Shown here piece after piece: positions 1-64,000 of a DNA stretch of 64,000 nucleotides (the stretch's first letter is position 1; each line of letters opens with the position of its first letter). Origin of the DNA: Lachnospiraceae bacterium (lineage in GTDB: Bacteria > Bacillota > Clostridia > Lachnospirales > Lachnospiraceae); contig JAAWEK010000008.1 of assembly GCA_022794265.1 (NCBI GenBank), positions 124,001 to 188,000 of the forward strand. Direction: 5' to 3'. Under the pieces are notes generated by a model. The model was not told the DNA's origin. It did not search any database and saw only the letters and a list, made by a program, of their open reading frames with translations. The position numbers and the translations under genes are program-made.

Positions 1-61
1 CCTGGGTTATTTTTCTCTCGTGTCTCAATCTGATTATATTTTCTGAAAAATTTAATTCCAT
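1..61 (-). CDS. XRE-type helix-turn-helix regulator, N-terminal fragment (cut by window edge)
   Basis: The minus strand from 61 reads MELNFSENIIRLRHERKITQ and then leaves the window. This is the typical opening of an XRE/Cro-type DNA-binding domain (first helix with an R-x-x-R pattern, then K-I-T-Q entering helix 2). An AGGAGG site at 77-72 lies 10 nt before the ATG, and a good promoter sits just upstream at 114-86. It diverges from metY. Only 20 codons are visible, so the C-terminal domain and target are unknown. Family call is recognition of a short motif; moderate confidence. Confidence 0.6.
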   Translation of the reverse strand, partial: MELNFSENIIRLRHERKITQ

Positions 62-85
62 AGCGTTTCAACCTCCTGTATAATG

Positions 86-114
86 ATTATACCCGGATTA
101 TCAGGGCCGCTCAA
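86..114 (-). promoter_or_regulatory. Sigma-A-type promoter for the XRE regulator
   Basis: On the minus strand, TTGAGC (114-109), a 17-bp spacer and a perfect TATAAT (91-86). It reads toward the regulator start at 61. Confidence 0.6.
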
Positions 115-171
115 TAGATGGGAACGATTTAATCCGATAAAAAGTCAACCTGTGAGAAACTTATTTTTGAT

Positions 172-200
172 TTGACAAAACAGTCGTTGAATGATATTAT
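172..200 (+). promoter_or_regulatory. Sigma-A-type promoter for metY
   Basis: TTGACA at 172-177, 17-bp spacer, TATTAT at 195-200. This leaves a leader of roughly 75 nt before metY. I looked for a SAM-type riboswitch or T-box in the leader and saw none. Confidence 0.7.
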
Positions 201-282
201 ATCCTTGTAAACAGATAGGAAATATAAGGAATACACTAAATAGTAAAAAAGCAGGAAAATTTCGGCAGAAAGAGGTATAATT

Positions 283-1590
283 ATGAGTAAAAGAAAATTT
301 TCAGAGAGAAACTTAAAATTTGAAACATTACAATTGCATGTTGGCCAGGAAGAGCCTGACCCGGTTACAGATGCCAGAGCCGTGCCGATTTATCAGACAT
401 CTTCTTATGTATTCAGAAACAGCGCTCATGCGGCGGCCAGATTTGATCTCAGCGATGCAGGCAATATTTATGGCAGACTGACCAATCCTACCCAGGATAT
501 ATTTGAAAAGAGAATCGCGGCGTTAGAAGGCGGTGTGGCAGCTCTGGCAGTGGCTTCCGGTGCTGCTGCAATTTCTTATACCATACAGAATCTGGCCCAT
601 GCAGGAGACCATATAGTAGCAGCTAAGAATATCTACGGAGGGACTTACAATCTTCTGGCCCATACTCTTGGGGAATACGGCATTACCACAACCTTTGTTG
701 ACCCATTCCGGTATGATGAAGTGGAAGCTGCTATTCAGGAGAATACGAAAGCAATACATATTGAAACATTGGGGAATCCCAATTCTGATGTGGTGGATAT
801 CGAAGCGCTGGCAGAGATTGCCCACGCCCATAAGATACCGCTGGTAGTGGATAATACGTTTGCAACGCCTTATCTGGTGCGTCCGATTGAATACGGTGCG
901 GATATTGTAGTTCATTCCGCTACAAAATTTATCGGCGGACATGGAACCACCATTGGTGGAGTTATCATTGACAGCGGAAAGTTTGACTGGGAAGCCAGTG
1001 GAAAATTTCCGTCCCTTACTGAGCCGAATTCCAGCTATCATGGCATCAGTTTTACAAAAGCAGTGGGAGCAGCGGCGTTTGTAACGAAAATCCGCGCCAT
1101 TCTTCTGCGGGATACGGGAGCCACTCTTTCACCGTTTCATGCGTTTATATTCCTGCAGGGACTGGAGACTCTGTCTTTGAGAGTAGAAAGACATGTGGAA
1201 AATGCCTTGAAGGTGGTAGAATATCTGGAGAACCATCCGCAGGTAGAAAAGGTAAACCATCCGTCCGTGTCTCCAGATGCCGGGCAGCAGCAGTTATACA
1301 AAAAATATTTTTCAAAGGGCGGCGGTTCCATTTTTACGTTTGAAATCAAAGGAGATGCAGAGAAAGCCAGGAAATTTATTGATAATCTGGAATTGTTCTC
1401 TCTGCTTGCCAATGTTGCAGATGTGAAATCACTGGTCATCCATCCGGCTTCTACCACCCATTCTCAGTTAAATGAAGAGGAATTAAAAGATCAGGGAATT
1501 AAACCGAATACAGTTCGGTTATCCATTGGTACGGAAAATATTGATGATATTATTGAAGATTTGGAAGAAGCGTTTCGGGCAGTTCAGTAA
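283..1590 (+). CDS. metY: O-acetylhomoserine aminocarboxypropyltransferase (sulfhydrylase)
   Basis: A 435-residue enzyme of the Cys/Met-metabolism PLP family. It makes homocysteine from O-acetylhomoserine and sulfide, feeding methionine synthesis in the cytoplasm. Visible hallmarks are YGRLTNPT near residue 63, the pre-lysine aspartate region VVDNTFATPY near 188, and the PLP-binding lysine K215 in SATKFIGGHG. The length and the long insert after the PLP lysine fit MetY rather than shorter MetB/MetC proteins. It is a single-gene unit with its own promoter at 172-200. Sister enzymes of the family are the only real alternative. Confidence 0.93.
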   Translation: MSKRKFSERNLKFETLQLHVGQEEPDPVTDARAVPIYQTSSYVFRNSAHAAARFDLSDAGNIYGRLTNPTQDIFEKRIAALEGGVAALAVASGAAAISYTIQNLAHAGDHIVAAKNIYGGTYNLLAHTLGEYGITTTFVDPFRYDEVEAAIQENTKAIHIETLGNPNSDVVDIEALAEIAHAHKIPLVVDNTFATPYLVRPIEYGADIVVHSATKFIGGHGTTIGGVIIDSGKFDWEASGKFPSLTEPNSSYHGISFTKAVGAAAFVTKIRAILLRDTGATLSPFHAFIFLQGLETLSLRVERHVENALKVVEYLENHPQVEKVNHPSVSPDAGQQQLYKKYFSKGGGSIFTFEIKGDAEKARKFIDNLELFSLLANVADVKSLVIHPASTTHSQLNEEELKDQGIKPNTVRLSIGTENIDDIIEDLEEAFRAVQ

Positions 1591-1615
1591 AACGTGTTTA
1601 TTTTCTGGAATAATA

Positions 1616-1643
1616 TTGAAATAATTGCCAGATTTGCTATAAT
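1616..1643 (+). promoter_or_regulatory. Promoter for the TPR/DUF4261-like gene
   Basis: TTGAAA (1616-1621), 16-bp spacer, TATAAT (1638-1643). An AAGGAGG ribosome site follows at 1673-1679, 8 nt before the start codon. Confidence 0.6.
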
Positions 1644-1687
1644 CATTGTAACTGACAGAAAACAATATTGCCAAGGAGGAACGTGAC

Positions 1688-2836
1688 ATGACATTGATGG
1701 AGCAGCTGGAGGACTGGTACGAAGAAGATGAGTTTGAAAAGATGGTAGAAGCAATTGAACAAATTCCAAAAGAAGAATGGGATTTTGAGATTATTCATTA
1801 TCTGGCCTGTGCATGGAATAATCTGGATGAATATGAGAAAGCCATGGAGGTTTTACAGGAAGGAATTGAGGAAAAAGACAGAGAGAACCGATGGTATTAT
1901 AAAATGGGTTATGCATTATTTTATCTGGACAGAATCGAAGAATCGCTGGAAGCATTTCGGAAATCACTGGAATTTTGTCCCGATGATGAGGATGTGCTGG
2001 ATTACATTCAGGACTGTGAGGACATTTTAGCAGATGAGGATGATGACCTGGAAGAAGATGATGATGAGGATGAAGAAGATAGTGTTGGAGGATTTTTAGG
2101 CTTTATTTTGTTATCCTCTGCAGAGTGGGATAAGGAAAAGTTAAAGAAAGATATGAAGGACGACTGGAATATCATCTGCGAGGAAGAGGAAGGAGAAGCA
2201 GAGGAAAAAGACAAACTGATGTTTTCAATGGTGGAAGGCGGGATTCTAGTGACAGCTCTGATGGAGATGCAGGTTCCTGATGGGGAGGCGGAATGGGCCG
2301 CCGAACGTAATTATATGTGGCCGGATGCCGTGGAGGCAGCTAAGAATCATAAAGCTCATTTAATGGTGACGGTTATGGGTGACGGAGATATCTTTGAAAA
2401 AGGGATACTTTTTGTAAAACTGGCGTCCTGTTGCTGTAAGCAGAAAAATACATTGGGAATCTATGTAAACCGTACCCTGATTCAGCCGGATCTCTATATA
2501 GGATTTGCGGAAATGATAAAAGGAGACGATCTTCCAATCTTTAACTGGGTCTGGTTCGGACTGTACAACGGGGAACATGGAATGTGCGGATATACAGAGG
2601 GTCTGAAAGTATTTGGCAAGGATGAGATTGAGGTGCTGGATACGGATTTGGAGCCAAGGGAATTACAGGAATTTCTGATGGATGTTACGGTATATGTGAT
2701 TTCGGAAGATGTGGTTTTGCAGGACGGTGAAACCATTGGATTTTCGGAAGAGCAGAAGCTCTCGATTACCTATAGCGAAGGGGTGGCCGTAGACGGAATG
2801 AGCCTGAAGATTGACGTGAACCGTCAGAATTACTAA
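1688..2836 (+). CDS. TPR protein with C-terminal DUF4261-like domain
   Basis: A 382-residue soluble protein. Residues about 1-115 form tetratricopeptide-like helices (DEYEKAMEVLQEGIEE, then DRIEESLEAFRKSLEF). A very acidic linker rich in Asp/Glu occupies about 116-132. The remainder starts GGFLGFILLSSAEWD and resembles, from memory, the DUF4261 family. TPR domains bind proteins; no catalytic residues are evident. Its own promoter and a following inverted repeat suggest a single-gene unit, but the next two genes (another TPR protein and an HSP90-type ATPase) point to a local chaperone-like theme. Function unknown. Confidence 0.75.
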   Translation: MTLMEQLEDWYEEDEFEKMVEAIEQIPKEEWDFEIIHYLACAWNNLDEYEKAMEVLQEGIEEKDRENRWYYKMGYALFYLDRIEESLEAFRKSLEFCPDDEDVLDYIQDCEDILADEDDDLEEDDDEDEEDSVGGFLGFILLSSAEWDKEKLKKDMKDDWNIICEEEEGEAEEKDKLMFSMVEGGILVTALMEMQVPDGEAEWAAERNYMWPDAVEAAKNHKAHLMVTVMGDGDIFEKGILFVKLASCCCKQKNTLGIYVNRTLIQPDLYIGFAEMIKGDDLPIFNWVWFGLYNGEHGMCGYTEGLKVFGKDEIEVLDTDLEPRELQEFLMDVTVYVISEDVVLQDGETIGFSEEQKLSITYSEGVAVDGMSLKIDVNRQNY

Positions 2837-2890
2837 ATAATTACTTTCCTTTTCTGAAAAGGGAGAATATTTATCATCTGTATAGAAAGT

Positions 2891-2937
2891 CATATGGGAT
2901 AATTATATCTGGTAACAGATAATAATTATCCCATATG
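2891..2937. terminator. Long perfect inverted repeat, probable terminator
   Basis: Two perfect 16-bp arms (2891-2906 and 2922-2937) enclose a second small hairpin (ATCTG / CAGAT) with one bulged base. A short T-run (TTTT at 2941-2944) follows. The stem is A/T-rich, so it could instead be a processing site or operator, but its place between two transcription units fits a terminator. Confidence 0.55.
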
Positions 2938-2966
2938 GCATTTTACAAGGAAATCAGAATCTTAGT

Positions 2967-2995
2967 CTGACAAGATTCAAAAGTTGTGTTATAAT
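2967..2995 (+). promoter_or_regulatory. Promoter for the TPR-HSP90 pair
   Basis: CTGACA (2967-2972), 17-bp spacer, TATAAT (2990-2995). AGGAGG at 3043-3048 precedes the ATG at 3058. Confidence 0.6.
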
Positions 2996-3057
2996 ATTTT
3001 ATGTCGAATCTGAGACTTTAAATATTAATTTATAACGAAAACAGGAGGAATTCACTG

Positions 3058-4134
3058 ATGTATGATCCGGACAAAATATGGGAGGATTTGGATGAAATTT
3101 CTCATGGGAAAATAAGGCTGGATGCCATTCATAGCGCCATTATACAGGCGGATAAAGAGGGAGATTATGAGACGGGATTTATCCTGCGGGATGAATTAAT
3201 CCGGGAAAGTGTTTTTTATAACGATTATATGGATGCCTATATCATATTTCCGGAATATTATGCCATGTGCGAAAAGTATCCGGATTTAAATGAGGAATTT
3301 TCGTGGAATGTTATCTGGAAATTTAAATGGATTATAGATAATGCAGTATGTTTTTATCAGATATCCATGAAGGAAACGGAACAGTATCTGGAAACTTTTA
3401 AGCAACTGAGCGAAACACAGGGCTACTCTCTCCGGACCTATTACTGTCTGATGTTTCGGGTATATAAGTATAGCAATCTGGAAAAAGCCAATGAATATTA
3501 TCAGAAATTTCTGGCAGAGCCAAGGGACGAATTAAGCGACTGCAAAGCATGTGAACTGTGTAGTGAAATTCATTTACAGCTTTTAAATGGCAGGGAAGCA
3601 GAAGCATTTGAACTATTTAAACCATTAGCCGACGGCCGGTACAGCTGTACGGAGCAGCCTTCCTTTACATATGCAAGGTTTGGCGAATTTTATTTTAACA
3701 AAGGAGAGTATAAAAAGGCGGAGAATTACTATAAGAAGTTTTATAAGGCGGTTACAAAGGACGGACTTTATAGCGATGAAATTGGAAATGTGGTGAGTTG
3801 TTATGCGTTTACCAATCCGGACAAAGCATTAAAAATATTCTTAAAATACTTTTCGAGAGTGCTGGAATCCAGAGAGCCTTCTGAAATAGCCAATTTTGCC
3901 ATTGGAGCCTGTCATCTGTGGAAGCAGGTCGCATTAAAAATGGGTAAAAATACTATAATTATGAGTCTTCCCCGGCAGTTTGAATTATACCAGGAAAACG
4001 GAACTTATGATTTAGATGAATTATATGAGCATTTTTTAAAACAGGCAGAAAAAGTCGGATATCAGTTGGATGAAAGTAATGAATCCGAAGAGTATACGGG
4101 TAAGATTAGAAAAATGAAAGGAATGTATCAATAG
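3058..4134 (+). CDS. TPR-repeat protein paired with an HSP90-type ATPase
   Basis: A 358-residue, all-helical, cytoplasmic protein with degenerate tetratricopeptide repeats. The clearest are in the middle and C-terminal half (NLEKANEYYQKFLAEP; NKGEYKKAENYYKKFYKAV). There is no signal peptide or membrane segment. Its stop codon (4132-4134) directly abuts the ATG of the HSP90-type gene at 4135, so the two are translationally linked. In eukaryotes many HSP90 co-chaperones are TPR proteins; a similar partnership here is inference. I do not recognise a named family. Confidence 0.75.
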   Translation: MYDPDKIWEDLDEISHGKIRLDAIHSAIIQADKEGDYETGFILRDELIRESVFYNDYMDAYIIFPEYYAMCEKYPDLNEEFSWNVIWKFKWIIDNAVCFYQISMKETEQYLETFKQLSETQGYSLRTYYCLMFRVYKYSNLEKANEYYQKFLAEPRDELSDCKACELCSEIHLQLLNGREAEAFELFKPLADGRYSCTEQPSFTYARFGEFYFNKGEYKKAENYYKKFYKAVTKDGLYSDEIGNVVSCYAFTNPDKALKIFLKYFSRVLESREPSEIANFAIGACHLWKQVALKMGKNTIIMSLPRQFELYQENGTYDLDELYEHFLKQAEKVGYQLDESNESEEYTGKIRKMKGMYQ

Positions 4135-5922
4135 ATGGAGAGTGAATTATTTCGATTTAAGGTAAATTTAGGCGGTATGATAGAGATTTTATCAGATCAT
4201 CTCTATAGCAGTCCTGATGTTTATATCCGGGAACTGCTACAGAACGGGACCGATGCCATTGTTGCCAGGCAGAAATCGGAAGAAGGATTTGAAAATCCGG
4301 AAATCAGGGTAAAACTGGTGCCGAATCAGAGCCTGTCTTTTCATGATAACGGAACAGGACTTACCAAAGACGAGGTTCACAGATTTTTAGCAATTATCGG
4401 AGAGTCTTCGAAAAAAGATTTAATGACCGGCAGGGTGATGGATGAATACATTGGCCGGTTCGGAATCGGTCTGCTTTCCTGTTTCATGGTTTCGGACGAA
4501 ATCGTAATTGAAACCCGTTCCGTCAGGGAAAACACCAGCCTGCGCTGGACGGGAAAACCGGATGGAACCTATACTTTAACAGAGATTCCGGAAGGCTGTG
4601 AAGAAGGAACAACGATTATTCTCAACTGTAAAGATGGGAAAGAACAATATTTTTCCTCTGAAAAGGTTAAACAGCTGATTACCTATTATGGGATTCTGCT
4701 GCCGTTTCCGGTGGTCTTTGATGACGGTTCCCGGAGTACCCGCATGAATCGGATTTATCTTCCATGGGACGAAAGACAGTCCACGAAAGAAGAATTGATG
4801 TTTTTCGGAAAGACCATGTTCGGGCAGGATTTTTTAGACTGTATTCCGTTAAAATCAGAAAGCGGAAATGTAAGCGGAGTTGCCTATATACTGCCTTATC
4901 AGGTAAACGGCGCCGCAAAAAATTACCATAGAATTTTTTTGAAAAATATGCTTCTGACGGAAAAGGGAGACAGCATTCTTCCGGAATGGGCAGTATTTGT
5001 AAAATGTATCATTAATGCAACAAATTTAAGGCCAACAGCCTCCAGAGAGGATTTTTATGAAGATGAATTACTGGAAGAGGCCAGGGAAGGAATCGGAACT
5101 TGTATTTCGGACTATATTGCAAATCTTGCAAGAACGGATTTGGAAATGATGGACCGGTTTCTGGGAATTCATCAAAGAGTATTAAAATCCATGGCCATTG
5201 AAAATGATGAGCTTTATCAGCTGTTCTTTAAATATTTTGATTTCGTGACCACCAGAGGAAAAATGACCGGACAGGAATTGCTGCTTCAGCGGGAGCCACT
5301 GGTCTATACCAGTCAGGTTGATGAATTTAAACAGATGTCACAGATATTTTTTGCCCAGGGCCGTCTTCTGATTAATGCAGGCTATGTGTATGACAAGGAA
5401 ATCCTGTGCCGTACCCCGGAATTTTATAATGCGGAAGTCATGGAACTGCAGGAAGAAGAAGTTGTGGATATTATGAGCGACGTCACAATATCGGAAAATG
5501 AAACTAGTCACTTTTTTCTTTCGGTGGCAGACCGGGTGTTGGCAAAATATGATTGCAGGGCAGAGATGAAAAAGTTCAGCCCGGTAACCCTTCCGGCATT
5601 TTATTATATTGATAAACAGGCATTGTTTCTGCGGAGGATACAAAGTGCAAAAGAAGCTTCTTCTCCGTTATTTGCAGGAATGTTATCAGCCTTTGCGAGA
5701 GATATAAAAAAAGAAACGAGCGCTTATCTTTATTTTAACTATCATAATCCGGTGATAAAGAAATTATGTCTTTTGGAAGCTGTAGAAGACATTGAGCGTT
5801 TTGTTGAAATTCTATATATACAGACCATATTAATCGGGGGATATCCGATGCATAATAATGAAATGGGGATCTTGAACGGAAGGATTATGGAACTGATTGA
5901 GAGAAATTTATTGGATGAATAG
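4135..5922 (+). CDS. Divergent HSP90/HtpG-family ATPase
   Basis: A 595-residue member of the GHKL ATPase superfamily with HtpG-like order. The N-terminal nucleotide pocket shows the N-box ELLQNGTDA (about 33-41), the DNGTGLT motif (about 71-77) and the G2 box GRFGIGLLS (about 107-115), matching ELISNASDA, DNGIGM and GQFGVGFYS of HtpG. A middle-domain phrase FLKNMLLTE and the RPTASREDF segment also fit. It is slightly shorter than typical HtpG (about 620) and its C-terminal half is hard to recognise. It is probably a lineage-specific HSP90 paralogue rather than the housekeeping chaperone. It is coupled to the upstream TPR gene with no gap. Confidence 0.85.
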   Translation: MESELFRFKVNLGGMIEILSDHLYSSPDVYIRELLQNGTDAIVARQKSEEGFENPEIRVKLVPNQSLSFHDNGTGLTKDEVHRFLAIIGESSKKDLMTGRVMDEYIGRFGIGLLSCFMVSDEIVIETRSVRENTSLRWTGKPDGTYTLTEIPEGCEEGTTIILNCKDGKEQYFSSEKVKQLITYYGILLPFPVVFDDGSRSTRMNRIYLPWDERQSTKEELMFFGKTMFGQDFLDCIPLKSESGNVSGVAYILPYQVNGAAKNYHRIFLKNMLLTEKGDSILPEWAVFVKCIINATNLRPTASREDFYEDELLEEAREGIGTCISDYIANLARTDLEMMDRFLGIHQRVLKSMAIENDELYQLFFKYFDFVTTRGKMTGQELLLQREPLVYTSQVDEFKQMSQIFFAQGRLLINAGYVYDKEILCRTPEFYNAEVMELQEEEVVDIMSDVTISENETSHFFLSVADRVLAKYDCRAEMKKFSPVTLPAFYYIDKQALFLRRIQSAKEASSPLFAGMLSAFARDIKKETSAYLYFNYHNPVIKKLCLLEAVEDIERFVEILYIQTILIGGYPMHNNEMGILNGRIMELIERNLLDE

Positions 5923-5982
5923 GGGAAGAAGGAAAAGATAGCAGCAGCGACCGGGAATTCCGGGTGTGTATGGAGAAAAATC

Positions 5983-7287
5983 ATGAAAGAATTTATTAGA
6001 TATGTAAGTCTTAACGTTATGGGGATGATTGGACTGTCCTGTTATATTCTGGCGGACACTTTTTTTGTGGCGCAGGCAGAAGGAGCTTCGGGACTGGCAG
6101 CATTGAATTATGGGATACCGGTTTACAGTGTTATGTACGGAATCGGTCTGATGCTGGGAATCGGCGGAGCAACCAGATTTTCTATTTCTCAGGGAAAAAA
6201 ACAGAAGGACGGAAACAGAGATGACACATCTCTCAGTCATGCCGTATATATGGGACTGGCAGTGTCTCTCTGTATCTGGATGGTGTCCCTGTTGGTCAGC
6301 CGGCCATTGGCAGGATTGCTGGGAGCTGAAGGAGATACACTGGCATTAACCAATACTTATATATCAACGATTATGTGGTTTGCGCCGTTTTTTATATTGA
6401 ATAATATTCTCATTGCTTTTGTCAGAAACGACGGAAACCCAAAACTGGCCATGATTGCCATGCTGGTAAGCAGTCTGTCCAATATTTTATTTGATTATAT
6501 ATTTATGTTTCCGTTTAAAATGGGAATGTTTGGTGCAGCATTGGCAACGGGCTCTTCTCCGCTGGTCAGTATTCTGATAGTATCAAAACATCTGCGCAGC
6601 AAAAAATGTTCATTCCGGTTCCGACGATGCAGACTGTCGGCGCCTGTCATGGGCAATATACTGGCCTGCGGTTTTTCTGCATTGATTGCTGAGCTGGCTT
6701 CCGCAGTGGCATTGATAACATTCAATCTGGTAATCGTAAATTTAAAAGGGGATATGGGAGTTGCCGCCTATGGAATCGTTGCAAATATCGCACTGGTGGC
6801 AACATCTATATTCACAGGTGTGGCGCAGGGAATACAGCCGCTGGTCAGCCGTTACTATGGAAGCGGTGACACGGAAGAATTAAACCGGGTGGTAAAGCGG
6901 GGGATTCTGACGGTATTGGTATCTTCCGTTCTGATATTTGCGGTTCTAATGGCAGGAATGAAAGGTATTATAGCCGTTTTTGACAGGGACAATCATCCGG
7001 CCTTGCGGGAGATGGCGGAACAGGGAATGAAACTGTATTTTATCGGATATTTTTTTGCGGGTACCAATATTATGGCGGTAACGGTATTAAGCGCAGCAGC
7101 CAAGGTTAAGGCCGCTTTTGCCATTTCAAATCTGAGGAGCTGGTGCCTGTTTGTACCAGTGATACTTTTGATGAGCAGACTGTTTGCCATGGGCGGTGTC
7201 TGGTGTTCGTTTCCGGTTACAGAATTTCTGATTCTTCTGATTTCGGCGCCGGTACTGATACATTATATGAAGCGGTGGTATGTTTAG
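5983..7287 (+). CDS. MATE-family multidrug/cation antiporter
   Basis: A 434-residue protein with about twelve hydrophobic segments in two repeats, as in MATE exporters. The N-terminal stretch MGMIGLSCYILADTFFVAQA carries the conserved TM1 pattern (…ADTFFV). MATE proteins export drugs or metabolites using a sodium or proton gradient. It lies 60 nt after the HSP90-type gene and 15 nt before the phosphatase gene, on the same strand, and may be co-transcribed. Substrate cannot be told from sequence. The start has only weak purine-rich sequence (TGGAGAAAAATC) upstream. Confidence 0.88.
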   Translation: MKEFIRYVSLNVMGMIGLSCYILADTFFVAQAEGASGLAALNYGIPVYSVMYGIGLMLGIGGATRFSISQGKKQKDGNRDDTSLSHAVYMGLAVSLCIWMVSLLVSRPLAGLLGAEGDTLALTNTYISTIMWFAPFFILNNILIAFVRNDGNPKLAMIAMLVSSLSNILFDYIFMFPFKMGMFGAALATGSSPLVSILIVSKHLRSKKCSFRFRRCRLSAPVMGNILACGFSALIAELASAVALITFNLVIVNLKGDMGVAAYGIVANIALVATSIFTGVAQGIQPLVSRYYGSGDTEELNRVVKRGILTVLVSSVLIFAVLMAGMKGIIAVFDRDNHPALREMAEQGMKLYFIGYFFAGTNIMAVTVLSAAAKVKAAFAISNLRSWCLFVPVILLMSRLFAMGGVWCSFPVTEFLILLISAPVLIHYMKRWYV

Positions 7288-7302
7288 ACTGGAGGTATAC
7301 AG

Positions 7303-8079
7303 ATGAAAATAGATTTACAGGGAGCCGATAATATACGGAATTTTATGGGACTGATGAACAGCCGGGGAAAAACCATAGTCAGTCCGGCGATAATCAGAAG
7401 CAATCTGCTGAATTCCATTACCGAAGAAGACATAAGAATTCTGAGAGAGCAATATAAATTAAAAAAGATAATCGATCTGCGGACAGAGACGGAAATCAGG
7501 GAAAAACCGGATATCAGGATACCCGGTGTGGAATATATCAATATCCCTTTGTTTCTTGAAAGCGCCATTGGTTTAACCCATGAGGAGAATTCCGACAAAT
7601 GCATAATAACGGATGGTGATAAACTGGATATGAAAAAACTGTATGTCCGTCTTGTAAGTGATGAGTATTCGGTTTCCCAGCTGTCAAAAGTAATGAGGCA
7701 TATTGCAGACTGCATAAAAGAGGCATCAGGCGCAGTTTTATGGCATTGTACGGAGGGAAAAGACCGTTGCGGCATTGTATCGGCTATGGTTCTGGCAATG
7801 CTGGAGGTTGACAGGGAAGTGATTCTGCAGGATTATCTGGAGACCAACAGGGCCGCCGTTAAACGGGCGGAACAGTTTTATGAAGAAATACTGGCGGTTA
7901 CCGGTGACAGGGAGCGGGCTCAAAAAGCTGAAAAAGCATTTCTGGCAAATGAAGATTATCTGAATGCAGCGTTATCTGATATTTCCCGGTCCTGTTCTTC
8001 CATACAGGAGTTTCTGATTTGCAGACTGGATATCAGTGAGGAAGAGATGAAGCAGATAAGGAAGATATGTCTTAATTAA
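7303..8079 (+). CDS. Tyrosine/serine-type protein phosphatase (Tyr_phosphatase3-like)
   Basis: A 258-residue cytoplasmic protein. The N-terminal RNF / GLMNSRGKTIVSPAIIRS segment and the IIDLRTETEI stretch (about 56-65) are typical of the family that includes mycobacterial PtpB. The catalytic P-loop is HCTEGKDRCG at residues 148-157, with Cys149 as nucleophile and Arg155 for phosphate binding. Most relatives have HCxxGKDRTG, so the cysteine at the usual Thr position is a mild variation. An ATG with GGAGG at 7291-7295 decides the start. Substrate unknown; phosphotyrosine, phosphoserine or phosphoinositides are possible. Confidence 0.85.
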   Translation: MKIDLQGADNIRNFMGLMNSRGKTIVSPAIIRSNLLNSITEEDIRILREQYKLKKIIDLRTETEIREKPDIRIPGVEYINIPLFLESAIGLTHEENSDKCIITDGDKLDMKKLYVRLVSDEYSVSQLSKVMRHIADCIKEASGAVLWHCTEGKDRCGIVSAMVLAMLEVDREVILQDYLETNRAAVKRAEQFYEEILAVTGDRERAQKAEKAFLANEDYLNAALSDISRSCSSIQEFLICRLDISEEEMKQIRKICLN

Positions 8080-8174
8080 TGCCCGGTTCCGGAACAATAA
8101 CGGTACTTATGATTTTTGCCCAAAGGGTTCGCAGTCAATGAAATAATAAATGTGCAGGCAAGGAGTGCAGACAG

Positions 8175-8495
8175 ATGTTTCAGAAAAAGGAATATATTTT
8201 TAGTGAAAGTCTTGGTGTTTGCAGAGTGGATGATATTGCAAAACTCAGCTCAAAAAATGAAGAACAGCGGTTATATTATGTGTTGAAACCAGAGTTTGAC
8301 AGAGCAAAAGCGTCTTATATACCAGTGGAAGGACATAAGGTATTGCTGCGGGAACTGATTTCAAAGGAACAGGCGGAGGAACTGTTAAACCAGGGTTTGC
8401 CGGATATTAATCAGGAGGCGGAACTGGGAGAAATTGCTTATGTTCTGGGTAAGAGTATGGAGGAAGTGAAGCAGATAAAAAACAGGGAAGAGTGA
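8175..8495 (+). CDS. Small CarD/TRCF-RID-like protein
   Basis: A 106-residue soluble protein. The N-terminal half (YIFSESLGVCRVDDIAKL … RLYYVLKPEF … SYIPVEG) follows the CarD/Mfd RNA-polymerase-interacting fold: a short beta barrel with GVCRV in place of GVGxI, then YYVL, then a strand with P. The C-terminal half is helical. Full CarD proteins are about 160 residues, so this is a short version. It overlaps the truA start by 4 nt if truA uses GTG 8492. Likely role is RNA polymerase binding, but that is inferred from the fold alone. Confidence 0.6.
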   Translation: MFQKKEYIFSESLGVCRVDDIAKLSSKNEEQRLYYVLKPEFDRAKASYIPVEGHKVLLRELISKEQAEELLNQGLPDINQEAELGEIAYVLGKSMEEVKQIKNREE

Positions 8496-8503
8496 GAAGC
8501 AGA

Positions 8504-9238
8504 ATGAAAAATTATGGATTAACCGTCCGTTATGACGGAACAAGATATTCCGGCTGGGAGCGGAAGACAGGCAGGGATACCATTCAGGGCAGACTGGAAA
8601 CCGTTATTACACGTATGTGCGGTCATGAAGTAAAAGTAACCGGTGCCGGAAGAACCGATGCCGGCGTCCATGCGGAAGCCATGACTGCCAATGTTCATAT
8701 GGAAACCGGCTACACGGTTCCGGAAATACAAAAATACATTAACAGATATCTGCCAGAGGATATCTGCGTAATAGAAGTAAAGGAAGTTTCGGAGCGGTTT
8801 CATGCCAGATATCATGCAAAAGGAAAAACATATATATATTCTTGTTATATTGGTAATAATAAACCGGTTTTTAACAGAAAATATATCTATGCGCTGGATT
8901 TTATTCCGGACCTGGACAGAATGAAACGTGCGGCAGAATATATGACAGGAGAACATGATTTTGCCGGATTCTGTACGAAAAGCGGCAAAAAGAAATCAAC
9001 GGTAAGAACCGTAGATAACATTGATATAAAAATATCCGGCAGCGAACTTCGGTTTGAGTTCCATGGAAATGGTTTTTTATATAATATGGTAAGAATTATG
9101 GTGGGAACTCTGTTAAAAATCGGGAAAGGAGAAATGGAACCGGAGGCAGTAAATCATATTTTTGAGACAAAGAAAAGAAGCGATGCAGGACCTACTGCAC
9201 CGGCTTTGGGGCTGAGGCTGGAGCATGTGGATTATTAA
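8504..9238 (+). CDS. truA: tRNA pseudouridine(38-40) synthase TruA
   Basis: Converts uridines 38-40 of the tRNA anticodon arm to pseudouridine. Hallmarks are the opening LTVRYDGTRYSGW, the catalytic loop GAGRTDAGVHA with its aspartate at residue 52 (from ATG 8504), and the C-terminal FLYNMVRIMVGTL. Length of about 244 residues is normal. A GTG at 8492 overlapping the upstream stop would add MRSR; the ATG at 8504 matches the usual TruA N-terminus better, but the ribosome site is weak for both. It probably shares a transcript with the CarD-like gene. Confidence 0.92.
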   Translation: MKNYGLTVRYDGTRYSGWERKTGRDTIQGRLETVITRMCGHEVKVTGAGRTDAGVHAEAMTANVHMETGYTVPEIQKYINRYLPEDICVIEVKEVSERFHARYHAKGKTYIYSCYIGNNKPVFNRKYIYALDFIPDLDRMKRAAEYMTGEHDFAGFCTKSGKKKSTVRTVDNIDIKISGSELRFEFHGNGFLYNMVRIMVGTLLKIGKGEMEPEAVNHIFETKKRSDAGPTAPALGLRLEHVDY

Positions 9239-9295
9239 TGGATATACGTTTTGCAATCATTCAAAGAATAAAGATAAGGAAAGGTGTGTGGCTCT

Positions 9296-10156
9296 ATGAA
9301 AGATTATTTGTATGACGGCAGCGGTAAGTTTGTTCCGGGAAAGTTTAATACGGCGGAAACGGGGGGACTGACCAAAGAGGAAGCCGTGAAACTGATGAAT
9401 CAGAATCTTCCCCAGATTGATGATTTGCAGAAAAAATTATACGCAGAGAAAAAAGAGGGTATCATCTTTTTATTTCAGGCAATGGATGCAGCAGGAAAGG
9501 ACGGCACCATTCAGGCAGTTCTTTCCTGCCTGTCGCCTCACGGGGTTAAGGAATATGCATTTAAGGCTCCCAATTCCACGGAGCTGGCCCATGACTATTT
9601 GTGGCGGATTCACCAGTGTATACCGGAACGGGGACAGATTGCTATTTTTAACAGAAGCCATTATGAAGATGTGATTATCGGAAAAGTCCATAAATTATAT
9701 GAATATCAGACCTGGGCGAATTATATCAGGAAAAATGAGATAATAAAAAATCGTTATGAAGATATCCGGAATTTTGAAAAATACCTGTATAACAACAGCG
9801 TCAGAATTGTTAAGATATATTTAAATGTTTCAAAGGAAGAACAGGCAAAACGATTTCTGGCGAGACTGAGCGACCCGAAAAAATACTGGAAATTCAGCGG
9901 AGCCGATTTAAAAGAGCGGGAATACTGGGACCAGTATCAGAAGGCGTTTACCGATGCCATCAATAAAACGGCAACTGAATACTGTCCATGGTATGTGGTT
10001 CCGGCGGACCATAAATGGTATATGCGTTATGTGGTAAGCGAAATCATACTGAACACGCTGAAAGACATTAATCCTAAGTTTCCTAAGGTAAGTGATTCAA
10101 TGAAGGCCCACTTTGATGAGGCCAGAGAAGTTCTGGAACGGGAAATGGAAAAGTGA
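9296..10156 (+). CDS. Polyphosphate kinase 2 family protein
   Basis: A 286-residue PPK2-type enzyme that uses polyphosphate to phosphorylate nucleotides (or the reverse). The Walker A stretch MDAAGKDGT lies at residues 63-71; further conserved phrases are FNRSHYEDV and, near the C-terminus, WYVVPADHKWYMR. One-domain length fits class I/III PPK2. The ATG at 9296 is preferred over the GTG at 9284 because AAGGAAAGG at 9277-9285 is well spaced for it. It stands 57 nt after truA. Nucleotide preference (ADP, GDP or AMP) cannot be told here. Confidence 0.88.
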   Translation: MKDYLYDGSGKFVPGKFNTAETGGLTKEEAVKLMNQNLPQIDDLQKKLYAEKKEGIIFLFQAMDAAGKDGTIQAVLSCLSPHGVKEYAFKAPNSTELAHDYLWRIHQCIPERGQIAIFNRSHYEDVIIGKVHKLYEYQTWANYIRKNEIIKNRYEDIRNFEKYLYNNSVRIVKIYLNVSKEEQAKRFLARLSDPKKYWKFSGADLKEREYWDQYQKAFTDAINKTATEYCPWYVVPADHKWYMRYVVSEIILNTLKDINPKFPKVSDSMKAHFDEAREVLEREMEK

Positions 10157-10237
10157 TATGGATGTAAAACAATGATTGCAAAATAGTCTGTTATGGGATA
10201 TGATTATATTTATACAAGACGAAGCGAGGTGATTGGT

Positions 10238-10660
10238 GTGGAATCCATAGTATGGCTGGGAATTTTTCTGATTCTGCTGGTGCTGGAAATCATTTCTCTG
10301 GGACTGACAACAATCTGGTTTGCAGGGGGCGCACTGGCCGCATTTGCCGCAACGCTGCTGGGGGCAAATGTAATCATTCAGGCAGTGTTATTTCTGGCGG
10401 TTTCACTGGTACTTTTATTTGTCACACGGCCGATAGCAGTGAAATATTTTAACAAGAATCTTACCAGAACCAATGTGGAAAACGTAATAGGAAAGACCGC
10501 AAAGGTGAGCAGCCGGATTGATAATGTCAACAGTCTGGGAGAGGCTGTTCTGGAAGGTGAAACCTGGATGGCACGTTCCGAGAACAATGAAATTATTGCG
10601 GAAGGTACACTGGTGACAGTGGTGGCCGTGGAAGGCGTAAAACTTATTGTAAGAGTCTAA
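10238..10660 (+). CDS. NfeD-family membrane protein
   Basis: About 141 residues from GTG 10238, with two or three transmembrane helices (VWLGIFLILLVLEIISL; a second and third through about residue 75) and a C-terminal OB-fold domain (VIGKTAKVSSRIDN … GEAVLEGETWMARS). GAGGTG at 10226-10231 favours this start over the in-frame ATG 10193. NfeD proteins work with SPFH/band-7 proteins in membrane microdomains; here the SPFH gene follows 13 nt later, so they form an operon. Confidence 0.85.
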   Translation: MESIVWLGIFLILLVLEIISLGLTTIWFAGGALAAFAATLLGANVIIQAVLFLAVSLVLLFVTRPIAVKYFNKNLTRTNVENVIGKTAKVSSRIDNVNSLGEAVLEGETWMARSENNEIIAEGTLVTVVAVEGVKLIVRV

Positions 10661-10673
10661 GGAGGACATAAAT

Positions 10674-11624
10674 ATGAATTATATGTTGTTAGCTGGTTCG
10701 GCAGGAACAGGCTTTATTGCGTTTGTGATTTTTCTGGTAGTGGTTCTGGTGATTCTTGCCTCCTGCATAAAGATTGTACCGCAGACCCAGGCATTTGTTA
10801 TTGAGCGTCTGGGAGGTTATAAATGTACATGGTCCGTGGGACTTCATTTTAAAGTTCCAATCATTGATAAAGTTGCAAGAAGAGTGATTTTAAAAGAGCA
10901 GGTAGTAGATTTTGCACCGCAGCCGGTTATTACGAAAGATAATGTTACCATGAGAATTGATACGGTTGTGTTTTTCCAGATTACGGACCCGAAATATTAT
11001 GCATATGGTGTGGAAAATCCAATTATGGCCATTGAAAATCTGACGGCCACTACTTTGAGAAATATTATTGGTGATCTGGAACTGGACCAGACACTGACCT
11101 CCAGAGAAACCATTAATGATAAGATGAGAGTCTCTCTGGATGTTGCTACAGACCCGTGGGGTATTAAGGTAAAGAGAGTGGAGCTTAAGAATATCATTCC
11201 ACCGGCAGCCATTCAGGATGCCATGGAGAAACAGATGAAGGCGGAGCGTGAAAGACGTGAGGCCATTCTTAAAGCAGAAGGTGAGAAGACTTCCACGATT
11301 CTTGTGGCAGAGGGTAAAAAGGAATCTGCGATTCTGGATGCAGAGGCAGAGAAGGAGGCCGCCATTCTTCGGGCAGAAGCGAAAAAGGAAGCTACAATTC
11401 GTGAAGCCGAAGGTCAGGCAGAGGCAATTCTGGCCGTACAGAAAGCCAATGCAGACGGTATCCGCTTCATTAAAGAGGCAGGCGCCGATGATGCGGTTAT
11501 TCAGCTTAAGAGCCTGGAAGCTTTTGCGAAAGCAGCAGACGGTCAGGCCACAAAGATTATTATTCCATCCGAGATTCAGGGAATGGCAGGAACTTTGAAG
11601 GCTTTGGCAGAGACTGTAAAGTAA
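10674..11624 (+). CDS. SPFH/band-7 (stomatin/paraslipin-like) membrane protein
   Basis: A 316-residue protein with one N-terminal transmembrane helix (about 14-31) followed by an SPFH domain: VPQTQAFVIERLGGYK, GLHFKVPIIDKV, NVTMRIDTVVFFQITDP and LRNIIGDLELDQTLTSRE. A long alanine/glutamate-rich coiled coil spans about 187-262. Such proteins assemble into ring or cage oligomers that organise membrane domains and proteases. AAGGAGG at 10660-10666 gives an excellent start. The NfeD partner is directly upstream. Close to the QmcA/paraslipin subgroup. Confidence 0.92.
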   Translation: MNYMLLAGSAGTGFIAFVIFLVVVLVILASCIKIVPQTQAFVIERLGGYKCTWSVGLHFKVPIIDKVARRVILKEQVVDFAPQPVITKDNVTMRIDTVVFFQITDPKYYAYGVENPIMAIENLTATTLRNIIGDLELDQTLTSRETINDKMRVSLDVATDPWGIKVKRVELKNIIPPAAIQDAMEKQMKAERERREAILKAEGEKTSTILVAEGKKESAILDAEAEKEAAILRAEAKKEATIREAEGQAEAILAVQKANADGIRFIKEAGADDAVIQLKSLEAFAKAADGQATKIIIPSEIQGMAGTLKALAETVK

Positions 11625-11669
11625 CCGGCTTCGGTTGGATAAATATATATATTGTAAAGTTAAAATTTA

Positions 11670-11693
11670 CCGGCGTGGCGTGTGCCACGCCGG
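11670..11693 (+). terminator. G/C-rich hairpin after the SPFH gene
   Basis: Perfect 10-bp arms (11670-11679 and 11684-11693) around a GTGT loop, 46 nt after the SPFH stop. The downstream tract is AATTATTAG rather than a clean T-run, so termination strength is uncertain. Confidence 0.7.
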
Positions 11694-11761
11694 AATTATT
11701 AGTTGGTTATATATTTATGAAACATTATAATAATTCTCCGCTTTATGATGATAAATTAATA

Positions 11762-11790
11762 TTGCATAAATGGAAAATTAATATTACAAT
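11762..11790 (+). promoter_or_regulatory. Promoter for argF
   Basis: TTGCAT (11762-11767), 17-bp spacer, TACAAT (11785-11790), 61 nt before the argF start. The surrounding A/T-rich TGCATAAAT could hold an ArgR/AhrC half-site, but no convincing palindrome was found. Confidence 0.5.
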
Positions 11791-11851
11791 CTACATAGAA
11801 TTTTCAGCAATAGTTTTGAAACAGAATCTTAATTGAAATGAGGTAAGAAAT

Positions 11852-12868
11852 ATGGCAAAGGCAAATATTAATTTAACGGGACGGAATTTTCTAACATTAA
11901 AAGATTTTAATAGAGATGAAATACTTTATCTGATTGATTTGGCTCAGGATTATAAAGATAAGAAGAAAAAGGGAATTCCGGTGGACGATTACCATGGAAA
12001 AAACGTGGCTTTGATTTTTGAAAAGACCAGTACCCGTACCAGATGTTCTTTTGAAGTAGCGGCCAGCGATTTGGGTATGGGCTCTACCTATTTAGATCCT
12101 TCCGGTTCACAGATTGGAAAAAAAGAGAGTATTGCTGATACGGCCAGAGTTCTTGGAAGAATGTATGATGGTATAGAATACCGGGGATTTGAGCAGAGTA
12201 TTGTAGAAGAACTTGCGGAATATGCAGGGGTGCCGGTATGGAACGGTCTGACCAATGAGTATCATCCAACCCAGATGATAGCGGATATGCTCACCATTCG
12301 GGAAAAACTGGGTCGTCTGGAAGGTGTAAAGTTTGTATATATGGGAGATGCCAGATATAATATGGGAAATTCACTTATGATAGCCTGTACGAAACTGGGA
12401 CTGCATTTTGTGGCATGTACGGCAAAGGAATATTTTCCGGACCCGGAACTTGTAAAACAGTGCGAAGCATATGCAGAGGTATCCGGCGGAAGTATTACTC
12501 TGACGGAAGATGTTATGGAAGGAACAAGAGATGCTGACGTAATTTATACGGACGTGTGGGTATCCATGGGAGAACCGGATGCGGTATGGGATGAACGAAT
12601 CAAAGCTCTTATGCCGTATCAGGTGAATAAAAAGATTATGGACAATTCAAAGGACAGCGCAATTTTTATGCATTGCCTTCCTGCTTTTCATGACCTGAAG
12701 ACAAAGATAGGAAAAGAAATCCATGAAAAATTCGGAATTACCGAGATGGAAGTAACGGATGAAGTATTTGAATCCCCACAGTCCGTAGTATTTGATGAGG
12801 CCGAGAACCGTATGCATTCCATTAAGGCGATTATGGCGGCAACGCTGAAACCATCGGAATTCAAATAG
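11852..12868 (+). CDS. argF: Ornithine carbamoyltransferase
   Basis: A 338-residue enzyme that forms citrulline from ornithine and carbamoyl phosphate (arginine synthesis, or the reverse in the deiminase pathway). The carbamoyl-phosphate loop STRTR is at 60-64, HPTQ at 138-141, the ornithine-side SMG at 238-240 and HCLP at 274-277, all intact. A weak GAGGT (11840-11844) precedes the ATG. No other arginine gene adjoins it, so catabolic (arcB) use cannot be excluded, but absence of arcA/arcC neighbours favours biosynthesis. Confidence 0.94.
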
Positions 12869-12885
12869 AAAAGGAAGGTATCACA

Positions 12886-13200
12886 GTGGCTATCTTTGAC
12901 AGGAATTACCTGAAAATTGACAGAAGAAAACGTTCGTTAAACAGCAGTTCTGTTTTATATGACGGAATCAATTTTATTCTGGGACTTGGAATTATTGTAT
13001 GCGCATTTCTGATTTTTGTGGATATCGATGAGTACGAGCGGTTGTTTACACTGGTATTTTTTATGTCCGGCACTATGAATCTGGTAATGGGAATCAAATA
13101 TTTTAAGCGCCATGAATGGGTAAAAGCCATTTCACTGTTTTTGGCGGTTCTGATATTGGGTGCGGTGGCAGTCATCAGTTTAATAGCTTTATGGCTATAG
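12886..13200 (+). CDS. Small three-helix membrane protein (lineage-specific)
   Basis: About 104 residues from a GTG start (AAGGAAGG at 12869-12876). After a basic N-terminus (YLKIDRRKRSL) there are three hydrophobic helices at roughly 25-45, 52-70 and 80-102. I do not recognise a function; it resembles small conserved hypothetical proteins of Lachnospiraceae (possibly the family called DUF6637, from memory). It sits between argF and the coaX operon, and the next ORF begins close to or within its end. Confidence 0.7.
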   Translation: MAIFDRNYLKIDRRKRSLNSSSVLYDGINFILGLGIIVCAFLIFVDIDEYERLFTLVFFMSGTMNLVMGIKYFKRHEWVKAISLFLAVLILGAVAVISLIALWL

Positions 13201-13217
13201 AAAGGCATGGAGAAGAA

Positions 13218-13544
13218 GTGGAAGAAACAATGGTATTGTGCGGAGCAAGTGCATATGAGAAGAAGTTTTATTTAAATCCGGAGTTTTCCGCCCTGCCGGA
13301 TTCGGTGCAAAAGGAATTGAATATTATGTGTGTACTGTTTACCGAGGAAGTGGGAGGTATTCTGACGCTGGAATATGATACGGAAGGACATCTGGAACTG
13401 AAAGTACAGAGTAAGGATTATGACCCTTTATTTGATGAAATCGGCAGCGGATTAAAGATAAAACAGCTTATAAATGAAAAACAGGATTTATTTGAGGCGC
13501 TGGAAACATTCTACAGAGTGTTTGTGCTGGGATTGGAGGATTAG
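13218..13544 (+). CDS. Conserved hypothetical protein, DUF6145-like
   Basis: About 108 residues, soluble and acidic. The phrase MVLCGASAYEKKFYLNPEF followed by CVLFTEEVGGIL and a helical C-terminus matches my memory of a Lachnospiraceae family named DUF6145 that commonly lies before coaX. Start is uncertain: GTG 13218 has GGAG at 13209-13212, ATG 13230 begins the conserved core, and ATG 13191 would overlap the previous gene by 10 nt. Its stop abuts the coaX ATG, so it is probably in that operon. Function unknown. Confidence 0.7.
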   Translation: MEETMVLCGASAYEKKFYLNPEFSALPDSVQKELNIMCVLFTEEVGGILTLEYDTEGHLELKVQSKDYDPLFDEIGSGLKIKQLINEKQDLFEALETFYRVFVLGLED

Positions 13545-14312
13545 ATGTTATTAGTCGTTGATATAGGAAATACCAATATAACTCTGGGGGTGTTTGACGG
13601 TGAAGAACTGGAAGCAACGTTCCGGATGACCACAAAGATTCAGAGAACTTCAGATGAGTTCGGAATTTTATTATGCGAACTGCTGGGAAGCCGGAAGATA
13701 TCCAGGGAGGATATCACTGACGTCATTATTTCATCGGTGGTTCCGGATGTTATGTATTCTTTTGAAAATTCTGTGAGAAAATATTTTGGGAAATCACCGA
13801 TTGTGGTGGGACCTGGAATCAAAACCGGCATCCGTATGGTTACCGGAAATGCCCATGAAATTGGGGCGGATAGAATAGTTGACGCAGTAGGTGCATATGA
13901 ATTATATGGCGGACCTGTAATTGTAATGGATTTTGGAACTGCGACTACCTATGACTTTATTACAGAAGATGGAGCGTTTGCCGCAGGAATTACTTCGCCA
14001 GGGATTAAAATCTGTGCCAGGGCATTGTGGGAGGACGCTGCCAAATTGCCGAAAATTGAGATTAAAAAGCCGGAATCCATTCTGGCGAAGGATACGATTT
14101 CCAGTATGCAGGCCGGTTTGGTGTACGGTCATATCGGACAGACCGAATATATTATTGATAAAATCAAAGAAGAGACGGGTATCAGAAATATCAAGACAAT
14201 CGCCACAGGCGGACTGGGAAAGATAATTGCAGATGCAACGGACCGAATCGATATTTATGATACCAACCTGACGCTTCAGGGATTGAGACTTATATACGAA
14301 AAGAACCGTTAG
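13545..14312 (+). CDS. coaX: Type III pantothenate kinase
   Basis: First step of coenzyme A synthesis: ATP-dependent phosphorylation of pantothenate. The 255-residue protein has the ASKHA-fold signatures of CoaX: the opening [32 protein letters not shown], and [13 protein letters not shown]. Type III kinases are monovalent-cation dependent and are not inhibited by CoA. It starts directly after the preceding stop and is followed 12 nt later by dusB, the usual order in Clostridia. Confidence 0.95.
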
Positions 14313-14324
14313 GCAGGGATATGG

Positions 14325-15293
14325 ATGAAGATAGGAAACCTTACGATAGAGAATAATACGGCGCTGGCGCCCATGGCGGGAGTCACGGATTTGCCATTCC
14401 GGCAGCTCTGCCGGGAAATGGGCTGCGGCTTACTGTATACGGAAATGGTTAGCGCAAAAGCCATATTATATAAGAATAAAAATACAGTTCCGCTTTTGGA
14501 AACCATGCCTTCGGAACATCCCATTGCAGTCCAGTTATTCGGCTCTGATGCGGATATTATGGCAGATATGGCGGCCAGACTGGCCGAAGAACGAAGTTTT
14601 GACATTATAGATATCAATATGGGCTGTCCGGTTCCAAAGATTGTAAATAATCATGAGGGCAGCGCATTGATGAAGAATCCCAAACTGGTGGAGAGGATTC
14701 TTGACAGGATGGTTAAAAAGGTTAATAAACCGGTAACGATTAAAATCAGAAAAGGCTTTGACGGGCAGTCGGTGAATGCCGTGGAGATTGCAAAGATTGC
14801 GGAAGCCTGCGGAGTCAGTGCTCTGGCTGTCCACGGGAGGACGAGGGAAGAATATTATTCCGGCACAGCGGATTACGGAATCATTGCGGCGGTAAAACGC
14901 GGGGTTTCCATACCGGTTATTGGTAACGGCGATATCAGGAGCGCTTCAGATGCTAAACGGATGTATGAGATTACCGGCTGTGATGGTATCATGATTGGCC
15001 GGGCTGCCAGAGGAAATCCCTGGATTTTTAAGGAGATTGCTTCGTATTTCAGTCATGGCACGGTTCCGGAACGGCCGGCTCCGGAGGAGATTAAGGCCAT
15101 GATATTGAGACATGCGGAACTGATGGTGCGATATAAAGGAGAATATACCGGAATCCGGGAAATGCGCAAACATGTTGCGTGGTATACCACAGGAATGCCT
15201 CATTCGGCGGCTGTCCGCAATCAGGTGAACCGGATTGAAAGCCTGGCGGGGCTGAAAGAGATGCTGGGAAGCTTGACATTAAATGCGCTTTAA
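14325..15293 (+). CDS. dusB: tRNA-dihydrouridine synthase (DusB type)
   Basis: A 322-residue FMN-dependent TIM-barrel enzyme that reduces specific uridines of tRNA. Seen are LAPMAGVTDLPFRQLCRE near the N-terminus, the catalytic Cys101 in NMGCPVPKI, HGRTREEYYSG and the FMN-phosphate stretch IGNGDI … GIMIGRAARGNPW. The order coaX-dusB-greA-lysS is common in Firmicutes. Its start is 12 nt after coaX, with CAGGGA upstream. Confidence 0.93.
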   Translation: MKIGNLTIENNTALAPMAGVTDLPFRQLCREMGCGLLYTEMVSAKAILYKNKNTVPLLETMPSEHPIAVQLFGSDADIMADMAARLAEERSFDIIDINMGCPVPKIVNNHEGSALMKNPKLVERILDRMVKKVNKPVTIKIRKGFDGQSVNAVEIAKIAEACGVSALAVHGRTREEYYSGTADYGIIAAVKRGVSIPVIGNGDIRSASDAKRMYEITGCDGIMIGRAARGNPWIFKEIASYFSHGTVPERPAPEEIKAMILRHAELMVRYKGEYTGIREMRKHVAWYTTGMPHSAAVRNQVNRIESLAGLKEMLGSLTLNAL

Positions 15294-15421
15294 GTTATAA
15301 TCCATTTCTATTGGGGAATATTCCCTTCCGTTAACAGGAAGAGGTATTTTATTGTTTAAATTTATCATGGAGTACATTTTACAATTCGGTATTATAAAGT
15401 GTAGCAGAAAGGATGCAGAAA

Positions 15422-15907
15422 ATGGCAGATAAGAAGAATATATTAACTTATGCAGGACTTAAGAAACTGGAAGAGGAATTAGAGAATTTAAAGGTAGTCA
15501 GAAGAAAAGAGATTGCGGATAAGATTAAGGAAGCAAGGGAACAGGGAGACCTGTCAGAAAATGCAGAGTATGATGCTGCAAAAGAAGAACAGGGTCATAT
15601 TGAAAAGAGAATCGAAGAAATCGAGAAAATCCTTAAAAATGCAGAAGTGGTTGATGAGGAAGAAATCGATTTGGATAAAATAAATATCGGTTGCAAAGTG
15701 AAAGTATTTGATATGGAATTTGAGGAAGAAATTGAGTTTAAGCTGGTGGGATCTACCGAAGCGGACAGTCTGAACAATAAGATTTCCAATGAATCACCTC
15801 TTGGAAAAGCTTTGATTGGATGCAAGATTGGCGAAGTTGTGGACGTGGAAACACAGGGAGGTATTACACAGTACAGAATTTTGGATATACAGAGAAACGT
15901 TGAGTAA
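15422..15907 (+). CDS. greA: Transcription elongation factor GreA
   Basis: A 161-residue factor that rescues backtracked RNA polymerase by stimulating transcript cleavage. The N-terminal coiled coil carries [15 protein letters not shown] and the tip motif [16 protein letters not shown] with the acidic residues; the C-terminal FKBP-like domain ends [26 protein letters not shown] at 15406-15413 supports ATG 15422. A 128-nt gap after dusB contains a 12-bp palindrome (GGGAATATTCCC), so greA may also have its own transcription start. Confidence 0.95.
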
Positions 15908-15995
15908 TCCGGCAGAATAAACAGGAAGCCCCGTTGCATTGAATCACGGGTTTTGCAGGTATACGGACAGGATTAGAATAAAAGGAGTGGAGACA

Positions 15996-17936
15996 GTGGA
16001 GCAGAAGAATAACCCTCAGGAGCAGGATATCAACCAGTTGTTAAAAGTGAGAAGGGAAAAGCTGGCAGCATTGTGTGAGAATGGCAGGAATCCCTTTGAA
16101 ACAATGAAATATGATGTATCCCATCACAGTATGGAGATTAAGGATAATTTTGAAACATTGAAAGGACAGCAGGTCTCCGTTGCGGGACGAATTATGTCCA
16201 AACGTGTGATGGGCAAGGCATCTTTCTGCAATGTTCAGGATTTGCAGGGAAATATCCAGTCCTATGTGGCAAGGGACAGCATTGGCGAAGAGTCCTATGC
16301 GGATTTTAAAAAATATGATATTGGTGATATTGTAGGTATTAAAGGTGAAGTGTTTGAAACCAAGACCGGAGAAAAATCAATTCATGCTTCCGAGGTAACG
16401 TTATTATCCAAGAGTCTCCAGATTCTTCCTGAAAAGTTTCATGGTCTGACCAATACGGATATCCGGTACAGACAGAGGTATACGGATTTGATTATGAATC
16501 CGGATGTTAAGGAGACGTTTATCAAGCGTTCCAAAATCATCAGTTCCATCCGTCATTATCTGGATGCAAAGGGCTTTATGGAGGTTGAAACTCCGATGTT
16601 GGTTTCAAATGCTGGCGGAGCGGCTGCAAGACCTTTTGAAACTCACTATAATGCTCTGGATGAGGATGTGAAACTGAGAATTTCTCTGGAATTATATCTG
16701 AAGCGTCTGATTGTAGGCGGTATGGAGCGGGTATATGAAATCGGACGTGTATTCCGTAACGAAGGCGTGGATACCAGACATAATCCGGAATTTACCTTAA
16801 TGGAGCTGTATCAGGCTTACACCGACTATATCGGCATGATGGATTTAACCGAGGATATGTTCCGTCATGTTGCCATGGAAGTGAACGGAACTACCACGGT
16901 TACTTACGGCGACGTGGAAATTGACCTTGGCAAACCGTTTGAGAGAATGACTATGATTGAAGCCGTTAAGAAGTATTCCGGTGTGGATTTTGCCGAGATT
17001 CAGACCACCGAAGAGGCAAAAAAGATAGCCGATGAAAAGCATGTGGAATATGAAGAGCGCCATAAGAGAGGCGATATTCTCAATTTGTTTTTTGAAACCT
17101 TTGTTGAAGAGCATTTGGTTCAGCCGACCTTTATCATGGACCATCCAGTTGAGATTTCCCCGCTGACCAAGAGAAAGCCGGATAATCCGGATTATGTGGA
17201 GCGTTTTGAGTTATTCATTACCTGCCGTGAAATGTGCAATGCTTATTCTGAGCTGAATGACCCAATTGACCAGAGAGAGCGTTTTATGGAGCAGGAAAAG
17301 CTTCTGGCCCAGGGAGATGAGGAGGCCAACCATCTGGATGAGGATTTCCTTAATGCACTTGAGATTGGTATGCCGCCAACAGGGGGAATTGGGTATGGAA
17401 TTGACAGACTGGTGATGTTGCTGACGAATTCACCGGCGATACGGGATGTGTTGTTGTTCCCGACGATGAAGTCGTTAAATGCTGTAAATAAAGGAAATGA
17501 TGTAGATTCTAAGGCTTCTGAAGCTTCTGCAAATGATGTAAAAGCTGAGCCTGAGAAGATAGATTTTTCCAAAGTAGAGATTGAGCCTCTGTTTGCGGAT
17601 ACGGTTGATTTTGAGACATTCTCCAAGTCGGATTTCCGTGCGGTAAAGGTTCTTTCCTGTGAAGCAGTTCCGAAGTCCAAGAAGCTTTTGAAATTTGTTT
17701 TAGATGACGGAACAGGCACGGATAGAGTGATTTTAAGCGGTATTCATGAGTATTACGAGCCGGAAGAACTGGTTGGAAAAACTTGCATTGCAATTACGAA
17801 TCTGCCGCCGAGAGCGATGATGGGGATTGATTCCTGCGGTATGCTTATCTCCGCTGTCCATTCGGAAGAAGGCGAAGAAAAGCTCCATCTGCTGATGGTA
17901 GATGACCACATTCCTGCGGGAGCAAAGCTCTACTAA
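15996..17936 (+). CDS. lysS: Lysyl-tRNA synthetase (class II) with C-terminal tRNA-binding domain
   Basis: About 646 residues from GTG 15996 (AAGGAG at 15982-15987). The N-terminal OB anticodon domain (VSVAGRIMSKRVMGKASF) and class II core (motif 2 RVFRNEGVDTRHNPEFT; motif 3 GIGYGIDRLVMLLTNS) are standard and end near residue 500. A low-complexity Ser/Asp/Lys linker follows, then about 110 residues (DFRAVKVLSCEAVPKSKKLLKF … CGMLISA) typical of the tRNA-binding domain of MetRS C-termini and Trbp111. This fusion raises tRNA affinity in other synthetases; the same role here is inferred. An upstream ATG 15939 is less likely. Confidence 0.95.
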   Translation: MEQKNNPQEQDINQLLKVRREKLAALCENGRNPFETMKYDVSHHSMEIKDNFETLKGQQVSVAGRIMSKRVMGKASFCNVQDLQGNIQSYVARDSIGEESYADFKKYDIGDIVGIKGEVFETKTGEKSIHASEVTLLSKSLQILPEKFHGLTNTDIRYRQRYTDLIMNPDVKETFIKRSKIISSIRHYLDAKGFMEVETPMLVSNAGGAAARPFETHYNALDEDVKLRISLELYLKRLIVGGMERVYEIGRVFRNEGVDTRHNPEFTLMELYQAYTDYIGMMDLTEDMFRHVAMEVNGTTTVTYGDVEIDLGKPFERMTMIEAVKKYSGVDFAEIQTTEEAKKIADEKHVEYEERHKRGDILNLFFETFVEEHLVQPTFIMDHPVEISPLTKRKPDNPDYVERFELFITCREMCNAYSELNDPIDQRERFMEQEKLLAQGDEEANHLDEDFLNALEIGMPPTGGIGYGIDRLVMLLTNSPAIRDVLLFPTMKSLNAVNKGNDVDSKASEASANDVKAEPEKIDFSKVEIEPLFADTVDFETFSKSDFRAVKVLSCEAVPKSKKLLKFVLDDGTGTDRVILSGIHEYYEPEELVGKTCIAITNLPPRAMMGIDSCGMLISAVHSEEGEEKLHLLMVDDHIPAGAKLY

Positions 17937-17942
17937 GATGTA

Positions 17943-17979
17943 CCGTTTTGCCTTAAAAAACGGGATGTATTTCATTCCG
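17943..17979. terminator. Two mutually exclusive hairpins after lysS
   Basis: CCGTTTT pairs with AAAACGG (17943-17949 / 17957-17963). Alternatively CGGGATG pairs with CATTCCG (17961-17967 / 17973-17979, one G-U). They share 17961-17963, so both cannot form. The second is followed by a T-run only when read on the minus strand. Probable end-of-operon signal. Confidence 0.4.
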
Positions 17980-18136
17980 TAAAAATAGCCAAAACTTACA
18001 TCTCTACATCAAATCTACATCAAACGATGCAGGATTTTGTGCAGAGGTGGAAAAATCGCATAATTGGAACACAGTCGTTCTTTGGCGGTGTTCTTGAGCA
18101 AGTAGCGAAGCGGATTGCGAATATCCGCTTTCTATT

Positions 18137-18175
18137 AAGACCTTGAGAGGACATCACTTCTCAAGGTCTTTTTTT
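18137..18175 (+). terminator. Strong rho-independent terminator
   Basis: Perfect 12-bp arms AAGACCTTGAGA (18137-18148) and TCTCAAGGTCTT (18159-18170), 10-nt loop, then five more T. Confidence 0.85.
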
Positions 18176-18269
18176 CGTTTACAGAGTGCCTTTTATCATG
18201 TAGAAAAAATTTTTTTGAGAAATTTTAAAAAAATAGGGTGTCATTTTTCTAAAGGAGATATTTTGGGAG

Positions 18270-18440
18270 ATGAACGCCGTATCCTCCCGAAGGTCAAGCA
18301 AGACGGAAACGCAGATAACAGAGAGCGATGACGGACATGGGAATATCGTGCAGACGGAAACAACCGTCACACAGACTTATTTGTATATCAGGGTTTGTCA
18401 AGTAATCTGTGTAAGTTTTTTATTTTACTTTGTTTTTTAA
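18270..18440 (+). pseudogene. Remnant of a conjugative-element (CHAP/lysozyme-type) gene
   Basis: An open stretch of 56 codons reads MNAVSSRRSSKTETQITESD and continues HGNIVQTETTVTQTYLYIRV before running into an A/T-rich tail. The repetitive Thr/Val/Tyr pattern resembles the low-complexity linker before the peptidase domain in large cell-wall hydrolase proteins of Tn916/CTn-type elements. No peptidase domain follows. I treat it as a scar of element loss; the family match is from memory and short. Confidence 0.35.
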
Positions 18441-18494
18441 TGTAGCTCTATAGATTGTACTTACCGAAATCAGCACGGAGATTTAAAGCAGAGA

Positions 18495-18540
18495 GCAGCC
18501 GGGGCATCGGGGCTATACCAGATGCATCCGGCCGCTTTTT
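18495..18540 (+). terminator. Terminator-like hairpin with T-run
   Basis: An imperfect stem (GCCGG with CCGGC and GCATC with GATGC, one mismatch and one bulge) at 18495-18535 followed by TTTTT at 18536-18540. Confidence 0.55.
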
Positions 18541-18716
18541 CTGCGTAAAGAAAACGGGGGAAGTGTTGGTTTGTGTGGAAATTTGTAGTAGTTTGAGGTA
18601 TAATTTTTAAGATAGGGTGTCAAGCTAATTTGTTAAAATGGATAAATTTTGTATAGAAGCATATATAATTTATTTTTTAATAAGCAAAAAAATGTTTGAG
18701 GAGAAATGTAGGCTAT

Positions 18717-20435
18717 ATGGAAAGACAGCAAGAATATGAATTAAGGAAAAAAATAGCAGATGCTATACAAAGTGATGTTGACAGAGTATTTTCTGAAAAA
18801 TTGCAGATGCTTAATCATGACTTCTATAGTGAAATTTTTTTTCCGCTTACAATTTTAGAAATGACTTATAAAAAGAAATCTGATGAGTCGGTAATGGATG
18901 GTTTGGAAGATTCAAATGAATATCTTATTTTGGTTAATCCTCTTCGAGAGGCAATATACTGGTACATTCAAAAGGAACTTGGATCAGATAAAAAGATTTC
19001 ATTTTCAAAGAAAGTATATATCCCTAGTTTATCTGAACAATATTCATTTATTGAGTACATATTACAGCTGCATGATGAATTTAAACGTGGAGAACAGATA
19101 AGAGAAATCCGTGATTATGCTTTAAAAGTAATAATAAGATCAGAAGGCGATAATAAATATGGTTTTTATTTTCCTGTAATTTCAGAAAAATATCATAAAG
19201 AGTTATTGTACTATTATGGTTTGGATGACACTTTGAATTTTGAAGTTGAACGAGCAACATTTGTTGAATGTGAGAAATATTTGCATAATAAAATTAATGT
19301 GAAAGAGTTAATAATGTATCCTCGGAAAATTAATATTTACTATAATATACTAAAAACAATGGCAAGTAGTATTGATACTAAATATTTTGAGTTGTGCAAA
19401 AAACGTATAATGTCAGACTTAAATAAAATATCATCAACATCACTTAGGAGTATAGATGATAATACGAATAAAGTAATTATTGGGAGCAAGGATGAGTTAG
19501 CTACTTTTTTAGCATTGTTGTATTATTTGAGTAGACTTTGTATGCAAAAGTATATGTTGGCTTCATCGACAGGGGTGGGAGAATTGGAATATATATGTCA
19601 ATATGATCTCCCTAAAATATTATCGTTGGGGAATCAGATAGGACTCCCTAGGGATTCTGTAATCAGTTATATTGATTATTTTGCAATGGATATTAATGTT
19701 GCAGGTGGAAATTTTACTGAATTTCCATTGTTAAAATTTAAAGAAAAAGTCATCTGGATACCAAGTTCTATAGTGTTGAATGACTTTCAATTTTCAATAG
19801 TAAATGGTCATTATTATAAAGGAATACGTTTTGAGAATAAGGATGAGACTGTTTCTCAATCAATAATTGATTATATTGTTAATCATAGCAATAAGTATTC
19901 AAATGTCATTTATAATACAAATTATATTTATTCGGTACCTAATGAAACATTTAAAGGTAAGCCCTTTAATAGTGATATCGATGTTGCAATATATGATACA
20001 ATAGAAAAAAAGTTGCTAATTATTGAATGCAAGTGGAAGGAAAATGTATATCAGAATCGTGAAAATTATATAAGAATTGAAGATGCTTTAAAGAAAATAT
20101 ATGATAAACAACTGGAAAAACATCAAGCTTATTTAGAAAAAGATATCGGTAATCTAAATGGACTATTTAATAATCAGATTGATTTTACTAAAGAAGGAGA
20201 TATTGACACTTTATATCTTTTCGTTGATAAAAGAATACAATATCATGATAATTTGGCAAATCGACATGCGATTCCAATCTTTATGCTTGCTTATCTATTC
20301 GAAAACCATTCATCGAATAATCAGTTAATGTTAACTGATGTGTTTTCAGAAATACGGGAAATGCAAAGTAAGGTAAATTACGAAAGAATCAGGCTAAAAA
20401 ACCCAGTATGTCTTGAAGAAATAACAGTTGTATAA
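18717..20435 (+). CDS. Putative PD-(D/E)XK nuclease-domain protein, stand-alone
   Basis: About 572 residues from ATG 18717 (GAGGAGA at 18698-18704; a TTG at 18696 is an alternative). Most of the protein is unrecognised and helical. Near residues 413-443 there is NSDIDVAIYD followed 6 residues later by LLIIECKWKE: an acidic residue, then E-C-K, the arrangement of PD-(D/E)XK nuclease cores. The gene is markedly A/T-richer than the core genes to its left, has no partner gene in the same direction and sits just inside the accessory boundary, as orphan restriction or defence nucleases often do. No ATPase, methylase or sensor domain was seen. Function is inference. Confidence 0.6.
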   Translation: MERQQEYELRKKIADAIQSDVDRVFSEKLQMLNHDFYSEIFFPLTILEMTYKKKSDESVMDGLEDSNEYLILVNPLREAIYWYIQKELGSDKKISFSKKVYIPSLSEQYSFIEYILQLHDEFKRGEQIREIRDYALKVIIRSEGDNKYGFYFPVISEKYHKELLYYYGLDDTLNFEVERATFVECEKYLHNKINVKELIMYPRKINIYYNILKTMASSIDTKYFELCKKRIMSDLNKISSTSLRSIDDNTNKVIIGSKDELATFLALLYYLSRLCMQKYMLASSTGVGELEYICQYDLPKILSLGNQIGLPRDSVISYIDYFAMDINVAGGNFTEFPLLKFKEKVIWIPSSIVLNDFQFSIVNGHYYKGIRFENKDETVSQSIIDYIVNHSNKYSNVIYNTNYIYSVPNETFKGKPFNSDIDVAIYDTIEKKLLIIECKWKENVYQNRENYIRIEDALKKIYDKQLEKHQAYLEKDIGNLNGLFNNQIDFTKEGDIDTLYLFVDKRIQYHDNLANRHAIPIFMLAYLFENHSSNNQLMLTDVFSEIREMQSKVNYERIRLKNPVCLEEITVV

Positions 20436-20479
20436 AGTTGACTAACAAGAAAAAGATTAAATCTTTTGGGTGCAAAAAA

Positions 20480-20541
20480 TAACGATAGCACCCTAAAAAA
20501 TAGGCTATCGTTAAATTTTACACTTTCAAATATCGAAAGTG
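20480..20541. repeat. Two adjacent small inverted repeats
   Basis: TAACGATAGC / GCTATCGTTA (20480-20489 and 20504-20513, 10-bp arms), then CACTTTC / GAAAGTG (20521-20527 and 20535-20541). ACGATAGC occurs twice more nearby (about 20563 and 20640). The segment lies between the nuclease gene and a flavodoxin fragment and fits no gene I know. Confidence 0.45.
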
Positions 20542-20681
20542 CGGCAATCTCAACTAATAAAACGATAGCTGCTCCATGCTTGGGTGCATCTGCCATTCCG
20601 CAAAGTGTTGATTTCAGGGCGTTTACGGTAAATGTAAAAACGATAGCACCAATTCAGAAATTGTATCAATCTCGACACGCA

Positions 20682-20909
20682 ATATGGTGGTATGTTGCAC
20701 CAACCATTATCAACACTTTCCTGGAAAGCTATGATTTAAGTGGCAAGACAATTATTCCATTTGCTACTTCTGGCGGCAGCGGTATGGGCAAGACCAACGA
20801 AAGCTTACAGCCAAGCTGTCCGGGAGCAACCTTGTTGCAGGGTAAAATGCTGAATGGCAGGGTGTCAGAAAACGAACTTAGGAAATGGCTCGATGGACTG
20901 CATATATAA
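20682..20909 (+). pseudogene. Flavodoxin C-terminal fragment
   Basis: The reading frame from 20682 gives IWWYVAPTIINTFLESYDLS and later FATSGGSGMGKT and LRKWLDGLHI, the C-terminal half of a flavodoxin_4 type protein. It is close to the intact flavodoxin at 37035-37517. The N-terminal FMN-phosphate loop is missing; upstream sequence in the same frame is unrelated. It is therefore a 5'-truncated copy, not a working gene. Confidence 0.7.
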
Positions 20910-20939
20910 ATCATTTTGCGTTCAGCGGGAGGTGATTTG

Positions 20940-21647
20940 ATGAAGCGGATACACTGCATCAGTCTTTTGGTTATACTTATATTACTGTTCTCTGCTTGTG
21001 GTAACACAGAACGAGTACAAACAGGCACAACAAATCAATCAAATTCAAGTTCTGTTACCGAACAAGGAGAGATGACAACGGAAAATAATGCTTCTGAGCC
21101 TACAGAACAAGGAAAAATTCTAATTGCTTATTTTTCGTGGGCAGAAAACGCCGTGCAGGATAATATAGATGCCATGACTTCTCCCAGCGTTTCTGTACCC
21201 GGAAATGTGGCACAGCTCGCATCATGGATCAGCGGCGAAACAGGCGGTGATTTATTCTCCATTCAGGTGACTGATCCGTATCCTGCGGATTGGGACGGAT
21301 GCTTAAACCGTGCTAACAAAGAAAAAGCAGATGGAACGCATCCGGCCCTTTCTGAAAAACTGGATAACATTGAAGAATATGATACCATAATTTTGGGGTA
21401 TCCCAACTGGTGGTATAGCTGCCCGATGGCTATTTACTCGTTCCTTGATGAACACGATTTCAGCGGAAAACAAGTCTATTTGTTTTGTTCTCATGGAACC
21501 GGCGGTTTGGCGAGCAGCGTGAAAGATATTACATCTGCACTTCCAGATAACACGACAGTTTCGGACAATGTTTTTCATGTTTATCAGGGTGATACTTCCT
21601 CTGCAAAAGATGATGTTTTGAACTGGCTGAAGGAATTAAATTATTAA
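20940..21647 (+). CDS. Flavodoxin-domain lipoprotein
   Basis: About 235 residues from ATG 20940 (GGGAGGTGA at 20928-20936). An N-terminal lipoprotein signal ends in LFSAC with Cys20 as the lipidation site, then a Ser/Thr/Glu-rich linker to about residue 60. The remainder is a flavodoxin fold: KILIAYFSWAENA, DTIILGYPNWWYSCPMAIYSFL and LFCSHGTGGL. It would act as a membrane-tethered one-electron or two-electron FMN carrier on the outer face of the cell. It is one of several flavodoxin genes in this island (others near 37.0 and 37.6 kb). Confidence 0.85.
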   Translation: MKRIHCISLLVILILLFSACGNTERVQTGTTNQSNSSSVTEQGEMTTENNASEPTEQGKILIAYFSWAENAVQDNIDAMTSPSVSVPGNVAQLASWISGETGGDLFSIQVTDPYPADWDGCLNRANKEKADGTHPALSEKLDNIEEYDTIILGYPNWWYSCPMAIYSFLDEHDFSGKQVYLFCSHGTGGLASSVKDITSALPDNTTVSDNVFHVYQGDTSSAKDDVLNWLKELNY

Positions 21648-21686
21648 ATGCTTTTTAGGCATTGATAAGGAATAAAAACTAAGTAT

Positions 21687-21767
21687 TTGATATGTTGTTT
21701 TGATTTCAGTATAATGTAAGTGTGAAGATAAAAACTGTGTATTCTGTTTTATTCACACTTACATTAT
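21687..21767 (+). promoter_or_regulatory. Promoter overlapped by a 16-bp inverted repeat
   Basis: TTGATA (21687-21692), 17-bp spacer, TATAAT (21710-21715). A perfect inverted repeat has arms at 21711-21726 and 21752-21767 (left arm ATAATGTAAGTGTGAA), the left arm covering the -10 box. It could be a two-site operator or a hairpin/terminator (T-rich after 21767). Confidence 0.5.
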
Positions 21768-21797
21768 TTTTATTTTGGCAGAAGGGAGAGAGAGCCT

Positions 21798-22181
21798 TTG
21801 AAAACAAAACTATTTGCAGTATTGCTGGCGTTTTCTCTTCTGCTTTGCGGTTGCTCGGGAAAAGCATCTGAACTAGCCGAAATCAATGCCACAGCAAAGG
21901 AAACCAAAAACATCTTTGCTATGAATACCTACATTACACTTACAGCATATGGAGAAACGGCCAAAACAGCACTTGATGAATCTGAAAACCGCATTCAAGA
22001 AATAGAGTCTATTTTATCGGTTACAGACGAGAGCAGCGAGTTGTATGTCATAAATCATAGTGAGGGAACAGCCGTAACATCTGGTTGCGCTGCGGGAGCT
22101 TTCACCGGGGGCTGCGCGCAGCTCGTTGTGAAAAGAAGCAAAAATGTCCGCTTAAATGCGAAGACAAGGAGGACACCTTAA
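21798..22181 (+). pseudogene. FAD:protein FMN transferase (ApbE) N-terminal fragment
   Basis: Starts with a lipoprotein signal (LLLCGC) and continues FAMNTYITLTAYG, then AKTALDESENRIQEIESILS and SELYVINHSEG, which are the first about 95 residues of ApbE-type flavin transferases. Normal length is about 330. After AVTSG the frame enters unrelated, G/C-rich sequence and stops. Full ApbE attaches FMN to redox proteins such as Rnf/Nqr subunits; this copy lacks the catalytic region. Its end overlaps the next gene's ATG. Confidence 0.75.
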
Positions 22182-22723
22182 TGAAACGAACTTGTATTTT
22201 TTTGTTAGTCGCTGTTTTGCTGTTCTTGTTCTCAGCTTGTGCAGGCAATACACAAAAATCAGATCAGTTACCGCCCGAATCGGATATTCAAGATGTGGGA
22301 TCATCGGAGACGGATATTTCTGAAAACAGTACCACCGATGAAGCGAGAGCTGAAACACCGAATGAAATGCGGACAGTGAAAATGACAGTCGGAGAAAATG
22401 AACTGTATATTACCATTTACGATAATCCGACCAGCAGAGATTTTCTTTCCAAGCTACCGCTTACACTAACTTTTGAAGATTATAATGCCACCGAAAAGAT
22501 CAGTTATCTGCCGGAAACGCTTACTACGAAAGATGCTCCCGACAGCTTTGATCCCGATATTGGAGATGTGGCCTTGTATGCCCCTTGGGGAAATTTATCG
22601 GTCTTTTATAAGGATTTTAGAGATTCGTCAGGGCTTATTTCTATCGGACACATTGATGATGGCATTGAAATCCTTGCAGAAATAGATGACAGCTTTACGG
22701 CTGTTTTGGAACTTATAGAATAA
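22181..22723 (+). CDS. Cyclophilin-like fold lipoprotein
   Basis: About 180 residues from ATG 22181, with AGGAGG at 22168-22173. The signal ends FLFSAC (Cys20), followed by an acidic linker to about residue 65. The remaining 115 residues (VKMTVGENELYITIYDNPTS … FEDYNATEKISYLP … DIGDVALYAPWGNLSVFYKD) match the cyclophilin-like domain found in small bacterial proteins next to flavodoxins. No active-site residues of true proline isomerases are obvious. It is likely exported and membrane-anchored. Role unknown. Confidence 0.75.
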   Translation: MKRTCIFLLVAVLLFLFSACAGNTQKSDQLPPESDIQDVGSSETDISENSTTDEARAETPNEMRTVKMTVGENELYITIYDNPTSRDFLSKLPLTLTFEDYNATEKISYLPETLTTKDAPDSFDPDIGDVALYAPWGNLSVFYKDFRDSSGLISIGHIDDGIEILAEIDDSFTAVLELIE

Positions 22724-22749
22724 TGAGTATTTGAAAGCAGGTACATATC

Positions 22750-24102
22750 GTGTTTACGAATAGAGCACTGAAAAATTTAATTATTCCTTTAGTGATAGAG
22801 CAAGTTCTCGTTATGATGGTCGGTATGGTTGACACCATGATGGTATCTCATGCGGGAGAAGCTGCCATATCCGGTGTAGCGTTAGTAGATATGATTGACT
22901 ATCTGATTATTACGGTTTTTGCGGCTCTTGCCACAGGCGGTGCAGTCATTGTATCTCAATATCTTGGCAGTCGGCAAAAAGAACAGGCAAATACATCAGC
23001 AGGTCAACTCATCACTATTTCATTTTTTCTGTCTGTTTTGGTTATGGTACTTTGTCTTGTATTTCATGAAGGCATTTTGAAACTGCTCTTTGGAAAAATC
23101 GAAGCAGATGTAATGAAAGCCTGTATCACTTATTTTGTAATCACTGCCTTTTCCTTTCCGTTCCTTGGAATATATAATGCATCGGCGGCGCTGTTCCGCT
23201 CCATGCAGAAAACAAACACAACCATGCTTGTCTCGGCACTGATGAATATTATTAACATTGTCGGAAACGCCATCGGTATCTTTGTGTTCAAAGCAGGTGT
23301 TGCGGGAGTGGCTGTGCCGACACTGATTTCAAGAACGGTTGCCGCAATTCTTATGACGGTGCTTTTGTTCCGTAAGAAATATGAGGTGCATCTGACACTT
23401 TCGGCTGTATTCACCTTGAAAAATGATGTTGCGGCAAGAATTCTGCGGATTGCTGTTCCGAACAGTCTTGAGAACGGCTGCTTTGCCCTGGGGCGTGTCC
23501 TTGTAACGGGGATTGTTGCTTTATTTGGTACAGCGCAGATTGCGGCAAACGGCGTGGCAAACAGCATTGATCAGATTGCGGTAATGGTTGTCAACGCCAT
23601 AAACCTTGCAATGATCACCGTTGTAGGACAGTGCATCGGAGCGGGAGAAATTGAGCAGTCAAAACAGTACACCAAAAAGCTGATGAAAATATCCTATATC
23701 GCAACCGCGATTTTGGGAACCGGCATTTGTCTCAGTTTGCCACCGATTTTGCGTTTTTATGAACTGTCCGATGAGGCGTACCGTTATAGTTGCATTTTAA
23801 TTATCATACACAATAGCCTAGCACTCCTGCTCCATCCGACTTCCTTTAACCTTGCAAACAGTCTGCGCGCAGCCGGAGATGTTCGTTTTACTATGATTGT
23901 TGGAATCGGTTCTATGCTGTTATTCCGGCTGGGATCAGGAATACTGTTTGGTGTGATTCTCCGGTTAGGTGTAATTGGCGTTTGGATGGCAATGGGCATG
24001 GACTGGACGGCACGATCCGTTGCTTTCACCCTACGGTATAGAAGTGGAAAATGGCGGCTAATCCATACATCTGATTTATTTCAGAGTACGAGGAAAATAT
24101 GA
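22750..24102 (+). CDS. MATE-family efflux transporter
   Basis: A 450-residue membrane protein with about twelve helices, read from a GTG start. The N-terminal stretch IIPLVIEQVLVMMVGMVDTMMVSHAG has the MATE pattern with the TM1 aspartate. It is only distantly similar to the MATE protein at 5983-7287, closer to the DinF/NorM-like branch. It ends in a 4-nt ATGA overlap with a small lipoprotein gene, so the two are coupled. It is 26 nt after the cyclophilin-like gene. Substrate unknown. Confidence 0.88.
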   Translation: MFTNRALKNLIIPLVIEQVLVMMVGMVDTMMVSHAGEAAISGVALVDMIDYLIITVFAALATGGAVIVSQYLGSRQKEQANTSAGQLITISFFLSVLVMVLCLVFHEGILKLLFGKIEADVMKACITYFVITAFSFPFLGIYNASAALFRSMQKTNTTMLVSALMNIINIVGNAIGIFVFKAGVAGVAVPTLISRTVAAILMTVLLFRKKYEVHLTLSAVFTLKNDVAARILRIAVPNSLENGCFALGRVLVTGIVALFGTAQIAANGVANSIDQIAVMVVNAINLAMITVVGQCIGAGEIEQSKQYTKKLMKISYIATAILGTGICLSLPPILRFYELSDEAYRYSCILIIIHNSLALLLHPTSFNLANSLRAAGDVRFTMIVGIGSMLLFRLGSGILFGVILRLGVIGVWMAMGMDWTARSVAFTLRYRSGKWRLIHTSDLFQSTRKI

Positions 24103-24260
24103 GGAAAATTATATTATGTATGATACTATTATTGCTCATCATGGGGATTTCAGCGTGTTCCTCTCGCCCCATACCACTAGAGGAATCGGGTGGATCCCTC
24201 CCGGATATGCTGTCCTTGTCCGGGATGTTTTTGGGTGTCAATGACATTCTGATTTTGTAG
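24099..24260 (+). pseudogene. Truncated lipoprotein (signal and linker only)
   Basis: Opens MRKIILCMILLLLIMGISAC, a lipoprotein signal with Cys20, then a short unrelated tail and a stop after 53 residues. The start overlaps the MATE stop (ATGA). Because four other lipoproteins in this island share a signal of exactly this length followed by a flavodoxin or cyclophilin-like domain, it probably lost its domain by deletion. A genuine short lipoprotein is possible. Confidence 0.5.
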
Positions 24261-24441
24261 TTTTCTGGCGTTTAAATTTTGTACTTTTTAGGCAAAAAAA
24301 TTAACTGCCTGATTCAAATATTTTAACACCGTCATTATTTAATATGCTTGTCCTTGTGGGAAGCGTAAAAATGAGCGACAGGATTATCCGTGAGATGATG
24401 GGGGTGTAAGTATGACATTTTTGAAAATTTCAATTAAGCTG

Positions 24442-24470
24442 TTGTATTTTACGATAAATTAGGGCATAAT
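24442..24470 (+). promoter_or_regulatory. Promoter for the toxin-antitoxin pair
   Basis: TTGTAT (24442-24447), 17-bp spacer, CATAAT (24465-24470). The ribosome site AAAGGAG at 24487-24493 follows. The 24261-24441 stretch has no recognisable gene. Confidence 0.5.
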
Positions 24471-24501
24471 AATTACAGCAAGATTGAAAGGAGCGAATGT
24501 T

Positions 24502-24762
24502 ATGCCAAACATTAAGCCTGTATCGGATTTAAGAAATTACACGGAAGTCCTGCGCGATATTGCGGTGGGGGATCCTGTGTTCCTGACGAAGAACGGCAGG
24601 GGCAGATATGCCATTGTTGATATGGAAGAATATGAGAAAACGAAGGCGGTAATCAAACTGATGGGAGAACTTTTCAAAGGCGAGAAGTCTGCACAGGAAA
24701 AAGGCTGGACAGATATTGCCGATGTTGAGAAAATGTTAGGTATTGCCAATGGCAGAGATTAA
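24502..24762 (+). CDS. Phd/YefM-type antitoxin
   Basis: About 86 residues from ATG 24502. The N-terminal IKPVSDLRNYTEVLRDI and the strand DPVFLTKNGRGRYAIVDMEEYE are classic for Phd/YefM DNA-binding antitoxins. The C-terminal helix would wrap the toxin encoded next, with which it overlaps by 14 nt. Such pairs repress their own promoter (here 24442-24470). The chromosomal accessory location fits. Confidence 0.88.
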   Translation: MPNIKPVSDLRNYTEVLRDIAVGDPVFLTKNGRGRYAIVDMEEYEKTKAVIKLMGELFKGEKSAQEKGWTDIADVEKMLGIANGRD

Positions 24763-25072
24763 ATTTTCACTGGAAGCAATCACCGATTTGCAACAGACAA
24801 AAGCATATATTATAGAGGAGCTTTGTAATGAGCAGGCGGCGGTAAACACGGTTGCCAAAATTACAAAACGAATCCGTATGCTTGCTGACTTTCCTGAAAG
24901 CGGCGCTACGCTTTCCACTGTCATTGGCATAGAAACTGATTATCGTTTTCTTGTATGCGGAAATTACACAGTCTTTTACCGGGTAGAAAACAGCACGGTA
25001 TATATCGTTCGTATCCTGTATGGGCGGAGGAACTACGTTCAAATCCTATTTGGAGAGCCACAGGACAACTAA
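24749..25072 (+). CDS. RelE/ParE-family toxin
   Basis: About 107 residues. The opening EIKFSLEAITDLQQTKAYI, the central FPESGATL and the end YRFLVCGNYTVFYRVENSTVYIVRILYGRRNY are typical of ParE/RelE plasmid-stabilisation toxins. ATG 24749 (or TTG 24743) lies inside the antitoxin gene, as usual for these pairs. Whether it targets gyrase (ParE) or mRNA (RelE) cannot be decided; the sequence looks closer to ParE. Confidence 0.88.
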   Translation: MAEIKFSLEAITDLQQTKAYIIEELCNEQAAVNTVAKITKRIRMLADFPESGATLSTVIGIETDYRFLVCGNYTVFYRVENSTVYIVRILYGRRNYVQILFGEPQDN

Positions 25073-25112
25073 GTGAAATGATGGGGCTGGCATGTATGAG
25101 TTCGATTAGTAA

Positions 25113-25337
25113 TTGAATATGCTACACAAAGGCATCAATCAGAAATGGTTGGTGCTTTTTATTTGCTCAAACAGCTACAACCTGGTGTTTGTGCGGAAGT
25201 CAAAGACCGCCACAGAGTTAGCTTATGCCGAGGTAATCAGCTATAACAAAAAGAACCTTGCAAGGGAACTTCAGAACGAGAGCCGACAGCATAATAAACA
25301 ACAGAGCAGGACTAAGCGGAAGGAGGAAGAAATTTGA
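25113..25337 (+). pseudogene. Short basic C-terminal fragment of unknown mobile-element protein
   Basis: Seventy-four codons ending in a lysine/arginine/glutamine-rich tail (NKKNLARELQNESRQHNKQQ and on). It has no good ribosome site. The tail resembles ends of proteins from integrative elements, but I cannot name the family. It may equally be a chance ORF. Listed because its codon use is gene-like from about 25190 to the stop. Confidence 0.3.
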
Positions 25338-25395
25338 TAGAAATGTGAGTGTGATTGTGATAAAATCAATATAAAATAATTTGGAGGAAACTATT

Positions 25396-25896
25396 ATGAA
25401 TATTACTATTGAACCTATTTTGATTGAACAAAAATCAGTTTTTGTTCAAATGATGGAATTATATAATTATGATTTTTCTGAATTTTCCGATAATGATATA
25501 AATGAATTTGGCTACTTTGGTTATTCGCATATTGATGATTATTGGAACGAGGAAGGCAGATATCCTTTTTTTATCAGAGTTGACGGAAAGCTTGCTGGTT
25601 TGGTTTTGGTGAGGTCTTGTTGTGAGTATAGTCAGTTATCAAATCCTCATAATATAGCAGAATTTTTCATAATGAAAAAATATCGAAAACAGGGAGTTGG
25701 AAAAAATGTTGCCATGAAAATTTTTGATATGTTTCCGGGAGGTTGGGAAATATCTCAATGGACAACAAATTTACCGGCACAGAATTTTTGGAGAAAAGTA
25801 ATAGACGAGTATACAAACGGAAACTATGATACATTTGATGAAAAGGAAAAAGAAGAAGTAGGCTTTACATTTGATAATTCTTATTTACCAAACTGA
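25396..25896 (+). CDS. GNAT-family N-acetyltransferase
   Basis: About 166 residues from ATG 25396 with GGAGG at 25383-25387. The acetyl-CoA loop is seen in FIMKKYRKQGVGKNVAMKIF (Q/R-x-x-G-x-G pattern), preceded by the strand AGLVLVRS. The family transfers acetyl groups to amines of small molecules or proteins; substrate unknown. It stands alone and is followed by a terminator. Confidence 0.85.
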   Translation: MNITIEPILIEQKSVFVQMMELYNYDFSEFSDNDINEFGYFGYSHIDDYWNEEGRYPFFIRVDGKLAGLVLVRSCCEYSQLSNPHNIAEFFIMKKYRKQGVGKNVAMKIFDMFPGGWEISQWTTNLPAQNFWRKVIDEYTNGNYDTFDEKEKEEVGFTFDNSYLPN

Positions 25897-25933
25897 ATTT
25901 AATTAAAACTGAATACAGTAGCACAGTGCCAAG

Positions 25934-25963
25934 GCGTATAGAAAACAGTCTATACGCTTTTTT
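25934..25963 (+). terminator. Rho-independent terminator after the acetyltransferase
   Basis: GCGTATAG (25934-25941), 8-nt loop, CTATACGC (25950-25957), T6. Confidence 0.85.
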
Positions 25964-26061
25964 GCGCTAAAAAGGAGGATTATGAGCGATAATATTCAAA
26001 TTACAACAACAGGGCGATAAACGCCCTGTATTCAAAAGAAAATCGGTAAGATAAACAATTT

Positions 26062-26583
26062 AGTCGAGGTATATTTCATGCCAGCCGGGTGAACCACAAG
26101 TGGTGTACGGATTTTACGTATCTGTTTTTGAAAAATGGAGAAGTGTGCTACAACTGCAGCATTATTGACCTGTATGACCGGAGCATCATTGCAGGTGTGA
26201 CAGACCGCCAGATCAGCAGATGCCCTGCCATCCGGACTTTGAAGAAAGCACTGGAATCACAGCCGCAGATTAAGGAAGAACTGATTCTCCACAGCGACCA
26301 GGGTTGCCGGTATACGTCAAAAGCCTTCGTGGGATACTGTGAATCTGTCCATGTGAGTCAGAGCATGAGCAAAGCGGGATGTCCATACGACAACGCTCCT
26401 ATGGAAAGGTATTTCAACACACTGAAAAATGAATGCGTCAATCTGTGCGATTTTCAGACAGAGAAGCACTGTATCAGACGGTGGAAGAATTTGCTTATGT
26501 CACGTATAACCTTATCCGTCCCCACAGCTATAATGGATACCGTACCCCCTGTCAGGCACGGACTGCATCAATATAAAAACTGA
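26062..26583 (+). mobile_element. IS3-family transposase (orfB) remnant
   Basis: The integrase core is recognisable: HKWCTDFTYLFLKNG (first Asp), LHSDQGCRYTSKAF (second Asp) and DNAPMERYFNTLKNE (Glu), i.e. an intact DDE set. The 5' part of orfB and all of orfA are missing. Near 26468 the frame shifts: the expected C-terminus continues in another frame as VEEFAYVTYNLIRPHSYNGY to a stop at 26576. No terminal inverted repeats were identified. It is a dead IS fragment. Confidence 0.85.
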
Positions 26584-26727
26584 TTTTTTAGCCATAAGCG
26601 TTACAAAAATGTTTGACCACAACAAATCGGTACTATCTGCTTTGAAATTTTATCTGCCTTACAAGGGAGTAGTCTGTCTGTACCGTGAATCTCCCACTTT
26701 AAGAAAGAGTACGGCAGAAAGGAAAAA

Positions 26728-27606
26728 CTAATTACTAATTACATTCATCAGTCTCTCAATAAACTTTTCAGCTGCCTTAGATTGCGTTTGATATTTTTTC
26801 CATACAATAGAAAGCACCAATGGTTGCTCTGGATGGAGCAGCTTAAAACATAGGTTTGTTCCTTTGGTATTTATCAAGCCTTCCAGAGTAACCAGATACC
26901 CCATTCCTTCATCTGCCATCAATGTACCGTTATATACAAGATTGTAGGTGTTGATAACATTCAAGTCTTCTGGTTTCTGCCCGAACCATTTCAAAAAACT
27001 GCTATTTTGTATTGCTTGCCTGGACATAATCAGTGGCTTGTCCCATAAATCTTTTGTCTCAATTCTTTCTTTCTCTGTCAGTTCGCAGGAGGAAGGCATA
27101 ATGACACCCCATTTTTCGGTATAAGGCAGTGTAATATATTCATATTTGGACTGATCGATGTCTCCAAATAAAATGCAAAAATCAAACAGGCCCTTATCAA
27201 GCCGTTCCACAAGATCGACGGTATCACCACTGGTAAAATGAAAATGAATGCCGTCATATTCTTTCTGCACTTTATGGGCGACACGAATAATATTACGAAT
27301 GGACACCGATTCTCCTGTTCCGATGTAGATATCACCGGATATGGTACGGTCGGTGTTTTTCATTTCTGTTTCGGTGCGATGTGCAAGCGTAACAATTTCC
27401 TCCGCCTTTTTACGGAAATATGAACCGTCCTCTGTCAGCGTTACCTTTCTTTTTCCGCGAATTAATAATTGTTTTCCAAATTCATCCTCTAAGTCACTTA
27501 ACTGACGAGACAAAGTTGGTTGTGTCAAATGCAGAAATTCTGCTGCCCGTGTAATATTTTGTTCCCTTGCCACTGCAAGAAAATATTCTAAAACCCTAAG
27601 TTCCAT
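26728..27606 (-). CDS. LysR-type transcriptional regulator
   Basis: A 292-residue regulator from ATG 27606, the usual LysR start MELRVLEYFLAVAREQN, with AAAGGTGG upstream on the minus strand. The winged HTH contains ITRAAEFLHLTQPTLSRQLS; the rest is a periplasmic-binding-like effector domain. An upstream in-frame start at 27669 is unlikely. It diverges from the amide-hydrolase remnant at 27760 across a 150-nt intergenic region with a promoter-like TATAAT. It is a clear paralogue of the LysR at 35524-36402, which accompanies flavodoxins. The inducer is unknown. Confidence 0.92.
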   Translation of the reverse strand: MELRVLEYFLAVAREQNITRAAEFLHLTQPTLSRQLSDLEDEFGKQLLIRGKRKVTLTEDGSYFRKKAEEIVTLAHRTETEMKNTDRTISGDIYIGTGESVSIRNIIRVAHKVQKEYDGIHFHFTSGDTVDLVERLDKGLFDFCILFGDIDQSKYEYITLPYTEKWGVIMPSSCELTEKERIETKDLWDKPLIMSRQAIQNSSFLKWFGQKPEDLNVINTYNLVYNGTLMADEGMGYLVTLEGLINTKGTNLCFKLLHPEQPLVLSIVWKKYQTQSKAAEKFIERLMNVISN

Positions 27607-27759
27607 TTCTATACAATCCACCTTTCTCGTGACTGTTCTAATTATATTAATTTTTATCATGCCCGTCAAGTATCATAAATAATTCATAATAGGTATTTGC
27701 TATTTGTAAAATGGCTATTTATAATATAGGTGTAAGAAAAGAACATAGGAGGAATCCCA

Positions 27760-28625
27760 ATGAATAGAAAAATGATTGGGGCGATAGCAGCGCTGCTGAT
27801 GTTGTTTCCTTTCTTGCTGGAAAGCTGTCGCTTGAAGGACTTTCCTTCGGAGGGATGCCGTTTGGATGTAGCACTCTCGCAGTGGAAAGCGCAGAGGGAG
27901 AAAGGCTGTTCGGCAAAAATTTTGACTGGAACCGATGCGACGCCCTCATTGTGAAATCTAAGTCCGAAAGTGGGTACGTCTCTATTTCTACAGTCAATAC
28001 CAATTTTATTCAGGGTATTCCTTTTTCGGCTTTGCCGGACGAAACGAAAGCATTAATTGCGCTGTATGCTCCACTGGATGGGATGAATGAAAAAGGGCTT
28101 GCAGTGTCAGTCAATATGATTTCGGATAGCTCGAATATCTCACAGAATACGAATAAACCGGACATCACCACGACAACGGCCATCCGTTTGCTGCTGAACA
28201 AAGCGGCGACGGTGGAAGAAGCTATCTCGCTTTTACAGGAATATGACTTTCATGTGTCCATGAACTTTATGGTACATCTTGCCATTGCCGACGCCGACGG
28301 AAACAGCGTGGTCGTGGAATACATTAATAATGAAATGAGCGTTGTGGAAACACCCATTGTTACAAACTTTTATCTGACTGAAGGAGAAAAATACGGCGTT
28401 GGCACCGGGCAGTCCCATGAAAGATTTGAGATTTTGAAGGAAAGGCTGAAAACCGGTGCAATGTCCATGGCCGATGTGCGAGATGCCCTGTCAAGCGTGA
28501 GTAAAGGTAATTTCGGAGAATTTGAGTCAACGGAATGGAGTATCGTTTTTAATCAGACAACGGGAGAGGTTCATTACTACCATAGGGAAAATTACGAAAA
28601 CAGATATACATTTACAGTGAAATAG
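27760..28625 (+). pseudogene. Linear amide C-N hydrolase (choloylglycine-hydrolase-like), broken
   Basis: From ATG 27760 (AGGAGG at 27749-27754) an export signal is read (MNRKMIGAIAALLMLFPFL), but the enzyme lies in another frame. That frame is open from before 27855 and shows FGCSTLAVESAEGERLFGKNFDW: the N-terminal nucleophile cysteine and the FDW motif of the Ntn-hydrolase family (penicillin acylases, bile-salt hydrolases). The remainder to 28625 looks complete. Between signal and cysteine about 60 residues usual in the family are missing. So there is one frameshift plus a deletion; the catalytic half alone could be translated from ATG 27855. Confidence 0.7.
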
Positions 28626-28636
28626 GAGGTGTAAGA

Positions 28637-29515
28637 GTGAGCCAAATCGGATTACTAAGGCAGCTTGCAAGAGCAAAAAGAAATGCAAAGCTATCAGGAG
28701 AAAAAATAGAAAAACTGCAGAATAAGAAGCTGCGCCGCCTTCTGCACCATGCCTATCACAATTCCAAATACTATTACGAAGCCTTTCGCAGTGTGGGAAT
28801 TACAGAAGAAATGATTGATACAACTCCGTTGTCTGTGTTTCCGACTATAGATAAACGCATACTGCTGGATCGGTTCAATGATATTATCACCGTTCCGGAA
28901 CTGACACAGAGCGCTCTACAGGAATTTGACGAAGCCATTGGCGCTGACCGAAAGCCCTATAAAAATGAGTATCATGTGGTGCATTCCTCTGGCAGCACCG
29001 GAAAACCGGGGTATTTCATTTACGATAATAAAGCATGGAACGCCAAGCTCATTGGGATTATACGGGCAGCGCTATGGGATTTGTCCCTGCCGCAAATCAT
29101 AAAACTTCTTGCAGGCAAGCCACATATTCTATACATTGCTGCAGCTGATGGACATTATGGCGGTGCAATGGCAGTAGGGGACGGAATCGACGGAGTTGGA
29201 GCAGAGCAGCTTCATTTGGATATTAAAACGCCGCTTTCTGAGTGGGTAAAAAAGATAAAGGATTTTCAGCCGGATATTGTAATCGGCTATCCGTCAGCTA
29301 TCAAAATTCTCGGTGAACTTACCCGGACCGGTGAGGTACAAACGAATATATCCCGTATTATTTCCTGCGGAGAACCGCTTGGAATCCATATGCGGCAGTA
29401 TTTTGAAGAGACATTCACGAAAGCTGTGGTACTGAATTTTTATGGTGCAAGCGAATCGCTTGCTCTCGGCGTGGAAGAAAACAACGAGGACGACATGATT
29501 CTGTTTAGACTATAG
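28637..29515 (+). pseudogene. PaaK-like adenylate-forming ligase, 3'-truncated
   Basis: A 292-residue ORF with the opening seen in phenylacetate-CoA-ligase-like proteins (RRLLHHAYHNSKYYYEAFRS) and the AMP-binding loop HSSGSTGKPGYF. NFYGASES marks a later adenylation motif. Normal proteins are about 430-450 residues; here the frame ends soon after the ASES motif, losing the C-terminal hinge domain needed for catalysis. Start has GGAGGTGTAAGAGTG upstream (GTG 28637). It follows the broken hydrolase by 11 nt. Confidence 0.7.
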
Positions 29516-29712
29516 ACAAGGTGATAAGAGTGGATGCACAAATGTTAGATGGGACTCCATGTAAAAGGCCAGGTTTTGAAGGTATGTAACGGAGCATTTC
29601 TGTAGTAACATACCCCTTAGGGTATATTACTCATCACGGCATTCACCAAATGTCCGTGCGAGCATGGCCGCTTGGCTCATTGCTTGCGAACATCAAGAAG
29701 GAGAATTTTAAA
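29516..29712. other. Short non-coding stretch with a CsoR/CstR-like palindrome
   Basis: ATACCC (29610-29615), CTTA, GGGTAT (29620-29625): the half-site order used by copper- or persulfide-sensing CsoR/CstR family repressors. No such regulator gene is in the window, and the surrounding DNA is otherwise featureless. Confidence 0.35.
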
Positions 29713-29955
29713 ATGCCAAAAAGCGGTATGGTAGTTACTGATAAAGAAAAAATACGGCAGAATCTGATAGACTGCGATTGTGATGCTGAAATTATTACAA
29801 AATTCATGGACGTTATGGAGCAAGGACATGAAAAAGAAGCGCTGGCTTTGCTTGCAAGGCATAGACGGAATCTGCTGGATCAATTTCACAGATGTGATGA
29901 TTGCATTGGTTGTTTAGATTACTTAGTAAATCAAATAGAAAAGAGAAGCATATGA
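29713..29955 (+). CDS. Small helical hypothetical protein
   Basis: Eighty residues from ATG 29713, supported by AAGGAG at 29698-29703. The sequence (KEKIRQNLIDCDCDAEIITKF, then LLARHRRNLLDQFH and CIGCLDYLVNQIEK) is helical and resembles small conserved proteins found across gut Firmicutes next to regulators or redox genes. Two cysteine pairs (CDC and CIGC) might bind metal. No function is known to me. The next gene starts 10 nt after its stop. Confidence 0.65.
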   Translation: MPKSGMVVTDKEKIRQNLIDCDCDAEIITKFMDVMEQGHEKEALALLARHRRNLLDQFHRCDDCIGCLDYLVNQIEKRSI

Positions 29956-29965
29956 GGTGTAGAAA

Positions 29966-30823
29966 ATGAAAATTATTGAAAACAAAACCTTTGATGAAGA
30001 ACGCGCTCTGTACGGCAGTCATGGACTGCTTGTAAAGAATACGAATTTTGACGGCCCGGCAGATGGGGAAAGCGCTTTCAAGGAATGCTCGGATATTACA
30101 GCAGAGCATTGCTTCTTCAACCTGCGTTATCCGTTCTGGCATACGCACGGATTAAAAATTTCAGATTCCGAGATGACGGAGCTTTGCCGTGCATCCCTGT
30201 GGTATTCCGACCATATTGAAATCAACGGCACAAAGATGCACGGAATCAAGGCGCTTCGTGAATGTGGTGATGTGGTGATTCGGGATTGTGACATTATCTC
30301 TCCTGAATTTGGCTGGTCTACAAGGGGTATCCGAATGGAGGATACTACAGCGGTCAGCGAATACTTCATGATGCGCTCGGAGGATATCATTTTCAGAGAT
30401 GTTACCTTTAAGGGAAAATATTCCTTTCAGTACATTAAAAACGCCGTATTTGAGAACTGCAGCTTTGAAACAAAGGATGCTTTCTGGCACGGCGAAAATA
30501 TCACAGTACGAAACAGTGTGATTAAGGGCGAATATCTTGCATGGTATTCAAACGGTCTTACGCTTGAAAACTGCAAAATCATTGGTACGCAGCCTTTCTG
30601 CTACTGCACCAATCTGAAACTGATTCACTGTGAAATGATCGACTGCGATTTTGCTTTTGAAAAAAGCGAGGTTGAGGCAAGCATCACCACGCCTGTTATC
30701 AGTATTAAGAACCCACTGTCAGGCACCATATGCGTTCCTTCTGTCGGTGAAATTATCCGTGATGATGAGAACTCAAAAGGCGAAATCGTTATTGGTGAAT
30801 GCCCCTGCAAGGCAAGCGCATAA
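29966..30823 (+). CDS. DUF3737-family right-handed beta-helix protein
   Basis: A 285-residue protein built of short repeated strands (SDITAEHCFFN … SDHIEINGTKMHG … GDVVIRDCDIISP … NAVFENCSFET … NITVRNSVIKGEY … LTLENCKIIGT), the ladder of a pectate-lyase-like beta helix. Length and motifs fit DUF3737 proteins of gut bacteria. No signal peptide, so cytoplasmic. An enzymatic role on sugars or nucleotides is conceivable but unproven. It shares a transcript with the small gene upstream. Confidence 0.8.
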   Translation: MKIIENKTFDEERALYGSHGLLVKNTNFDGPADGESAFKECSDITAEHCFFNLRYPFWHTHGLKISDSEMTELCRASLWYSDHIEINGTKMHGIKALRECGDVVIRDCDIISPEFGWSTRGIRMEDTTAVSEYFMMRSEDIIFRDVTFKGKYSFQYIKNAVFENCSFETKDAFWHGENITVRNSVIKGEYLAWYSNGLTLENCKIIGTQPFCYCTNLKLIHCEMIDCDFAFEKSEVEASITTPVISIKNPLSGTICVPSVGEIIRDDENSKGEIVIGECPCKASA

Positions 30824-30850
30824 CGGATAAACGCAGAGAGGAAGTGAGTC

Positions 30851-31467
30851 ATGGAGTCACTGTTGTTTTTACTGAAAGGCATATTGATAGGACTGCTGTT
30901 TGGCGTTCCGGTAGGCGCAGTGGGCGCTATGACGGTGAGCAGAACGCTGAATCACGGCTTTGGTGCAGGAATGGTTACTGGGACTCGGTTCCTCCGCTGT
31001 CGACTGCATTTACGCAGGGGTAGGAGCATTTGGGCTGAAGCTTGTTTCGGACTTTTTGCTGAAATATGAAACCGTGATTCATCTGCTCGGAGGCTGCCTT
31101 GTAATCGCAATGGGAATCAGCGCTTTTTTCGGAAAGCAGAAAAATACGGATGAGCAAAATCCGACAGAAAGAAAGCTTGCGATGTTTCTCTCAGCTTTTG
31201 CGGTCGGAATTACAAATCCTGCAGCAATACTTACCTTCCTGTTCGCTTTCTCCTATTTCGATTTATCTGCTGGAATGAATGCATTACACAGCATCCTGCT
31301 CATTTGCGGCGTACTGCTCGGAACACTTCTGTGGTGGCTGACACTTTCCAGTGTGGCGGTACGGTTTCCGTGAACGGGCAGTAAATCATAGAACCATGTT
31401 AAACCGAATTTTCGGTTCATTGCTTATGCGGTTTGGCTTCATTGTTTTTATCTCAAGCATTCGATAA
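30851..31467 (+). pseudogene. LysE-family amino-acid exporter, two frameshifts
   Basis: The first frame gives a LysE start (LLKGILIGLLFGVPVGAVGA). Near 30985 the protein jumps one frame and continues SSAVDCIYAGVGAFGLKLVS … AFAVGITNPAAILTFLFAFS, the NPxxxL motif of the family. Near 31365 it jumps again, finishing MLNRIFGSLLMRFGFIVFIS to a stop at 31467. Together the pieces cover a normal length of about 200 residues, so only the two indels break it. Both shifts are in the same direction (one extra base each), which could also be sequencing error. Confidence 0.75.
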
Positions 31468-31482
31468 GGAGGGATGATACGG

Positions 31483-32142
31483 ATGAAAAGAATCATCACA
31501 TTACTCATGTTTTTTATACTGTTGCTCAGTTTCACAGCCTGTTCGTCAAAGGGGAAAACTATGCAAGAAGGAACTGCGCTGTCCTCCACAATCGAGGAAT
31601 CGCAGGAGAGTAGGGCTGCCAATACGGGTGAAACGACTGACATTACCATTCCAGAAGAACATTCACTTGAAAATGGAAACACGGCAGCGGAATCAACGGC
31701 AAAGCTCGCGGACAAAGCTGAACCGTCATCTGAACCTGTTACCAAGCAGCCGGAAGAGCCAAAGGAGGAAGAACCCGTGAAACGAGCACAGTTTTATATT
31801 ATTGTCGGTGAAACGACATTTACGGCAGACTTTGCCGATAACAGCAGCGCTGACGCCCTTCGTGAATTACTGGCACAAGGCGATCTGACAATCAATATGA
31901 GCGACTACAGTAGCTTTGAAAAGGTCGGAAGCATTGGTCAGAGCCTGCCTCGTGAGGATACGCAGATTTCCACGGTAACCGGTGACGTTATTCTCTATCA
32001 GGGAAATCAAATTGTTATATTTTACGGGACAAATAGCTGGAGCTATTCCCGTCTTGGAAAAATTCAAAACGCAACCAAAGATGATTTGCTCGCGGCCTTT
32101 GGCAGCGGTAATGTAACAATCACCTTTTCACTTGCAAAATAA
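31483..32142 (+). CDS. Cyclophilin-like fold lipoprotein
   Basis: About 219 residues from ATG 31483; AAGGAGGG at 31466-31473 is correctly spaced for it and too close to ATG 31474. A lipoprotein signal ends SFTAC (Cys20). A long Glu/Ser/Thr-rich linker reaches about residue 100. The C-terminal domain (AQFYIIVGETTFTADFADNS … SLPREDTQI … GDVILYQGNQIVIFYGTNSW) is the same cyclophilin-like fold as the gene at 22181-22723. Probably exported and membrane-anchored, co-transcribed with the following hydrolase. Confidence 0.75.
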   Translation: MKRIITLLMFFILLLSFTACSSKGKTMQEGTALSSTIEESQESRAANTGETTDITIPEEHSLENGNTAAESTAKLADKAEPSSEPVTKQPEEPKEEEPVKRAQFYIIVGETTFTADFADNSSADALRELLAQGDLTINMSDYSSFEKVGSIGQSLPREDTQISTVTGDVILYQGNQIVIFYGTNSWSYSRLGKIQNATKDDLLAAFGSGNVTITFSLAK

Positions 32143-32183
32143 TATAAGAAACTCAAAAAATTTATAGTTTAGGAGGAATTACA

Positions 32184-33158
32184 ATGAACGCGAAGTATGA
32201 TGGGTATTCTTTTCAGATGAGAGATACAGTTACAAGAACAAAAGTGCAGTTTCACAATCGCTACGGCATAAAGTTGGCAGGCGATTTGTATCTGCCGAAA
32301 ACTTATGATGGCAAGCTTGCAGCTATCGCTGTTGCCGGTCCCTTTGGGGCGGTAAAAGAGCAGTCCGCCGGATTGTATGCCGAGGAATTAGCAACTCGCG
32401 GATTTGCAGCGATGGCATTTGATCCATCCTTCGTCGGCGAAAGCGGCGGAGATGTGCGCAATGTTGCCTCGCCGGATATTAACACCGAAGATTTTTCGGC
32501 GGCAGTAGACTTTCTGTCTGTGCAGGATAATATCGACAGTGATAAAATTGGTATTCTCGGTATTTGCGGCTTTGGCGGTATGGCACTTAATGCCGCAATA
32601 ATGGACACCCGCATCAAAGCCTCTGTCACCTCAACGATGTACGATATGACTCGTGTCGGTGCAAAGGGATATTTTGATGAGAATGATAATCCGGACGACC
32701 GATATGTAGCGAAAGTCGCTTTGAATACACAGCGCACCGAGGATTATAGAAACGCCACATACAAAAGAGCAGGCGGCGTGGTTGATCCGCTGCCCGATAA
32801 CGCACCGTTTTTCGTCAAGGATTATTATGATTATTATAAGACAGAGAGAGGTTATACCGAGCGCAGCCTGAATTCAAATGACGGTTGGAATGTAACTGGC
32901 ACAGCCACATTCCCTATTATGCCGATTCTCAAATACAGTAATGAAATTCGAAGCGCAGTTTTGATTATGCATGGTGAGAAAGCACATTCTTGCTATTTCA
33001 GCCGTGACGCATATGAAAATATGATTAACGGAAATCCCTATAAGGATAACAAAGAGCTTCTCATCATCCCCGACGCGGTGCATACCGATTTGTATGACAG
33101 AAAAGATATCATTCCATTTGATAAGATTGAAAAGTTCCTGAACGAAAATCTGAATTGA
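32184..33158 (+). CDS. Alpha/beta hydrolase (dienelactone-hydrolase/YcjY-like)
   Basis: A 324-residue enzyme with an alpha/beta-hydrolase core. The nucleophile elbow reads GICGFGG, so the nucleophile is cysteine rather than serine, as in dienelactone hydrolases. The histidine is likely in DAVHTDLYD near the C-terminus, and the oxyanion region is AVAGPFGAVKEQ. AGGAGG at 32172-32177 supports the start. Such proteins often accompany flavodoxin/aldo-keto-reductase gene sets in Clostridia. Substrate unknown. Confidence 0.85.
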   Translation: MNAKYDGYSFQMRDTVTRTKVQFHNRYGIKLAGDLYLPKTYDGKLAAIAVAGPFGAVKEQSAGLYAEELATRGFAAMAFDPSFVGESGGDVRNVASPDINTEDFSAAVDFLSVQDNIDSDKIGILGICGFGGMALNAAIMDTRIKASVTSTMYDMTRVGAKGYFDENDNPDDRYVAKVALNTQRTEDYRNATYKRAGGVVDPLPDNAPFFVKDYYDYYKTERGYTERSLNSNDGWNVTGTATFPIMPILKYSNEIRSAVLIMHGEKAHSCYFSRDAYENMINGNPYKDNKELLIIPDAVHTDLYDRKDIIPFDKIEKFLNENLN

Positions 33159-33177
33159 GGAAAGGCAAAACAACATC

Positions 33178-33279
33178 ATGAAAATTTTAGTGTTGAACGG
33201 AAGTCCGAGACGGGATGGTAATACCATTGCAATGGTAAATGCTTTTACAGAAGGAACAAAGGAAAACATTTTTAGATAG
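33178..33279 (+). pseudogene. NADPH-dependent FMN reductase, N-terminal stub
   Basis: Opens MKILVLNGSPRRDGNTIAMV, the FMN-binding start of NADPH-dependent FMN reductase/flavodoxin-like proteins. It stops after 33 residues, against a usual length of about 180. The DNA after the stop (33280-33428) does not continue the family in any frame. It is a 3'-deleted copy, 19 nt after the hydrolase gene. Confidence 0.75.
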
Positions 33280-33428
33280 TTCTCTCAAAATTTCGTCAAA
33301 ACCGCCAAATGAAAATAAGGACAGGTGCACTATATAGCAATCAATGACAGTGTGGACTACGCAAAAGGCGATAACAATTTTACCATGTTTAATAGAAAAT
33401 GGGTATCTTATTTAAATAATTTCCAGTT

Positions 33429-33457
33429 GCGGCAGGAAGAAATCTTTGCCGCTTTTT
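33429..33457 (+). terminator. Rho-independent terminator
   Basis: GCGGCA (33429-33434), 12-nt loop, TGCCGC (33447-33452), TTTTT. It separates the hydrolase unit from tetR. Confidence 0.75.
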
Positions 33458-33458
33458 A

Positions 33459-33506
33459 TTGACTTTCAGACATGTGTGTCGTATAATAGTTTCAGACATG
33501 AATGTC
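33459..33506 (+). promoter_or_regulatory. tetR-type promoter with two operator palindromes
   Basis: TTGACT (33459-33464), 17-bp spacer, TATAAT (33482-33487). GACATGTGTGTC (33469-33480) fills the spacer, and GACATGAATGTC (33495-33506), a perfect GACAT-N2-ATGTC palindrome, lies after the -10 box; each is preceded by TTTCA. The two copies are 26 bp apart. This arrangement suits autorepression by the TetR protein encoded next. Confidence 0.75.
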
Positions 33507-33523
33507 GGAAAGAGGAACCGTTT

Positions 33524-34126
33524 ATGAATAAAAGAGGACAGGAAACAAGGAAACATATAAAGAAATGCGCATGTTCTTTATTTGCAGAAAAAGGTTTTAA
33601 ACAAGTAACAATGAAGGATATATGCGAAGTGGCAAAACTAAGCAGAGGAGGGTTGTATTGCCATTATGAGAGCACACGTCAAGTCTTTCAGGAAATTGTT
33701 GATGATATGACAAGTGAGCAGGATAACGAGATTGATTTAAGAATAGAACAAAATCAATCGGCTGTAACTATTTTAGATGATATTTTAATTAAATATGAGA
33801 ATGAAATGTTTGACAGCCAATCTTCATTAAGCATAGCAATTTATGAGTATTTTAGCATTCGTGATATGGCAAATCAAAAGAATGCGTTATATGAGCAATA
33901 TTTAATTTCAGCAAATACATGGAGAAAGCTGATACAATATGGCATTGACAGACATGAATTTAATGAAGTAGATATTTCTGCAGTATTCGATATCATTGTG
34001 TTTTCATATCAAGGGGTAAGGATGTACAGCAAACTTATGCCTTTGGATAAAGAAACGCCTTCCAGAATAATAAAACAAATAAGAGAAATATTAGTGAAAA
34101 TGAAAGATGATAGCGATAGTATTTAA
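33524..34126 (+). CDS. TetR/AcrR-family regulator
   Basis: A 200-residue protein from ATG 33524 (GAGGAAC at 33512-33518). The N-terminal domain shows IKKCACSLFAEKGFKQVTMK then DICEVAKLSRGGLYCHYEST, the TetR helix-turn-helix. The C-terminal ligand domain is unassigned. Two matching palindromes overlap its own promoter, so it very likely represses itself. A neighbouring target may have been lost, because the next gene is a pseudogene. Confidence 0.9.
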   Translation: MNKRGQETRKHIKKCACSLFAEKGFKQVTMKDICEVAKLSRGGLYCHYESTRQVFQEIVDDMTSEQDNEIDLRIEQNQSAVTILDDILIKYENEMFDSQSSLSIAIYEYFSIRDMANQKNALYEQYLISANTWRKLIQYGIDRHEFNEVDISAVFDIIVFSYQGVRMYSKLMPLDKETPSRIIKQIREILVKMKDDSDSI

Positions 34127-34191
34127 ATATTTTTATTATAGATACACAATTAGATATTCATGCGATAATTAAATAAGGTTGTGAGAAAGAT

Positions 34192-34429
34192 TTGAAATTA
34201 AAAATCATTGGCAGCGGTGGTATGTCAGTTATTCCAAGTTCATTTTGTGAATGTAAAAATATTAACTTTAAATGAGATTATAGAACTAAAAAAATACTAC
34301 GGAATCAAGAAGATTATAGTTACCCATATTGATGAAATATGGGGAAAATCATATGGCTATTACAATGAACTGGAAAAGGAACCTGATAATATTGTATTTG
34401 CTTATGATGGTATGGAAATCATTGTTTGA
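34192..34429 (+). pseudogene. Metallo-beta-lactamase-fold hydrolase with internal deletion
   Basis: The start (TTG 34192) reads LKLKIIGSGGMSVIPSSFCE, the N-terminus of an MBL-fold family. After about 27 codons it stops; another frame then gives the family's C-terminus (LKKYYGIKKIIVTHIDEIWG … NIVFAYDGMEIIV). The central part with the HxHxDH zinc motif is gone. So roughly two thirds of the gene has been deleted. Confidence 0.6.
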
Positions 34430-34544
34430 AAAATTAAGCCACTACATAGATGGATGTTTTGCCTGTTCTAAAGGAACACCCGAAAAAATTATTGGGCGAT
34501 AAAGTATCCGTCGTTATTTTAAACATAAAATGGAGGAATGAAAG

Positions 34545-35072
34545 ATGGCACATGAAGAAATACGGCTTGTAAAACCAACATTGGAACTGAAAAAAGAAGC
34601 GCTTGAATACAGACAGGAACATTTTGACTTTGGGGAACAAATAATCAATGGAAGTGAACTGTTTGATAAGATTGCTTCTTATGACGAATGGCTTGCGAAA
34701 GTTGTTGCCAATACAAGTGCGGAAACTGTTGACCCTGACTGGGTTTTAACAGATACTTTTTTTGCAGTCAGGGTATCAGATAATAAAATTATCGGCATTG
34801 CTGATTTGAGGTATCAATTAAACGATTTTTTGAAAGACTTTGGAAATTGTGGTTATAGCGTCAGACCTTTGGAAAGAAAAAAAGGATATGCTACGGAAAT
34901 TTTGAGGCAAATATGTATTATAGCAAAAGAACATGGTTTGAAACAGCTGCAATTATCTGTTGAAAAAGATAATACTGCTTCAATAAAAACAATTGAAAAG
35001 AATGGCGGAAAATATGGCAGAAGTTTTACCTTTGAAAATGAAGAAGCATATGTATATTTGTTAAAGTTGTAA
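34545..35072 (+). CDS. GNAT-family N-acetyltransferase
   Basis: A 175-residue protein with GGAGG at 34532-34536. The acetyl-CoA site is GYSVRPLERKKGYATEILRQ (RKKGYA for the R-x-x-G-x-A loop) and the C-terminal strand pair ends EEAYVYLLKL. It resembles acetyltransferases of the RimI/YjcF-like group. Substrate unknown. It is one of four GNAT genes in this accessory region (others at 25.4, 40.7 and 41.6 kb). Confidence 0.88.
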   Translation: MAHEEIRLVKPTLELKKEALEYRQEHFDFGEQIINGSELFDKIASYDEWLAKVVANTSAETVDPDWVLTDTFFAVRVSDNKIIGIADLRYQLNDFLKDFGNCGYSVRPLERKKGYATEILRQICIIAKEHGLKQLQLSVEKDNTASIKTIEKNGGKYGRSFTFENEEAYVYLLKL

Positions 35073-35217
35073 AAAGGGATAGGATATTGTATAAAGTAAA
35101 ATGGGTTATGTGTGAGCGTATAACGATCACTACCACCAGTCTCTGACAAAAATTTGTTCACGAGCATTGAAGAGAACATATTCTACCTGTTATCTGCAGT
35201 CGCTACCAAAATTCAAA

Positions 35218-35438
35218 ACGGGGAACTGCTATGGATGGAAAGCCTTTCGTATCCAAGGTATTTTAGACTTTTCTTTGATTGGAATCTTGTCAAGGATTTC
35301 TGCTGCTTTAGCTGATAACCAAATTGGCATATTTGTTATATCCACCTTAAAGGGTTAACATCTTTTGCTGTGGAGTGGGATTAGCTGAAACAGGCGTTTT
35401 TTCCTGATGAGATTGAAGCGGCATTAAAAGAATTTTAA
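35218..35438 (+). pseudogene. ACT-domain protein, C-terminal fragment
   Basis: A frame gives WKAFRIQGILDFSLIGILSR and ISAALADNQIGIFVIST, the C-terminal ACT domain of small CASTOR/aspartokinase-like ACT proteins. It then breaks and the expected last helix (EIEAALKEF) appears in another frame before 35438. The N-terminal ACT domain is absent. Non-functional remnant. Confidence 0.65.
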
Positions 35439-35472
35439 GGTAGAACATTCAAGAGTTTGAGGAAAAGATTCA

Positions 35473-35501
35473 TTGAAAAAGCATTTCATATGTGGCATAA
35501 T
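35473..35501 (+). promoter_or_regulatory. Promoter for the second LysR gene
   Basis: TTGAAA (35473-35478), 17-bp spacer, CATAAT (35496-35501), 22 nt before the start codon. Confidence 0.55.
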
Positions 35502-35523
35502 GCCTGTAAAGAGGTGAATGACT

Positions 35524-36402
35524 ATGGAATTACGCGTACTGAACTATTTTCTTATGGTAGCAAGAGAAGAAAATATTACAAAGGCTGCGCAACTTCTTCA
35601 GGTGACCCAGCCGACACTTTCTAGACAGCTCATGCAGTTAGAAGAAGAACTTGGTGTAAAGCTATTTGACCGCACCAGTCACAGCATTATTTTGACAAAC
35701 GAAGGGATGCTTTTAAAAAGGCGGGCACAGGAAATGCTGACACTGGCTGAAAAGGCAAAAATGGAGTTGAAACAGGATGAAAAAAGTTTGACAGGTAAAA
35801 TCTCTATTGGAAGCGGCGAACTCCGCAGTATGGATGAGCTTGCTGAATGGATATCTGTCTTTCAGGAAAATCACCCGTTGGTAACTTTCGAACTGTTTAG
35901 CGGAACAGCAGATAGTATTAAGCGTCAGATGGAAAACGGTACAATTGACCTTGGACTTTTATTGGAACCGGTAGATACAGCTAAATATGAATTTATTCGC
36001 ATGAAAACAAAAGAAGAATGGTGTGCGCTGGTGCCGGATACTTCTATTTTTGCGGAAAAAGGTTTTGTTACACCAGAAGATATTGCAGCCTGTCCCGTTC
36101 TTTTGCCTGTCCGTAATCCGGTTAAAAACGAACTTGCCAGTTGGCTGGGTGACTATGCGAAAGACCTGAATGTTCTATCTACATTTAATCTGCTATACAA
36201 TGCAACCGTTATGGCCAGAAAAAACTCTGGTCTGATACTGGCAATAAAGTTAAATTGTTCTTATGAAGGACTGACCTTTGTACCATTCAAGCCTTCTATG
36301 ACACTTAGCTCTGTTCTTACTTGGAAAGAGCGGCAGATTTTTTCACCAACTACAACAGCATTTATTGAATTTATCAAGAAATGCTCTAAAGGCATTGAAT
36401 GA
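35524..36402 (+). CDS. LysR-type transcriptional regulator
   Basis: A 292-residue regulator. AGAGGTG at 35509-35515 fits ATG 35524 (MELRVLNYFLMVAREEN) better than ATG 35518. The HTH contains ITKAAQLLQVTQPTLSRQL. The effector domain matches the paralogue at 26728-27606 over its length. Downstream genes in the same direction are a MerR-like protein, flavodoxins, an aldo/keto reductase remnant and a CMD-cupin protein, a set often controlled by such LysR proteins in Clostridia. Confidence 0.92.
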   Translation: MELRVLNYFLMVAREENITKAAQLLQVTQPTLSRQLMQLEEELGVKLFDRTSHSIILTNEGMLLKRRAQEMLTLAEKAKMELKQDEKSLTGKISIGSGELRSMDELAEWISVFQENHPLVTFELFSGTADSIKRQMENGTIDLGLLLEPVDTAKYEFIRMKTKEEWCALVPDTSIFAEKGFVTPEDIAACPVLLPVRNPVKNELASWLGDYAKDLNVLSTFNLLYNATVMARKNSGLILAIKLNCSYEGLTFVPFKPSMTLSSVLTWKERQIFSPTTTAFIEFIKKCSKGIE

Positions 36403-36418
36403 TATTCGACATAGGCGT

Positions 36419-36478
36419 TAGACATTTTTATGGTACGGATTTACAATATAGGTGTCCCTGTAAGGGGCGCCTATATTG
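36419..36478 (+). promoter_or_regulatory. Promoter overlapping a 15-bp inverted repeat
   Basis: TAGACA (36419-36424), 17-bp spacer, TACAAT (36442-36447). An inverted repeat has arms 36444-36458 and 36464-36478 (two G-U pairs, loop TGTAA) and begins inside the -10 box. ATTTACAATATAGGTGT at 36439-36455 differs by one base from 27717-27733 in the other LysR intergenic region. Confidence 0.55.
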
Positions 36479-36497
36479 CATTAAGAAGGAAAAAGAA

Positions 36498-36854
36498 ATG
36501 ACAAAACAAGAAGTCAGCACACGTTATGGAATACCTGAAAACATTTTGGATGAGTATCACAGTATGGAGCTTTGCGATGCAGTTCGTATAGCAATGAACG
36601 ACTGGAAATATACCGACGAAGATTTAGAACGGCTGTCCATGATTATGGCACTGCATGATATAGGATTTGCAAAAGAGGAAGTCGAAATTTATATGCGGCT
36701 CTTAATCACTGGTGCGTCTACTGAAAAAGAGCGGATGAAAATGCTGGATGAGCATCGCAAAAAAGCACTTGATGAGATTCATCTGAAAGAACGCCAATTG
36801 GATCGAATGGATTATCTGAGGCATGAAATCAGAGAGAATCAGAAGAAAAGATAG
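36498..36854 (+). CDS. MerR-like helix-turn-helix regulator (short)
   Basis: About 118 residues from ATG 36498 (AAGGAAA upstream). The N-terminal VSTRYGIPENILDEYHSMEL resembles the winged-helix start of MerR-type proteins, followed by LERLSMIMALHDIGFAKEEV, the dimerisation-helix entry, and a C-terminal coiled coil rich in Lys/Glu/Arg. No metal-binding cysteines. It lies between LysR and flavodoxin genes and probably regulates or is regulated with them. Confidence 0.7.
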   Translation: MTKQEVSTRYGIPENILDEYHSMELCDAVRIAMNDWKYTDEDLERLSMIMALHDIGFAKEEVEIYMRLLITGASTEKERMKMLDEHRKKALDEIHLKERQLDRMDYLRHEIRENQKKR

Positions 36855-36856
36855 GA

Positions 36857-37021
36857 ATGGCGCTGGGAACGGGCTGCGGATTTACTACTATGACAAAGGG
36901 AACGGAGTATATGAAAGCGGCCTGTGAACCTGATAAAACAATAAAAATCAAAGAACTCGGATCCCTTGCAGGCGAGGCAAGCATCAATTTGCTCCGCTAT
37001 TGGGAAAAAGAAATGCAGTAA
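36857..37021 (+). CDS. Short ORF of uncertain status
   Basis: Fifty-four codons (KIKELGSLAGEASINLLRYW is the most protein-like part) beginning 2 nt after the MerR-like stop and ending 13 nt before the flavodoxin ATG. GATAGGA precedes the ATG. It may be the C-terminal remnant of a longer gene whose N-terminus was deleted. I recognise no family. Confidence 0.35.
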   Translation: MALGTGCGFTTMTKGTEYMKAACEPDKTIKIKELGSLAGEASINLLRYWEKEMQ

Positions 37022-37034
37022 GGAGGTCATTAAA

Positions 37035-37517
37035 ATGTCAAAAATATTGGTTGCGTATTTTTCTGCCAGCGGTGAAACCGCAAAACTGGCTGAAACGATT
37101 GCCGATGTTACAGGCGGTGATATTCATGAAATCAAACCCGCACAGCCGTATACCACGGCAGATTTGAATTGGAACGATACAAACAGCCGTTCCAGCGTTG
37201 AGATGAAAAACCCATCATCCCGTCCGGCTGTTGCAAGCAAGGTCGAATGCATGGCACAGTATGATACGGTATTCGTGGGATTTCCGATTTGGTGGTATGT
37301 AGCGCCAACCATCATAAGTACATTCCTTGAAAGCTATGATTTTTCCGGAAAAACTGTGGTTCCTTTTGCCACATCCGGAGGCAGCGGAATGGGAAAGACA
37401 GAAAGTGTTCTGCAAAAATGCTGCTCTGCCAAAACTATGTGGAAACCGGGTAAAAGGATGAGCAGCTATGAAAGCCATGCAGCAGTACAGGCATGGGTTG
37501 ATGGACTAAAACTTTAA
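37035..37517 (+). CDS. Flavodoxin
   Basis: A 160-residue cytoplasmic flavodoxin from ATG 37035 with AAGGAGG at 37020-37026. The FMN-phosphate loop is AYFSASGETAKLA (residues 7-19). Later flavin-contacting loops are VGFPIWWYVAPTIISTFLES and FATSGGSGMGKTES. It donates electrons to reductases in place of ferredoxin. A 5'-truncated near copy lies at 20682-20909. It stands in the LysR-controlled cluster. Confidence 0.9.
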   Translation: MSKILVAYFSASGETAKLAETIADVTGGDIHEIKPAQPYTTADLNWNDTNSRSSVEMKNPSSRPAVASKVECMAQYDTVFVGFPIWWYVAPTIISTFLESYDFSGKTVVPFATSGGSGMGKTESVLQKCCSAKTMWKPGKRMSSYESHAAVQAWVDGLKL

Positions 37518-37646
37518 TTTTATGAAAGCGAGGCAATAAGGTTGAAAGAAATTATCAAAAGAAAGGAAAATTGCTAAATGCCCTTCTTTTAACCTGTTTA
37601 TTGGGCAGTATCACAGGCAGACCTGTGATAGGCATGGGGAATAAAA

Positions 37647-38345
37647 ATGAAAAAGATTTTTTCATTTCTCTTGGTATTTACTATGATTTTCTTCCTTGCG
37701 GCCTGTGCCAGCGGGAATACAGAAACTAACAATAATCCGACCGAAACACCAGATCAGATAAGCAGGCAGCCGGAACCCTCTGAGCAATTGGAAGATAACG
37801 CTGATTCTGTGCAGACTCCGGAAACAAGTGTGGATGAGACTTCCACACCTGCAGGCAAAGGCAGAAGAATTCTTGTAGCTTACTTTTCGGCTACAGGAAC
37901 GACTGAAGCAATTGCACAGCACGCTGCAAATGCAATGGAAGCCGACCTTTATGAAATCATTCCGGCAGAACCGTACACAGACGCTGATTTGAACTATAAC
38001 ACTGATTGTCGTGCGAATCGTGAAATGGATAATCCGGATTCACGTCCCGCAATCAGCGGAAGTGTGGATAATATGGAGGATTATGAAATTGTATTCATTG
38101 GTTATCCCATCTGGTGGGGCGAAGCACCGAGAATCGTATCTACATTCCTGGAAAGCTATGATTTTTCAGATAAAACCATTGTTACCTTTTCCACTTCCGG
38201 TAGCAGTAGCCATAATGACCGCAGTATTCAGTCGCTGGTAAACGGCGTTAACTGGATTACAGGAACAAGAATAAGAAGCGGTGCTACGAAGTCAGATGTG
38301 GTCGATTGGATTGGTGGTTTGGGACTAAATATTACACTGAAATAG
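37647..38345 (+). CDS. Flavodoxin-domain lipoprotein
   Basis: A 232-residue lipoprotein: signal MKKIFSFLLVFTMIFFLAAC with Cys20, a Glu/Pro/Thr linker to about residue 72, then a flavodoxin domain (RILVAYFSATGTTEAIAQHA, IVFIGYPIWWGEAPRIVSTF, FSTSGSSSHNDRS). It would hold FMN outside the membrane. Together with the lipoprotein at 20940 and the free flavodoxin at 37035 it suggests an extracytoplasmic electron path. 129 nt upstream is non-coding apart from a short open stretch. Confidence 0.87.
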   Translation: MKKIFSFLLVFTMIFFLAACASGNTETNNNPTETPDQISRQPEPSEQLEDNADSVQTPETSVDETSTPAGKGRRILVAYFSATGTTEAIAQHAANAMEADLYEIIPAEPYTDADLNYNTDCRANREMDNPDSRPAISGSVDNMEDYEIVFIGYPIWWGEAPRIVSTFLESYDFSDKTIVTFSTSGSSSHNDRSIQSLVNGVNWITGTRIRSGATKSDVVDWIGGLGLNITLK

Positions 38346-38389
38346 AGGATTGGAGGAAGCACATATGAAATTGAAGCAAATCGCAAAGT

Positions 38390-38893
38390 GTATTCTCGAT
38401 TCTTCAGGGACACTATAACCTGATTTTCAGTGAAGAGAAACGGGAAATGGCAGGATTATGCCATTCAGACAATATCGCCATGACTCCCTACAATGCACTT
38501 GCTGGAGGCAGACTTTCCAAACGCCCCGGCGAGTCCTCCAAACGGCTTCGTCAGGACAGCTATGCAAAGCAAAAGTACAGCGGTTATGCACAGCAGGACG
38601 AGTGCATTTTAGAACATGTGGCAAATCTTGCAGACAGCAGAGGGGTCACAATGACAGAAATTTTTCTTGCCTGGTTGCTGACCAAGGTCACCTCTCTGGT
38701 GACCGGCGCAACCAGGCGCAGCCATGTGGACGGTATGGTAAGGGCTACTGAACTTATGTTGACAGAGGATGAAATCATTTATCTTGAAGAATGTTATGTA
38801 CCACATCCGCTGGTAGGCGTGATGGCGCAAAATACTGCGGATACGGAAAAAAAGAATCATGTATGGTCAATCGGAAATCAGAAAATCAAATAA
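38390..38893 (+). pseudogene. Aldo/keto reductase, C-terminal fragment
   Basis: The frame gives QGHYNLIFSEEKREMAGLC, then MTPYNALAGGRLSK and FLAWLLTKVTSLVTGATRRS, the last about 150 residues of an AKR family enzyme, including the NADP-binding region. The catalytic Tyr/Lys/His part (first about 180 residues) is missing. A short 18-residue frame (ATG 38365) upstream belongs to the remnant's start. An internal deletion is the likely cause. Confidence 0.75.
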
Positions 38894-38909
38894 ATTGGAG
38901 GATACAATA

Positions 38910-39665
38910 ATGACAATTAAACAAACAGCAGGAAGAAAACAGCTTGGGGAGTTTGCCCCGAAATTTGCAGAACTGAACGATGATGTGCTTTTTGGTGAGG
39001 TGTGGTCGAGAGAGGAAAAGCTGTCGCTGCGTGACCGCAGTCTGGTGACGGTGGTATCTCTTATGGCACAGGGACTCACGGATTCTTCATTGACATTTCA
39101 TTTGCAGGAAGCAAAGAAAAACGGAATCACCAAAGAGGAAATTGCTGAAATCGTTACCCATGCCGCTTTCTACGCCGGATGGCCGAAAGCATGGGCGGTG
39201 TTCCGGCTTGCAAAAGAGGTGTGGAGTGAGGACGCTCAAACTGAAAATGCCAAAGTAAAGCATGCTGCTGAAATGGTATTTCCCATCGGTGAACCCAATG
39301 ACGGCTTTTTACGGTATTTTATCGGAAAAAGCTATCTTGCACCGTTGTCTACCGAACAGGTCGGCATTTTCAATGTCACCTTTGAGCCGGGTTGCCGAAA
39401 TAACTGGCACATTCACAAAGCCGATAAAGGCGGTGGTCAGATTCTTGTCTGCGTTGCAGGCAGAGGCTATTATCAGGAATGGGGCAAGGAAGCACAGGAA
39501 CTTCATCCGGGGGATGTAGTCAATATTCCAGTTGGTATCAAGCATTGGCATGGCGCAGCTCCCGACAGTTGGTTTTCACACCTTGCTGTTGAAGTTCCCG
39601 GCGAAAATGGCAGCAATCAGTGGCTGGAACCGGTAGATGATGAACAATACGGAAGATTGAAATAA
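38910..39665 (+). CDS. Carboxymuconolactone decarboxylase-cupin fusion
   Basis: A 251-residue, two-domain protein from ATG 38910 (GGAGG at 38897-38901). Residues about 10-105 are an AhpD/CMD-like helical domain (VWSREEKLSLRDRSLVTVVS … EIAEIVTHAAFYAGWPKAWA); the usual redox CxxC is absent. Residues about 125-250 form a cupin with the metal motif NNWHIHKADKG … GDVVNIPVGIKHWHGA. Such fusions accompany flavodoxins and AKRs in Clostridia. Enzymatic activity is unproven. Confidence 0.88.
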   Translation: MTIKQTAGRKQLGEFAPKFAELNDDVLFGEVWSREEKLSLRDRSLVTVVSLMAQGLTDSSLTFHLQEAKKNGITKEEIAEIVTHAAFYAGWPKAWAVFRLAKEVWSEDAQTENAKVKHAAEMVFPIGEPNDGFLRYFIGKSYLAPLSTEQVGIFNVTFEPGCRNNWHIHKADKGGGQILVCVAGRGYYQEWGKEAQELHPGDVVNIPVGIKHWHGAAPDSWFSHLAVEVPGENGSNQWLEPVDDEQYGRLK

Positions 39666-40118
39666 ATGATAGCAATACTATAATTTTCTATCTTAATTGT
39701 GACTTTTTATCCGATTGACAAGAGGGTTTGCGTACAATACAATATAGTAAAATATTAGACAGCCTAATAATTTGGGGAAAATAACAGTAGAACGAGAAAA
39801 AGTAAACACATATGTTGATGAATACTGCAAATAGGTTATCTGCAACAAAGCAGACCATAAGCGCAATTATTAAAAAGTTTTGGAAACTTACTTAGGTAGG
39901 TCTGATATGTCTGTGCATATAAATCGTTAGGTGTAAGTTGTAATATTACGCATCCAGGGGAAAAGCGCATGATGTAGTTATGTCGGGAGCAGTGCTGCCT
40001 TTTGCTGGAATGTTTTTGAAGTAAGGATGTAAAATCTCAGTTGTAGTCATAAACTAAATCAGAATTTTATAGCAGATAAATACTATATAGAATGAAATGT
40101 TAGGAGGTGAAATGGAAA
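39666..40118. other. Gene-free stretch with an orphan promoter and a duplicated fragment
   Basis: TTGACA (39715-39720), 17-bp spacer, TACAAT (39738-39743) is a near-consensus promoter with no intact gene behind it; a 27-codon ORF at about 39812 is too short to call. At 39942-40026 a fragment of the nucleotidyltransferase gene at 42476-43249 reappears. AGGAGGTG at 40102-40109 serves the next gene. Confidence 0.6.
39942..40026 (+). pseudogene. Degenerate duplicate of a DUF4037 gene segment
   Basis: These 85 nt align with 43073-43155 inside the DUF4037 gene at almost every position (for example both contain AAAAGCGCATGATG and GTCGGGAGCAGTGCTGCCTT), with a few substitutions and small indels, including a CAG-to-TAG change. 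It is a scar of an old duplication or recombination. Confidence 0.8.
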
Positions 40119-40661
40119 ATGAATTTATACCATTATTTTGACAAGACTACGGGTCCTTTTTGTAATATGTCAGATTTATCAGATGACGAGGCTGGAGAAT
40201 TGCTAAAAAGAATACGGATAGAAAAACCTGATAGTATGTGTGCAAAGAGGCAGGACTCATATGTAGATGATAGAAGAAAATTTGAGAATATTTTAAAAGA
40301 AGAGTTTATAAAAAAGGGTGGTAAGCCAGTTAGACAATCACCACATTACATGGTTGTGGAACAGTGTAAATGGCTCGAAAGCTGGTATGAAAATTCGGAT
40401 TACATAAAGATACCAATCGAAGAATTTGATGTTAGTATGCTTTCTTTTACATATGGAGATTCTCATCCCACATTTAGTGATAAAGTAAATGATGGGAAGG
40501 AGTATCGGAAGAAACTATACACATATGAGGAAATATTAGGAATTATTGATAAATACGGACTTCCGCAGGACTGGAATGCGGATGGGAAGCATGGACCAGA
40601 ACGATATGTTGAAGTTCATGTATGGAGCGATGAAACCATTTTTCAAACACGCTCTAAATAA
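40119..40661 (+). CDS. Conserved hypothetical protein
   Basis: About 180 residues from ATG 40119; AGGAGGTG at 40102-40109 is well placed. The sequence (NLYHYFDKTTGPFCNMSDLS … PHYMVVEQCKWLESWYEN … FTYGDSHPTFSDKVNDGKEY … YVEVHVWSD) matches from memory a widespread but unnamed family of gut Firmicutes. It has no signal peptide or membrane segment. Function unknown; the many Tyr/Trp/His residues suggest a ligand-binding fold. Confidence 0.75.
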   Translation: MNLYHYFDKTTGPFCNMSDLSDDEAGELLKRIRIEKPDSMCAKRQDSYVDDRRKFENILKEEFIKKGGKPVRQSPHYMVVEQCKWLESWYENSDYIKIPIEEFDVSMLSFTYGDSHPTFSDKVNDGKEYRKKLYTYEEILGIIDKYGLPQDWNADGKHGPERYVEVHVWSDETIFQTRSK

Positions 40662-40717
40662 AACAAGACAGAAATGAGCAGGTAAACACATAAAATCAAT
40701 ATTTAGAGGAGAAAAAT

Positions 40718-41284
40718 ATGTTAGATATTTATAAAAGTTGCCCAATTCTTGAAAACGAAAACTTCTTACTCAGGTTAATAGAGGAAAAAGACGCAGAAGA
40801 TTTGCTGAAAATATATAGCGATAAAGCTGCATTGCCTTTTTTTAACAGTGATAACTGTCACGGAAGTAACTTTTATATTACAAATGAAAAGGATATGATA
40901 AACACAATAAAGTATTGGCGGATTGAATATTCAGAGGGCGGATTTGTTCGTTTCACAATAATAGATAAGGGAAGAAATTCAGCCATTGGTACAATTGAAT
41001 TGTTTAATCGTAAGGCAAATGACTATTTTAATAACTGTGGATTATTAAGGATTGATTTGCATCCGGATTACGAAAATACGGAAATTATTGCTGACATTTT
41101 ATCCATAATAGTTGAACCGGCATACGAGCTTTTTGACTGTACAATGATCGCAATGAAAGCACCCATTTATGCTGTGGATAGGATTGAAGCATTACAAAAA
41201 TCAGAATTCATGCTTACAGAGGAACATTTGACAGGATCCTATGGCGGAAAAGAATATTATGATTATTGGATTAAATTTAAATAA
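40718..41284 (+). CDS. GNAT-family N-acetyltransferase
   Basis: A 188-residue protein with GAGGAG at 40706-40711. N-terminal LENENFLLRLIEEKDAEDLL is the typical RimJ/RimL-like opening, and SAIGTIELFNR is the central strand; the acetyl-CoA loop is degenerate (LHPDYENTEIIADIL has no R-x-x-G-x-G), so activity is doubtful. It is separated from its neighbours and probably has its own promoter. Confidence 0.7.
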   Translation: MLDIYKSCPILENENFLLRLIEEKDAEDLLKIYSDKAALPFFNSDNCHGSNFYITNEKDMINTIKYWRIEYSEGGFVRFTIIDKGRNSAIGTIELFNRKANDYFNNCGLLRIDLHPDYENTEIIADILSIIVEPAYELFDCTMIAMKAPIYAVDRIEALQKSEFMLTEEHLTGSYGGKEYYDYWIKFK

Positions 41285-41638
41285 ATCAGTTTTTACTAAA
41301 GGCTGCTGATTGGAATCTGATGAATATTTTCATTGGGTAAAATTTGAGTGAAGAATCTGATTTGCTAGAGAAAGACCTTGAAAAATTAAAAAAATTTCTT
41401 GTAGTATAGTATCAAAGAAGTTATTATTACACATTCGGAAGAGGGCTGCGTTTTCCAGTCACTGAGTTATTACAACAGTTCAAAACTGGAAGGCTTTTCC
41501 ATCGATAAACTATCCGACCGCCTGTGCCGAATATCTAAGAGATAGGAAATCCGGTTAAAAATCTTCCTATTTTCATGCTTTCGGATTTGTGATATAATGA
41601 ATAAAAACAAGCAATCATGATGAAAGCTGGAGAGATGT
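41285..41638. other. 354-nt stretch without a recognisable gene
   Basis: Contains short gene-like fragments around 41430-41560 that I could not assign, and a TATAAT at about 41595 that probably serves the next acetyltransferase. Confidence 0.4.
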
Positions 41639-42226
41639 ATGAATACACCGCGACTGGAAACCAAAAGGCTAATTCTAAGAAAATTTACGAAAAATGATAT
41701 AGATGCATTGTACTTGATATTGATTGATGAAGAAGTCAACACCTTTTTACCATGGTTTCCTCTGAAAAGTATAGAGGAAGCAAAAACTTTTTTTGAAGTA
41801 AAGTATGCCACAGAGTATGAAAAGCCGCAAGCCTATGCTTATGCCATTTGTTTAAAAGAGGATAACTATCCGATTGGCTATATAAAAGTTGACATGGATG
41901 AAAGCCATGATTTTGGCTATGGACTTCGGAAAGAGTTCTGGCACCAGGGGATTGTCACAGAAGCCGGGAAAGCTGTTGTAGCACAGGTAAAAAAGGATGG
42001 GCTGCCATATATCACAGCGACACACGACATTAACAATCTCCGGAGCGGCAGTGTTATGAAACAAGTGGGTATGCAATATCAATATTCATATGAGGAACAA
42101 TGGCAACCCAAAGATTTTTTGGTTACTTTTAGAATGTACCAGCTAAATTTTGCTGAAAAGAACAGTGGTGTTTTCAAAAAATATTGGGATAATTCTGTTG
42201 TTCATTTTGTAGAAACAGATATTTAG
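41639..42226 (+). CDS. GNAT-family N-acetyltransferase (RimJ/RimL-like)
   Basis: A 195-residue protein. The opening RLETKRLILRKFTKNDIDAL is diagnostic of the RimJ/RimL group. YPIGYIKVDM and FGYGLRKEFWHQGIVTEAGK (with HQGIVTEA in the acetyl-CoA loop) follow. GGAGAG at 41629-41634 is close to the ATG. Substrates may be ribosomal proteins or antibiotics. A terminator follows at 42304-42339. Confidence 0.88.
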   Translation: MNTPRLETKRLILRKFTKNDIDALYLILIDEEVNTFLPWFPLKSIEEAKTFFEVKYATEYEKPQAYAYAICLKEDNYPIGYIKVDMDESHDFGYGLRKEFWHQGIVTEAGKAVVAQVKKDGLPYITATHDINNLRSGSVMKQVGMQYQYSYEEQWQPKDFLVTFRMYQLNFAEKNSGVFKKYWDNSVVHFVETDI

Positions 42227-42303
42227 TTTTTGGCGTTTATCTGTGAGTGGCTGTGGCTGAATTACAAAAAGCTTTCAAAAACGAAAAATTGTAGTGGGGA
42301 ATC

Positions 42304-42339
42304 AAGGCGGGAAAGCACTAAATTGGCTTTCCCGCTTTT
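42304..42339 (+). terminator. Rho-independent terminator
   Basis: GCGGGAAAGC (42307-42316) and GCTTTCCCGC (42326-42335), perfect 10-bp arms extended by A/U pairs, then TTTT. Confidence 0.85.
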
Positions 42340-42475
42340 GATAGCCAGCATAGACTTGTTTAGCCTATCTGGATAATATCCAGCAGATTCCCGGAATGTG
42401 AAGTATGTTGGGTGCCGGAATATTTACCTTGACAGGCATCCAGGGATTTAAAGACAAGGAGGATGAGATAAGATT

Positions 42476-43249
42476 ATGGTAGAAAACTTATTTAGGGAAC
42501 TTTGTGCACTGGATCAGATAGAAGCTCTGGCATTGGGCGGATCCCGTGCTGGGAAACATTTTGACGAAGCTTCAGATTATGATGTATATCTTTATTGTAC
42601 AGAGCCAGTGCCGGAAACTATCCGGCGAGAGATACTGTCACGGTATTGTTCTGTTATGGAGATAGGAAACAAGTATTGGGAGGAAGAAGATAATTGCCAG
42701 TTAATGAATGGTATAGACATTGACATTCTTTACCGGAATCTGGACGATTTTTCTGCAGGGATTGCCGCAGTGGTGGAAGGGTTTCAGGCACACAACGGAT
42801 ACACTACCTGTATGTGGCATAACTTGCTTAATTGCAAAATAATTTATGACCGTGACGGCCGTATGGGAAGGGTAAAGGCGCAATTTTCTGTGCCTTATCC
42901 GCCACAGCTTCGGGAAAACATTATCCGCCGGAACTGGAATCTTCTCCACGCAGCACTACCAGCTTATGACGGACAGATTGGGAAAGCCGTAAAGCGTGGG
43001 GATATTGTCAGCATCAGCCATCGCACAGCGGCATTTTTAGAATCTTATTTTGATATTTTGTTTGCCCTGAACAATATTACACATCCGGGGGAAAAGCGCA
43101 TGATGCAGTTATGTCGGGAGCAGTGCTGCCTTTTGCCGGAATGTTTTGAAGAAAGAATACAGAAACTATTGTGTGATTTGCATACAGTACCACAGCGCAC
43201 ACCGGAAAATTTGGAGGCTATTGTAACGGCATTGGAGAAAATTCTTTAG
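42476..43249 (+). CDS. DUF4037 / Pol-beta-type nucleotidyltransferase
   Basis: A 257-residue protein with the nucleotidyltransferase signature ALGGSRAGKHFDEASDYDVY: G21-G22-S23 and the metal-binding aspartates D34 and D36; a third acidic position may be in GIDIDILYR. The C-terminal helical part fits DUF4037. Relatives include aminoglycoside-nucleotidyltransferase-like enzymes, so antibiotic or tRNA/small-molecule nucleotidylation is possible. Part of the gene is duplicated at 39942-40026. Confidence 0.82.
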   Translation: MVENLFRELCALDQIEALALGGSRAGKHFDEASDYDVYLYCTEPVPETIRREILSRYCSVMEIGNKYWEEEDNCQLMNGIDIDILYRNLDDFSAGIAAVVEGFQAHNGYTTCMWHNLLNCKIIYDRDGRMGRVKAQFSVPYPPQLRENIIRRNWNLLHAALPAYDGQIGKAVKRGDIVSISHRTAAFLESYFDILFALNNITHPGEKRMMQLCREQCCLLPECFEERIQKLLCDLHTVPQRTPENLEAIVTALEKIL

Positions 43250-43491
43250 GGTTGGGGAAAGAGTTTGAATTGAAAGTTGAATAAATACTTTTCACGATAA
43301 GTAGTAATATTCCCTTGACAGAAGGAAATAATACACTAAGTAGTTTTTTTTGTATTGTGTTGCACGATGGTTTTGAGGATAAGTTGTTCCGTTTGGGGAT
43401 TATTGTTGATGTCTGCCCCAGGTATAACCACATAACTAAATAGCAGCCATGAAAAATGGCTTAATATTATACAGGAAAGAAGGGGTAAGAG

Positions 43492-44490
43492 ATGGTAGCA
43501 GGACATAATTTAAAAGCGGGGCTATATGATGACAGAACTGTATCCGAAGATGAATTATGGTCTGCTTTTAGTTATTTATTTTCTACGCAGTCAAAGAATT
43601 CTACAAGCTACAAGTTTGGCTTTTTGAAAGCATTGATTGATAATTTATATAATGTTAATGAGAATCTTGTTCTTACATTTGACCAGGTATTTTCAAAGTT
43701 TGCAGAAAGTTACTGGAATCTTGTATTAAAATACGGAATCAGACAACAACCTGTTATTAAAGGCAAGAGTGCCACTGTTCTTGAAAGTGTTTTACATTCT
43801 GCAGTTGAAAAATATGGTATATCGGCAGAAGTACCATTTGAAAGCCTTACCGATGAGATGAAATTGTACATATGTGTGAATGTAAAACGTAAATGTAAAG
43901 TAAATGTGGTGGGTGCACTTTATGGAGATTTACAAGGGTTGATTTATTCATTTTCAAAAAGAGAAGAATGGATTCAATTTAGTCCGTATATGTATGAATT
44001 TTTGTGTAAGCATAAGCTTGTTATTGAAAAAATGAATTACTATGAGTGGGCAAGATATATGGAAAAAGTAAATGATGATTCGGTGCTTGACCATTTACTT
44101 ACGAAAATCGAGATATGTACTCAGAGAAATAATTTATCTGTATACAGACATATTTTATTTGACGAGTTTGAGAGTAAGGAATGTTTTTATTGTGGAAAGC
44201 CGCTTAGAAAAGATGCTATTCATGTGGATCATTTTATTCCATGGTCATTTATTAAAGATGATCAGTTATGGAATTTTGTTTTAGCTTGTCCGGGATGTAA
44301 TGAATCAAAGAATGATAAACTGCCTGCTATAATATACCTGGAACGGATAATAGAGAGAAACAGTAGTGATATCTTATTGAAATATACCAATATGTTCACA
44401 AATTATAAAAGTCAGAAAATGCGTCATATATATAATTGGGCGGTAACAAATGGATATAATACAATTTGGACACCATCAGGAAAAAAATAA
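43492..44490 (+). CDS. Stand-alone HNH endonuclease
   Basis: A 332-residue protein whose C-terminal quarter is an HNH domain: C231-x-x-C234 (FYCGKP), H244-V-D-H247, N261, then C266-x-x-C269-N270 and K276. Two CxxC pairs would bind zinc. The N-terminal 200 residues are helical and unrecognised and could give target specificity. No methylase or other restriction partner is nearby. An orphan restriction-type or defence nuclease is the best guess; a homing endonuclease is less likely since there is no intron or intein. A strong terminator follows. Confidence 0.82.
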   Translation: MVAGHNLKAGLYDDRTVSEDELWSAFSYLFSTQSKNSTSYKFGFLKALIDNLYNVNENLVLTFDQVFSKFAESYWNLVLKYGIRQQPVIKGKSATVLESVLHSAVEKYGISAEVPFESLTDEMKLYICVNVKRKCKVNVVGALYGDLQGLIYSFSKREEWIQFSPYMYEFLCKHKLVIEKMNYYEWARYMEKVNDDSVLDHLLTKIEICTQRNNLSVYRHILFDEFESKECFYCGKPLRKDAIHVDHFIPWSFIKDDQLWNFVLACPGCNESKNDKLPAIIYLERIIERNSSDILLKYTNMFTNYKSQKMRHIYNWAVTNGYNTIWTPSGKK

Positions 44491-44536
44491 TATGATTTAA
44501 AGGCAGATATGTCTTTTTAAATTATTTTACTATTTT

Positions 44537-44576
44537 ACATATCTTCTAAAAGCAATTTTAGAAGATGTGTTTTTTT
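44537..44576 (+). terminator. Strong rho-independent terminator
   Basis: Fifteen-bp arms (44537-44551 and 44556-44570, one G-U) around GCAA, then six T. It insulates the agr locus from the HNH gene. Confidence 0.88.
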
Positions 44577-44600
44577 ATACCTTAAACAACATTCATATAG

Positions 44601-44630
44601 ATTTCGCCTCAGAGTATGCGAATTTCGCCC
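44601..44630 (+). promoter_or_regulatory. Direct-repeat site for a LytTR (AgrA-type) regulator
   Basis: ATTTCGCCT at 44601-44609 and ATTTCGCCC at 44622-44630: two 9-bp direct repeats 12 bp apart, a 21-bp period. LytTR regulators such as AgrA and ComE bind 9-bp direct repeats with just this spacing. A TATTAT at 44659-44664 without a clear -35 box lies 28 bp downstream, as at activator-dependent promoters. Confidence 0.65.
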
Positions 44631-44705
44631 TTAGATAAAAATCGTAACAAAATTGTAGTATTATGTAGTTACAAGTCAAAAAAACATGAAAGAGAGGATA
44701 TTATC

Positions 44706-44852
44706 ATGAAAAAAAATACAAAAAAAAGTTTTACAACAGTAATTGAAAAGATTGCGTTTAAAATTGCAGCAGAAGATGCAAATTCAGCATGTCCATGTAT
44801 TTCATACCAGCCTAAATTGCCAAAGTCTGTGAAAAAACTGAGAAAATTTTAA
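44706..44852 (+). CDS. agrD: AgrD-type cyclic autoinducer precursor peptide
   Basis: Forty-eight residues from ATG 44706 (GAGAGG at 44691-44696). It has the three-part AgrD plan: an amphipathic N-terminal helix (TVIEKIAFKIAAEDAN), a short core with cysteines (SACPCISY, Cys29 and Cys31), and a charged C-terminal recognition tail (QPKLPKSVKKLRKF). AgrB cleaves before the tail and closes a thiolactone ring from a cysteine. Two cysteines make the ring size ambiguous. Its stop overlaps the agrB start (TAATG). Confidence 0.85.
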   Translation: MKKNTKKSFTTVIEKIAFKIAAEDANSACPCISYQPKLPKSVKKLRKF

Positions 44853-45418
44853 TGGAACATAATATGACAGATTTAGAAAAAAGAGAAATTATTGACTATG
44901 GATTATATCGTTTGAAAATAATTCTTATCAGCATTGTGACGACTTTATTGTTGGGCTGGATTCTGGAGATTTTTGTACAAAGCGTCTGTTTTTTGCTGGG
45001 GTTCCTGGCAATCAGGCGATATGCAGGAGGATACCATGCCAAAACACAAAAAATCTGCTTCCTGATTTCTTTTTTAGTATTATGTATCAGTTTTCTGATT
45101 TTTCGAAGCTTTGAGCAAAGGGATATGGGAATCGTATTTGTTGCAAATATATTATACAGTATTTTTATCTGGTATCTGGCCCCTGTGGATAATCCCAATA
45201 AGAGATTAGATTATGCCGAATCAGAGAAATATAGAATATGTGTAAGAAAAGTCCTGCTCATAGACAATCTTATCTTAGTAATGATGTATGAAATGAGACA
45301 AAGTAATATCTTTTTTGGTATTTCAATTTCTATATGGATTACTTGTATTGCAGTAGTTGCCGGCAGGATTGTTCACCAGGCTGACAGTACAATTCAATTG
45401 TCAGATGAATATCAGTAG
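44852..45418 (+). CDS. agrB: AgrB-type autoinducer-processing membrane peptidase
   Basis: A 188-residue polytopic membrane protein with about five or six helices. The catalytic region is FLAIRRYAGGYHAKTQKICF: His62 and Cys69 form the dyad that cleaves AgrD and makes the thiolactone. Length and motif are typical. Start ATG 44852 overlaps the agrD stop, so translation is coupled; ATG 44864 is an alternative. Acts in the cytoplasmic membrane. Confidence 0.92.
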   Translation: MEHNMTDLEKREIIDYGLYRLKIILISIVTTLLLGWILEIFVQSVCFLLGFLAIRRYAGGYHAKTQKICFLISFLVLCISFLIFRSFEQRDMGIVFVANILYSIFIWYLAPVDNPNKRLDYAESEKYRICVRKVLLIDNLILVMMYEMRQSNIFFGISISIWITCIAVVAGRIVHQADSTIQLSDEYQ

Positions 45419-45533
45419 TAACATGCCAGGTGCATGAAGCTATAAATAACAAAATAAGGGAGGGGGACAGAGCGTTACAAAACCGGTTTTTTTGTTTAGC
45501 ATAAATGCGTAAAATAAACAATGAAAGCCAAAA

Positions 45534-45560
45534 ACTGTTTGGTATCAGTACATAAACAGT
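45534..45560. promoter_or_regulatory. Inverted repeat upstream of the secreted-protein gene
   Basis: ACTGTTT (45534-45540) and AAACAGT (45554-45560) with a 13-bp spacer. Position (54 nt before the start codon) suits an operator; no clear -35/-10 pair was found with it. AAGGAG at 45599-45604 is the ribosome site. Confidence 0.35.
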
Positions 45561-45614
45561 ATTACCAGAAAAATGGTCAAAGGACCAAAAAATTATTTAA
45601 GGAGATGAATTATT

Positions 45615-46061
45615 ATGAAAAAAATTCAAAAAGTTGCATTAGCATTAGCTTCCAGCCTTATTATGGCATCAACTTCTGTGACAGCGTTTGCTACACCAAA
45701 TACGAAAGACACAGACCTTCCAACAGAATCTGTCAGCTATACTAAAAATGTCACGACAGGGGTCCGTGCTAAAACCAATACCACGCCTGTTTATATGAAT
45801 AACCAAAGTGGAATGACTTTATGGGTTTATGCAAACGGAGGAAGTAAACCTTCCAGCATTTCAGTAACATACAATACTGGTACAACAATAGGTACTTATG
45901 CAAAGGTTAAACCGGGCAAATATGTAATTCATACTACCATCTATGAGGATGGTTACCGGAAAGCATGGCTGAATATTTCCACTGGTGTAAACGGTGTTTC
46001 CGGTAAGTGCAAAGGTGTTTGGAGTCCGGATACTGCCGGCTCTTATCCGTCAGCAAACTAA
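45615..46061 (+). CDS. Small secreted protein of the agr locus
   Basis: A 148-residue pre-protein. The Sec signal (MKKIQKVALALASSLIMAST … AFA) is probably cut after residue 26. The mature 122 residues are beta-rich, with many Thr/Tyr/Asn/Gly and four Trp/aromatic clusters (GMTLWVYANGG, KPGKYVIHTTIYEDGYRKAW, CKGVWSPD), one cysteine and no anchor motif. The layout recalls small exported proteins called DUF2712 that sit beside ABC transporters, and bacteriocins of the lactococcin 972 type, but I could not confirm either. It is followed by a transporter set and preceded by agrDB. A secreted toxin, signal or surface protein is possible. Confidence 0.7.
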   Translation: MKKIQKVALALASSLIMASTSVTAFATPNTKDTDLPTESVSYTKNVTTGVRAKTNTTPVYMNNQSGMTLWVYANGGSKPSSISVTYNTGTTIGTYAKVKPGKYVIHTTIYEDGYRKAWLNISTGVNGVSGKCKGVWSPDTAGSYPSAN

Positions 46062-46155
46062 ACTGAAATAATTGAGAGGGTATAATTCACCAGATTATAC
46101 CCTTTCGATATAAATAGATGATAAATCATCGGTGCGGAATAGGGAGATTAAATCT

Positions 46156-47034
46156 ATGCTTTGGAATAATATAAAGATAGAATGTAAAAAGGCAGTGGGG
46201 ACAAGATTGTTTTTATTTGTGGTGTTAACAGGCTGTATCATTACAATGTTCAGTCTGGTGCCCTGTGTGCAGAGTTATAATCGGTATATCACTTCTTTAA
46301 AATATCTTTCGGAAAAAATTACTTATACCCGAAATCCAATGATGCCATCACAGACATTATTTAATTACTGGATTGGAAGCGAGGCAATTACGCCCGGCTC
46401 TACTAACTATTTTTTTCTTTTTCCAATTTTGGTAAGCCTTCCTTATGGCTGGTCCTACTGCATGGAACGGCGCAGCGGATATATTCAGAATGTTGTGGTA
46501 AGAACCGGAAAATGGCGTTATTATTTCTCAAAATATATTGCATTGTTTTTGTCCGGCGGTTTGGCAATGGTTATCCCTTTACTTTTTAATTTTCTGCTTA
46601 CGGCCATGTTTGTTCCGGCCATCACTCCGGACCCATATTTTATTACCAGTTATGGAATAATTTCATCTTCATTTCTGTCAGAGTTTTTTTATACCAGACC
46701 GTTTCTATATGTTTTTCTTTATTTAATGGTTGATTTTATATATTGCGGACTGATTGCCTGTCTGTGTGCTGCTTTTGCTGCGTTTGTAAAAAATCATGTT
46801 ATGGTTGTATTACTGCCGTTTATTGCTTTATTAGGGTTTCATTATTTTTGTTATTCATTTGTTTATACGTCCAGTGATGTAGTCTATACTGAATTATCCC
46901 CGATGAATTTCCTGCGGGCAGTGCCGGCCGGCTATGACACCAATGGTTTTGTTGTTTTTACGGGTGCAGTTTTCCTTCTGCTGTTTATTTTAATCTCAAC
47001 GGTTGTAAGGGAGGTAGCCAATGAAGTATATTAA
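46156..47034 (+). CDS. ABC-2-like membrane permease (first of two)
   Basis: A 292-residue membrane protein with six hydrophobic segments and a large extracytoplasmic loop between the first two (NRYITSLKYLSEKITYTRNP). This is the plan of ABC-2 type permeases in bacteriocin export/immunity transporters. ATG 46156 with GGGAG (46140-46144) is preferred to a GTG at 46132. It overlaps the second permease gene by 14 nt. With the second permease and the ATPase at 47901 it forms one exporter or immunity pump. Confidence 0.75.
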   Translation: MLWNNIKIECKKAVGTRLFLFVVLTGCIITMFSLVPCVQSYNRYITSLKYLSEKITYTRNPMMPSQTLFNYWIGSEAITPGSTNYFFLFPILVSLPYGWSYCMERRSGYIQNVVVRTGKWRYYFSKYIALFLSGGLAMVIPLLFNFLLTAMFVPAITPDPYFITSYGIISSSFLSEFFYTRPFLYVFLYLMVDFIYCGLIACLCAAFAAFVKNHVMVVLLPFIALLGFHYFCYSFVYTSSDVVYTELSPMNFLRAVPAGYDTNGFVVFTGAVFLLLFILISTVVREVANEVY

Positions 47035-47887
47035 AATGGTATGGTTTGATATACGAAGGGGAATCCTTCGTAATCCCATATTGTTTGTTGTTCCGGTAAT
47101 TGTTGCCTTTATTGCCTGCTGTGATTTAAATAATCGGATTGTAGCACAGAATGAATGGATTGCTTACGAATCAAATAGCTGTGAAACTCAGATAAAGGGA
47201 GGATTTGCAGACTACATGATGTACATTTATGGTGGTATGGATAAATATGTTCCCGAATCGGGTAATTATTTTATTTTTCCTATAAGGTGGATGGTTGTTT
47301 TTTTAATGATATCTTTTATTACGTTAAGTTACCCGTATAAAGATATGCAGGGATTTGGCCGGCAGATTTTAATCAGAACAAGGGGTCGGACAATATGGTG
47401 GCTGTCCAAGTGCATATGGAATATATTTAGTGTTCTGATATACCATAGCGTTATTTTTGGCATTGCAGCCTTATTTGGTATTGCTGTTGGAAGCGGTATC
47501 ACCGGTAAAATAAACAAAGACCTGCAATATGAAGTGTTTCAGATAGCCGGAGATTCCCTTTTATCTGATGATATGTCATGGCCATTTGTTATAATTCTTC
47601 TTCCGGTTCTGATTTCACTGAGTATCAATTTGCTGCAAATGACGTTATCTTTGTTTATTAAACCGATATTCAGCTTTTTAATTGCAGCATTTTTAATGAT
47701 ATCTTCCGCATATTTTACATCACCCTATTTGATTGGAAATTATGCAATGTCTATGCGGTATGATATGGTTATTGAAGATGGTGTCTCTGTCACTGCCGGT
47801 CTGGTTGTTGCGTTCGTGTTAATGATTTTGTCTGTTGGCACAGGTATGATTCGGTTCCGAAGATATGACATTTGTAACGAAGATTAG
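47021..47887 (+). CDS. ABC-2-like membrane permease (second of two)
   Basis: A 288-residue membrane protein with about six helices and, like its neighbour, a long loop after the first helix (EWIAYESNSCETQIKGGFAD). The two differ enough to be a heterodimer. GGGAGG at 47008-47013 supports ATG 47021. It ends 13 nt before the ATPase start, with GGAGGGAG between. No similarity to a named exporter could be fixed from sequence alone. Confidence 0.75.
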   Translation: MKYIKMVWFDIRRGILRNPILFVVPVIVAFIACCDLNNRIVAQNEWIAYESNSCETQIKGGFADYMMYIYGGMDKYVPESGNYFIFPIRWMVVFLMISFITLSYPYKDMQGFGRQILIRTRGRTIWWLSKCIWNIFSVLIYHSVIFGIAALFGIAVGSGITGKINKDLQYEVFQIAGDSLLSDDMSWPFVIILLPVLISLSINLLQMTLSLFIKPIFSFLIAAFLMISSAYFTSPYLIGNYAMSMRYDMVIEDGVSVTAGLVVAFVLMILSVGTGMIRFRRYDICNED

Positions 47888-47900
47888 GAGGGAGTTTTTC

Positions 47901-48557
47901 ATGATAAATATAGAAATAAAAAATGTTACAAAAATTATACATAGACAGACAGTCATTCAGAATGTATCAGCTTCCATGCAATCCGGTAAGATATATGGTT
48001 TTCAGGGGGTAAATGGTTCAGGGAAAACTATGCTGATGCGGTTGGTTTCCGGATTGATTCGTCCGACCCGGGGAAGTATAAAAATCAATGGAAAGGTTTT
48101 GGGCAGGGATATCACGTTTCCGGAAAGTATTGGTCTGTTTTTGGAAAAACCTGCATTTTTAGGCGCCTATTCAGGTTTTCAAAATTTGAAAATGCTTGCT
48201 TCTATCCAAAATAAAATTGATGATACTAAAATTCGTGATACCCTTTCCGCTGTCGGATTGAATACTGATGATAGGAAAAAATACCGTAAATATTCTTTAG
48301 GTATGAAACAGCGTCTGGGCATTGCGGCTGCTATTGTTGAGGAACCGGAACTTATTATTTTGGATGAACCCACCAACTCTCTGGATACCGATGGAATAGA
48401 TTTGGTGAAAACAATCCTTCTTTCACAAAGAGAACGGGGAGCATTAGTCATTATTTCCTGTCATGACCTTTCTGTATTGCAAAAGATGTCGGATGAAATT
48501 TTATTGCTGGAATCCGGTAGGATTGCCAAACATTTGATGGCGCCTGATTTTAACTGA
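47901..48557 (+). CDS. ABC transporter ATP-binding protein
   Basis: A 218-residue ATPase from ATG 47901 (AGGAGGGAG at 47887-47895). Walker A is GVNGSGKT (36-43), the signature SLGMKQR (132-138) instead of LSGGQ, Walker B LIILDEP (151-157) and the H-loop His188. The SLGMKQR variant is typical of ATPases for ABC-2 exporters of bacteriocins and drugs (BcrA/LanF type). It energises the two permeases upstream. Confidence 0.93.
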   Translation: MINIEIKNVTKIIHRQTVIQNVSASMQSGKIYGFQGVNGSGKTMLMRLVSGLIRPTRGSIKINGKVLGRDITFPESIGLFLEKPAFLGAYSGFQNLKMLASIQNKIDDTKIRDTLSAVGLNTDDRKKYRKYSLGMKQRLGIAAAIVEEPELIILDEPTNSLDTDGIDLVKTILLSQRERGALVIISCHDLSVLQKMSDEILLLESGRIAKHLMAPDFN

Positions 48558-48578
48558 TGGATGGTGAAAGGAGAGATA

Positions 48579-49163
48579 ATGAAAAAAATATTATATTTTT
48601 CACTGATAGTTGTTTTGACATTTGCCTGGGGCATAAGATTTTATTTGGTGAATCGTGAGATTGACCTTCCGGTTGCTCTGGTGTTTCAAAAAGGAGAAGA
48701 AGTTCCAATTGAAAAAGATTTTTTTATCAATTCAGATGAGGGGATGGACGGTTATAATGTTACTGTTTTGGATGCAGAGTTAGTTTCTGTGGAAAACTTT
48801 TTACAAAGTTATAATGCAGTCGAAGAGGCTGAAAACATTGGAAGTTTTACGGATTATATATATATGGTCAGGGTTTCCTTTGGTAATCAGAACAATCCTT
48901 TTATTAATGAGAAAGGAATTGATTTACAGGTTTATTACTTGAAAGGAACGGATTATGTACTAAGTCTGGAAGATACCTGCTACCGGATTGCCAATCCTGA
49001 TATGCCGGGGACATCATTTTCCCTTAGGCAGGGAACTGATATGGAACTGATATTACCGTTCAGTGTTATGTCTTCTCAAACCAGCCGGAAACATGTACTG
49101 GATGACACGCCGAAACTGCAGATATCTTTATACCCTCATCAGAAATTAATTAAATTATATTAA
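48579..49163 (+). CDS. Membrane-anchored accessory protein (DUF5028-like)
   Basis: About 194 residues from ATG 48579 (AAAGGAGAG at 48566-48574). One N-terminal helix (ILYFSLIVVLTFAWGIRFYL) anchors a beta-rich extracellular domain that opens VNREIDLPVALVFQKGEEVP. It resembles, from memory, DUF5028 proteins, which accompany similar ABC exporters in Firmicutes. No lipobox. Likely an accessory or immunity-type partner of the transporter. It ends the plus-strand operon; a large hairpin separates it from the convergent kinase gene. Confidence 0.65.
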   Translation: MKKILYFSLIVVLTFAWGIRFYLVNREIDLPVALVFQKGEEVPIEKDFFINSDEGMDGYNVTVLDAELVSVENFLQSYNAVEEAENIGSFTDYIYMVRVSFGNQNNPFINEKGIDLQVYYLKGTDYVLSLEDTCYRIANPDMPGTSFSLRQGTDMELILPFSVMSSQTSRKHVLDDTPKLQISLYPHQKLIKLY

Positions 49164-49200
49164 TAAGACTGCAGGGAAGGCTGAAAATAGAACATAATTA

Positions 49201-49253
49201 TTAGGTGAAAGCGAAACTTCCGATCGGTGACTATGAGTTTCGCAATCACCTAA
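49201..49253. terminator. Long hairpin between convergent agr genes
   Basis: TTAGGTGA (49201-49208) pairs with TCACCTAA (49246-49253); after an AA/AA internal loop GCGAAACT (49211-49218) pairs with AGTTTCGC (49236-49243). CATAATTA outside the stem recurs on both sides. No clean T-run, so it may be a bidirectional terminator or a structured RNA element. Confidence 0.6.
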
Positions 49254-49259
49254 ACATAA

Positions 49260-50543
49260 TTATGTGAGAAGGGCGCTTTCCTGCGAACCCGTATATAACA
49301 TAATTTTTATATCAAAAATATTATTTTTATCAGATATTTCTATATTTCCGTTATACTTTTTAACAACCCTTTTCACATTCTGCAATCCTATGCCATGTTT
49401 GGCTTTGTTCTTCTTTGTAGTTAAATAGATTTCGTCTCTTTTTTTCAGTGTTCCTTCGTAACTGTTTTGAATATTTATAAATAACATTCCTTTATCATAA
49501 TGAACAAAAACCGATAGCCACTTACGACTGGAACAAACGGCTGCCAGTATTGCGTTTTCCAATAAATTTCCAAAAATAACATTCAAATCAAAAGAAAGAA
49601 TGTTGATATCTTTTGGTATACTGATTTTATATTCTATTTCCTTCAAAGATTCCTGTGCTTTATATAACATATAATTTAATATGCTGTCAATCTCCATGTT
49701 TCCACTGCAGGAAAATTCCTTGTTATTTTCCATAAACATCTGCATATTTTGTATGTATTCAGCAATTTCCTGTTTACTTTGCCTGCCGGTTGCCATAATT
49801 AGTAATTCATTCAGGTGATGTTTCATATCATGATGTAAGGAACTTATTTTCTTTTCCGATTGCATTAATACATCCACTTGATTAGCATAACAGGCAATTT
49901 TTCTCTCATATAAAGAATTTTTTTCTAATTTTATATATGTATCCAACAACGCATTATATAAATAAAATATCAGCATATTAATGAATAAAATTCCCGCACT
50001 GACTTGTATCAGGATTATTTGATTATTGAGATTGTTCATCAATAAGCAAAACAGCATAACTATGCTTATTACAGGTATTAAAATTAAAATATTCCAATGA
50101 GGCGGTGTAAAATCTACCCCTCTTTTTTTGAGTATGAACTTTTCTATAATGAATTCACAAATATTAATTATCAGAACAGTTATATATGCCGCTATTTTAT
50201 TATAATCGCCTCCCACTATGTAATTAGAAAAAGAGTAAATTGAAATAATGTCACATGCCATATTGATTCCATATATCAGAATGGAAACTAATATTTTTTT
50301 AATTTGTTCTCCTTCGTATATTATTTGTGCAATCAGATAAATCATCAGCAGATTAATTGCTATATTGGCCGGCGGAAAATGAAAAGACAAATAAACCACT
50401 GTTGTTATAAAATAAAAAAGAAAATAAATGAAATTTTCTTTTCCATTATTTTCTTTTTCTTTGGTAAAAAAAATAGATATAAATTTTTTTATGATTAAAG
50501 TTCTAAACAAATTTGTGATTAACGCAGTTATAACATCCGACAT
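49260..50543 (-). CDS. agrC: AgrC-type sensor histidine kinase
   Basis: A 427-residue kinase. About six transmembrane helices occupy residues 1-200, the domain that senses the cyclic peptide. A helical linker leads to SSLHHDMKHHLNEL with His238 as phosphoacceptor, then the N-box FGNLLENAILAA and the G-box GIGLQNVKRVVKKYNG of GHKL kinases. It lacks a classical HisKA domain, as is normal for AgrC. The start ATG 50543 follows the regulator stop by 1 nt, so the two are co-transcribed. Confidence 0.9.
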   Translation of the reverse strand: MSDVITALITNLFRTLIIKKFISIFFTKEKENNGKENFIYFLFYFITTVVYLSFHFPPANIAINLLMIYLIAQIIYEGEQIKKILVSILIYGINMACDIISIYSFSNYIVGGDYNKIAAYITVLIINICEFIIEKFILKKRGVDFTPPHWNILILIPVISIVMLFCLLMNNLNNQIILIQVSAGILFINMLIFYLYNALLDTYIKLEKNSLYERKIACYANQVDVLMQSEKKISSLHHDMKHHLNELLIMATGRQSKQEIAEYIQNMQMFMENNKEFSCSGNMEIDSILNYMLYKAQESLKEIEYKISIPKDINILSFDLNVIFGNLLENAILAAVCSSRKWLSVFVHYDKGMLFINIQNSYEGTLKKRDEIYLTTKKNKAKHGIGLQNVKRVVKKYNGNIEISDKNNIFDIKIMLYTGSQESALLT

Positions 50544-50544
50544 A

Positions 50545-51270
50545 TTATTTTAGTTTCTCCCATTCACGTTGTATCATCTGATTTTTTACTGTTTTTCTGT
50601 AAGGCAGGCTTATACTCAATAATGCTCCATTTTGCATTTTCATCCATTCATAGGAACACTTAGCCACAAAATCCAGGTTAACCAAATAAGACTGATGTAT
50701 CATACAGAAATTGTGTGGCACAATATTCGCAATTTCTTTTAACTTCCCGTTAAACTGCATTTCTTCATTACTAAAAACAATATTTATTTTTTTGTTCTGG
50801 CTGTAAAAATATAGAATATCCTTAAAACAAACTTTGGAATAGCCGCCCTGTGCTTTTGAATAGTATTCAAAAAACTGATTTTTCTTTTCATAAATTCTTA
50901 CACACCGGTTCATTACATCATCTATCATTTTTTGATTTAAGGGTTTGATTAGGAAATCAAAGGGCTGAATACGAAACAGACTCATTGCATAATTACTCTT
51001 TGAAGAAATATAAATAATCAAAGTTTCTAGGTTCTCCAATTCTTCTCTTATAAAACTACCGATTTTAATTCCGTCTGTACTTATTAATTCGATATCCAGA
51101 AAAAGTATATCCAATGTAGTTTCTTTTTTCAAAAAAGTACAAAGGCTTTCTCCGGTATACCAAATACTTACTTCAATATTTATACTTTGTTTTTTGCTAA
51201 AAGCATAAAGCATATTTTCCAATTCCCCACAGGTTCCTTTTTCATCATCACAAATTCCAATATAAAACAC
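50545..51270 (-). CDS. agrA: AgrA-type response regulator with LytTR domain
   Basis: About 241 residues from GTG 51270, which has GGGAGG 7 nt upstream; ATG 51285 lies before that ribosome site and is less likely. Receiver domain with acidic pair in CDDE, phospho-Asp59 in LFLDIELI, and KP near residue 109. The C-terminal LytTR domain includes YFYSQNKKINIVF and HQSYLVNLDFVAKC. It should bind 9-bp direct repeats such as 44601-44630. Preceded by its own promoter at 51328-51300. Confidence 0.92.
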   Translation of the reverse strand: MFYIGICDDEKGTCGELENMLYAFSKKQSINIEVSIWYTGESLCTFLKKETTLDILFLDIELISTDGIKIGSFIREELENLETLIIYISSKSNYAMSLFRIQPFDFLIKPLNQKMIDDVMNRCVRIYEKKNQFFEYYSKAQGGYSKVCFKDILYFYSQNKKINIVFSNEEMQFNGKLKEIANIVPHNFCMIHQSYLVNLDFVAKCSYEWMKMQNGALLSISLPYRKTVKNQMIQREWEKLK

Positions 51271-51299
51271 ATTATAACCTCCCATATTTTTTGTTCTAT

Positions 51300-51328
51300 A
51301 TTTTACCGCTTTTTTTCTGATTTTTCAA
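51300..51328 (-). promoter_or_regulatory. Promoter for agrA-agrC
   Basis: On the minus strand TTGAAA (51328-51323), 17-bp spacer, TAAAAT (51305-51300). Confidence 0.6.
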
Positions 51329-51349
51329 TTGCACATTAGGGGTTGGTTT

Positions 51350-51520
51350 TATATCAGATTGTTATTGATAAAGTATGGCATGAACTGGCCTTCGGTTTGG
51401 AAAGTCTGGGAAATGATGCGCCTGCCATACGGCGCCATGTAGCGGAACCGGCGTACTTTTTCGGGATACAGAACTGGTTTTACAAGAATGTGACGGAACT
51501 TTCAGGTGGACCGAATTAAA
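51350..51520 (+). other. Unassigned gene fragment between agrA and the CBM26 gene
   Basis: In one frame the segment reads KVWHELAFGLESLGNDAPAI and then AYFFGIQNWFYKNVTELSGG to a stop at 51517. It looks protein-coding but has no start or ribosome site, and I cannot name the family. Probably the tail of a deleted gene. The rest of the 349-nt gap holds the two promoters. Confidence 0.35.
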
Positions 51521-51571
51521 GTGAAGTATGGATTGGCGGAGTAATTTGATGAAAAAAGAAAGTATATGCAG

Positions 51572-51601
51572 TTGACAGATATTGTAAAAAAATAATATAA
51601 T
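51572..51601 (+). promoter_or_regulatory. Promoter for the CBM26/BspA gene
   Basis: TTGACA (51572-51577), 18-bp spacer, TATAAT (51596-51601), 33 nt before the start codon; AAGGAGG at 51619-51625. Near consensus, so no activator is needed. Confidence 0.75.
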
Positions 51602-51634
51602 AACACAAAAATAACAAATAAGGAGGAACAAACT

Positions 51635-53353
51635 ATGAGGAAAAACAGAAGGATTTTTGCCGTTTTTTTATCATTTATGCTGGCAATCGGAATGTTTGCA
51701 GGCATTGGATTTGAAACTGAGGCAATAGCATCAACAGGGGTTACTACCATATACTTTGATAATTCCGTTTGCGGATGGTCGGAAGTATATGCCTATGTAT
51801 GGGGGGAGGATATCAGTGCAGCTCTGATTTCAGGAACGAAGTCGGCAGATACATATGAATTTCATATTCCTGGGCAGTATACAAAAATATTATTTAAAAA
51901 TACATCAGGAATCAATAACTGGGACAAACAGACCGCTGATACGGATATGCCGGCTACATCGGGATATATATTTATTCCTGACAGTGCCCAGAATCAGACG
52001 GGAGGAAGCTGGAGGCTACACTCTGGTGATGTGGAGAAGCCGGCAACGGTAACAAAATATTTTAATAATTCCAGAACCGGATGGTCGGAAGTATATGCCT
52101 ATGTATGGGGAACCGATACCGGTGCGGAAGTGATAGCAGGAATAAAGGTATCCGAAACCATATACAGGTTTCATATTCCGGTGCGTTACACAAAAATATT
52201 ATTTAAAAATACTCCGGGTATGAACAGCTGGGACAAACAGACAGCGGATACATATATTTTGGCAGAAATGCAGAATTGTTACATGCCAAACAGCGGGGAT
52301 AACAAAACCGATGGATACTGGTATGTATATTCAGATGATTCGGAAGAACTGGCGGATAACTGGGATTATGATATAAGCGGAAATACCATCAGCCTGAATG
52401 ATTATATTGGAACGGATACGGAAGTAACGGTTAAAGACTATTATTATATCAACGATGTAAAGTATAAAACAAAGTTTCCTTATTCTGGAGGTTACAGGGG
52501 TCCGTTTATCGGAAACCAGGACATTACAAAGGTAACTTTTAACGGTACCGGGATGTTGACCGATGATTCTGTACCATATTTATTTTATCAATGCCGGTCA
52601 TTAACAACAGTGGTGGGATTCGGCGGAAACTTCACGAATATGAATAATACATTCCGGTATTGTTCCGTGCTGGATTGCCCGATTACGATTCCTGCCAGTG
52701 TGACTTCGGCAGAGTTTGCATTTTATGAATGTTACAAACTGTCCACAATGCCTGTGCTTCCAAGGGATTCTCAATTGCGGACAGCAAACAGTATGTTTTA
52801 TTTTTGTCTGGAACTGCAGGCGGATTCAATATTCATGCCGAAGAATCTGACCAGTATGAATTCTATGTTTTATTATTGCAAAAAGCTGGATGCAGATAAT
52901 ATCATTATTCCAGACAGTGTGACAGAGGCAGCATATGCATTCGGTACTTGTGAAAGCCTGAGAGTATTACCTGTTATCAGAAAATCTTCCAGACTGAAAA
53001 ATACTACGGGAATGTTTAGCGGATGTATTAAAGCCTCTACAGGAAATCTGTATTTACCGGAAACGGTTACAGAAGCCTCTTATATGTTTAACAATTGCTC
53101 TATGCTGGGACATTACTCCGGTACCGGATTTTATTTACATTCATATATAGATGCCACATCAGCGGTTATGACGAATATATTTAATAAAGTAGGCTATTTT
53201 GTCCATACAGGGGCAGAAGGGGCATATGGATATGAAGACTGCATCGTTTATGTGGAAAACGCTTCTTCAACTACTGATGCACAATACACGGCTATGGCGG
53301 CATATGTTAACCCTTCTTATATGACCATTCGGCTGGGTACCGAAAGAAACTGA
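51635..53353 (+). CDS. Secreted protein with two CBM26-like modules and BspA-like repeats
   Basis: A 572-residue exported protein: Sec signal of about 33 residues, then two tandem copies of a starch-binding-like module (IYFDNSVCGWSEVYAYVWGE … YTKILFKN … WDKQTAD, and a second starting YFNNSRTGWSEVYAYVWG), at about 37-130 and 140-230. The Trp-rich pattern matches CBM26, which binds starch in amylases. Residues about 290-500 are irregular BspA/LRR_5-like repeats (MFYYCKKLDADNIIIPDSVT and similar, roughly 23 residues each). No glycosidase domain, sortase signal or S-layer motif. An adhesin or starch-associated surface factor is a reasonable inference. Confidence 0.8.
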   Translation: MRKNRRIFAVFLSFMLAIGMFAGIGFETEAIASTGVTTIYFDNSVCGWSEVYAYVWGEDISAALISGTKSADTYEFHIPGQYTKILFKNTSGINNWDKQTADTDMPATSGYIFIPDSAQNQTGGSWRLHSGDVEKPATVTKYFNNSRTGWSEVYAYVWGTDTGAEVIAGIKVSETIYRFHIPVRYTKILFKNTPGMNSWDKQTADTYILAEMQNCYMPNSGDNKTDGYWYVYSDDSEELADNWDYDISGNTISLNDYIGTDTEVTVKDYYYINDVKYKTKFPYSGGYRGPFIGNQDITKVTFNGTGMLTDDSVPYLFYQCRSLTTVVGFGGNFTNMNNTFRYCSVLDCPITIPASVTSAEFAFYECYKLSTMPVLPRDSQLRTANSMFYFCLELQADSIFMPKNLTSMNSMFYYCKKLDADNIIIPDSVTEAAYAFGTCESLRVLPVIRKSSRLKNTTGMFSGCIKASTGNLYLPETVTEASYMFNNCSMLGHYSGTGFYLHSYIDATSAVMTNIFNKVGYFVHTGAEGAYGYEDCIVYVENASSTTDAQYTAMAAYVNPSYMTIRLGTERN

Positions 53354-53389
53354 AAGAATTCTAAAGAACAGAGATTTGATAAAAGATAT

Positions 53390-53424
53390 AAAAAAGTCAG
53401 CAGAACGAGCCTGCTGACTTTTTT
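53390..53424. terminator. Bidirectional terminator
   Basis: Fourteen-bp perfect arms (53390-53403 and 53411-53424, containing GTCAGCAG / CTGCTGAC) around a 7-nt loop, A-run on the left and T-run on the right, between convergent genes. Confidence 0.9.
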
Positions 53425-53435
53425 ATTTAAATATC

Positions 53436-55187
53436 TTAATCTAAATTTATACGATTTCCAGAAGACCGGTTATTATTATACCTGTTTCCCATATTCTGGT
53501 TTCCAGAAGCATATTCTTCCCTAAGAATGAATTTTGCCACCAGATTTTTAAGCATGGAAGCCTGGTTTGAAAGTTCCTGACTGGCAGAAGCGCTTTCCAC
53601 TGCAGTAGCTGAATTGGTCTGTACTACAGTAGAAATCTGGTCCACACCTACGGTAACCTGCTCGATGGCGTTTGACTGCCGCTCAGCGGCTTCAGCGATT
53701 AAATCAACTTTGTCTGCTGCCATACGAACACCCTCAACAGCTTTCAGTAAAGACTGGTTGGTGGAATCGGCAAGCTGCGTACCCAGCGCTACGGCTTTGA
53801 TAGAACTTTCGATTAATTCAGCAGTAGTTTTGGCAGCTGCTGAACTCTTGCTGGCCAGGTTACGCACTTCATCGGCAACCACAGCGAATCCTTTTCCGGC
53901 GCTGCCTGCCCGGGAAGCTTCCACGGCAGCATTAAGGGCCAGAATATTCGTCTGGAATGAAATATCTTCAATGGTTTTAATAATTTTGCCGATTTCATTG
54001 GAGGTACGTGTTATTTCCTCCATAGCTGTCATCATATCCTGCATCTGGGTGTTGCAATCTTCCATTTCGTCACCAGCTATACCCGACTGGTTTCTTGCTT
54101 CTAAAGCATTTTTGGCCGTATCTTTTACCTGATGAGAAATACCTGTAATGGTGGAGGCCAGCTCTTCCACGGCGGAAGCCTGCTGGGTTGCTCCCTGTGA
54201 AAGGGCCTGTGCACCGTTGGATACCTGACCGGAACCGGCGGCAACCTGGTCTGCACTCTGGTTAATCTGTCCCAAGGTAGAGCTTAAGTCACGGTTCAGT
54301 TTTCGGATGGATAACAATAAACTCTGGAAACTTCCTATATACCGTTCTTCCGCTTCTGTACGGACATCGAAATTACCGTCTGCCATTTCACTTAAAAGTC
54401 TGGAAGCATCGGAAATTACTGATTCCAGAATTACGGTCATATTTTTAAATGAATTTGCCAGAACTCCCAGTTCATCTTTAGACTGATATGTAATATCAAT
54501 ATCAAAATTACCTTCAACAATTTTCTTTGCGGAGCGTTCCAGTTCATACAATGGCCGGGTAATATTTCTTGTAAGATATGTAGAAATAAAAAGTGTAATG
54601 ACCAGTGTACCTCCTGCCATGATTAATTGTAATGTTACCAGATTTTTCTGCATGGAAGCGGTATTTTCATAATCATTTTCGGCGTTTTGCTCCGCTGCAT
54701 TACTGATTTGTATCAGCGTATTCACTGCTTCCTCCAGCAGAGGCTGGTATTCGTTCAGCAGTATTTCCCTTGCTTTTGGTTTATCTGTCTGAGCAGTATT
54801 GATTACGGTTTCCTGCAGTTCCATTACCTTTGTAATATTTGCGGCAAAAGATTCTAACAGTTGAGGTTCGTTCTTAAAATTTTCAAACAGCCAGGTGGCA
54901 TTGTCTTCCAGTAATTTCAGCTCTTTTTGCATATCCTCTAAATAAGTCTGGCTTTTCGATGAATCTTCCTCGATTGTAATGAATGTAAGGTCTTTTACGA
55001 TAATCTGCAGACCGCGGCGCATATTCATAATATTATTTGTAATACGGTATCCGACATGATAAAAATCCGAATATTTATCGGCGTTTTCCCGCAATCCTGA
55101 GATGGCGGTTATAACGGTTCCGCAAAATAATAGAATGATAAGCATAAATGTTAACAAAAGTTTTTTTCCGATTCGTAAGTTTTTCAT
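53436..55187 (-). CDS. Methyl-accepting chemotaxis protein
   Basis: A 583-residue receptor. Transmembrane helices at about 9-30 and 188-206 flank an extracytoplasmic four-helix-bundle sensor rich in Asn/Glu. A HAMP domain follows ([20 protein letters not shown]), then the cytoplasmic signalling coiled coil with the hairpin tip EISFQ-type sequence [20 protein letters not shown] and [12 protein letters not shown]. It signals to CheA/CheW, so the organism is probably motile. No CheW-binding oddities; the tail is Asn-rich and lacks a methylation-enzyme pentapeptide. Confidence 0.95.
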
Positions 55188-55288
55188 GTTTCCTCCTTCT
55201 TGTAAACATTTGTAATTCTTTACAATGTAAATCGGTAATACATATGGAATTACAAAATGTTTATAATAATATTTTCTTTAATATGTAA

Positions 55289-55317
55289 ATTATAATAGAT
55301 AATTGTCAAACTGTCTA
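55289..55317 (-). promoter_or_regulatory. Promoter for the chemoreceptor gene
   Basis: On the minus strand TAGACA (55317-55312), 17-bp spacer, TATAAT (55294-55289). It leaves a leader of about 95 nt. Confidence 0.5.
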
Positions 55318-55400
55318 CTCAATTAATCTCTTTATTCTGTTTCATTTATTTTTTTATGTTATAATTAAAAAATATGATGTATAGAAAGGATGGAAACGAA

Positions 55401-55787
55401 ATGAAAAATGAAATGGAGCTGTCAAAATATTTCCGCAGTGTGATTGAACAGGACAAATGTGCGGTGGTAATCTGTAACCTGGAACATGAAATTATCTATA
55501 TGAATCCAGCGGCAATTTCAAGGTATGAGAATCTTGGCGGCAGTGGTCTGGTAGGAAAAAATCTTTTGGATTGTCACAATAATGAATCCCGGGAGCGGAT
55601 AAAAAAGGTGGTTCTGTGGTTCGAAGAAAGCAGAGAACATAACATGATATTTACGTTTCACAATAAAAAGGAAAATAAGGATGTCTATATGGTTGCACTT
55701 CGGGATGACAAGAAGAAACTGATCGGTTATTATGAAAAACATGAATACCGGAATGGGGAGAAAGAGGAATTATACCATTTTAAATAA
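55401..55787 (+). CDS. Single PAS-domain protein
   Basis: About 128 residues from ATG 55401 with AAAGGATGG at 55384-55392; ATG 55374 upstream is less likely. The whole protein is one PAS domain: FRSVIEQDKCAVVICNLEHE, YMNPAAISRYENLG, GKNLLDCHNNESRERIKKVV and YMVALRDDKKKLIGYYEKHE. The HN-x-x-S pattern occurs in PAS domains that bind heme or flavin, but no ligand can be assigned. It diverges from the chemoreceptor gene and may work with it. Confidence 0.8.
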   Translation: MKNEMELSKYFRSVIEQDKCAVVICNLEHEIIYMNPAAISRYENLGGSGLVGKNLLDCHNNESRERIKKVVLWFEESREHNMIFTFHNKKENKDVYMVALRDDKKKLIGYYEKHEYRNGEKEELYHFK

Positions 55788-55901
55788 TGAATATCATGAG
55801 CTTATGCAATCTCCTGTTGAGAATAAAAATATGAAAATTAGATATAATAATGAAATAATCTTGTTAATACGGTATCGGATATTTATATAAAGGAGTATAA
55901 A

Positions 55902-56726
55902 ATGAAAGAAAGTATTGTTCGGCTGGCAACGCTTAAACTGAAGAATATAAAAAATGTAAAAAACGGGCGGATAGTCATGCCGAATGCCCTGCATAAGCAG
56001 TTGACGGATAAGAATGCCGAGGTTTTGGGGATATACGGGCAGAATGGTTCGGGAAAAACGGCTGTTGCGGATACTTTTTATTATTTACGGAAGATTATGA
56101 CCGGAGGAAATTTGGATGAAGAATGTGCAGAATATATAGATGCCGGTTCCGAACAGGCCGAAATAGAAGCGGAATTTATAATATATTCGGGTGAAATTAT
56201 TTATGAAGCGTGTTATAGAATTATATTGCATAAGGCTGGCCGGGGAGTGGAAATTCTGCAGGAATCCTTGAGTTTTGCAAAACATTTTAATGGTAACAGA
56301 AGCAATAAAGCGGTTATTATGGATTACCAAAGAGTGCAGGAATCCACAGTTTTTACACCCAAAAAGAGGTTTTATGAGGCTGTGGGAGGTGATAAAGAGA
56401 GAAAAATGGACCTTATGGCTGCTAGGAAAATAGCGGAAAAAAGTAAATGTTCCTATATTTTCGGAGAAAACAGCCGGGAGATTTTCTGCCTGAAATATGA
56501 AAATAATTTTAAAGACTGTTCTGAAATAATAAGGGCATTGTACAGATTTGCCGATAACGAACTGATTGTGATTCGAAGTATACATTCCGGGGTTATTTGG
56601 GCGGATATGCTGTTACCTGTGCCTTTTCAGATGGAAGGGAATGGAGCAGGACAAAAAGAGAGTTTTTTTGTTTCCGATGAGAGAGCCGGTTATCATACAT
56701 GCGGAGCAGAAGTATTTATTGGATAG
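55902..56726 (+). CDS. AAA/ABC-type ATPase of an ATPase-TOPRIM pair, N-terminal part (frameshifted)
   Basis: The first 274 codons give the N-terminal half of an AAA_15/OLD-like ATPase: LKLKNIKNVKNGRIVMPNAL leads to the Walker A loop GQNGSGKT (46-53). AGGAG at 55892-55896 supports ATG 55902. After about residue 245 the frame drifts and ends in unrelated sequence (DERAGYHTCGAEVFIG), while the true continuation is one frame over from about 56641. Removing one base from AAAAA at 56652-56656 or TTTTTTT at 56662-56668 would restore a single protein of about 464 residues. Confidence 0.75.
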   Translation: MKESIVRLATLKLKNIKNVKNGRIVMPNALHKQLTDKNAEVLGIYGQNGSGKTAVADTFYYLRKIMTGGNLDEECAEYIDAGSEQAEIEAEFIIYSGEIIYEACYRIILHKAGRGVEILQESLSFAKHFNGNRSNKAVIMDYQRVQESTVFTPKKRFYEAVGGDKERKMDLMAARKIAEKSKCSYIFGENSREIFCLKYENNFKDCSEIIRALYRFADNELIVIRSIHSGVIWADMLLPVPFQMEGNGAGQKESFFVSDERAGYHTCGAEVFIG

Positions 56727-57297
56727 TATTCTTGAGCAGATGAATACAGTTTTATATACGATTATTCCGGGGCTGCATCTGGAAATAAAAGATTATGGGA
56801 TTCAGATGACGGATTCCGGTGAACAGGGATATAAGATTGAATTGCTGTCGGTCAGGGACAATATTCCGCCGATTCCGATTCGAATGGAATCCGACGGTAT
56901 TATAAAAATAATTTCAATTCTGTGTGTGCTGATACGGGCCTTTGGAACCCCTTCGGTCTGTCTGGTGATTGATGAACTGGATTCCGGAATTTTTGAATAT
57001 ATGCTGGGGGAACTGCTGGATATTTTTAACCGGTGCGCCAAAGGACAGCTAATCTTTACATCTCATAATTTAAGGGCATTGGAAATGCTGGAGGAAGAGA
57101 ATATTATGTTTTCTACAAATAATCCGTTAAACAGATTTATTCATATGAAGAAAATCCGCTGTTCCCGTAATTTAAGAGATGTATATCTCCGAGGAATCAC
57201 GCTGGGCGGACAGGAAGAAGAAATCTATGAAGAAACAGACAGTTTAAAGATTGCACGGGCGTTTCGAAAGGCAGGCAGGAATCTTCGTTATGAATGA
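56641..57297 (+). CDS. AAA/ABC-type ATPase of an ATPase-TOPRIM pair, C-terminal part (frameshifted)
   Basis: This frame carries the second half of the ATPase opened at 55902. SDGIIKIISILCVLI, then Walker B LVIDELDSGIFEYMLGELL and the switch motif LIFTSHNLRALEML are the standard order for OLD/RloA-type SMC-like ATPases. Without the N-terminal Walker A half it cannot bind ATP. An ATG at 56641 exists but lacks a ribosome site. Its last codons overlap the TOPRIM-like gene (ATGAATGA), so translation of the pair depends on reading this frame. Confidence 0.75.
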   Translation: MEQDKKRVFLFPMREPVIIHAEQKYLLDSILEQMNTVLYTIIPGLHLEIKDYGIQMTDSGEQGYKIELLSVRDNIPPIPIRMESDGIIKIISILCVLIRAFGTPSVCLVIDELDSGIFEYMLGELLDIFNRCAKGQLIFTSHNLRALEMLEEENIMFSTNNPLNRFIHMKKIRCSRNLRDVYLRGITLGGQEEEIYEETDSLKIARAFRKAGRNLRYE

Positions 57298-57976
57298 AAA
57301 AAAGGTGATTGCGTTTATTGTGGAAGGACCCAGTGAAGAAGCGGCGCTGGGAACAGTTATGTCCGAATATTTTTCCGGTAGCGAGGTGAAGTTTACGGTG
57401 GTTCATGGAGATATTACATTAAAAGATTATGTATCCATGGACGGAATTTTAAAGAAGATAAAAGAGCAAATTGATTTTGTAAAGAGAAAATACAGATATG
57501 ATACAGAAGATTTTTTAAAAATCATACATCTGACAGATACGGATGGCGTCTTTATTCAGGACGGGGATATTTTTCCGGGGAATCGGGATACCATTGAATA
57601 TTTTACCGATCATATAGAAACGCCTCATATTGAATCCACAGCAAAAAGGAATCACAGAAAAGCGGAAATCCTGCTGAAACTTAGGAGAACCGGAAAAATT
57701 AACGGGATTCCTTATAAGATATATTTTAATTCCTGTAATCTGGAGCATGTTTTGTATAATACTTTGGAAGATTTTCCGGATGAAGATAAACAGAGGATGT
57801 CAGATGATTTTGCGGAAAAGTATGAAGGAAATATTGATAAATTTATTGAATTTGTTTCATGCTCCGACTTTACAGTACCGGGAACCTATCAGAAAACCTG
57901 GGATTTTATTGAAAAGAGCAGGAATTCCCTGAAACGGTTTTCAAATATGAGTTTATTATTTAACAATAAAAAATAA
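57290..57976 (+). CDS. TOPRIM/RloB-like partner protein
   Basis: A 228-residue protein from ATG 57290, overlapping the ATPase stop. AFIVEGPSEEAAL puts Glu12 in the first strand and LTDTDG puts Asp83 and Asp85 after a later strand, the E … DxD pattern of TOPRIM-type nuclease folds (also seen in RloB and AbiL-type partners). ATPase plus TOPRIM/RloB gene pairs are frequent in phage-defence and abortive-infection loci. That function here is inference. No other defence gene adjoins directly. Confidence 0.7.
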   Translation: MNEKKVIAFIVEGPSEEAALGTVMSEYFSGSEVKFTVVHGDITLKDYVSMDGILKKIKEQIDFVKRKYRYDTEDFLKIIHLTDTDGVFIQDGDIFPGNRDTIEYFTDHIETPHIESTAKRNHRKAEILLKLRRTGKINGIPYKIYFNSCNLEHVLYNTLEDFPDEDKQRMSDDFAEKYEGNIDKFIEFVSCSDFTVPGTYQKTWDFIEKSRNSLKRFSNMSLLFNNKK

Positions 57977-57998
57977 TGCTTTGATATGGTTGATAGAA

Positions 57999-58027
57999 TT
58001 GAAAAGAATCGGTATTTGTTGTATGAT
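57999..58027 (+). promoter_or_regulatory. Promoter for the SWIM-MoxR operon
   Basis: TTGAAA (57999-58004), 17-bp spacer, TATGAT (58022-58027); AAGGATG at 58059-58065 precedes the ATG at 58073. Confidence 0.6.
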
Positions 58028-58072
58028 AATAGTTAATATCAACAGTCAAATTAATATAAAGGATGCGATAAA

Positions 58073-59497
58073 ATGAGAAAGATATCAGAGCAATATATTA
58101 CCGTTCTTGCGCCCAATGCTGCGGCGGTCAGCAACGGGCGCAAGATTTCAGCAAAAGGGGGATTTGTAAAACGGTTTCGCTCGGAAGATGACACCTTCTA
58201 TATGGGAGAATGTGCCGGCAGCGGCAAATCCAATTACATAACATCAGCAGATTTTGTGGAAGAAGAACATCCGGTATTCCGCTGTTCCTGTCCCAGCCGG
58301 CAGTTTCCGTGTAAACACAGTCTGGCGCTTCTCTTTGAAATCAGTCAGGAAAAGGAGTTTGAACTGTGTGAGATTCCGGAAGATATTGTTCAGAAAAGGA
58401 AGAAGAAAGAAGCCCGGGCAGCAAAAGCCTCAGCAGAGAAAAAAGAAGGAACACCAAAGGTAAACAAGGCGGCCCGTACCAAGAAGATAAAAAAACAATT
58501 AGAGGGATTAAAGCTGACGGAAGAGATGATGTGTAATCTGTTGCAGGCAGGCCTTGGCACCATGGGCGGCAATTCAATTAAGACTTACCGTAGTCTGGCA
58601 AAGCAGCTTGGAGATTATTATCTGTCGGGACCACAGCTTTATGTCAACCGTCTGATTTTGGAGATGGAAGCTTTTCAGAAAGATGGAGATAGTTGTCATT
58701 ACCGGGAGGCTATACATATATTGGTTCAATTAAGGGCACTGGTGAAAAAGTCAGATATTTATCTGAAGGAAAAACTGGAGAAAGATGAAATCGGAGATGA
58801 TGACAGTATCCTGTATGAAGAACTGGGGGGAATCTGGAAACTGGAACAACTGCAGGCATTGGGAATGAAAAAAGAAAATGCCAATTTGCTGCAGCTCTCC
58901 TTTCAGGTTGTCTATGATGAAGCCAGAAAGGAATTTATTGATATTGGCTGGTGGGCAGATGTAGAAAACGGGGAGGTATCGGTTTCACGGAATTACCGTC
59001 CGGTAAAAGCGATAAAGTATATCAGACAGGAAGATACGGTATTTGAGGCGGCTTCCATACCGTTGCTGACATATTATCCGGGAGAAATGAACCGCCGTAT
59101 CCGTTGGGAGGGAGCCTGCTGGCAACCGGTAACAAAAGAACATCTTGCAGCGATTAGAACCCATGCCTGCGGCAGCCTTCCGAATGCTGTAAAAATGGCA
59201 AAGAACCAGATAAAAAATACCCTTTCCGATAACTTTGTTGTATTGCTGTTTGCCTTTGAACAGATTGGAAATATTGATGATACATATGTTATGCGGGATA
59301 GAGATGGAAATACTATATTGCTGGAAGATATGCCGGGAACGGAAAGTACCGTTCATCGCCTGGCTATGCTGGAGCCGTTTATGAGGAAGGAACAGGTATT
59401 GCTGGGAGCATTTTATTATGATGAAGAAGAACGGCGCATTTGTGTGCAACCATACAGCATTGTAACGGATGAGAGAGTTGTCCGGTTATTATATTAG
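58073..59497 (+). CDS. SWIM zinc-finger protein of a MoxR-type operon
   Basis: A 474-residue cytoplasmic protein. The SWIM finger is at residues 71-82, C71-x-C73 … C80-x-H82 (FRCSCPSRQFPCKHSLALLF). A Lys/Ala/Glu-rich charged linker spans about 105-150; the rest is mixed alpha/beta and unrecognised. SWIM fingers bind DNA or protein. It is the first gene of a tight operon (gaps of 21 and 1 nt, then a 1-nt overlap) with a HEAT-like protein, a MoxR ATPase and a DUF5682-like protein. Confidence 0.85.
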   Translation: MRKISEQYITVLAPNAAAVSNGRKISAKGGFVKRFRSEDDTFYMGECAGSGKSNYITSADFVEEEHPVFRCSCPSRQFPCKHSLALLFEISQEKEFELCEIPEDIVQKRKKKEARAAKASAEKKEGTPKVNKAARTKKIKKQLEGLKLTEEMMCNLLQAGLGTMGGNSIKTYRSLAKQLGDYYLSGPQLYVNRLILEMEAFQKDGDSCHYREAIHILVQLRALVKKSDIYLKEKLEKDEIGDDDSILYEELGGIWKLEQLQALGMKKENANLLQLSFQVVYDEARKEFIDIGWWADVENGEVSVSRNYRPVKAIKYIRQEDTVFEAASIPLLTYYPGEMNRRIRWEGACWQPVTKEHLAAIRTHACGSLPNAVKMAKNQIKNTLSDNFVVLLFAFEQIGNIDDTYVMRDRDGNTILLEDMPGTESTVHRLAMLEPFMRKEQVLLGAFYYDEEERRICVQPYSIVTDERVVRLLY

Positions 59498-59518
59498 GAA
59501 GAAAGAAGGTAAAACATT

Positions 59519-61546
59519 ATGAATCTTAACCCGCTTTATGAATTAAAGGAGAGATTGGAATCCAGTGTCATTGCAGGTGTATCCCTTCTTTCAGAGGATT
59601 TCCGTCTGGCCCGGGCGGTGGAACAGATGGAGCCGCTTTCCAAAGCTTCGCCTGTATTTAGTAAAATTTACCAATCTTCCAGGGAGCTTCTTTCTGAGAC
59701 TTGTACGAATAAAGAGGACACATTGCTGGATATTCTTGCTTTCGTAGAGGCAGTTCTCACAACGCAGGCAGTCAGCAGTGTAGAGGGAGAGTTAAAGCCA
59801 CTTCCGGCGACAGAAGGAAAGGCATATTCGGATGCACCGTACAGTCTGCTGGCTCCCATACTGGAGGCGTTGACGACTTCAGGGAGCGGTCACTACAGTC
59901 TGATTGTAGAGACCCATGACAGAAATCCGGAAATATTTTCCGACTATCGTCTGAAAACGGCATTGGTAGCCGGTCTGAATGCCGGTTATTCCGAACTGGC
60001 AGAACGCATTGAGGAATGGCTCAGCGCCGAAGATGCTTCCATACTGCCACTGCTGAAAAAAGATTTTAATCCTAAGGGAAAAAAGGAAATGGTACGCCGG
60101 ATTCATGTTATTGAAGCCATTGCAGGAGCAAAAGAAAATGCATGGTTTCTTTCCGTGTTGGATCAGGCGGAAAAAGAAGTCCGTGCTGCGATTATTTATG
60201 CCCTTTGTCATAGTCAGGAGAATACGGAATTATTAATGGGACTGACAAAAACGGAAAAAGGAAATTGTAAAAAAGCTGCCATGTGGGCATTGGCGAGAAT
60301 GGAGAACACGGAAAACAGGGAATTCTGGGAAGGCCAGATTAAGAAAAATCCTGCCACTGCCACAACATATCTTGCCCTTTCAACAAATGATGAAGCTTCC
60401 GATTTGACAGCAGATGCCATACTCTGTGTACGAAATGAACTGCAGGCACAGGCAGATAGCGGAAATACTCTGATATCTGATGAAAATCTGGGAAAGCTCC
60501 GGACATTGTTTGAATCCATGACAGGAAAAGCATCTCCGAAAATGCTGAATCTTTACCGGGAAATTGCTTCTGACAATCTGTTTGAAAGTTTAAAAACGGA
60601 AAAAAACAAACCAATACAGTTTGAAACATATATTCCTGATAAACATACGGTTGTGCCGGTATCCCACTATATTGCAGAGCGGCTCACAGATTCCATGATA
60701 TGGAGTATGGATAAGCGGCTGTTTGAACTGGCAGAGGAATTGTATCAGACATATGGGAATATGTTTATAAAGCCGGCATTGACAGCAGCATTATTGACAA
60801 AGCCTAAAGAAGAGGTATTTGATACATTTGCAGTATTACTTATAAAAGAAGGAATCTTATCCAAGGAAAATGAACAGCAGAAACTGCAGCGGCAGGAAAT
60901 TATGGATACATTTGCCCGGGTGGTCTGGAGCACGGAACAACAGGAATATGAATTTTGCGGATGTTATTATGACGGATTTAAAGATAAACAGATTTATGTG
61001 AAAAGAAGTCTCTATGAAAAACCGGATATACGTTGGTTTGAATTGTTTGTAAATACAAAACTAAAGAAGTCAGGAACATTCTGTACATATCATCACGGTC
61101 AATATCCGGGATACACATATTATACAGACTGGGCAGGATACAGCCGGTATTCGGACTGGGATTCCGTTTTAACAAATCTTCTTTGTCCGTCAGACAGGGA
61201 AAGCTGTGAAATATTAAAGCACTATTTCCATCTTCGTCTTTTGGCATCGGTAGGCTCTGACAATGATAAAAGGTATTTTTCATTGCTGAACCGATGCGGA
61301 TTTATGGAGGGACAGGGACTTGTGGTTAAAAGTCTGGAGAAAAGAAAAGTTCAGTATTGGGTGATGGAAGATATGATAAAGGAAGCTCCAATGCCGCTGG
61401 CGGATAAGCTTAAAGAACTGGAGGAAATAAAGAGTCTTGTGGCTGGGGGCAAAATTAATATTACAGGCTGGAGTGATGAAAGATATCAGGATTTGTATGA
61501 TAGTCTGTCAGTAAAATTAGAAAATGAGCAAAAAGGAGTATCTTAA
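59519..61546 (+). CDS. Large helical HEAT-like protein (DUF5691-like)
   Basis: A 675-residue soluble protein with many Ala/Leu-rich helices, including HEAT-like units (VIEAIAGAKENAWFLSVLDQ, EVRAAIIYALCHSQENTELL, KKAAMWALARMENTENREFW). It resembles DUF5691 proteins as I remember them from SWIM/MoxR loci. GAAAGAAGG at 59501-59509 is the ribosome site. It could be the scaffold or sensor of the system. No catalytic motif found. Confidence 0.7.
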   Translation: MNLNPLYELKERLESSVIAGVSLLSEDFRLARAVEQMEPLSKASPVFSKIYQSSRELLSETCTNKEDTLLDILAFVEAVLTTQAVSSVEGELKPLPATEGKAYSDAPYSLLAPILEALTTSGSGHYSLIVETHDRNPEIFSDYRLKTALVAGLNAGYSELAERIEEWLSAEDASILPLLKKDFNPKGKKEMVRRIHVIEAIAGAKENAWFLSVLDQAEKEVRAAIIYALCHSQENTELLMGLTKTEKGNCKKAAMWALARMENTENREFWEGQIKKNPATATTYLALSTNDEASDLTADAILCVRNELQAQADSGNTLISDENLGKLRTLFESMTGKASPKMLNLYREIASDNLFESLKTEKNKPIQFETYIPDKHTVVPVSHYIAERLTDSMIWSMDKRLFELAEELYQTYGNMFIKPALTAALLTKPKEEVFDTFAVLLIKEGILSKENEQQKLQRQEIMDTFARVVWSTEQQEYEFCGCYYDGFKDKQIYVKRSLYEKPDIRWFELFVNTKLKKSGTFCTYHHGQYPGYTYYTDWAGYSRYSDWDSVLTNLLCPSDRESCEILKHYFHLRLLASVGSDNDKRYFSLLNRCGFMEGQGLVVKSLEKRKVQYWVMEDMIKEAPMPLADKLKELEEIKSLVAGGKINITGWSDERYQDLYDSLSVKLENEQKGVS

Positions 61547-61547
61547 C

Positions 61548-62639
61548 ATGGAGAATGAATCAAAAGTACAGCGTCTGCCGGCAGAGCAGATGTTTCAAAA
61601 GGAAATAGATGCATTAATAGCAGCAGAAACGGATTCCATCCCTACCGGCTGGAAGATGTCTCCGAAGTCTGTATTGACTTATATTACCGGAGGAAAGGCC
61701 GGAAAAACAGTGATTACGCCCAAATATATCGGTCATAAGCGTCTGGTAGAAATAGCAATTGCCACATTGGTAACAGACCGGGCATTATTATTGATTGGGG
61801 AACCGGGGACTGCAAAATCCTGGCTGTCGGAGCATTTGACAGCAGCCATCAACGGAGATTCCACAAAAGTTATTCAGGGAACGGCAGGAACCACGGAAGA
61901 ACAGATTCGTTATTCATGGAATTATGCCATGCTGATTTCCAAGGGGCCATCTCCGGAAGCCATGCTGAAAAGTCCCATATATAATGCTATGGAAACAGGA
62001 ACCATTGCGAGATTGGAAGAGATATCCCGGTGTGCTTCCGAGGTACAGGATGCCTTGATTTCCATTTTATCGGAGAAAAGAATCGCAGTGCCGGAACTGG
62101 GGATAGAGGTTCCGGCAAAGAAGGGATTTTCCGTTATTGCAACGGCAAATACCAGAGACAAAGGAGTAAATGAAATGTCTGCGGCTTTAAAGCGGCGTTT
62201 TAACATTGTAGTGCTTCCGGCGCCTTCGGATTTAGAATCGGAAATGGATATTGTGAAAACACGTGTGGCGCAGCTTTCAGAAAATCTGGATTTGAATGCG
62301 AAGCTGCCGGAGGATGAAGTTGTTGAAAAAGTGTGTACTATTTTTCGTGAACTCCGGCTTGGTGCAACCTTAGACGGCAAACAAAAATTAAAGCCTACCA
62401 CGGGAGTTCTGTCTACGGCAGAAGCGATTTCCCTGCTGGCCAACAGTATGGCGCTGGCGGGAAGCTTCGGAAACGGAAAGATTACGGATTACGATTTGGC
62501 TGCCGGACTTCAGGGAGCCATAGTAAAAGATGATGAAAAAGACAGTCTTGCATGGAAGGAGTATCTGGAAAATATTCTGAAAAAAAGAGGATTAAAGTGG
62601 TCCGGTCTTTATAAAGAGTGTAAGGAGCTGAATGAATAA
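61548..62639 (+). CDS. MoxR-family AAA+ ATPase
   Basis: About 363 residues from ATG 61548 (AAAAGGAG at 61529-61536; an ATG at 61524 is inside the previous gene's end). Walker A is GEPGTAKS (84-91), the Walker B position reads IARLEEIS (Glu in place of the usual Asp before Glu), sensor 1 is ATANTRDKGVNEMSAALKRR with the arginine fingers. MoxR ATPases remodel partner complexes, usually with a von Willebrand A protein, expected beyond the window. The stop overlaps the next start. Confidence 0.9.
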   Translation: MENESKVQRLPAEQMFQKEIDALIAAETDSIPTGWKMSPKSVLTYITGGKAGKTVITPKYIGHKRLVEIAIATLVTDRALLLIGEPGTAKSWLSEHLTAAINGDSTKVIQGTAGTTEEQIRYSWNYAMLISKGPSPEAMLKSPIYNAMETGTIARLEEISRCASEVQDALISILSEKRIAVPELGIEVPAKKGFSVIATANTRDKGVNEMSAALKRRFNIVVLPAPSDLESEMDIVKTRVAQLSENLDLNAKLPEDEVVEKVCTIFRELRLGATLDGKQKLKPTTGVLSTAEAISLLANSMALAGSFGNGKITDYDLAAGLQGAIVKDDEKDSLAWKEYLENILKKRGLKWSGLYKECKELNE

Positions 62640-64000
62640 TGGATGAAAATCAGCCGGTTATATTTGGAATCCGCCATCTTTCCCCGGCAGGTGCCTGGCA
62701 TTTGAGAAAGCTGCTGGATGAAGTTATGCCTCAGATTGTTTTAATAGAGGGCCCCGGGGATTTTACTGAGGAGCTTCCTTATCTGAACAATAAACTTACA
62801 AAACCACCGGTTGCGGTTATGGCATATACCAATGAAACTCCGATTCATACCATACTATATCCGTTTGCCGAATATTCTCCGGAATATCAGGCTGTTTTGT
62901 GGGCGCATGAAAATCAAAGGGAGTATCGTTTTATTGATTTGCCTTCCGGTGTGTTTCTGGCATTATCCCGTGCCGCAGGAAAAGAGGAAAATGTAGGAGA
63001 AGAGGGAAGTGTGTCGGTCTACCGCAGACTGGATGAACTTGCTGGTGAAGATACACATGAAACTTTCTGGGAACGGACCATGGAACATTTCAGCGAAGGA
63101 TACGGGTATTGGAAAGGTGCCAAAGAGTTTGGAAAAAATCTTCGGGAACTCACAGAAGGAACAGATAGTGATTATGCAGAGACTCTTGTGCGTGAAGCCT
63201 ATATGAAACGGCAGATTCAGGAAGTTATATCTTCCGGTATTCAGCCGGAAAAAATCGTGATAGTAACAGGGGCATATCACGTAGAAGGATTAAAGAGTGA
63301 TACACCCGGACTAAGTGATGAAGAATTAAAACAGCTTCCTTTTGTGGAAGTGCAAAAAACATTGATGCCTTATTCCTACTACCGTCTATCTACACGGGCC
63401 GGTTATGGAGCAGGAAATAAAGCTCCGGCATATTATAATTTGTTATGGAAAGGCTTTGTAAGAGGAGAAGCAGACTATGCAGCCCGAAGTTATCTGTCAA
63501 AACTCGCGTTCTGGCAGCGCAGAAACGGGAATATGGTTTCCTCTGCAGAGGTTATTGAGGCGGTCAGGTTATCTTTTTCCCTTGCGGAACTGCATGGATA
63601 TCGGATTCCCGCACTGCGGGATTTAAGAGATGCGGCAATAACATGTATGGGACATGGGAATTTTGGTGAAATTGCCCAGGCAGTTGCCGATACGGAGATT
63701 GGAACAGCCATCGGCAATCTTCCCCAGGGAGTCAGCCGTACATCGATTCAGAATGATTTCTATCGATTGCTGGAGGAGTTGAATTTAAAGAGATATTGTT
63801 CTGTGACGGCAGATGACCTGCATTTGGATCTCAGGGAAAAGCTGACGGTAAAATCTCAGAAGGCAGCTTTTTTAGATATGGAACGGTCATTTTTTCTTCA
63901 CAGACTGCGGGTACTGGGAATCTCATTTGTAAATTGGCAGCAGGTGCAGCAGGAAAAGGCAACCTGGGCAGAGCATTGGGTACTGCGCTGGACACCGGAG
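62639..64000 (+). CDS. DUF5682-like protein, cut by the window end
   Basis: The reading frame from ATG 62639 (overlapping the MoxR stop as TAATG) stays open for 454 codons to the window edge. It opens DENQPVIFGIRHLSPAGAWH, with LIEGPGDFTEELPYL and VTGAYHVEGLKSDTP further on; this GIRHxSPxxA … EGP … GAYH pattern fits my recollection of DUF5682 proteins encoded beside MoxR, SWIM and VWA genes. The conserved His residues could be catalytic (erythromycin-esterase-like fold), which is inference. Confidence 0.8.
   Translation, partial: MDENQPVIFGIRHLSPAGAWHLRKLLDEVMPQIVLIEGPGDFTEELPYLNNKLTKPPVAVMAYTNETPIHTILYPFAEYSPEYQAVLWAHENQREYRFIDLPSGVFLALSRAAGKEENVGEEGSVSVYRRLDELAGEDTHETFWERTMEHFSEGYGYWKGAKEFGKNLRELTEGTDSDYAETLVREAYMKRQIQEVISSGIQPEKIVIVTGAYHVEGLKSDTPGLSDEELKQLPFVEVQKTLMPYSYYRLSTRAGYGAGNKAPAYYNLLWKGFVRGEADYAARSYLSKLAFWQRRNGNMVSSAEVIEAVRLSFSLAELHGYRIPALRDLRDAAITCMGHGNFGEIAQAVADTEIGTAIGNLPQGVSRTSIQNDFYRLLEELNLKRYCSVTADDLHLDLREKLTVKSQKAAFLDMERSFFLHRLRVLGISFVNWQQVQQEKATWAEHWVLRWTPE

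What the first reader, a model, noticed from the sequence alone, without database searches (positions are those of the whole stretch)
44601..51328. Complete agr-type quorum-sensing locus enclosing a secreted protein and its own ABC transporter
AgrD-AgrB are followed without a terminator by a small Sec-secreted beta-rich protein, two ABC-2-like permeases, an ATPase and a membrane-anchored accessory protein; AgrC and AgrA converge from the other side. In known agr loci the four agr genes stay together; here a secretion/immunity-like module lies between the peptide and receptor halves. This suggests peptide-controlled deployment of an exported protein (toxin, bacteriocin or signal) with a dedicated pump. 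The agr parts are directly recognisable; the role of the secreted protein is inference.
Basis: partly seen in the sequence, partly recalled or inferred. Interest (0 to 1): 0.75.

Follow-up and report, generated by a model that had tools for sequence, protein, structure and literature searches.

The report
Quorum-sensing operon with bacteriocin-like secreted protein
A bacterium of a gut-associated family carries a cell-density sensing system wired into the same stretch of DNA as a small exported protein and a self-protection-like membrane pump, and the same partnership recurs in related bacteria, which suggests a little-known class of density-triggered antibacterial protein that still has to be tested.

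Summary
In detail: agrD, agrB, a 148-residue secreted-type protein (S148), two ABC-2 permeases, an ATPase and a DUF5028 protein run on the + strand; agrC-agrA converge on the - strand. S148 is a divergent DUF2712 member; no paper in the held open-licence library names DUF2712, DUF5028 or DUF2705. The cassette recurs in Lachnospiraceae, on plasmids, in Bacilli and in Collinsella. Agr linkage is recurrent: agrD lies just 5' of S148 on the same strand (directly or with agrB between) in 11 of 45 loci, on scattered branches; 9 AgrB-S148 pairs within 4 kb against 0.15 expected. 25 of 45 loci show no agr-type gene in the fetched flanks. Direct repeats 20-21 bp apart precede agrD in 7 of 11. A strong hairpin follows S148 in 24 of 34. 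The ATPase is nearest LanF, below its cut-off. Of 19 permease loci fetched for want of a nearby S148, 17 indeed have none. Best reading: an agr-controlled, Sec-exported bacteriocin-type protein, with the ABC and DUF5027/DUF5028 proteins as immunity rather than exporter. Regulation is well supported; antibacterial action and immunity are inferred; no fold could be predicted. New variant of a known kind.

The parts
44537..44577 (+). intrinsic terminator-like site of the upstream gene, ahead of the agr transcript
   Evidence: (15-bp stem + T run)
44601..44629 (+). direct repeat ATTTCGCC-N13-ATTTCGCC, 21 bp start to start: candidate AgrA (LytTR) operator of agrD
   Evidence: alone P 0.23, pooled test; only exact copy in the genome
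44706..44852 (+). agrD, autoinducing peptide precursor (48 aa; likely 6-residue ring CPCISY)
   Evidence: TIGR04223 45.2 bits; ring inferred from alignment with relatives
44852..45418 (+). agrB, peptide-processing membrane protease
   Evidence: PF04647 E 7e-33
45615..46061 (+). S148: secreted-type DUF2712-like protein with C-terminal GxWSPD motif; proposed bacteriocin-type effector
46071..46109 (+). hairpin with 17-bp stem, no U-tract, directly after S148; proposed expression-balancing or mRNA-stabilising element
   Evidence: z -7.5; recurrent in position
46156..47034 (+). ABC-2-type permease 1
   Evidence: no Pfam match itself, 3 of 12 aligned members match ABC2_membrane_4
47021..47887 (+). 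ABC-2-type permease 2 (weak DUF2705), related to permease 1
47901..48557 (+). ABC ATPase, closest to LanF self-protection ATPases
   Evidence: TIGR03740 181 bits, cut-off 310
48579..49163 (+). membrane-anchored DUF5028 protein, related to the DUF5027 lipoproteins of sister loci
   Evidence: PF16431; hhalign
49201..49253 (.). hairpin between the converging units, possibly a two-way terminator
49260..50543 (-). agrC, GHKL-type receptor histidine kinase
   Evidence: PF14501 E 2e-23
50545..51285 (-). agrA, response regulator with LytTR DNA-binding domain
   Evidence: PF00072, PF04397

Best explanation
The locus is a quorum-controlled bacteriocin-type system. AgrB matures AgrD into a cyclic peptide; at high density it activates AgrC-AgrA; AgrA binds the 21-bp-spaced repeats upstream of agrD and raises an agrD-agrB-S148-ABC transcript. 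S148 leaves through Sec and is cut by signal peptidase. The hairpin after S148 keeps its mRNA more abundant than the downstream part. The two permeases, the LanF-like ATPase and the anchored DUF5028 protein (in many sister loci also DUF5027 lipoproteins) protect the producer and its induced neighbours, as LanFEG and LanI do. Shown: gene content, recurrence with agrD, repeats, hairpin, cassettes without S148. Inferred: AgrA binding, read-through from agrB, Sec export, antibacterial action, immunity role.
For: agrD just 5' of S148, same strand, in 11 of 45 loci (TIGR04223 above cut-off for 8 of the 11). 9 AgrB-S148 pairs within 4 kb in 29 genomes against 0.15 expected. The linkage label is scattered over the S148 tree (9 changes for 10 rows, at least 3 forced) and the AgrB tree (8 changes for 10 of 35 rows, at least 4 forced). 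Direct repeats of at least 8 of 9 at 20-21 bp upstream of agrD in 7 of 11 loci, none of 500 shuffles as many. Hairpin after S148 with z below -2 in 24 of 34 loci against 32 of 118 other gene pairs; 4 of the 24 have a T-tail. ATPase nearest TIGR03740 in 6 of 6 tested. 17 of 19 permease-2 loci fetched because one search gave no S148 near them indeed show none; 15 of the 17 have both permeases and the ATPase. In L041 and L187 S148 is broken while cassette genes stand. Plasmid-borne cassettes in Vescimonas, Collinsella and Carnobacterium.
Against: No antibacterial activity or fold is known; S148 has no PDB match better than E 0.88, no Lcn972 match and no PADLOC match. The ATPase is far below the LanF curated cut-off and the window permeases match no lantibiotic permease model. 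25 of 45 loci have no agr-type gene in the fetched flanks; the nearest S148 (L029, about 70% identical) and the same-genus genome G182 have none there. L045 has agrD-agrB-S148 but no ABC genes beside it. In the window alone the repeat is not significant (P 0.23), upstream of S148 without agr such repeats occur in 6 of 25, and the genome-wide pattern is no commoner than its reversed control. Cassettes without S148 could serve other partners, and the order of gain and loss is unknown.
Confidence: 0.58

Rival explanations
1. The ABC transporter is a dedicated exporter or maturation device for S148, comparable to the phenol-soluble modulin exporter Pmt; immunity is secondary.
For: Conserved gene neighbourhood in Clostridia, Bacilli and Collinsella; second-best NCBIfam match of the window ATPase is PmtC.
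Against: S148 relatives carry an N-terminal signal-like stretch (by eye, no predictor run); LanF is nearer than PmtC in 6 of 6; 17 of 19 fetched permease loci without S148; L045 has S148 without ABC genes beside it.
Confidence: 0.2
2. S148 is a non-toxic exported factor (matrix, adhesion, host-facing or second signal) under agr control, and the ABC and DUF5027/5028 proteins sense or recycle it.
For: In C. acetobutylicum an agr-linked gene (LanM-like CA_C0082) acts on granulose and sporulation, not killing (PMC10301443, abstract and section 3.1). AgrC/AgrA-type pairs without a detected AgrB/AgrD lie by the cassette in 8 of 45 loci.
Against: LanF-like transporter type, S148 broken with cassette kept in two loci, plasmid carriage, tandem copies; all indirect.
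Confidence: 0.2
3. The cassette merely landed in the agr locus and is not regulated by it.
For: 25 of 45 cassettes show no agr gene in the fetched flanks; neighbours of some include PadR-like, DeoR-like (by sequence, recalled) and sigma-factor genes.
Against: Recurrent, co-directional agrD-S148 pairs above chance, on scattered branches.
Confidence: 0.05

Closest known systems
agr-type quorum sensing (agrBDCA; C. acetobutylicum agr with LanM-like effector CA_C0082, PMC10301443: abstract, passages, section 3.1)
   Same: AgrD, AgrB, GHKL AgrC and LytTR AgrA; an effector gene coupled to agr; six-residue ring (inferred here)
   Different: The coupled gene is a secreted-type DUF2712-like protein with an ABC cassette, placed just after agrD/agrB; LanM-type genes were found beside S148 in two sister loci tested (L033, L081)
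Lactococcin 972-like loci, e.g. streptococcin B scbABC (PMC11796350, passages)
   Same: Sec-secreted unmodified bacteriocin with putative immunity and transporter genes, under peptide quorum sensing, with strains that lack the functional bacteriocin
   Different: No PF09683 match; DUF2712-like, WSPD tail, two permeases and DUF5027/5028 proteins; agr rather than competence control
Lantibiotic immunity LanFEG + LanI (review PMC8538875, passages)
   Same: One ATPase, two related permeases, anchored or lipoprotein partner; ATPase nearest TIGR03740
   Different: Below the curated cut-off; the presumed partner is not a lanthipeptide; accessory proteins are DUF5027/DUF5028
Fsr-controlled enterocin O16 of Enterococcus faecalis (PMC5454873, abstract start in search listing)
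   Same: agr-family system controlling a secreted bacteriocin
   Different: There the bacteriocin gene is unlinked (recalled); here it follows agrD-agrB on the same strand

Membership tests
agr quorum-sensing system | AgrD precursor | tested here: met
   TIGR04223 45.2 bits, cut-off 19
agr quorum-sensing system | AgrB | tested here: met
   PF04647 114 bits, cut-off 23; His and Cys seven apart in GGYHAKTQKIC (motif recalled)
agr quorum-sensing system | GHKL AgrC and LytTR AgrA | tested here: met
   PF14501, PF00072, PF04397 over cut-off
agr quorum-sensing system | activator repeats about 21 bp apart upstream of the agr promoter (spacing recalled) | tested here: inconclusive
   pooled: 7 of 11 agrD upstream regions, none of 500 shuffles; window alone P 0.23
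agr quorum-sensing system | peptide activates the operon | not testable with these tools
   needs culture
DUF2712 (PF10916) | profile score over cut-off | tested here: inconclusive
   window protein 20.3 bits, cut-off 22; 15 of 24 members of A4 match at E up to 1, best 1e-34; the Amphibacillus genome G790 gives no PF10916 match at E 0.001
Lactococcin 972 (PF09683) | profile match | tested here: not met
   none among 24 members at E up to 1
LanFEG lantibiotic immunity | LanF ATPase over curated cut-off | tested here: not met
   181 bits, cut-off 309.75
LanFEG lantibiotic immunity | two related ABC-2 permeases beside it | tested here: met
   hhalign 88.8%; but no LanE/LanG model match
Lanthipeptide | Cys-rich precursor with Lan synthetase in the locus | tested here: not met
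   one Cys in window S148; no Lan synthetase among the 15 window proteins scanned

The most novel reading that the evidence does not exclude
DUF2712-like proteins with the WSPD tail are a large unrecognised class of Sec-exported antibacterial proteins in Bacillota and Actinomycetota, with their own immunity (LanF-like ABC, DUF5027, DUF5028), that different agr systems have captured repeatedly by placing the toxin gene just behind the signal gene; strains that lack an intact toxin but keep signal and immunity (L041, L189) act as protected eavesdroppers.
Probability: 0.4. Interest if true: 0.8.

Novelty: new variant of a known kind. Interest (0 to 1): 0.62.

Why it matters
Agr loci are common in the cassette-bearing genomes (46 AgrB matches in 16 of 29 genomes), but what they control in gut Lachnospiraceae is mostly unknown (my knowledge). 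If the reading is right, the signal gene itself points to its effector, which gives a testable function for DUF2712, DUF5027 and DUF5028 proteins and a way to find density-triggered antibacterial proteins in commensals such as Coprococcus catus.

Tried and rejected
PDB profile searches of S148, permease 1 and DUF5028: nothing better than E 0.88. S148 as lanthipeptide precursor: considered because LanM-type proteins lie beside S148 in L033 and L081 (of the other large neighbours tested, L087 is a pyruvate:ferredoxin oxidoreductase and L093 has only weak NTPase matches; L090 was not tested); rejected because Cys is scarce. A wider AgrA regulon from the ATTTCGCC repeat: one exact site, 35 sites with up to 3 mismatches against 50 for the reversed control. 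Rfam: no match in 43000-53500. Phages: one unannotated 6.3-kb record, not pursued. Pfam's Bacillus subtilis control genome rings for DUF2712; the gene was not identified. No signal-peptide predictor was available; the signal is judged by eye.

Controls that weakened a first result: the first hairpin comparison (32 of 50 against 4 of 37 and 4 of 49) used downstream stretches of permease 1 and ATPase genes, mostly coding, as control; one search repeats it on intergenic pairs (24 of 34 against 32 of 118). In the repeat test shuffles keep base composition only, and the region for L085 was chosen by hand around its agrB start, since agrB precedes agrD there.

Rows dropped: L030, L031, L034, L038, L042 as duplicates of L016, L017, L018, L020, L021; L015 (second agr locus) is not among the 45. 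Of the 32 genomes, three with the weakest matches (G024, G053, G076) were left out of the 29-genome count; G053 later proved to hold a broken S148 (L187). Of 26 permease-2 matches without S148 near, 19 were fetched and 7 were not; G053 was fetched as a twentieth. Several loci are cut by contig ends, so absences there are weak.
Full report
Observation. The window holds agrD-agrB, a 148-aa secreted-type protein (S148), two permeases, an ATPase and a DUF5028 protein on the + strand, and agrC-agrA on the - strand, ends facing. The unit is preceded by a terminator-like site and followed by a hairpin before agrC. The 196-nt agrB-S148 gap has no terminator-like site on the + strand but is structured (z -2.3), so read-through from agrB is likely, not shown. 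The genome (2.88 Mb, 34 contigs) has a second AgrB on C9, with AgrA and AgrC and no cassette gene labelled in the 14 kb looked at. The family is Lachnospiraceae by inference: same-family genomes G025 and G141 have contigs of the same length as named Coprococcus catus and Lachnoclostridium records.

What S148 is. Pfam gives DUF2712 just under the cut-off (20.3 against 22 bits), and 15 of 24 aligned relatives match DUF2712 at E up to 1, best 1e-34. Relatives show an N-terminal signal-like stretch (by eye) and G-x-W-S-P-D near the C-terminus, invariant in the 24 of alignment A4 but changed in some more distant ones such as L089, L092, L093 and L094. A single-sequence search found relatives in 11 of 299 same-family genomes, the own one included; the 24-row profile found 32 of 397 (of its three weakest, G053 proved a broken S148, G024 and G076 were not checked). 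A named scan gave 17 loci, among them Coprococcus catus, Ruminococcus bromii, Amphibacillus and Miniphocaeibacter. Plasmid copies lie in Vescimonas, Collinsella aerofaciens and, in tandem, Carnobacterium. A DUF2712 search of 150 genomes of the order of Amphibacillus found 5, each with ABC permease and ATPase genes beside the gene.

The cassette. In 45 distinct loci annotated with home-made profiles, 34 show permease 1, permease 2 and ATPase with S148; of the other 11 most are cut by contig ends, but L045 has none of these genes beside S148. Many also have a lipoprotein (DUF5027 in the three tested) and DUF5028; the window lacks the DUF5027 gene. DUF5028 and DUF5027 are related (hhalign 93.5%), as are the permeases (88.8%). 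The ATPase is nearest the lantibiotic-protection subfamily TIGR03740 in 6 of 6 tested (148-181 bits, cut-off 310). One ATPase, two related permeases and an anchored or lipoprotein partner is the make-up of LanFEG plus LanI. The review PMC8538875 (passages) describes NisI binding nisin and NisFEG expelling it and apparently recognising its C-terminus; by analogy, and as inference, the WSPD tail may be what this transporter recognises.

Agr linkage. An AgrD profile run on 16163 short six-frame fragments of the loci (ten seed peptides, nine of them from these loci and one from the second agr locus) puts agrD just 5' of S148 on the same strand in 11 of 45: window, L016 (C. catus), L041 (S148 broken), L045, L075, L079, L080, L082, L085, L093, L094; agrB lies between in the window, L045 and L094. 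TIGR04223 confirms 8 of the 11 over its cut-off; L016, L093 and L082 fall below, and the L082 peptide (E 0.11) has no Cys at the ring position. AgrB lies within 4 kb in 10 of 45 (these 11 less L041). A further 8 (L033, L037, L039, L040, L081, L089, L090, L091) have AgrC- and AgrA-type genes only, and L026 a LytTR regulator only; these profiles match GHKL/LytTR pairs generally. 25 of 45 have none in the fetched flank (a weak AgrA-type match 5 kb away in L035 is not counted). In 29 cassette genomes, 46 AgrB matches (45 over the cut-off) and 35 S148 matches give 9 pairs within 4 kb, 0.15 expected (P 7e-14; 2e-5 if the expectation is raised tenfold). On the S148 tree (47 rows) the agrD label needs 9 changes for 10 rows, at least 3 forced by starred branches, and is no more clustered than shuffles (the L041 fragment was too short to include). 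On the AgrB tree (35 rows, 10 linked, 25 other) the linked ones need 8 changes, at least 4 forced. Both are quick trees with long branches and modest support, so the number of captures is unsure, but a single origin is unlikely.

Regulation. Upstream of agrD the window has ATTTCGCC twice, 21 bp apart, the spacing that LytTR activators use (recalled). Alone this is not significant (P 0.23). Over 11 upstream regions, repeats of at least 8 of 9 occur at exactly 21 bp in 6, at 20-21 bp in 7, against a shuffle mean of 1.3 and none of 500 as high; the next best spacing reaches 3 of 11; upstream of S148 in loci without agr it is 6 of 25. A three-mismatch version of the window repeat, one of 35 such sites in the genome, lies 57 bp before the second agrB.

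Hairpin. Directly after S148 lies a 17-bp stem (46071-46109, z -7.5) without a U-tract. Among S148 genes followed by a same-strand gene 40-300 nt on, 24 of 34 have z below -2, against 32 of 118 other pairs (Fisher P 1e-5); 4 of the 24 have a T-rich tail. Such elements can keep the first product of an operon abundant; this points to S148 as a major product of the unit (inference).

Immunity or export. A profile of permease 2 gives 55 matches in 41 of 397 genomes. By my comparison, 29 lie near an S148 match and 26 do not. I fetched 19 of the 26, and G053 with its weak match. Of the 19, 17 show no S148 even with a sensitive six-frame profile, and L185 and L197 have divergent intact ones; G053 (L187) has a broken one. 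15 of the 17 have both permeases and ATPase; 5 (L182, L189, L191, L195, L196) have agrC- and agrA-type genes, and L189 has agrD and agrB too. In L041 S148 survives only as two tail fragments while the other cassette genes are open. Cassettes without the secreted protein fit immunity better than dedicated export, though some may serve other partners and the order of gain and loss is unknown. Streptococcin B is a parallel: a Sec-secreted lactococcin 972-like bacteriocin under peptide control, with strains that lack the functional peptide (PMC11796350, passages).

Literature. No held paper contains DUF2712, DUF5028 or DUF2705, and none combines Coprococcus catus with quorum sensing and autoinducing peptide. 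For agr with bacteriocin, cyclic lactone autoinducer and Lachnospiraceae two papers came up; the passages seen do not describe this module. The nearest is the agr-linked LanM-like effector of C. acetobutylicum. A search for surveys of AgrD context listed three papers, that one among them. These searches cover only open-licence papers.

Verdict. A real, recurrent module. My estimates: agr control of S148 about 0.85; antibacterial role of S148 about 0.65; immunity rather than export for the ABC about 0.65.

Noticed in passing
window 43492-44490 +: HNH endonuclease (PF13395, PF01844; weak PtuB- and Cas9-HNH-like PADLOC matches) directly upstream of the agr terminator.
   Followed up: partly
window 51635-53353 +: 572-aa secreted-type protein with weak CBM26 and DUF285 matches behind a TTGACA-18-TATAAT match, next to agrA; no agr repeat seen by the repeat finder upstream.
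   Followed up: partly
L033 6681-9824 and L081 634-3636: Full-length LanM-type proteins (DUF4135 + LANC_like) beside S148 and AgrC-type genes.
   Followed up: partly
L189 2407-9900: AgrA, AgrB, AgrC and a Cys-less AgrD (perhaps a Ser lactone) leading into the ABC cassette with no secreted protein found.
   Followed up: partly
L197 1256-9491: Repeated units of S148-like protein, a 340-aa one-TM protein and permease 1 in one locus; tails diverged from WSPD.
   Followed up: no
L145 1396-4998 (NZ_CP084005.1, Collinsella plasmid): Five-gene cassette on a 30-kb plasmid of an actinomycete.
   Followed up: partly
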